Shown: piece by piece, positions 1 to 21,315 of the stretch
Layout of the letters: every line of letters begins with the position of its first letter
How positions within the stretch are numbered: position 1 is the first letter of the stretch
DNA from: a virus
Direction: 5' to 3' (one strand)
DNA length: 21,315 nucleotides
Virus record (IMG/VR): IMGVR_UViG_3300046535_000777
Coordinates: 1-21,315 of that record
Program-made: the position numbers and the translations under genes
Notes under the pieces: generated by a model
Database searches by the model: none
Seen by the model: the letters and a program-made list of their open reading frames with translations, nothing else
What the model was told of the DNA's origin: nothing

Positions 1-717
1 CTCAACGCCGAGATCGCGCCTTACATCGCAACGGTCGCCGACAACGAGCTGATCCAGCCCGAGCCTACAATCGTGTTCGACAAGGTCGAGCTGCCGGTCG
101 ATGCGCGCGCCCGCTACGACAGCATGGAACGCAAGCTGATCAGTGGCGAGGTGATCGCGGCCTCGGCAGGCGTGGCCACAGGCAAGCTCGCGCAATTGGC
201 CAACGGCTTCATCTACCACGAGGACGGCACGGCCGAAGAGATCCACGCCGTCAAGCGCGATTGGCTGGAGGACGTCATCGAGAACGCCACCGGCCCGACG
301 CTGCTGGTCTATGAGTTTCTTGAGGATCTCCAGTCGATACAGGAGCTGCTGCCGGGCCTGCCCTATCTCGGCGCTGGTGTCAGCGACGGGCAGGCCAAGG
401 ACAACATCCGGCTATGGAACGAGGGCCTGTTGCCGTTCATGGCGCTGCACCCGGCCTCCGGCGGCCATGGACTAAATCTACAACATGGCGGGGCGGACAT
501 GGCGTGGATGTCGCCGACATGGTCGCCGGAGTATTGGGAACAAACCATAGCGAGGATCAATCGTTCCGGCCAGAAGAGGCAAGTCATGGTGCGGGTCTGC
601 GTCGCCACCAATACTGTGGACGAGCTGAAATTGTCTCGGGTCTACGACAAGATGACCGCGCAGGAGGCGTTTGAAGCCTACCTGCGCGGCCGGCAGACGC
701 GGAACAAGGCTGCCTGA
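1..717 (+). CDS. SNF2/DEAD-box type helicase, C-terminal part (5' truncated)
   Basis: The frame is open from base 1 to a TGA at 715-717, so the gene begins before the window. About 238 residues are visible. They match the second RecA-like lobe of SNF2-family ATPases: a block with SGGHGLNLQHG (motif V region), then MSPTWSPEYWEQ and QTIARINRSGQKRQV, which is the motif VI arginine-finger block (family signature Q..gR..R.GQ). Phages commonly carry such stand-alone SNF2 helicases in the replication/recombination module, where they translocate on duplex DNA. The Walker A and DEAD motifs must lie upstream and cannot be checked. The stop abuts the stop of the convergent gene at 718, leaving no room for a terminator. 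The family call is firm, but the exact role (replication, recombination or packaging help) is inference. Confidence 0.88.
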   Translation, partial: LNAEIAPYIATVADNELIQPEPTIVFDKVELPVDARARYDSMERKLISGEVIAASAGVATGKLAQLANGFIYHEDGTAEEIHAVKRDWLEDVIENATGPTLLVYEFLEDLQSIQELLPGLPYLGAGVSDGQAKDNIRLWNEGLLPFMALHPASGGHGLNLQHGGADMAWMSPTWSPEYWEQTIARINRSGQKRQVMVRVCVATNTVDELKLSRVYDKMTAQEAFEAYLRGRQTRNKAA

Positions 718-1008
718 TCAATCCCGCGGGGGAAGCCGCCGGAGTACTTCCGCGATCTGCCTGAACTTCTCGCCGTGGACAGGGAAAAGTTCGACTGCCG
801 CATCTGCCCATTGTGCCAGCTCCTTCAGGTGAGCCGGTGTTTGGGCATCACCAACTAGCAGCGACGTACACAGCGCGCGGTCGCGGTGGCTGTTGAACGT
901 CTCGATGAACTTCTTGACGTTGATTTCGACCGGGCCGTCGACGTCGTCGCCGTCGATCGAAGCAGCGATGGCGTCGAAGATCGCCTGATTGTGGTTCACG
1001 AGTGTCAT
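718..1008 (-). CDS. Hypothetical protein, last gene of leftward early operon
   Basis: This 96-residue acidic protein starts MTLVNHNQAIF and contains the stretch DGDDVDGPVEINVKKF. I recognise no family. It is mainly predicted soluble and helical, with no signal peptide or membrane segment. Its ATG overlaps the stop of the upstream gene (TCAT at 1005-1008, i.e. ATGA on this strand), which supports both the start and membership of the nine-gene leftward operon. Its TGA lies directly against the TGA of the helicase on the other strand. That the gene is real rests on the coupled start and clean tail-to-tail end; function is unknown. Confidence 0.65.
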   Translation of the reverse strand: MTLVNHNQAIFDAIAASIDGDDVDGPVEINVKKFIETFNSHRDRALCTSLLVGDAQTPAHLKELAQWADAAVELFPVHGEKFRQIAEVLRRLPPRD

Positions 1009-1190
1009 TCCATGTCTTTCTCTGCGACCACGCAGCGCACCACGACGCGGTTCCTGGAGGCCTCGCGCGCGGCTTTCGCCACCGCCTCGCAGGCTTCCAT
1101 GTTGGGCAGCTCCTGTATCGAGGCCGGCACGATCTGGTTGTCGACATAGGCCGGCCCCAGCGTCGCCATCACGAGCAGAAACACCTTCAT
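1005..1190 (-). CDS. Small exported protein with two cysteines
   Basis: This 61-residue protein begins MKVFLLVMATLGPA, a short hydrophobic N-terminus that looks like a signal peptide with cleavage near residue 14. The mature part would have two cysteines (C34 and C53), which could form a disulfide in the periplasm. The start at 1190 is chosen because its ATG overlaps the gcrA stop (ATGA) and AAGGTG lies about 8 bases upstream. An in-frame ATG two codons earlier is too close to that ribosome site. The long open frame extending upstream to 1721 is only a shadow of gcrA. I recognise no family; small periplasmic proteins of this kind are frequent in phages. Confidence 0.6.
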   Translation of the reverse strand: MKVFLLVMATLGPAYVDNQIVPASIQELPNMEACEAVAKAAREASRNRVVVRCVVAEKDME

Positions 1191-1639
1191 GTCCATTTCA
1201 CCTTGGTGTTTCCGGCCGCCCTCTCGGTGTGCTCGTTGCAGTAGGGCCGCCCGAGCAGCGCCGGGCCGCCGCAATAGCGATATGGCGGACGCGCCTCCAT
1301 CGGCCCCAGCGGCCATCGGCAGTCGCCCCAGCCGAGCTGGTAGATGTCCAGCCCGACCTCGGGCTGGCGCGGCGCGATCTCGGCTGCGATCGGCGCGTCG
1401 ACGCGGACCCTGATCATTTTTGCTTTCCCCCTGCTTTTGCGTGGTGTGTCCGATTGGTGCCGCGTCGGCAGGCCGAGCCTTGAGGCCTTGCCGATACAGG
1501 CATTCTTTGTCAGTTCGATGTTGAACGCCGCGGACATTTCCGCGGCGATCTTGCCGAACGACAGCGGCGGCTGCTGGCGGTGCAACTTGGTGAAGCAGAG
1601 TATCATGTCCGCGGTCCAGTCGTGGATGCCTTCCCTCAT
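1187..1639 (-). CDS. gcrA: GcrA-family cell-cycle regulator
   Basis: This is a 150-residue member of the GcrA family, a sigma70-binding transcription factor known only from Alphaproteobacteria, which acts at promoters carrying CcrM-methylated GANTC. Seen here: an N-terminal helix-turn-helix part (DWTADMI at 7-13) ending in the family block TKNACIGKASRLGL (44-57), a basic linker, and the C-terminal sigma-contact signatures CRWPLG (107-112) and YCGGPALLGRPYCNEH (122-137). Length is close to cellular GcrA (about 170), with a shortened linker. The start at 1639 has GAGGAG 8 bases upstream and overlaps the stop of the preceding mini-gene (ATGA). It sits in the leftward early operon, so it is probably made early. 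Inference: it reprograms host sigma70 promoters or the cell cycle in favour of the phage. The family call is strong. Confidence 0.9.
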   Translation of the reverse strand: MREGIHDWTADMILCFTKLHRQQPPLSFGKIAAEMSAAFNIELTKNACIGKASRLGLPTRHQSDTPRKSRGKAKMIRVRVDAPIAAEIAPRQPEVGLDIYQLGWGDCRWPLGPMEARPPYRYCGGPALLGRPYCNEHTERAAGNTKVKWT

Positions 1640-1788
1640 TCCATCGGCTCCTCGGGCGGCTGCGGCTTTGGTTTGCAGACGTGCTTGGCGCGGGCCAGTG
1701 CGTTGGTCGATACGACAGCACCGCAGGATGGGCACCGGCACAGGCCGGGACCGTGCGGGCGCCACCCTTCCTTGAGATACTGCTTCAT
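1636..1788 (-). CDS. Cys-rich mini-protein (50 aa), zinc-binding type
   Basis: This short gene fills the apparent gap between its two neighbours. It reads MKQYLKEGWRPHGPG, then CRCPSCG (C17, C19, C22) and KHVC (H36, C38), with a Pro/Glu tail, 50 residues in all. The Cys/His spacing suggests one small metal-binding knuckle. Support for it being real: its ATG overlaps the upstream stop (TCAT at 1785-1788) and its TGA overlaps the gcrA ATG (TCAT at 1636-1639), so it continues the ATGA chain exactly, and it carries the gcrA ribosome-binding site in its last codons. No family is recognised. It could be a nucleic-acid-binding or protein-inhibitor peptide. Confidence 0.65.
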   Translation of the reverse strand: MKQYLKEGWRPHGPGLCRCPSCGAVVSTNALARAKHVCKPKPQPPEEPME

Positions 1789-1982
1789 TTCACGCGGCCC
1801 ATGAACACCAGCTCACTGGCGCCGAACACCTGCTTCTCGCCGCACGCCTCGCATTTGTAGCGCCGCGCGTCCGGCTCGCAGCCTGACTGCTCGTTGCCGC
1901 AGGCGAGGCAGAAGCCGGCCTGATCCTCGTCCGCGGACTGGATCTGCTCCAGCGTGAACATCAGTTTCGATTTAGTCGTCAT
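1785..1982 (-). CDS. Zinc-ribbon-like small protein
   Basis: This 65-residue protein has a CxxC...CxxC pattern: CLACG (C25, C28) and CEACG (C44, C47), with an extra C35 between. This is the layout of a small zinc ribbon. The start at 1982 (MTTKSKLMF) is preferred over an upstream in-frame codon because AGAGG lies about 7 bases before it. It overlaps the preceding gene by 11 bases and the following mini-gene by 4 (ATGA). It is one of three consecutive Cys-rich mini-proteins in this operon. Zinc ribbons of this size often bind DNA, RNA or a host protein; which applies here is unknown. Confidence 0.7.
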   Translation of the reverse strand: MTTKSKLMFTLEQIQSADEDQAGFCLACGNEQSGCEPDARRYKCEACGEKQVFGASELVFMGRVK

Positions 1983-2178
1983 CGGTTCGCCTCTTGTATC
2001 GGCCGCACCAGTCAAACTCGGCTACCTTGGGCCAGCCCCACAGGATGTGTTCGTCGCGGACGCGACTTTCCGCCGTGGCTGACGGCGCGAACGTGCGCGG
2101 CAGCCGCACCGGCGGGTCGCGCCGGCAGGTGTCGTCGTCGGGTCCGTAGTTGGCACAGCTGCCGCAGGAACGGATCAT
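1972..2178 (-). CDS. Cys-rich small protein, phage type
   Basis: This 68-residue protein has SCGSCANYGPDDDTC at the N-terminus (C5, C8, C18) and a C-terminal WCGRYK (C58), followed by a basic-then-acidic tail. The pattern CxxCxxY...C.......W...CG.Y recurs in small hypothetical proteins of phages and looks like a four-cysteine metal site. The ATG at 2178 overlaps the upstream stop (ATGA). No strong Shine-Dalgarno is visible, so it probably depends on translational coupling. Function is unknown. Confidence 0.68.
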   Translation of the reverse strand: MIRSCGSCANYGPDDDTCRRDPPVRLPRTFAPSATAESRVRDEHILWGWPKVAEFDWCGRYKRRTDDD

Positions 2179-2501
2179 GGCGAGGGGTTCTCGTGCTTGC
2201 CGCCATTGAGGAACTTCTTGTGCGCCTCGACCACGTCGCGGCCGAACGCGCGGGTGCGGTCGTCCATGTCGTTGAGCATCCGCGCGTGCTCCTCCAGCTG
2301 GGCGCCGATGCCCTCGGCCAGCACCTTGACGCTTTCCAGGAGGTTCTGGGCCTCGGTGACCTGATCCTCGGCGGCCTTCACGAGCGAGGCGACGATCTGC
2401 TCGCCGATCGCCGTGAAGTCGTGCTTGGGACGCGGGATCGGCTTCATCAGTTTTGCCAGCTCGGCCTCGGCCTGTGCGGTGTACTTGTCCAGCGCGCTCA
2501 T
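2175..2501 (-). CDS. Helical hypothetical protein
   Basis: This 108-residue protein starts MSALDKYTAQAEAELAKLM. It is rich in Ala, Glu, Lys and Leu and predicted almost wholly helical. Residues about 35-100 have heptad-like spacing (AEDQVTEAQNLLESVKVLAEG, then EEHARMLNDMDDRTRAFG), so a coiled coil or helical bundle is likely. The start is well supported: GGAGGT lies 5 bases upstream and the ATG overlaps the stop of the preceding gene. The frame stays open upstream to 2855, but that part is the shadow of the next gene. No enzymatic motif is seen. Confidence 0.68.
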   Translation of the reverse strand: MSALDKYTAQAEAELAKLMKPIPRPKHDFTAIGEQIVASLVKAAEDQVTEAQNLLESVKVLAEGIGAQLEEHARMLNDMDDRTRAFGRDVVEAHKKFLNGGKHENPSP

Positions 2502-3013
2502 TTGCACCTCCAGCTCGACCCGGTGACGACCTTGTGCATGTGGTTGCGTGCGCAGATGTCGATCTTCATGTTGGCCCGGCGCGAGAACTTGCGCAGATCT
2601 TCCATGTTGAGATCCGCCTGCCCCACTGGTCGCGGTACTGGCGCCGTCGTCACCGCGATCTTCTCGGTCTGCACCACGGTCGAGAACGGCGTTTCCTTCG
2701 ACAGATCGATCATGCGGTTGTTGCCGACCATGCTGTTGCCATTGAGCTGGAACGCGCGTTTCAGTGCCCATGCCTTGACCTCGTCGCTGGGGGTGTCGGG
2801 AAAGAAGTAGGCGGTCTGGTCGTCGTCCACCTCGGGCACGACCGCGGGCTGCCATAGCGGCGTGAACTGCGGATTGGCCGGATCGGCGACCTGCGCCTTC
2901 TGCGCCGCGGTCAGGCCGTTGGTGGTCTGGCCGCGGGCGTGGGTAGTTATCAACAGGAAAATTCCAAGGGCTATCAGGGATACCCCTGTCGCGATCGGGT
3001 TCTTGATGGTCAT
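2498..3013 (-). CDS. Membrane-anchored or secreted protein with DPxNPQF motif
   Basis: This 171-residue protein has an N-terminal hydrophobic segment (about residues 9-24, VSLIALGIFLLITTHA) after a lysine, so it is exported or membrane-anchored with the bulk outside the cytoplasm. Residues 33-52 (GLTAAQKAQVADPANPQFTP) closely resemble a stretch in the Pro/Gly-rich virion protein at 15280-16914. The C-terminal half is mixed alpha/beta, ending with cysteines near CARNHMHK and SSWRCK. The ATG at 3013 overlaps the stop of the HTH gene (ATGA) and GAGAG lies upstream. No known family is recognised. A role at the cell envelope, such as superinfection exclusion, is only a guess. Confidence 0.68.
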   Translation of the reverse strand: MTIKNPIATGVSLIALGIFLLITTHARGQTTNGLTAAQKAQVADPANPQFTPLWQPAVVPEVDDDQTAYFFPDTPSDEVKAWALKRAFQLNGNSMVGNNRMIDLSKETPFSTVVQTEKIAVTTAPVPRPVGQADLNMEDLRKFSRRANMKIDICARNHMHKVVTGSSWRCK

Positions 3014-3252
3014 CTTTGTCTCTCTATCGTTGTGATGGATCTGGTGCGGACGGCCTTGGTCTTGCCGTCCATGTAGGCATAGACGCGGTCGATGGTGGTT
3101 ATTCTCGGGATCTTGCCCTCCTCTACTCGTGAAATGAAATGGCCGTCGCCCGCGGCCTGAACGCCGAAGGCGGTGCGATCGATGCCGACCCGCGCGCGAT
3201 ACGCCTCGATGTCAGCGAGCAGCCTGGCTGCAACAGGATGTAATTTCATCAT
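3010..3252 (-). CDS. HTH-type phage regulator, first gene of leftward operon
   Basis: This is an 80-residue protein. The segment LLADIEAYRARVGIDRTAFG, followed by GDGHFISRVEEGKIPRITTIDRVYAYM, is the pattern of a small XRE-like helix-turn-helix protein common in Rhizobiales genomes and phages. The start is ATG at 3252 (a second ATG follows directly; a TTG lies two codons upstream). No Shine-Dalgarno is seen. A promoter-like -10 lies so close that the transcript could begin at or next to the ATG, i.e. leaderless, as known for lambda cI from its maintenance promoter. It is transcribed away from the palindrome at 3282-3295, which is its most likely operator. A CI- or Cro-like role is inference. 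Confidence 0.75.
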   Translation of the reverse strand: MMKLHPVAARLLADIEAYRARVGIDRTAFGVQAAGDGHFISRVEEGKIPRITTIDRVYAYMDGKTKAVRTRSITTIERQR

Positions 3253-3259
3253 GAGCAAA

Positions 3260-3316
3260 CTTTTAATGGGTATTTCTCAATATGTCAATTGACATTCACC
3301 CATCGGGCTGTATGGT
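3260..3316. promoter_or_regulatory. Divergent early promoters sharing one palindromic operator
   Basis: The perfect 14-bp palindrome ATGTCAATTGACAT lies at 3282-3295, in an AT-rich island between divergent operons. It holds a TTGACA on each strand. Rightward: TTGACA 3289-3294, 16-base spacer, TATGGT 3311-3316, followed by AGGAGA and the ATG at 3341. Leftward: TTGACA 3288-3283, 17-base spacer, A-rich -10-like TAAAAG 3265-3260, about 8 bases from the ATG at 3252. A protein bound to the palindrome would cover both -35 boxes at once. Also present is a looser inverted pair ATGGGT (3266-3271) and ACCCAT (3298-3303). The -35 boxes are excellent, but the -10 boxes, especially the leftward one, are weak. 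Confidence 0.65.
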
Positions 3317-3340
3317 GATGGCAGCCAACAGGAGAACCCC

Positions 3341-3517
3341 ATGCAGATCATCCACTTCCCCGACAGCGGCGACACGGTCCAGATGGACCGCACCGCGGCA
3401 GGCGTCTACGTCGCCCGCCTCATTCTGGACGACGGCGAGAACTCGCCGGAGTATGGAACCGGCGACACCGAGATGTCGGCGATCGCCGACCTCGTCGAAG
3501 CACTGGCAGGAGAATAG
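3341..3517 (+). CDS. Small acidic protein, first gene of rightward operon
   Basis: This 58-residue protein reads MQIIHFPDSGDTVQMDRT and ends ADLVEALAGE. It starts at an ATG with AGGAG at the right distance, about 25 bases downstream of the predicted rightward -10 box, so it is probably the first gene expressed in that direction. It is acidic, predicted beta-rich first and helical at the end. The next gene begins two bases after its stop, with the shared AGGAGA ribosome site inside its last codons. No family is recognised. Confidence 0.65.
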   Translation: MQIIHFPDSGDTVQMDRTAAGVYVARLILDDGENSPEYGTGDTEMSAIADLVEALAGE

Positions 3518-3519
3518 AA

Positions 3520-3801
3520 TTGCAGATCCCCACCACCTACCTATCGCTGCACGACGTCACCGCGCTCAAGGCCGCGGCCCTGACCACGCTCGACACGCCG
3601 CTGGTGCTGTCGATCGAGACGCCGCACGGCGGCATGCAGATCAGCCTGTACCTGCGCGATGTCGAGGCCGCCAAGATCGAGCGCATCGCCTGTGCCGTCA
3701 ACGCGATCCTGAAGGAACCGGAGCAGCCGAAGATCGCCTGCCAGATCGAGGCCGCCGCCTACAAGGCGTACGACGACTATTACAAGAAGGCTGCCGAATG
3801 A
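3520..3801 (+). CDS. Hypothetical protein with TTG start
   Basis: This 93-residue protein begins at TTG 3520-3522 with AGGAGA about 5 bases upstream, so the rare start codon is well supported. It reads LQIPTTYLSLHDVTALKAAA, has a beta-like middle (GGMQISLYLRDVEAAKIERIA) and a Lys/Tyr-rich helical C-terminus (YKAYDDYYKKAAE). It is soluble, with no signal or membrane segment. The TGA overlaps the ATG of the next mini-gene (ATGA at 3798-3801). No family is recognised. Confidence 0.68.
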   Translation: MQIPTTYLSLHDVTALKAAALTTLDTPLVLSIETPHGGMQISLYLRDVEAAKIERIACAVNAILKEPEQPKIACQIEAAAYKAYDDYYKKAAE

Positions 3802-3896
3802 ATTACGACCTGACCTATATCGTCGCCGCCACGCTTACGGTGGCCTGCCTGATCATGATCTACGCCTGCGTCGTCGCTGAGTTGAGGGCGCCATGA
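3798..3896 (+). CDS. 32-aa single-span membrane mini-protein
   Basis: MNYDLTYIVAATLTVACL followed by IMIYACVVAELRAP makes one clear membrane helix (about residues 7-27) with almost nothing on either side. Both ends are ATGA overlaps with the neighbouring genes (3798-3801 and 3893-3896), which argues strongly that it is translated although it is short. Mini membrane proteins in phage early operons can block superinfection or modulate a host membrane protein; no evidence selects among these. Confidence 0.6.
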   Translation: MNYDLTYIVAATLTVACLIMIYACVVAELRAP

Positions 3897-4156
3897 GAAG
3901 CCGAATGCTGGAGGACATCGGCAACCACTTCTCCGATCGCGTCGTCGACCTGATCGTCGACACGCTCGACACCTGCCGCCTCATGGACGTGCCCTACAAG
4001 GACGCCAAGTCGATGGTCGCCGCCGTCGTGGCGGCGCATCTGGCGGAAACCTGCTTGGTGTTCCGAATGTCACAGGAAGATTTCCTGAAGCTGGCCGAGG
4101 TTGCCTACCAGCGCCACGCAGGCGCGCGGCGCAAGGCACCGCGTCGTACCCAGTAG
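3893..4156 (+). CDS. Hypothetical helical protein, last gene of rightward operon
   Basis: This 87-residue protein begins MRSRMLEDIGNHFSDRVVDL, is helical throughout, and ends in a strongly basic tail (HAGARRKAPRRTQ) that could contact nucleic acid. Its ATG overlaps the stop of the mini membrane protein. GAGGG lies upstream within that gene. The gene ends at TAG 4154-4156, two bases before a strong hairpin, so it closes the rightward operon. No family is recognised. Confidence 0.65.
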   Translation: MRSRMLEDIGNHFSDRVVDLIVDTLDTCRLMDVPYKDAKSMVAAVVAAHLAETCLVFRMSQEDFLKLAEVAYQRHAGARRKAPRRTQ

Positions 4157-4158
4157 AA

Positions 4159-4200
4159 AAGCGCCCGGCGGTGGCAGGGGGTGCTGGCCGCCGGGCGCTT
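4159..4200. terminator. Strong hairpin, probable (bidirectional) terminator
   Basis: The arms AAGCGCCCGGCGG (4159-4171) and CCGCCGGGCGCTT (4188-4200) form a perfect 13-bp stem with a 16-base loop, immediately after the last gene of the rightward operon. On the plus strand there is no U-run after the stem. On the minus strand the stem is followed by TTTTC. It may therefore also stop leftward read-through from the late operon before it enters the early region. The remaining 60 bases up to 4260 contain only a GGAAGG ribosome-site candidate. Confidence 0.65.
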
Positions 4201-4260
4201 GGGGTTGCTCGTCCATCACAACAAGCGCGCCCAGGATAGCGCGGGGAAGGCCTGACTGCA

Positions 4261-4569
4261 ATGATGACGGTATTTCTGATGAACGGCGGAACCCTCGACG
4301 CGGTCGGGATCCTGCCGCTGTGGCTCGACCCGGAAGATCCGCGGCCTGCCAAGGAACAGCTGGATGAGCACTACCAGCACGGCGGCGGCTGGCAGCCGTT
4401 CGCAGGCTTCAAGCTGATGAAGGACAGCAGCATCAAGTATCCGGGCGACCCGGCGCACAAGCCGCTCGCCATGATGAAGCTGCGCGACGAGGTGATACTG
4501 ATCTACCGGCATGCGTGGGTGCTGATCCTGCAGAAGGGCGGCAGCTTCGAGATCTGCCGGATGGACTAA
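4261..4569 (+). CDS. Hypothetical protein, 102 aa
   Basis: It begins MMTVFLMNGGTLDAVGILPLW; either of the two first ATGs could be the start, with GGAAGG about 12 bases before the first. The protein is mixed alpha/beta, Trp- and Tyr-containing, has no signal peptide, and ends LILQKGGSFEICRMD. It stands alone between a terminator-like hairpin and the PEP-CTERM gene, on the same strand as the latter. After its stop, GCCCGCGCGGGC (4572-4583) is self-complementary but has too little loop to call a terminator. No family is recognised. Confidence 0.6.
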   Translation: MMTVFLMNGGTLDAVGILPLWLDPEDPRPAKEQLDEHYQHGGGWQPFAGFKLMKDSSIKYPGDPAHKPLAMMKLRDEVILIYRHAWVLILQKGGSFEICRMD

Positions 4570-4589
4570 GGGCCCGCGCGGGCGTAGGA

Positions 4590-4616
4590 TTGTGGCATTA
4601 AATAGTCACATTAAAT
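4590..4616 (+). promoter_or_regulatory. Candidate promoter or operator before PEP-CTERM gene
   Basis: In the GC-rich surroundings a short AT-rich stretch carries the direct repeat CATTAAAT twice (4596-4603 and 4609-4616), 13 bases apart. TTGTGG (4590-4595) and TTAAAT (4611-4616) could serve as -35 and -10, with a short 15-base spacer. The repeat could equally be a regulator site. The match is weak and the evidence is mainly position. Confidence 0.3.
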
Positions 4617-4631
4617 CCTGTGGGGTTGATC

Positions 4632-5285
4632 ATGTTTAAATCACTGCTGGCTGTTTTTGCTTTGTTCGCGCTGGCCGGGGCCGCCCGCGCCGACGTCGTC
4701 CTCGCCACCAAGCTGAGTGGCACCGGCGACAACGTGGTGTTCAACTCCTTGAGTGGCACGCAGGCGCTCGGCGCACTCAACGACCCCAAGAGCCACAACG
4801 ACGTGGTCCGCTTCGATAACCTCGGCCCCACGGTTTTTTCAGCCGCGGCTGACGGCAACGACATCAAGATCACCGGCACCAACGACCTTGAGGTTCAGGT
4901 GTTCGACAGCACCAATACCAATGTGGTCGGCACCGTCGAGCAGGTGTTCTCGCTGACCGGCGACGGCACCGTCAAGCTGTTCGTGCAGGCCAGCGACAAG
5001 TTCGGCGTAGCCGAGGCCCTCAAGACCTTCACCCTTGACCCGCTCAAGAACGGCCAGAACGGCTTCACGCTGACCGCCAGCAACGGCGAGGTGATGACCT
5101 CGCTGATCATCTTCGACACCAACGGCAACATCAGCGACTTCGAGCATTACCGCATCGACGTAGCCCCGCTGACCTCGGCGGTGCCGGAAGCCTCGACATG
5201 GGCCATGATGCTGCTCGGCTTCGCCGGTGTCGGCCTGCTGGGCCTGCGGCGCCGCCGCGGCGGGCAGGCGTTCCGCCTTGCCTGA
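4632..5285 (+). CDS. PEP-CTERM exported protein (exosortase substrate type)
   Basis: This 217-residue protein has a signal peptide MFKSLLAVFALFALAGAARA (1-20), a beta-rich, Asn/Asp/Thr/Gly-rich body (about 21-180), and a classic PEP-CTERM tail: VPEASTW (184-190), a hydrophobic span to about 205, then RRRR (206-209). In the known family this tail is recognised and processed by an exosortase in Gram-negative bacteria that make exopolysaccharide, and the protein ends at the cell surface or in the matrix. The start at 4632 fits the signal peptide; an in-frame GTG four codons earlier would add residues before it. It is the only gene here of clearly cellular surface type, flanked by hairpins on both sides, so it looks like a moron carried for the benefit of the infected host. 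What the body binds is unknown. Confidence 0.85.
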   Translation: MFKSLLAVFALFALAGAARADVVLATKLSGTGDNVVFNSLSGTQALGALNDPKSHNDVVRFDNLGPTVFSAAADGNDIKITGTNDLEVQVFDSTNTNVVGTVEQVFSLTGDGTVKLFVQASDKFGVAEALKTFTLDPLKNGQNGFTLTASNGEVMTSLIIFDTNGNISDFEHYRIDVAPLTSAVPEASTWAMMLLGFAGVGLLGLRRRRGGQAFRLA

Positions 5286-5295
5286 GTGGGTCGTA

Positions 5296-5330
5296 ACGAT
5301 GGCGGCGGCCTGCGCCGCCGCCTTCATCGT
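5296..5330. terminator. Hairpin between convergent PEP-CTERM and late operon genes
   Basis: GGCGGCGGC (5301-5309) and GCCGCCGCC (5314-5322) make a perfect 9-bp stem with a CTGC loop. The flanks ACGAT (5296-5300) and ATCGT (5326-5330) extend it by 5 bp past a 3-base bulge. It lies 10 bases after the PEP-CTERM stop and before the convergent amidase end, the expected place for a terminator. There is no T-run on either side, so function is inferred from position and stability. Confidence 0.5.
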
Positions 5331-5376
5331 CGGCTGGATCATTGCCTTTGCACTGGACCAGACGCGCAACCACTAG
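5299..5376 (+). CDS. Possible 25-aa membrane mini-protein (doubtful)
   Basis: The short frame ATG 5299 to TAG 5376 encodes MAAACAAAFIVGWIIAFALD then QTRNH, a plausible single membrane helix. A TTG at 5278 would add seven residues. Its TAG and the amidase TAG on the other strand share the palindrome CTAG (5373-5376). Against it, the Ala-rich start is simply what the GGC/GCC hairpin encodes, and no convincing ribosome site precedes it. Confidence 0.3.
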   Translation: MAAACAAAFIVGWIIAFALDQTRNH

Positions 5377-6326
5377 GGGTGCGGGAAGATTACCTCGACC
5401 TCGTCGTCCGTCTCCAGCCCGAGATCCGCGAGTAGTCCCGGCGACAGGTCGGCCACGCGTCCGGTGTTCTCGTTCGGACCCCAGTCGGCCGGGAAGGCGG
5501 CCATTTCCGCTCCGGTCGAAGGCACCCTCACCAGCGCGATGCCTTCTGCCAGCATGCTCTTGGGCGTGACGTCGTAATCCCAGCGGCAGGCGATGTAGTG
5601 AACATACGGGTTCAGCCGCCGCGCCAGACCTGAGCTGCCGGACGGCTGGTAGGGCAGGAACAGATGCTGGTTGTCGGCGGTGATGTCGAAGTGCAGCGCC
5701 AGTCCCTCGTCCGGCGTCACGCCGGTGTCGTCCGGCCCGCCGAAATAGCTGCAGGTGCCGATTGTGCGGAACAGCGCGCGGCCGCCCGGTGGCTCGAAGA
5801 TGTCCTCGCCGTCGTCGCCGCCTGCCACGTCGGCAAGGGCATCGCAGATCGCCTCGAAATTCTCGTGGTACAGATTGGCGTCGGCAAGGCTGTCCACGAA
5901 GCAGATTTCCAGCAGTACACAGGGTTCTGAAGTTTGTGACAGCACGAAAAGGTCGGTTCTCTGCTTGGCGCCCCTGTCTATGAAGCCGCCGCCTGACGCG
6001 ATCGCGGCCGACAGTTTTGCCGCCAGCGCCTGCTGGCTGTAGTAGAGCACCTCGCAGCCCATCGGCTTGGCGGTTTCCACATAGGCGTTCAGGTGGACCG
6101 AGATGTCCAGATCCCGCGCGTGGCTGTTATGCCAGTCGACGATGCGGTTGAGGTTTTCGTTCTGCGACGTGCTGACCGTGTCGTGGTAGGTCATCACCTC
6201 GTGGCCGCGGTCGCGCAGATCGATGGCGAGCTGGTTGACGACGCGGGTGGCCTCGGTGACTTCGTTGAGGATGCCGGACGCGCCTTGGCACTCGGTGGAG
6301 TGGCCACTGGAAATTGCTATTCTCAT
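5373..6326 (-). CDS. Endolysin: N-acetylmuramoyl-L-alanine amidase with barrel-like C-terminal domain
   Basis: This is a 317-residue lysis enzyme. Residues 1-168 match the zinc-dependent Amidase_3 family: SSGHS with H9, NEVTEA with E22, SVHLNA with H78 and LLEICFVD with the catalytic-type E140. It would cut the bond between N-acetylmuramic acid and L-alanine of peptidoglycan. Residues about 185-317 form a second domain; GTCSYFGG and the end GRVADLSPGLLADLGL...DEVEVIFP resemble the double-psi beta-barrel of RlpA-like proteins, which bind or cut peptidoglycan. There is no signal peptide, so export depends on the holin-like genes just upstream. It is the last gene of the late operon, starting two bases after the stop of the mini membrane protein. 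The amidase call is firm; the barrel call is moderate. Confidence 0.88.
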   Translation of the reverse strand: MRIAISSGHSTECQGASGILNEVTEATRVVNQLAIDLRDRGHEVMTYHDTVSTSQNENLNRIVDWHNSHARDLDISVHLNAYVETAKPMGCEVLYYSQQALAAKLSAAIASGGGFIDRGAKQRTDLFVLSQTSEPCVLLEICFVDSLADANLYHENFEAICDALADVAGGDDGEDIFEPPGGRALFRTIGTCSYFGGPDDTGVTPDEGLALHFDITADNQHLFLPYQPSGSSGLARRLNPYVHYIACRWDYDVTPKSMLAEGIALVRVPSTGAEMAAFPADWGPNENTGRVADLSPGLLADLGLETDDEVEVIFPHP

Positions 6327-6327
6327 G

Positions 6328-6411
6328 TCAACCCCACAATGCCTGCGCCAGCAACGCTACCAGCACGATGATGACCACGCCAAGGATAACGAGCCACTTG
6401 TCGTTGACCAT
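6328..6411 (-). CDS. 27-aa single-span membrane protein in lysis cassette
   Basis: MVNDKWLVILGVVIIVLV followed by ALLAQALWG is one membrane helix (about residues 6-25). The ATG shares one base with the stop of the holin-like gene (TGATG), and the amidase ATG follows its stop by one base, so it is locked into the lysis cassette. It could be a second small holin, a holin regulator or a very reduced pinholin; sequence alone cannot decide. Confidence 0.6.
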   Translation of the reverse strand: MVNDKWLVILGVVIIVLVALLAQALWG

Positions 6412-6629
6412 CAGCGCAGCGCGTGGAACGGATTGGGACTGCCACCGATCAGAACGCTGATCAGCGCGATCAGCGCCAGCAGCAGCACGATCACCCACAC
6501 GCCCTTCTTGATCTGCTCTGGGATCGGAAAGATGAACTGCTCGATCACCCAGATCGCCAGATAGATCACGCCTGCCAGCACGATAAGGCCGATCAGGAAC
6601 CACAAAACCTGTATTGCCATTGCAGCCAT
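6411..6629 (-). CDS. Holin-like membrane protein
   Basis: This 72-residue protein starts MAAMAIQVLWFLIGLIVLAG and has two membrane helices (about residues 5-32 and 44-62) separated by a short charged loop (PEQIKKG), ending near PFHALR. AGGGAGG lies 6 bases upstream of the ATG at 6629. Size, topology and position directly before the amidase fit a class II-type holin, which permeabilises the inner membrane to release the endolysin. Holins are defined by topology and context rather than sequence, so the name is inferred. Confidence 0.65.
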   Translation of the reverse strand: MAAMAIQVLWFLIGLIVLAGVIYLAIWVIEQFIFPIPEQIKKGVWVIVLLLALIALISVLIGGSPNPFHALR

Positions 6630-6639
6630 AGCGTCCTCC

Positions 6640-6864
6640 CTACTTCTTGTGCCTGCGATCTTCCATGATGCGCCGCACCTCGGCACATGTCTCGGTGACG
6701 GCGACGAACTTGCCGTCGACCATGTTGACCTGACACTTCACGCCCGGCGTGAACAGCTTGTCGTTGCCCGGCTCCGGGTTGCGCAGATTGGTGATGGTCT
6801 GCGTGTTCAGGTCGATGGCGGTGCCTGAGCCTGAGTGCAGGATGATCATCACCAGCAGGATCAT
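6640..6864 (-). CDS. Small exported protein in lysis cassette
   Basis: This 74-residue protein has a hydrophobic N-terminus MILLVMIILHSGSGTA, likely a signal peptide cleaved near residue 16, then a polar part with two cysteines (VKCQV, ETCAEV) and a basic end (RRIMEDRRHKK). The ATG overlaps the fibre stop (ATGA at 6861-6864). Being exported and next to the holin, it could help outer-membrane disruption, but there is no lipobox or obvious spanin partner. Function is unknown. Confidence 0.6.
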   Translation of the reverse strand: MILLVMIILHSGSGTAIDLNTQTITNLRNPEPGNDKLFTPGVKCQVNMVDGKFVAVTETCAEVRRIMEDRRHKK

Positions 6865-8621
6865 GCGGGCTGCGCCGTTGCGCGCCCCTCAAGCTGCGCC
6901 ACCCGCGCCCGCAGCGCCTTCAGTTCCTGCAACAGCACCGGCACGTATTTGGAATAATCCACGCCCCAGAAATCATCTTCCTGTCCGTCCTGCTGGCTGT
7001 GCGTAACCGCCATCGGGTAGACCTCGACCGCCTGCTGCGCGATCACGCCGTAGGCGCGTTCGCCGGTTTTCTTCCATTTGAAATCGTAGACGTCGGTCGC
7101 GTCGATGATGTTGCCCGCGTCGAAGGACTTCAGGTCCTCCTTCAGTTCGCCGCTGGAGGAGGTATTGAAGGCGACGGCACCCGCCGTTTCGCTGATTGAG
7201 CCGATATTGACGTTGCCACTGTTGGAAAAAACCATCAGGTTTGTATTGTCGGCCTGCACACCAATGCCAATGCCATACTGGATGCCGCCACCAGAAGCGG
7301 CGACCTTCACGGCGCAGGCACTGGCAGGTATGTAACCGGTGCCGTTCCCCAGCAAGATCGTTTTCGTGGCGCTGTCCAGTTCAAAAACGGGAGTGCTGGC
7401 TACGACATTGAAGATCATGTAGTTGTCACTTACTGAACCGCCGCCATAGACGCTCGATCTGAACCCCTCGTACCACTTCACCGTACCGTTCTTGAGCCAC
7501 TGCGTAAGCGCGCCGCCGCTGCCGCCAGAACCGCCGTTCAAGGTCAGGGTGGCGTTTGTCGCCCCGGTCCCCGTATTGGCGATTGTGACAACGCCGCTTG
7601 CAACTACGGGACCGGAAACACTCAGCGCGCCGCCCGTCAGATTGAAATTGGTGCCGTCGTAGCTCAGATATTTGGTGCCAGTGCTACCGAAGTAGATGGT
7701 GGCATTGGGTTGTCCCTGCCCTATCCACGCCGTTGCATTGTTGACAATGAAGGAGCCGCCAACCAGATTGAAATTGGCGCCGTCGTAATTCAGCGACTTG
7801 TTGAGATTACCTCCGAAATAGTAGGTGCCTTTTGTAGCGGAGCTACCGGCGTCTCCTGCGGCAATCCATCCGCCGTTGGCGTAGATATTTCCACCTGTGT
7901 ACAGAGCACCTCCAACCAGACTGTATTGGGTGCCGTCGTAGTTCAGATACTTGGTGCCACTGTTGCCGAAGTAGTAGCTGCCGCCAGCACCAGCCGTTCC
8001 CACAGAGATGGTTCCAGAACAATTGACAACAGATGCGGCTAAACCGCTGGGGCCTGTAGTAACTCCGCCTGCACCAGTTACGTTCAGCCCGCCCGTGCTG
8101 ATCGTCAACGTCCCCGTCATGTTGTCGCCGGTCACGTTGACGTAGGCGGCGTCGAGGTCGGTAACTGAGCCAGCCAGTTGTTTCCATGCGCCCCACACAC
8201 CCGCCGTCTTTTGCCGCAGATACTTCAGCCCGGTCGTGACGTCGCGCGCCTCGATGAACATATTCTGCCCGGCAGGCACCGCAGGCGGCACCACCGCAGG
8301 GTCGGAGGTGTAGCATTGCCCGATGAAGGCATTGCCGGTCGGCGCGGATGTTGCACCGGCTGCGGAATAGAACGAGCCGGATACAAAAGCGTAAGCATCG
8401 TAGTTGGTCACGACCTGATAGGCGACATCGCCCTGCAGCGAGGTCATCGCATCTCGCGCATTGTTGGCGCCGGTGCCGCCGGCAACGATCGGCCTCGGCA
8501 AATTGAGATCCTGCGTCACGTCGGCGACGAAGCCGTTATACTTCGTGCTCTCGATCGTGTAGTTGGTGATGCCGTTGGTGCCCGGCGGCGGGGCGTATTG
8601 GGACAGACCATCGCGCGGCAT
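6861..8621 (-). CDS. Tail fibre/spike with C-terminal S74 intramolecular chaperone
   Basis: This 586-residue protein begins MPRDGLSQYAPPPGTNGITN, carries a short block with GGTGANNARDAMTSLQG (about 48-64) typical of phage fibre necks, then a Gly/Thr/Asn-rich beta-repeat shaft (about 160-480). The C-terminus is a Peptidase_S74 domain: SSSGELKEDL (488-497; S489 and K494 take the positions of the Ser-Lys dyad), YGVIAQQAVEVYP (524-536) and WGVDYSKYVPVLLQELKAL (552-570), ending in a coiled coil. In known members this domain trimerises the fibre and then cuts itself off. GAGGA 9 bases upstream supports the start. As a receptor-binding protein it sits at the tail tip. It is followed by the lysis genes. 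Confidence 0.88.
   Translation of the reverse strand: MPRDGLSQYAPPPGTNGITNYTIESTKYNGFVADVTQDLNLPRPIVAGGTGANNARDAMTSLQGDVAYQVVTNYDAYAFVSGSFYSAAGATSAPTGNAFIGQCYTSDPAVVPPAVPAGQNMFIEARDVTTGLKYLRQKTAGVWGAWKQLAGSVTDLDAAYVNVTGDNMTGTLTISTGGLNVTGAGGVTTGPSGLAASVVNCSGTISVGTAGAGGSYYFGNSGTKYLNYDGTQYSLVGGALYTGGNIYANGGWIAAGDAGSSATKGTYYFGGNLNKSLNYDGANFNLVGGSFIVNNATAWIGQGQPNATIYFGSTGTKYLSYDGTNFNLTGGALSVSGPVVASGVVTIANTGTGATNATLTLNGGSGGSGGALTQWLKNGTVKWYEGFRSSVYGGGSVSDNYMIFNVVASTPVFELDSATKTILLGNGTGYIPASACAVKVAASGGGIQYGIGIGVQADNTNLMVFSNSGNVNIGSISETAGAVAFNTSSSGELKEDLKSFDAGNIIDATDVYDFKWKKTGERAYGVIAQQAVEVYPMAVTHSQQDGQEDDFWGVDYSKYVPVLLQELKALRARVAQLEGRATAQPA
7623..7976 (-). repeat. Three imperfect 25-residue repeats in the fibre shaft
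   Basis: The encoded units YYFGNSGTKYLNYDG (from residue 216), YYFGGNLNKSLNYDG (from 267) and IYFGSTGTKYLSYDG (from 309), each followed by a QYSLVGGA/NFNLVGGS/NFNLTGGA element, repeat at spacings of 51 and 42 residues. The DNA is similar as well (repeated TTGAAATTG-type stretches). This is typical of a trimeric beta-structured shaft that grows or shrinks by duplication. Confidence 0.7.
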
Positions 8622-8623
8622 GG

Positions 8624-10237
8624 CTATTGATCCTCGTAGTCTATGGTTACGGGAGGCAACGGATGTCCAGCCTGCTGCACGCCGATCTGTGCAGCTGTTC
8701 GAGCTACTTCGTCGCGATAAGCCTTGGTCGAGATCGACGATGGCCCTGTGCCGAACGGAACCGACATCGATGTCGGTGGCGGCAGCTGGCCAGCCATGTA
8801 GGCTTGCGAGTATGGCGCGTTGGCGCGGATGATGTTGTCAGCGGTATTGACCGCGCGCCGCGTCAGTGCCGTAGAGGCGGCGTTGGAGGCGACGCCCGCG
8901 CCCGCGCCGAGCGCCATCGGTACGATCCCGCCTCCGAGAGTTCCGGTGGCGAGCGGCGCCACCAGCGACATCAGGCTTGGTTTTGCCGTGCCGGACAGCG
9001 TGCCTGCAATGCGCAGCGCGCCCTCGCCGATCGACGGCGCGGTCGTGACGCCCTCGACGGCGGCGCGCTCGTCGGGTTTCATAAAACGTGAGGCTTTATC
9101 GCTCTTGGTCCAGTTGCGGAGCACGTCGCGGACTTCGCCACCTTCGTCGAGGTACGGCAGCAGCGGGTTCTTCTGCTTGGCTGTCAGCTGCGCCGCAGCT
9201 ACGCGGTCACGCAGCTCCGAGCTGGTACTGGCCGCACGGTAGTTGGCGTTGGCGTCCTGCAGCATCTCGCCTGCGGTTCTGGCCTGCGGCTGTCCCGGTA
9301 TGGCCAGCGCCTGCCCGTTGCCATACAGCAGCGCACCCGGCGGTGGACGGCTCAGGAACTGATCGATCGCATCGCGCGCTACGCCTGCGCTGTGTCCTTC
9401 ATCTCCGCCGCTTATCTTGCCAAGTGCCTTGCGAACCGTGTGTAACGCGCCCGGCGTGGCGGGCAGGCTGTCGAGCGTGTCGAGGATCTGGTGTGTCTCT
9501 ACGGCTCCGACCTTGTCGGACCGGGAATAGTTGTTGCGCAAATCGTCCTTGATGCCCTGCTTCAGTGTCTGCACCGCCTGCGGGTCGAACGGCGAGGTCT
9601 TGGCCAGCGCCTTGTAGCCCGCGTCGGCGGCATTGGCGATCTCTTCCTGTGGAGCGGGCAGGATCTTTGGAGCCAGCGGCCTGATGGCGTTAGGCAGCCT
9701 GTCGTTGACCCAGCGACCTGCGGAGACGGCGGCCTGACCGATCGGGTTCAGGATGCTGCCGAGCACCGGACCCGCCGCGCCTACCGCGCCGCCGACCTTC
9801 ATGGCTGTCGGATCGCCGCCGCTGCGCACATAGGCGTCGGTCGCGCCGGTGATGCCACCGACGCCGGTCTGGCCGAGCATGGTGGAGCCGCCGAACGCCC
9901 ACGGCACCGCGCGTGCCACCGGCACCGTGCCGACAAGTGACCCGGCGACACCACCGGCGGCGCTGGCGACGGGGTGCTCGGCCTGCTGCCGGGCGGCGTC
10001 GCCACGGATCTGGTTGTAGACATCGCTATAGGGTTGCCCCGTCACGAGGGCCTTTGGTGCCGCCAGTATGGCGTCCATGCCCTTGTCTACTGCTGGCCCC
10101 AGCACCGGCAGGAAGCTGGAGCCGATGCCGCGCACCGAGGCGTCCATGCCCTCGCGAAAGCCGTGCAGCGTGTCGGCCCAGCTGCCGCCTGCAGGCGGCG
10201 CGGCTTTGGGGTCGTCCTCGTAGACGATGTCGACCAT
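8624..10237 (-). CDS. Internal virion (ejection-type) protein, Gly/Ala-rich
   Basis: This 537-residue protein has two long Gly/Ala-rich, weakly hydrophobic regions with GxxxG-like spacing (AGGVAGSLVGTVPVARAV early on; LATGTLGGGIVPMALGAGAG near residue 430) separated by a helical polar middle (DDLRNNYSRSDKVGAVETHQ). This composition is typical of podovirus ejection or pilot proteins that enter the host envelope with the DNA and build a channel. It sits between another large internal-type protein and the tail fibre. The ATG shares one base with the upstream stop (TGATG at 10235-10239). There is no recognised catalytic domain and no transglycosylase motif. The role rests on context and composition. 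Confidence 0.62.
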   Translation of the reverse strand: MVDIVYEDDPKAAPPAGGSWADTLHGFREGMDASVRGIGSSFLPVLGPAVDKGMDAILAAPKALVTGQPYSDVYNQIRGDAARQQAEHPVASAAGGVAGSLVGTVPVARAVPWAFGGSTMLGQTGVGGITGATDAYVRSGGDPTAMKVGGAVGAAGPVLGSILNPIGQAAVSAGRWVNDRLPNAIRPLAPKILPAPQEEIANAADAGYKALAKTSPFDPQAVQTLKQGIKDDLRNNYSRSDKVGAVETHQILDTLDSLPATPGALHTVRKALGKISGGDEGHSAGVARDAIDQFLSRPPPGALLYGNGQALAIPGQPQARTAGEMLQDANANYRAASTSSELRDRVAAAQLTAKQKNPLLPYLDEGGEVRDVLRNWTKSDKASRFMKPDERAAVEGVTTAPSIGEGALRIAGTLSGTAKPSLMSLVAPLATGTLGGGIVPMALGAGAGVASNAASTALTRRAVNTADNIIRANAPYSQAYMAGQLPPPTSMSVPFGTGPSSISTKAYRDEVARTAAQIGVQQAGHPLPPVTIDYEDQ

Positions 10238-12021
10238 CAGCGTCTGATCCTAGCTCGTCGTCCATTGATCATGATCGGCGTGCCGTCTGGCAGGTTGGAA
10301 GCCTTGGCCGCCTCCTCAGTGGCGAAACTTGCCGGGCCGCCACCGGGCAGCGCGATGCCGGGCATTGCGTTCGGAACGTCATACACGCGCCGCAGGCGTT
10401 CCTCGCCCTGCTGGCCTTTCAGCATGGTGTCCATGTTGTCGCGGTGCTCGTTCAGCGCAGCCAGTCCCGATCGTTTGGCAATGTCGATCAACTGACGCGC
10501 TGATTTCTCGTTCAGCGTATAGTCCGCGCCAGCCATCATGAAGCCGAGCTTGGTGTCGTTGTTGGAAACCTGCGGCCCTGCATAGGAACGGATCGCCTGC
10601 GCCGCGACCGGCCCGAGCGATGTCTTATAGGTCTCGGTGGCGGCCACGATGCGCGCGGCCTCCTGATCGCCGGTGGCCGCCTTGGCCTTGTACCACAACA
10701 GCTTGGCAGGGGCGTCGATGCCGAACAGCGTACCGGCGTTCAAGGCCGCCTCGGCGTTGCCAAGCCCTTCCAGCGCGCCCACCGCGGACTGCGCCTTGTC
10801 CTTGCTTTCCTTGAGGTAGGTATGGATGTGCGGAGGCAGATTGCCGTATGCTCCCTTGAGCTGGTCCTCCTCCGCCTGTTTCTGCGTACTGTACTTCTCC
10901 TGCGTCAGCTTTTCCTTGGCCATCGGCAGGCCTTGGTTGGCGGTCAGGAAATTCTGCATCTTCTCGTTATGCTGCGCGAGATCGCTCTGATACTTGCGCT
11001 GGTTCTCGGCGTCCTTGAAGGCGCGCCGCTTCTCCCACTCCGCCGCCTGCGCCTCCAGACCGTTGATGATAACCGGGTCGTCACCCATCTGCTTGCGGCG
11101 CAAGATCTCAGTGATCAGGTACTGGTGCCGCGGATCTTCCTGCGTCCGCTTCGGCAGCTCCGGCGGTATCGGCTTGTCGTAGACACCGGGAGCCTGATTT
11201 GGCAGCGGCGCAGACGTCTGCGGCGTCACCGGCGTGTCGGGGCCAATCTGTGACGCGGGCGGCCGCGGGCGCGGGTTCGGGTACTGGAACGGCTGCTGGC
11301 CGTTCTCCGCCAGTTGAACCGACTGGATGTCGGTCGGGATCGGGCGGTTCGTCTCAAGTGGGGAACCAAGGAGCGCGGGGTCCGGGCTGATAGTTGAGGG
11401 CGCGGAGGCGGGCGATTGGCCCGCCAGCATAGGGTTTGGTTGCGACCCTCCCTGCCGCGTCTGCATGAGCTGGGCGATGCTGGCGCGTACCGCGGCGGAA
11501 TTAGGCTGTTCCGTGGGCACGCCCATCGGCGGCGCGTCGCTCATGGTGCCGGTGTCGGCCGAGGCCATCTGCGGGGCGCCGCCCGCGTCCTGAACAGGCG
11601 GTAGGGCGTCCGCTGGCTGGTAGGCATCGTTGTTGGCTGCGGCCTGCAGCAGCGGCGCGGCCGCGGCGGGAACTGCCGAGGCGTCTGCCGTCGCCGCCGG
11701 CGCAATCGTCGGCATCTGTGGCGAGGCGTCCGATGTCTGGACTGACGGTGTGGCTGACGCGTCAGGGCCGGGCGCTGGCCCCGCGGCGGGACGCCGAGCT
11801 TCGATCATGCGCTGGGCCGCGATCATCTGGTTCATTTGTGACCGCTCGCCGAGCGCGTCACCGATCGCGGTCAGGCCCTCGCCGACATTCTTGGGGTAGC
11901 CGCGACGCGCAGCCTGTTTCATCATCGTGTCGGCGATCTTCTGCCGCAACAAAAGTTGCTGGTAGCTGGCAGGATCGTTGCCATCGAAGGCACTTGTAAG
12001 ATTGTCGAACGGTCCTGCCAT
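10237..12021 (-). CDS. Internal virion/ejection-type structural protein
   Basis: This is a 594-residue protein. The N-terminus (MAGPFDNLTSAFDGNDPASY, about 1-75) is helical with basic repeats. Residues about 75-290 are low-complexity Ala/Pro/Gln/Ser. A long helix follows (about 300-400), and then a globular part with GIDAPAKLLWYKAKAATGDQ and RSYAGPQVSNNDTKLGFM, as found in large phage structural proteins. The end, LPDGTPIMINGRRARIRR, is a short basic tail. Two starts are possible: ATG 12021 (TGATG overlap, AGGT 5 bases upstream), used here, or the adjacent GTG at 12024. It is large, without signal or enzyme motifs, and adjacent to a second ejection-type protein, so an internal core protein is the best guess. 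Confidence 0.62.
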   Translation of the reverse strand: MAGPFDNLTSAFDGNDPASYQQLLLRQKIADTMMKQAARRGYPKNVGEGLTAIGDALGERSQMNQMIAAQRMIEARRPAAGPAPGPDASATPSVQTSDASPQMPTIAPAATADASAVPAAAAPLLQAAANNDAYQPADALPPVQDAGGAPQMASADTGTMSDAPPMGVPTEQPNSAAVRASIAQLMQTRQGGSQPNPMLAGQSPASAPSTISPDPALLGSPLETNRPIPTDIQSVQLAENGQQPFQYPNPRPRPPASQIGPDTPVTPQTSAPLPNQAPGVYDKPIPPELPKRTQEDPRHQYLITEILRRKQMGDDPVIINGLEAQAAEWEKRRAFKDAENQRKYQSDLAQHNEKMQNFLTANQGLPMAKEKLTQEKYSTQKQAEEDQLKGAYGNLPPHIHTYLKESKDKAQSAVGALEGLGNAEAALNAGTLFGIDAPAKLLWYKAKAATGDQEAARIVAATETYKTSLGPVAAQAIRSYAGPQVSNNDTKLGFMMAGADYTLNEKSARQLIDIAKRSGLAALNEHRDNMDTMLKGQQGEERLRRVYDVPNAMPGIALPGGGPASFATEEAAKASNLPDGTPIMINGRRARIRR

Positions 12022-12278
12022 CACACACCTGCCCCTTGCGGCTGTAGCGCCGCCATCTGTCGTTGTCGTTCCGTTTCCTCGGCCTGCTGCTGTTGCATCA
12101 TGGCCTGTTGAGCCTGCGCATCGGCCTGCGCCTGCTGTTGCTGCGCGGCCTGCGCGGCCGCCTGCGCCGCGCGCTGCTGTTGCATCATTTTCTGCGCCAT
12201 GACCTGTTGGGCAATGCGTTTGCGCAGTTCAGCCTGCTGGTAGCCCAGCGCGGCAATGTCTTTTGGCACGTTTACCAT
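12021..12278 (-). CDS. Gln/Ala-rich coiled-coil small protein
   Basis: This 85-residue protein begins MVNVPKDIAALGYQQAELRK, followed by an almost unbroken Gln/Ala/Met helix (AQKMMQQQRAAQAAAQAAQQ) and a Glu/Arg segment. It is predicted to be one long helix or coiled coil. AAGG lies about 10 bases upstream of the ATG, which comes one base after the preceding stop. Placed between virion proteins, it is probably a minor structural or assembly peptide. The low complexity prevents family assignment. Confidence 0.65.
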   Translation of the reverse strand: MVNVPKDIAALGYQQAELRKRIAQQVMAQKMMQQQRAAQAAAQAAQQQQAQADAQAQQAMMQQQQAEETERQRQMAALQPQGAGV

Positions 12279-12279
12279 G

Positions 12280-13680
12280 TCACGCTGCCTTGATGATGGA
12301 TCCCATCACCTGACGGGGTTTGATGTACTTGACGCCTTCGTGCTCCTCGACGGCTTCCGGCGTGATCTTCTCGACGTCCTGTGCCATCGGACCGATGTGG
12401 CGCGTCGACGAAGGATCGTCCTTGTAGCTGTACTGGTAGATCGGCAGCTTCTTCTTCGCGCCATCGGTATTGGCGGCGAACACGGTGCCGATGTGGTCGA
12501 TGTCGTCCTTTTCCCTTCGATCGGACTTCAGCACGCCGGCGCCGAGGCCGAGCACGCCGCCGAGCAGCGCGTTGGATTGCTGCATCTGGGTATTGTACAG
12601 CCCCATCTGGTTCTGGAAGCCCTGCTGCGTGATACCAGCGACGTCGGTGGTCGGGATCTGGGTGGAAGGCGCGTTGACGAAGTTGGGCTGGCTGACTTGG
12701 CTGCCGCTCATCAGCGCGCTGATCTCGTTGATGGGCTGGTTGCGATTGGCGTACTGCTCCTGCAGCCACTGGTTTCTGGCGGCCTCCGCCGCGTTGAAGC
12801 CGGCCTGCGCCTGACTGGTCTGCTGCGCCAGCCCCGCATTGGCGAACGTTGCCTGCGCCGCGTTCTGCGTGAATAGTTGATTTGCGGCGTTGTTGTAGAA
12901 AGTGCCCTGGCCGAGGTTCTGCTCGTAGCCCTGCTGCTGCGCGGCGTTGCTGAAGGCGGCGGCCTGGGCGGCCATCGCGTCCATGCGCTGTTGCTCCTGG
13001 CCAGCCTGCTGGATCGCGCCCCAGCGCGCGTCGTTCTGCTGCTGCGAACTCTGCAACATGGCGTCGTTGTAGGCTTGTGATCCATAACGGATGCCCTGAT
13101 CCGCCAGCTGCTGCTGCAATGCCTGCTGCTGGATCTGCAGCTGCGGGTTCATCCGCGCCATCAGCGCGTCCTGCACCTTCTGGCGGTCCGCTGAGTAGTC
13201 GTCGGCCCCGCCGTAGGTGGACTGGATCGGGCCGCCGCTGTCGAAGCCGGTCTGCAGCGGGATGCCGGGATTGAAGTTGGTCAGCGCCTTCGGAATGTTG
13301 GAGATGGTCGAGCTGTCGCCTGCCTGCGGACCTCCCGTTGGGTTGAAAGGCGTGGCCAGCACGCCGCCGACGCGATTGGTTTGTTGATTTGCGACGTTGG
13401 CCAGCTGCTGCTTGGTGGCGTCCTGCGTGTTCTTGAGCTGGAGCTGCGTTGGCGACAGCGACTGCGTCGCCGTAAAGGTCGGGATGTTGTAGGTCTGGCC
13501 CGAGGTCGGGTCTGTAAACGCGTAGCTGCCGGACGGGTTGTAGGACAGCGATCCATCAGGCGTGTTCTGGTTGACGTTGCCCAGATACGCATTGGCCACC
13601 GCAGTTGATACGTTAGTGCCCGTCTGCGCGCGCGCGGTCGCGGCGGGATCGGGAGGTGTGGGCGGGTCAGGTTTGCTCAC
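12280..13680 (-). CDS. Gln-rich virion protein with C-terminal S74-like domain
   Basis: This 466-residue protein has a proline-rich start (SKPDPPTPPDPAATARAQTG), a Gln/Ala/Asn-rich helical centre (about 165-330) and a C-terminal Peptidase_S74-type chaperone domain: SDRREKDDI (386-394, with S386 and K391 in the dyad spacing), PIYQYSY, HIGPMAQDVEKITPEAV (423-439) and YIKPRQVMGSIIKA. The start is GTG 13680 with GAGG 8 bases upstream. The S74 domain suggests trimerisation and self-cleavage of a spike-like or internal protein. Unlike the fibre, the part before it is alpha-helical rather than beta. It lies among internal virion genes, so it may be a neck, core or ejected protein. The domain call is good; placement in the particle is inference. 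Confidence 0.78.
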   Translation of the reverse strand: MSKPDPPTPPDPAATARAQTGTNVSTAVANAYLGNVNQNTPDGSLSYNPSGSYAFTDPTSGQTYNIPTFTATQSLSPTQLQLKNTQDATKQQLANVANQQTNRVGGVLATPFNPTGGPQAGDSSTISNIPKALTNFNPGIPLQTGFDSGGPIQSTYGGADDYSADRQKVQDALMARMNPQLQIQQQALQQQLADQGIRYGSQAYNDAMLQSSQQQNDARWGAIQQAGQEQQRMDAMAAQAAAFSNAAQQQGYEQNLGQGTFYNNAANQLFTQNAAQATFANAGLAQQTSQAQAGFNAAEAARNQWLQEQYANRNQPINEISALMSGSQVSQPNFVNAPSTQIPTTDVAGITQQGFQNQMGLYNTQMQQSNALLGGVLGLGAGVLKSDRREKDDIDHIGTVFAANTDGAKKKLPIYQYSYKDDPSSTRHIGPMAQDVEKITPEAVEEHEGVKYIKPRQVMGSIIKAA

Positions 13681-13692
13681 GATCGTATCCTC

Positions 13693-14028
13693 TCAATACT
13701 GCTGGCCCTGTGGCGGCGGCATGCCACCCGGCGCCGCGCCGGGCATCGGCGCCGCACCCGGCGATGCCATCGGCTGCGGCGCCATCGCGCCGGGCTGCCG
13801 CGGCACGATCGGCAGCGGTGGGGGCGCCACGCCCGGCAGAGGCATGCCCTGGCCGGGCATGCCCGGCGGCGCGTAGGGCGGCGGCATCGGCTGGCCCTGC
13901 TGAGGGATCGGCGCCGGGCCCTGCGGGAACTGCGGCGCCACGCTCGGCGGCGGGCTGTTGATGTTCATCAGCGCGCTCGTGATGCTGTTGCGCTGGTTGT
14001 CGATACCGGGCGGCAGATAGGGAGGCAT
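13693..14028 (-). CDS. Pro/Gly/Met-rich small virion protein
   Basis: This 111-residue protein starts MPPYLPPGIDNQRNSITSAL, with a short helical segment (about 10-27) followed by some 80 residues dominated by Pro, Gly, Gln, Ala and Met (PPPYAPPGMPGQGMPLPG). It is probably disordered or polyproline-like. The ATG at 14028 shares one base with the acetyltransferase stop (TGATG). Position places it with virion assembly genes. The longer frame upstream to 14118 is a shadow. No family is recognised. Confidence 0.65.
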   Translation of the reverse strand: MPPYLPPGIDNQRNSITSALMNINSPPPSVAPQFPQGPAPIPQQGQPMPPPYAPPGMPGQGMPLPGVAPPPLPIVPRQPGAMAPQPMASPGAAPMPGAAPGGMPPPQGQQY

Positions 14029-14507
14029 CAGGCGGCCTTGGCTTTCTCCGGCGCGTACAGCCGCCGGTCGCGTTGGTTGAACTTGTTGTCGTGCCACGCC
14101 TCGAACGTCAGCGTGCATATCACGCCGTTTTGGGTCGGCCCGAGCAGGCGCTCGATCGTCTTGAAGGCGTAGCCGATCGCGGACAGCACGCGCAGCAACG
14201 ACCTGTTTTCTTCGGCGACCCGCATCAGCACCATCTGGCAGCCGATTTCGAGGAACGGGTAATCGTAGATCCGGCGCAGCGTCTCGCTGGTCAGCCAGTA
14301 CTTGCCCGGCAGTGCAGCACCAGACATCTCGATCACGCCCGCTGCGGGGTCAAAATTATGATAGACGAGGCCAGCGATCAGCTTGCCGTCGTCGACAATT
14401 CCAATCGCCTTCGACGCCTTGGGAAAGCCGCGCTCGCGCACGGACGGGATCAGCACCGCGACGAAGTCGGCGACGAGTTGATCATGACCGTAGACGTAGT
14501 CGAGCAT
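14028..14507 (-). CDS. GNAT-type acetyltransferase
   Basis: This 159-residue protein has the order of a GNAT fold: beta strands IGIVDDGKLIAGLVYHNFD and GVIEMSGAAL, a helix with LTSETLRRIYDYPF, strand QMVLMRV, then the acceptor-side block EENRSLLRVLSAIGYAF typical of GNAT motif B, and a last strand ICTLTFEAW. GNAT enzymes move an acetyl group from acetyl-CoA to an amine of a protein, antibiotic or small molecule. The usual Q/RxxGxG/A pyrophosphate loop is not evident, so either the cofactor loop is diverged or the enzyme is atypical. The ATG at 14507 overlaps the cofE stop (TGATG); a GTG lies one codon earlier. Similar small acetyltransferases recur in phage structural operons; the substrate is unknown. 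Confidence 0.78.
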   Translation of the reverse strand: MLDYVYGHDQLVADFVAVLIPSVRERGFPKASKAIGIVDDGKLIAGLVYHNFDPAAGVIEMSGAALPGKYWLTSETLRRIYDYPFLEIGCQMVLMRVAEENRSLLRVLSAIGYAFKTIERLLGPTQNGVICTLTFEAWHDNKFNQRDRRLYAPEKAKAA

Positions 14508-15283
14508 CACACCATCCTGACCAGTTCCGGTGTCAATACACTTGGCCTGCGCAGCAGATCCGCGGCCTTGGCGCCGATCGAGCCGCGCCAGCTCAAACCC
14601 CGCATCAGCACAACCGGCGTGCCCTCGTCACTCTGTCCCATCACCAGCGAAGCAGCCGCGGCTATCTCGTCGGCACAGCCGGTAATGCTGGTCTGCAGTT
14701 CGCGTCCGAAGATGTCGGTCCGTCCGCGCAAATCGTCGAGCACCGGCAGACCGGCGGATCCGATCGCCACCCCGCACGCGCCGTTGCGCCATGCGCGGCT
14801 GACGGTGTCATTGATGACCACGGCAACCCGGGCGCCGAACTCGGCACAGATGCAGTCCCGCAGTGTCTCTGCGCTGGCGTCCGGGTCGACCGGCAACAGC
14901 AGCGCCATGTCGTGACCGGGCGGTCCGATATTGGACAGGTCGATGCCTGCGTTTGGCATCACGAAGCCGAGCCGGTGCTCGACCAGCAGCATGCCGGGTT
15001 TGGCCAGTACGATGGAAGTTGCCTCCGACAGCACCAGTTCGACCACGCGCGGATCTTTCTCGGTCCGTCGCGCCAGCTGCAGCGCGCGCCCGGACGGCAC
15101 CACCGTCGCGAGGTCAACCAGCCGTCCCTCGGCCTTGGACACGATCTTCTGCGCCAGCACGAAGATGTCGCCGTCGCGCGGCGCGATACCGGCGCGCCCC
15201 AGCCCGTCTGAAATAAGGCTGGCAAGGTCGTCGCCGCGCTCGACGCGCGGAATACCGGGTAATGTGTGAAGGACGACGCTCAT
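14507..15283 (-). CDS. cofE: F420-0:gamma-glutamyl ligase family protein (CofE)
   Basis: This is a full-length, 258-residue CofE domain. In the known family the enzyme adds L-glutamate to coenzyme F420-0 through gamma linkages, using GTP and a divalent metal. Motifs seen in order: GIPRVERGDDL (10-20), DGDIFVLAQKIVSKAEGR (37-54), KDPRVVEL (76-83), NAGIDLSNI (111-119), LLPVDPDASAETLR (129-142), VINDTVSRAWRNG (156-168), AIGSAG then RGRTDIFGREL (173-196), ADEIAAAASLVMGQ (204-217). The family consensus around DTxGRPWR is here DTVSRAWR, a change near the active site. There is no C-terminal nitroreductase domain such as in FbiB. It overlaps the upstream virion gene (ATGA) and the downstream GNAT gene (TGATG), so it is made with late proteins. 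Family assignment is very strong; that F420 is the real substrate is not shown. Confidence 0.9.
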   Translation of the reverse strand: MSVVLHTLPGIPRVERGDDLASLISDGLGRAGIAPRDGDIFVLAQKIVSKAEGRLVDLATVVPSGRALQLARRTEKDPRVVELVLSEATSIVLAKPGMLLVEHRLGFVMPNAGIDLSNIGPPGHDMALLLPVDPDASAETLRDCICAEFGARVAVVINDTVSRAWRNGACGVAIGSAGLPVLDDLRGRTDIFGRELQTSITGCADEIAAAASLVMGQSDEGTPVVLMRGLSWRGSIGAKAADLLRRPSVLTPELVRMV

Positions 15284-16914
15284 TCGTCAGTCCCCGTTGC
15301 CGCTGCAGCCGCTGCCTGCGCCGCTTCTGCGGCTGCGGCTGTCGCGGCCGCGTTACTGACTGCATCCCCGACGTTTACGCCGGGCTGGCCGTAGCCGCTA
15401 AAGCCGGTCGCGCCAAAGCCGAAGCCGTCCACGCCCATGCCCGGCGTGCCGACCGTGGCGGATGGCGTTCCCTCTGGACCGGGACTGGCTACTCCGGTAG
15501 CCGTGCCGCCGGTGCCGGGCGCGTTGCCCAGCCCGCCAAAACCTACCGCTGCGCCGCCGAGTGATCCTGCACCAAACCCACCCATGCCCGGCGCCTCGCC
15601 GCCGACAGGACCGGCACCGGCACCGAAGCCGTTAACTCCAGCGCCTTCTTCGCCGACCGTACCCTCCGCAGTAGAGACACCGGCCATCGCCTCCGCTACG
15701 GCCGCGTCCATCGCAGCCTGCTGGGCGGCGGGAGTGGCCGCCTGCATCGCGTCCTGCACCGCCTGCATGTTCTGGTTCTGGTAGCCGATGTTGCTGTTCA
15801 TCGCCGCCATCGCCTGATCGACCGCGGCCTGCTGCGCCTGCTCGGCCATCACGGCCTCCGGCGTCGCGGGCGGCGCGAGCGACGGCACCGGCCCGAGCAC
15901 GCTCGGCGTCGGCGGCGCGAACTGCGGGTTGAGCGGGTCGTTAATCTGCTGCTGTTGCTCCGGGGTCAGGCCCTTCTCCTGCTGTGATGTCGGCGCGGCT
16001 GGAGGTGCGGGCGGCGCGGGAGCAGCTGGCGCCCCGAACGGCCCCGGCGGATTACCTGTCGGACCCGGGGTAACGCCGGGAGCCGCCGAACCCGGAGGTC
16101 CGACCGTGCCGTGACCCACCGTGCTGCCGGGCGTGGATATACCACTCGGGCCGACGCCAAAACCGGGTGTGGCGGTGCCCGGTACACCGCTCGGGTTGCC
16201 GATACTGGTGTCGGCCGGTCCAAACCCCGGCGGACCGGGGGCGGGCGCACCCGGCTCGCCCAGCGTGCCCGGCGGTGTGCCCGGCGGGCCAAAGGATGGC
16301 GTTGCCGATGGAGGCGCGGCATCCGGCGGCGCTGCGCTAGGTGGAGCAGCGTCAGGCGGAGCAGCGTCAGGCGGCGCATCCGGCGGAGCTTCTGGGGGCG
16401 CTGGAGGCGTCTCCAGCGGATCTGCCCGCGGCTCCACGTCGATGTGCGTCACCGTGGGCGGAGGCGTCACTGGTTCCGGGGTCTGCACCGGCGGCGGGTT
16501 GTTCGGCACCGCCACCGGCGGCGCTGGCGTGTCCTCCGGCGCATAGCCCGGCACGGCGGTCGGCGGCGCCACTTCGCTGTCGCTCGGCGTGTTCGCGCCC
16601 GGATCGTTGCCGGGGCCGGTGCCCTGCACCAGTTGCTGCGCGATCTGGTCACGCATGTGGCAGGCCTCGTAGGACAGGCCGGACTGCAGGCAGCGTTCCA
16701 TATCGGTGAGAGCAGCCGAGGTCGGCGCCTGCGGCGGCGCGGGCGAGTAGGACGGCAGCGAGGGATTGGTCGACGGGATGAAGCCCTGCCCGAACAGGCC
16801 GCCCATCGGTGCGCCGATGTCGTAGCCGGTCGACGGCTGCGCGCGGTTGGTCGCGGTGCCATACGGCCCGATGTCGGGGATCGACTGGTAAGCATATGCC
16901 TTGCGGTTCGCCAT
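15280..16914 (-). CDS. Pro/Gly/Ala-rich low-complexity virion protein
   Basis: This is a 544-residue protein. A short ordered-looking N-terminal part ends with the Cys pair segment DMERCLQSGLSYEACHMRDQ (71-90), which resembles a helical hairpin. Residues 100-310 are Pro/Ala/Gly-rich with tandem PPDAA/PPSAA units (181-204) and collagen- or elastin-like PG runs. GLTPEQQQQINDPLNPQFAP (315-334) matches a stretch of the early membrane-anchored protein at 2498-3013. Then comes a Gln/Ala/Met helix (355-412), a Gly-rich stretch (420-515) and an Ala-rich end. It lies between the nozzle and cofE, so it is probably structural. It may form flexible decoration or an internal plug. The antisense frames over this gene are artefacts of composition. 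Confidence 0.68.
   Translation of the reverse strand: MANRKAYAYQSIPDIGPYGTATNRAQPSTGYDIGAPMGGLFGQGFIPSTNPSLPSYSPAPPQAPTSAALTDMERCLQSGLSYEACHMRDQIAQQLVQGTGPGNDPGANTPSDSEVAPPTAVPGYAPEDTPAPPVAVPNNPPPVQTPEPVTPPPTVTHIDVEPRADPLETPPAPPEAPPDAPPDAAPPDAAPPSAAPPDAAPPSATPSFGPPGTPPGTLGEPGAPAPGPPGFGPADTSIGNPSGVPGTATPGFGVGPSGISTPGSTVGHGTVGPPGSAAPGVTPGPTGNPPGPFGAPAAPAPPAPPAAPTSQQEKGLTPEQQQQINDPLNPQFAPPTPSVLGPVPSLAPPATPEAVMAEQAQQAAVDQAMAAMNSNIGYQNQNMQAVQDAMQAATPAAQQAAMDAAVAEAMAGVSTAEGTVGEEGAGVNGFGAGAGPVGGEAPGMGGFGAGSLGGAAVGFGGLGNAPGTGGTATGVASPGPEGTPSATVGTPGMGVDGFGFGATGFSGYGQPGVNVGDAVSNAAATAAAAEAAQAAAAAATGTDE
16303..16374 (-). repeat. Tandem 15-bp repeats encoding PPDAA/PPSAA
   Basis: About five imperfect 15-bp units (on the plus strand GGCGGAGCAGCGTCA-like) encode PPDAAPPDAAPPSAAPPDAA. 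The unit length is a multiple of three, so gain or loss keeps the frame. Likely a slippage-prone stretch in the Pro-rich virion protein. Confidence 0.7.
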
Positions 16915-16921
16915 GCTTCCC

Positions 16922-18619
16922 TCACACGTTGACGCCCGCGGCGTCGTAGGTCGCCGCGATCGAGATCAGTTCGACATTCGGTGGCGAGGTCTGCGCGATC
17001 GTCACCTGACAGATCGGCGCGTGCGAAAAACCGGTGTAGCCGATCGACACCCACATCGTGTTCTGCACCGTCGCCGTCGCCGGCGCGGGCTGGTCCCACT
17101 GCGCGTATTGCGCAATTTCTGGAGCAGTAGGCGCGTGCGGGCCGGGCGGCGTCGGGCCGGCGTCCGGTCCCCACAGCCCTTGATCCCAGACATCGAGCGG
17201 ACCGGGATCCGGCGCCGCGGACGGCGGCGGCGGGATCACGATCACATAATCGGTCGTGGCGCCGAGCTGCGGTTGGAACGGCTCGCCGGCGCGCGCCTTG
17301 AACGATGCTCTGGCTTGTCTCCACACGATCGTGGCGGATTGCGAGGAGAACATCTCCCAGCCGCCGACCATGACCGCGGTGTATGGCGTGCCGTCGTCGG
17401 TGCCGGTGCGCTCGAACTGGATGATCTTGCCGGCTTGCGTTCCAAAAAATGCGTCCGCGCGCAGCTTGCCGAAACACATCACGTCCAGACCGGTGTACCG
17501 CGTCCATGCGCCGGTGGCGATGTTGGCCGCGCCCATCGTGTAGCTGCCAGGAATGCCGCCGGGCCATGTCACGAACAGACCGCCGAACTCGTCCCATTTG
17601 AGCATCGTCCACGGCAGCGCGCGCTTGGCGTTGACCTCATCGCGCCACATCGACTTGATCGGAAGCGTGATGGCGGCGAGTTCGAGCTGCGAGGTGTCTT
17701 TCTGGATTGACGCGCTGATCGGAATGATACCGTCAACAGTAGCGATGAGAACATCGCCGCCGATCGCCTGATGCGCGTTCATGCCAAGCGGTACGCTGGT
17801 GGCATAGCGCCCCTCTTGGCGCCAGTTCGCTATTGTCGAGGGATCGCTGCCGGTGAAGATCAGCAGCTCGCCCTGATCGGTCATGAAAACACACTTGTCG
17901 TCGATGCCGTCGCCAGCGTCGATGCTCCACGTGAAACCGCAGAGCAGCTTGCCGCCTTTCGTTGCGGCGCCAGCGAGCGGGATCTGCAGGATGCGGCCCT
18001 GGAAGGCGTTGGTCGGCAGGTACCACGCATTCATGGTGCCGCCTTCCACGAAGAAGTAGCGGCCTCGGTATTTCCACACATAGGTCAGATTGTGGCCCGC
18101 GACGCAGCTCGGCGGCGGCGTGATTGCCGGATCCGCGTTGATCTGGCTGGCGTTGAGCGTCGTCCACGTCGTGCCGTCGAAGTGCAGCAGGAAGTCACCG
18201 GCGTCGTTGGCGACCAGCATGTGGTCGCCCGCTTGGTTCGCCAGCTGGGAAGCCACGTAGTTACCGGACGTTTGCCCGCTCTTGATCAGGGTCGGCGTCG
18301 AGGCGGTGACGTCGTACAGCTTGGTGGCGTTGCCGGCATATAGCCGCTGCTGGTTGCCGCTGATGAAGTTGAACATCGAGACGACAGGCGTCGTCTCCGG
18401 CAGCTGCGCCCACGTCTTGGTGCCGCCGCGGAGCTTGACGCTTTTCATCGTCGGCACCCAGTTGTCGAGCACCAAGGCTCCGCCGGGCTGCATGAAACTT
18501 TCGTTTTCATTCAAAATCAGCCCGCGCGTCGGCGCGGGCAGCGTCACGGTCTGCAGCTGCTGCGCGACCTGTGCGGGCACGGCCTGACGGCGAAAGCCTT
18601 GGTAGGCGGCGACGTTCAT
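16922..18619 (-). CDS. Tail hub/nozzle-type beta-propeller protein
   Basis: This 565-residue protein is predicted mostly beta strand. The N-terminal block (GALVLDNWVPTMKSVKLRGG, about residues 47-66) is the typical start of podovirus tail-nozzle or DNA-stabilisation proteins (T7 gp12-like or P22 gp10-like), which seal the tail tube and carry the fibres. Repeated blade-like units follow, for example LYAGNATKLYDV, GDFLLHFDGTTWTTL and GELLIFTGSDPSTI. The Pro-rich loop IPPPPSAAPDPGP (about residue 470) precedes a final beta domain. The ATG overlaps the end region of the adaptor gene (ATGA), as expected for the adaptor-nozzle pair of podoviruses. Function comes from fold pattern and order. Confidence 0.75.
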   Translation of the reverse strand: MNVAAYQGFRRQAVPAQVAQQLQTVTLPAPTRGLILNENESFMQPGGALVLDNWVPTMKSVKLRGGTKTWAQLPETTPVVSMFNFISGNQQRLYAGNATKLYDVTASTPTLIKSGQTSGNYVASQLANQAGDHMLVANDAGDFLLHFDGTTWTTLNASQINADPAITPPPSCVAGHNLTYVWKYRGRYFFVEGGTMNAWYLPTNAFQGRILQIPLAGAATKGGKLLCGFTWSIDAGDGIDDKCVFMTDQGELLIFTGSDPSTIANWRQEGRYATSVPLGMNAHQAIGGDVLIATVDGIIPISASIQKDTSQLELAAITLPIKSMWRDEVNAKRALPWTMLKWDEFGGLFVTWPGGIPGSYTMGAANIATGAWTRYTGLDVMCFGKLRADAFFGTQAGKIIQFERTGTDDGTPYTAVMVGGWEMFSSQSATIVWRQARASFKARAGEPFQPQLGATTDYVIVIPPPPSAAPDPGPLDVWDQGLWGPDAGPTPPGPHAPTAPEIAQYAQWDQPAPATATVQNTMWVSIGYTGFSHAPICQVTIAQTSPPNVELISIAATYDAAGVNV

Positions 18620-19320
18620 GTCGGCACCGGGAACGGATAGGCGGTGCGGACGCCACCGCCCATCGGCCTGCGGCCAATAATGATGGGCGCCGGGCTGTCA
18701 TGTCCCATCGCGATCGACAGCGCATCCGAGTAGGTGCCCATGTCCTCGGCGTAGCTGGTGCCCTTGTTCTGCTTCCACTGCCACACCATGCCAAGCTTCA
18801 AGAGCCTTTCGTCGAGCCGGAAGCTGTCGGTGTCGGCCATGAAGCTGTCACCGTTGCCGCCGCTGGCGAGAGCGACGCAGTTCTGTTCGAGGTAAGGGAA
18901 GTAGACACTGGTGCCGATCGCGAGTGTCGGAGCGATCAGCATCTTGCCGCCCATGATGGTCCACTCTCCGGCGACGTCGTAGTAATTCCGCGCTCGGCGG
19001 TTCAGCCACTGGTCGGTATCCGGCACGAACAGCATCGGATACAGCGTTTGCGTCGATCGCCACACGCTCGACGTCAGCAGCATCCGCTGATAATCGGCCG
19101 GAAGGTTGAAGGAAGTGGCGACGCCGTCACCATTGAAAGTCTGAACCTTGCGGAACAGCGTCCAGTCTCTTGTATCGTATGCGATGCGCTGCGCCATCTC
19201 GTTGGCCAGCGCCAGCATCTCCTGCATGGTGCGGTTGGCGACGAGGTTGGTGGTGACGGACGCAGGCTGTTGAACGCCGACGACGGCACAGACGTCGCGA
19301 ATTACGCTCAACAGCGTCAT
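18616..19320 (-). CDS. Head-to-tail adaptor protein
   Basis: This 234-residue protein starts MTLLSVIRDVCAVVGVQQP, then has helices with LALANEMAQRIAYDTRDWTLF and a beta part GVATSFNLPADYQRMLLTSSVW. This helix-then-barrel pattern with a conserved RDW..L matches podovirus adaptor (gatekeeper) proteins, which ring the portal and hold the nozzle (P22 gp4- or T7 gp11-like). It sits directly before the nozzle gene with a 4-base overlap and one base after the upstream stop. The assignment is from pattern and order. Confidence 0.75.
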   Translation of the reverse strand: MTLLSVIRDVCAVVGVQQPASVTTNLVANRTMQEMLALANEMAQRIAYDTRDWTLFRKVQTFNGDGVATSFNLPADYQRMLLTSSVWRSTQTLYPMLFVPDTDQWLNRRARNYYDVAGEWTIMGGKMLIAPTLAIGTSVYFPYLEQNCVALASGGNGDSFMADTDSFRLDERLLKLGMVWQWKQNKGTSYAEDMGTYSDALSIAMGHDSPAPIIIGRRPMGGGVRTAYPFPVPT

Positions 19321-19321
19321 G

Positions 19322-20038
19322 TCATGCGACCTTGTCCGGCCGTGAGTTCTTGGCCATGCGTCTCAAGGCGTTCCTGTTCAGCGCGCCGAGCGGCGCCTGA
19401 CCTGTTTGTTCAGTGATATACGCGCGCAGCTCGATCAGCGACATCTCGTCGAACTCGTCGTCGGTGGAGACTTCAGCTTCCTGCCGCGCCTTCTTGATCT
19501 TCATGTCCTCCTCAAGAACCGCGTTGCGTGCCTTGAGCGCCGCCAGCTCCTCGACCATCTGCTTGTTCGGTGCGGAGGCGCGGCCCTCCTCGATGAAGGC
19601 CTCGGCGGCGTTCTTCATTTCCCTGCCGCCGGGTCCGAGGTTCTTCAGCTCGGCGCCTTCAACTGCGGCGAGCTGCTCGATGGTGTAGATGTTCTGCGCC
19701 TTTAACTCCGACCTGCGCCCTTCGCTCAGGAAAGCTGCGAAGTCGAGCGGCGTGCCGGTCTTGGTCTGCGAGGCCTTGGCCTTGAATTGCCGGTATTGAT
19801 GCGAAAAACGCTCGGCGTAGCTCTGCTTGACCTGCTCGCCGGTCATGGGGTCGTCGAGCCAGCGCGCGAACGCATTGGCCGGAAACACCTTGACATCCTT
19901 GCTGCCGGGCGCGCGGATCTCGCAGATCTCCTGATCGTCGAAGATCGGCCGGCCCTCGGCCAGTGACTTGGCCTTGTTCTCGGTGGCGAGATGCTTGAAC
20001 AGCACGACGAGCAGGTCGTCTGGATCTTGTGGAGGCAT
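19322..20038 (-). CDS. Capsid-associated protein, possible scaffold
   Basis: This 238-residue, charged and mainly helical protein starts MPPQDPDDLLVVLFKHLATE. Features: a helix-hairpin-helix-like stretch YTIEQLAAVEGAELKNLGPG (about 117-136), a coiled coil (VEELAALKARNAVLEEDMKI, about 160-179), and a C-terminal SAP/Rho-N-like segment SLIELRAYITEQTG...ALRRMAKNSRPDK that could bind nucleic acid or capsid. Unlike most genes in the operon it does not overlap its upstream neighbour. A 116-base leader separates it from the capsid gene, and its ribosome site (AAGGAAGG, 9 bases from the ATG) can be paired within that leader. A scaffold or head-completion role is inference; scaffolds more often precede the capsid gene. 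Confidence 0.62.
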   Translation of the reverse strand: MPPQDPDDLLVVLFKHLATENKAKSLAEGRPIFDDQEICEIRAPGSKDVKVFPANAFARWLDDPMTGEQVKQSYAERFSHQYRQFKAKASQTKTGTPLDFAAFLSEGRRSELKAQNIYTIEQLAAVEGAELKNLGPGGREMKNAAEAFIEEGRASAPNKQMVEELAALKARNAVLEEDMKIKKARQEAEVSTDDEFDEMSLIELRAYITEQTGQAPLGALNRNALRRMAKNSRPDKVA

Positions 20039-20047
20039 GGGTAATGT

Positions 20048-20120
20048 CCTTCCTTCTGTTGAACGGTCCGGGCCGCCTTCGTGGAAGGAAGGCAGAATGA
20101 CCTACACGTCAGCGGCCCGG
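20048..20120 (-). promoter_or_regulatory. Possible RNA pseudoknot masking a ribosome-binding site
   Basis: In the leader after the capsid stop, two perfect 9-bp pairings are interleaved on the minus-strand transcript. CCGGGCCGC (20120-20112) pairs with GCGGCCCGG (20076-20068), and CCTTCCTTC (20092-20084) pairs with GAAGGAAGG (20056-20048). The arms do not overlap, so both can exist together as an H-type pseudoknot with loops of 19, 7 and 11 bases. The last arm is the Shine-Dalgarno of the next gene. A local hairpin CCTTC-CAC-GAAGG (20088-20076) competes with the second stem. Folding and function are inferred. Confidence 0.5.
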
Positions 20121-20154
20121 TGTACTCGGTTCGCCTGTCAGCTGTTCGGCTTGC

Positions 20155-21177
20155 TCAGGCGGCCGGGTTGCTGTCGTACATGCGCCAGTTGAACAGCGGA
20201 TTGGTCATTGTGAGTTCACCCATCCAGCCGATAAATTGGGCGATCGCGTCTTTATCGATTGGCATCTGTCCTTCGCCGTCGAACAACTTGTCGAAGTTGC
20301 GCGCGGAGTTGTAGCGAAGCCTCAGCGTGTCGGTATTAATGCCGAACGTGGTGTTCGCCGGCATGTTCGAGCCGATGCCGCCGTCGAGCACGATCTCGGC
20401 CCGCTTGCCGCCGCCGATGTATTCGAGGGCGCTAAAGCCTAGCTTGCCGAGGCTTGTCTCGTTCTGCTGGCGCTGGATCGCCACCGTCGCGGCGTCGTAG
20501 GCTGCGTAGTGCTCCGGCGACATAAGGAGAAGATCCGCGTAGTCGCGACCGCGAGAACGCTGCGTCATGATGTAGTTCAGCATCGGGCGGATCGAAGTCG
20601 ATGTTACCTGTGTCACGCCGCCGCCAAAGAAGCTGTTGGCGTCGAAGGTCGCGGTGCGCCAGATCAAGGCACTGCCGCGGTCGATGCCGCCATAGACACC
20701 CGTCGTGTTCGCGATCGGGATAGCGGTGGCGAGGCCAGTGATCTGTTTGTTGCCGTTGGCGGTGCCGTCCGAGTAGATGCCCTGATCCATGGCATCCTCC
20801 AGCGCCTTCTCGGCTGCGGAGATGTAGCTCTCGTAGACGTCCATCAGCTGGTTGTCGCCCTGGTTATTGAGGATCTCCTGATAACTTAGGATAATCGGAA
20901 TGACGACCATCTTCGGATCGAAGAACGCGTCATTGAATAAGTCTATGGCTGGGTTCAATAATTGGTCGTAGCCGGAATACCACTGCGCGGATTGTTTTCC
21001 TATTTGCAGGGTCTGGCGAATTTTTGGTCCGCTGTAGGTCTGCCACAGACCTTTCCTTCTCATGACCGCGAGCAGCGCGTTGTTGTTGCTCACGAGATCT
21101 TCGTAGCCGGACGATCGATCCTCGATCGCCATCGACAGGATTTGCTGGTAGGCCGCATTACTGGTGACGTTGGGCAT
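20155..21177 (-). CDS. Major capsid protein
   Basis: This 340-residue protein starts MPNVTSNAAYQQILSMAIED. The arrangement of an N-terminal arm, a long helix with EDLVSNNNALLAVMRRKG, a middle with YQEILNNQGDNQLMDVYESY and AAEKALEDAMDQGIYSDGTA (spine-helix-like), then LLLMSPEHYAAYDAA and the end MTNPLFNWRMYDSN, fits HK97-fold capsid proteins of podoviruses of Alphaproteobacteria. The length is normal for a capsid without a delta domain. GGAG lies about 10 bases upstream of the ATG. It is followed by adaptor and nozzle genes in the order expected of a podovirus head-tail module. Confidence 0.82.
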   Translation of the reverse strand: MPNVTSNAAYQQILSMAIEDRSSGYEDLVSNNNALLAVMRRKGLWQTYSGPKIRQTLQIGKQSAQWYSGYDQLLNPAIDLFNDAFFDPKMVVIPIILSYQEILNNQGDNQLMDVYESYISAAEKALEDAMDQGIYSDGTANGNKQITGLATAIPIANTTGVYGGIDRGSALIWRTATFDANSFFGGGVTQVTSTSIRPMLNYIMTQRSRGRDYADLLLMSPEHYAAYDAATVAIQRQQNETSLGKLGFSALEYIGGGKRAEIVLDGGIGSNMPANTTFGINTDTLRLRYNSARNFDKLFDGEGQMPIDKDAIAQFIGWMGELTMTNPLFNWRMYDSNPAA

Positions 21178-21199
21178 GGTGTGGTTTGCTCCAAAGGGT

Positions 21200-21315
21200 T
21201 CAGATCTGGCCGTTCAAACGCGCGATCGCGTTCGCAACAGCTGCGCGAGGGGTTGGACTGGCCGTCCGCGGTCGCCTCGAAGTCCCGTTGGCCGGGCCTA
21301 TCTCGTGGGTGCCGT
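21200..21315 (-). CDS. C-terminal end of gene upstream of capsid (partial)
   Basis: One minus-strand frame is open from the right edge of the window to a TGA at 21200-21202, encoding an end with EIGPANGTSRRPRTASPTPR and AAVANAIARLNGQI. The final amphipathic helix and position just before the capsid suggest the tail of a head-assembly gene such as a scaffold or capsid-processing protein, but only about 37 residues are visible. The 22 bases between it and the capsid ATG hold the capsid ribosome site. Confidence 0.5.
   Translation of the reverse strand, partial: GTHEIGPANGTSRRPRTASPTPRAAVANAIARLNGQI

Follow-up and report, generated by a model that had tools for sequence, protein, structure and literature searches.

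The known substrates of exosortase are matrix and surface proteins of cells, and T5 Llp, phi80 Cor and P22 SieA are phage-encoded envelope proteins of superinfection exclusion. PEP-CTERM proteins of cells are considered to depend on exosortase for their exit from the inner membrane (PMC1569441) and take part in floc formation and in the retention or attachment of exopolysaccharide (PMC9850573, PMC12188702). That one protein family can have alternative sorting tails is known from cells (PMC3237569). No paper on phage-encoded PEP-CTERM proteins was found in the open-access papers that the search covered. Here we describe a viral PEP-CTERM gene as one allele of a phage family that is widespread and has swappable sorting tails.

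The window, by which we mean the whole stretch of DNA analysed, consists of 21,315 bases of IMG/VR virus record IMGVR_UViG_3300046535_000777. The gene and its surroundings comprise:

3010..3258, minus strand: small divergent ORF of 82 aa, weak match to phrog_7669
3341..4156, plus strand: small early-type ORFs (3341-3517, 3520-3801, 3893-4156) that run in the direction of the PEP-CTERM gene and lead up to it
4261..4569, plus strand: 102-aa ORF just upstream of the PEP-CTERM gene, no family match, not at this place in contigs L086-L088
4632..5285, plus strand: phage PEP-CTERM gene, 217 aa, stop included, PF07589 and TIGR02595 over their cut-offs
4632..4691, plus strand: predicted Sec signal peptide, residues 1-20 (MFKSLLAVFALFALAGAARA), from the sequence pattern, with an N-terminal helix (3-14) in the model
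4692..5177, plus strand: mature all-beta (jelly-roll-like) domain, about residues 21-182, ending in FEHYRIDV, from the AlphaFold model
5181..5282, plus strand: C-terminal PEP-CTERM sorting tail, residues 184-217, with VPEASTW, transmembrane helix 187-209, RRRR and the end FRLA
5373..6326, minus strand: endolysin (N-acetylmuramoyl-L-alanine amidase, Amidase_3), convergent neighbour, PF01520 71.8 bits, phrog_435

The translation of ORF 4632-5285 begins with MFKSLLAVFALFALAGAARA followed by DVVL, ends with SAVPEASTWAMMLLGFAGVGLLGLRRRRGGQAFRLA before the stop, and has a domain of about 160 residues in between. The first-pass annotation had seen a signal peptide and a VPEASTW-span-RRRR tail in this one gene, which the translation and the family profiles bear out: on the tail (AVPEASTWAMMLLGFAGVGLLGLRRRRGGQAFRLA) the Pfam model PF07589 scores 26.2 bits against a gathering score of 20.7, and TIGR02595 scores 18.7 bits against a cut-off of 16. 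All three parts of the tail (motif, transmembrane helix and basic cluster) are present, the RRRR corresponding to residues 206-209 (positions 5247-5258) and the third residue of the PEP motif being Ala. The N-terminus resembles a signal peptide ending in ARA just ahead of D, as judged by eye from the pattern, and a similar N-terminus is found in nearly all relatives, so that this hallmark of PEP-CTERM proteins is recognised by pattern and conservation only. Two more specific models remain under their cut-offs, namely NF035944 for the PEPxxWA-CTERM subtype (28.9 bits, cut-off 35) and NF038126 for the FxDxF family (30.1 bits over residues 8-207, cut-off 50).

A scan with the single protein identified 18 viral loci. 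A profile scan made from an alignment identified 146 viral stretches encoding relatives, 80 of which were kept, all with E <= 1e-33. If loci are linked when they share 5 or more gene families, the 81 loci resolve into about 24 groups, of which three are large. The carrier phages have otherwise few genes in common, and the PEP-CTERM family is their most widely shared gene. No relatives were found among 50,697 records of cultured phages and 72,556 plasmid records. Matches in bacterial genomes nearly all cover the tail only; longer, weak full-length cellular relatives occur in Nitrobacter and Bradyrhizobium-type genomes. The family that the mature domain defines is phage-dominated. Its invariant positions are a G, K79, F106, S107, E153, F170, E171, H172 and R174. 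Between close phage relatives dN/dS of the mature domain amounts to 0.04-0.21, which indicates purifying selection on a working gene; diversifying selection as driver was considered and is not supported by these low values. Comparison of the window with its close relatives L087 and L088 gives a higher dN/dS of 0.46-0.60, hence constraint is less clear for the window allele itself. In one pair of loci (L001:1368-2018 and L004:1-660) the mature domain is identical while signal peptide and tail differ, both of the PEP type, which is a case of either recombination or assembly mosaic.

The genes around the PEP-CTERM gene are those of a phage, including a podovirus-type major capsid protein (NF033394, 261 bits), endolysin, helicase, a tail protein and S74 chaperones. 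By its capsid protein, the closest cultured relative is Rhizobium phage RHph_I3_18 (63%). The first-pass annotation had considered that the contig might be a chimera with bacterial DNA at 4.2-5.3 kb. PEP-CTERM was not known to occur outside cells, which gives contamination or chimeric assembly some prior appeal as an explanation of the gene. It is nevertheless contradicted by contigs L086-L088, independent contigs of other metagenomes, which have the PEP-CTERM gene in the same slot with the same neighbours, as well as by the family of 146 viral loci with relatives, close copies of which were not found in the bacterial genomes searched. We reject this explanation and leave it hardly any probability. 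The ORFs of 3341..4156 are 67-93% identical in L087 and L088, and the divergent ORF at 3010..3258 is a possible regulator at a divergent control region. A scan for promoters and terminators gave nothing over chance; the consensus used was that of sigma-70, which does not cover other promoter types.

Several other genes of the window deserve mention. A homologue of the cell-cycle regulator GcrA (1187-1765, minus strand; PF07750, 54.8 bits) is consistent with an alphaproteobacterial host, GcrA being a regulator of alphaproteobacteria and their phages. The 171-aa protein encoded at 2498-3013 (minus strand), whose N-terminus is hydrophobic and whose C-terminal part has a C...C motif, lacks a family match and is a recurrent companion with relatives in about 20 carrier loci. 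Within the structural gene region, 14507-15283 (minus strand) encodes an F420-0:gamma-glutamyl ligase (CofE, PF01996, 252 bits) which adjoins a GNAT acyltransferase gene and has only one weak relative among the 50,697 phage records. The structural-region protein of 10237-12024 (minus strand) is 30-32% identical to its L087/L088 counterpart, where neighbours are 85-90% identical, and appears to be another fast-changing or exchanged gene.

Three types of tail are found on the one mature domain: in 58 rows we counted 27 PEP-CTERM tails, 27 tails with VPGPxxGAGLPG and four VPLPA-like tails, frequencies that are biased since the collection scans used short peptide patterns favouring conserved tails or the FEHYR motif. 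Types were assigned by regular expression, the VPLPA-like type being named by eye and matching no model; the VPGP form reads VPGPxxGAGLPGL...RRRR. On a tree of the mature domain only, tail type changes at least 10 times against a shuffled mean of 21.9, although this is a quick tree with many weak branches, and its well-supported branches force about 3 changes per main type. Exchange can be seen among close relatives of the window, as L087 and L088 have a VPGP tail where the window has PEP-CTERM: DNA identity is 83-92% in the flanks and 67-69% in the mature region, and the tails lack detectable similarity. Where a contig has two tailed genes, the tails are of matching type in 13 of 13 non-redundant cases, which was reached by 26 of 200,000 permutations, although some contigs are related and this is not a clean probability. 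Matched tails could be due to recombination or copying of tails within one phage instead of host-driven selection. Near the first gene, L096, L110, L111, L112, L119, L128, L129, L130, L136, L142 and L151 have another exported gene whose tail is of the same type, L110 having three tailed genes. The second tailed gene of L096 passes the FxDxF cut-off (NF038126, 76 against 50 bits).

The VPGP tail is a candidate for an undescribed sorting signal, a lead rather than a result. No NCBIfam model matches the three VPGP-tailed proteins compared (L112, L138 and L088) at E <= 0.5, and cellular proteins that look exported have this tail at their end in five genomes (G151, G166, G499, G531 and G571). Neither a PF09721 exosortase nor a rhombosortase over cut-off was detected in these five, two of which are fragmented assemblies, the matches in the other three being weaker; in contrast, six of seven genomes matching PEP-CTERM have an exosortase. 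Rhombosortase was rejected as the enzyme of the VPGP tail, given that the rhomboid matches were all below cut-off and also present in control genomes. It is conceivable, though somewhat doubtful, that phages fit one surface protein to their hosts by tail swap and that VPGPxxGAGLPG belongs to an undescribed sorting system of soil Hyphomicrobiales with an enzyme other than exosortase. If so, phage proteins would point to a missing sorting system.

The carriers are uncultured phages, probably of Bradyrhizobium-like hosts. The closest cellular relatives are found in exosortase-bearing Bradyrhizobium and Nitrobacter genomes: all four tested genomes that hold cellular relatives have an exosortase, and in Nitrobacter the relative lies on one contig with the gene for exosortase and further PEP-CTERM genes. 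Within the Bradyrhizobium-related family only nine of 297 genomes have an exosortase. One record, L023 (JAUEPE010000017.1), is titled Frankia sp. RB7, yet the genome is placed in the same family as Bradyrhizobium jicamae and contains an exosortase as well as numerous PEP-CTERM genes; the name of the organism seems to be mistaken. No exosortase was found in the window or in 50 carrier records, which are often incomplete so that this absence is only suggestive; the host's enzyme would then have to sort the protein.

Gene orientation across carriers suggests early or middle expression. The PEP-CTERM gene is on the same strand as helicase (20/20), exonuclease (10/10), DNA polymerase (10/13) and Erf (7/8), and on the opposite strand to endolysin (21 of 24; about 25 loci have an endolysin gene), S74 tail genes (13/13) and the GNAT gene (6/6). 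Sharing the strand of replication genes and opposing that of endolysin and tail genes, it would probably be expressed early.

Modelled by AlphaFold, the window protein (pLDDT 89) and a VPGP-tailed relative (pLDDT 91) are both all-beta with a C-terminal helix; in most of the window's mature domain pLDDT reaches 92-97. Among the top PDB matches by Foldseek for these two independent models, CBM29 occurs each time (E 1.5e-4 and 4.2e-4), and FlaA1 is also present; the CBM29- and CBM4-like matches of the window's mature domain are weak, with TM-scores of 0.3-0.43. The best match has E 1.5e-4 and probability 1.0, but TM-scores of 0.3-0.47 stay under the 0.5 required for a CBM29/CBM4 fold, so the fold family cannot be named and sugar binding by the mature domain is only hinted at by the model. 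A sequence search of solved structures gave nothing significant, and a BFVD fold search gave only low-TM matches to tail proteins.

Taken together, we give a probability of about 0.5 to the reading that this phage-borne family of exported proteins appears to borrow the host's C-terminal sorting machinery, with surface display leading to altered adsorption or superinfection exclusion. The product would be made early in infection, its signal peptide would direct passage across the inner membrane and its C-terminal helix would hold it in the membrane; in the PEP-CTERM version host exosortase would then cut the protein and pass it outward. The jelly-roll, possibly sugar-binding domain would thereby be exposed on the infected cell or on its exopolysaccharide and would there most likely alter the adsorption of other phages. 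The sequences themselves show the family, its tail, the phage context, selection, strand bias, tail swapping and matched tails; from these, export and cleavage by a host enzyme are inferred as likely, and so is action at the surface or envelope. Superinfection exclusion is the benefit that we prefer, albeit tentatively.

Lysogenic conversion, or alteration of the infected cell's surface or exopolysaccharide, for instance to block other phages, was the proposal of the first-pass annotation. Its surface part is supported, because a phage gene that has an exosortase-type signal and lies in an early-type region would most naturally act at the infected cell's envelope or exopolysaccharide; blocking of other phages may be a consequence. 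Lysogenic conversion would mean that lysogens make a protein for the surface or biofilm matrix that helps the host to attach or flocculate, in line with the cellular PEP-CTERM proteins acting in flocs and exopolysaccharide retention (PMC9850573, PMC12188702). Of 50 carrier records, 11 encode a tyrosine integrase, most members of one group of phages have an integrase, and the annotation of RHph_I3_18, closest among cultured phages by its capsid protein, lists integrase and repressor. As a general case this finds no support: 39 of the 50 carriers show no tyrosine integrase (many records are fragments, and the search covered tyrosine integrases only), most carriers have the gene among replication genes and not adjoining an integrase, and no prophage copy was found in the searches of bacterial genomes. 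Lysogenic conversion fits the integrase-bearing minority and is unlikely as the overall explanation.

The tail could also be a mere anchor of a periplasmic protein, involving no sorting enzyme, that for example counters phage DNA on its entry or takes part in assembling the envelope. The VPGP version on cellular proteins, in five genomes without detected exosortase or over-cut-off rhombosortase, would agree with this, but a mere anchor would not require the strong conservation of the motif ahead of the helix (VPEASTWAMM; VPGPxxGAGLPG), nor that two genes of one phage have the motif in common, and we regard it as improbable. Proximity to the endolysin gene, at about 0.1-4 kb in the window, L009, L010, L086-L088, L122 and L146, might suggest a helper of lysis or release acting on the envelope; this is very improbable given the opposite strands described above, the co-direction with replication genes and the many phages in which the gene is embedded among these. 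Sorting by the host's machinery followed by surface display remains the reading that we prefer. If it is true, viruses exploit the protein sorting of bacteria in order to act upon the infected cell's envelope, and the effect of PEP-CTERM proteins on phage adsorption becomes a testable question. A phage family with exchanged tails would moreover offer a way to find new sorting signals, and tail type would help to guess the host of a phage.

The window protein resembles the cellular PEP-CTERM proteins (PF07589/TIGR02595; NF035944) in having a signal peptide, a tripartite tail and a middle domain of the diverse sort found there; it differs in being carried by phages that lack an exosortase of their own and in scoring below the NF035944 cut-off. 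To the FxDxF family (NF038126) it has distant similarity along most of its length, short of the curated cut-off. Like Llp, Cor and SieA, which are small phage-made proteins sent to the host envelope during infection, it is proposed to act there, but where these have lipoprotein signals or membrane spans it carries a C-terminal sorting signal of the host. Finally, the families with alternative LPXTG, PEP-CTERM and GlyGly-CTERM tails (PMC3237569) have different tripartite tails across genomes, as has the phage family, whereas the latter switches tails within related phages and has tails that match between the genes of one phage.
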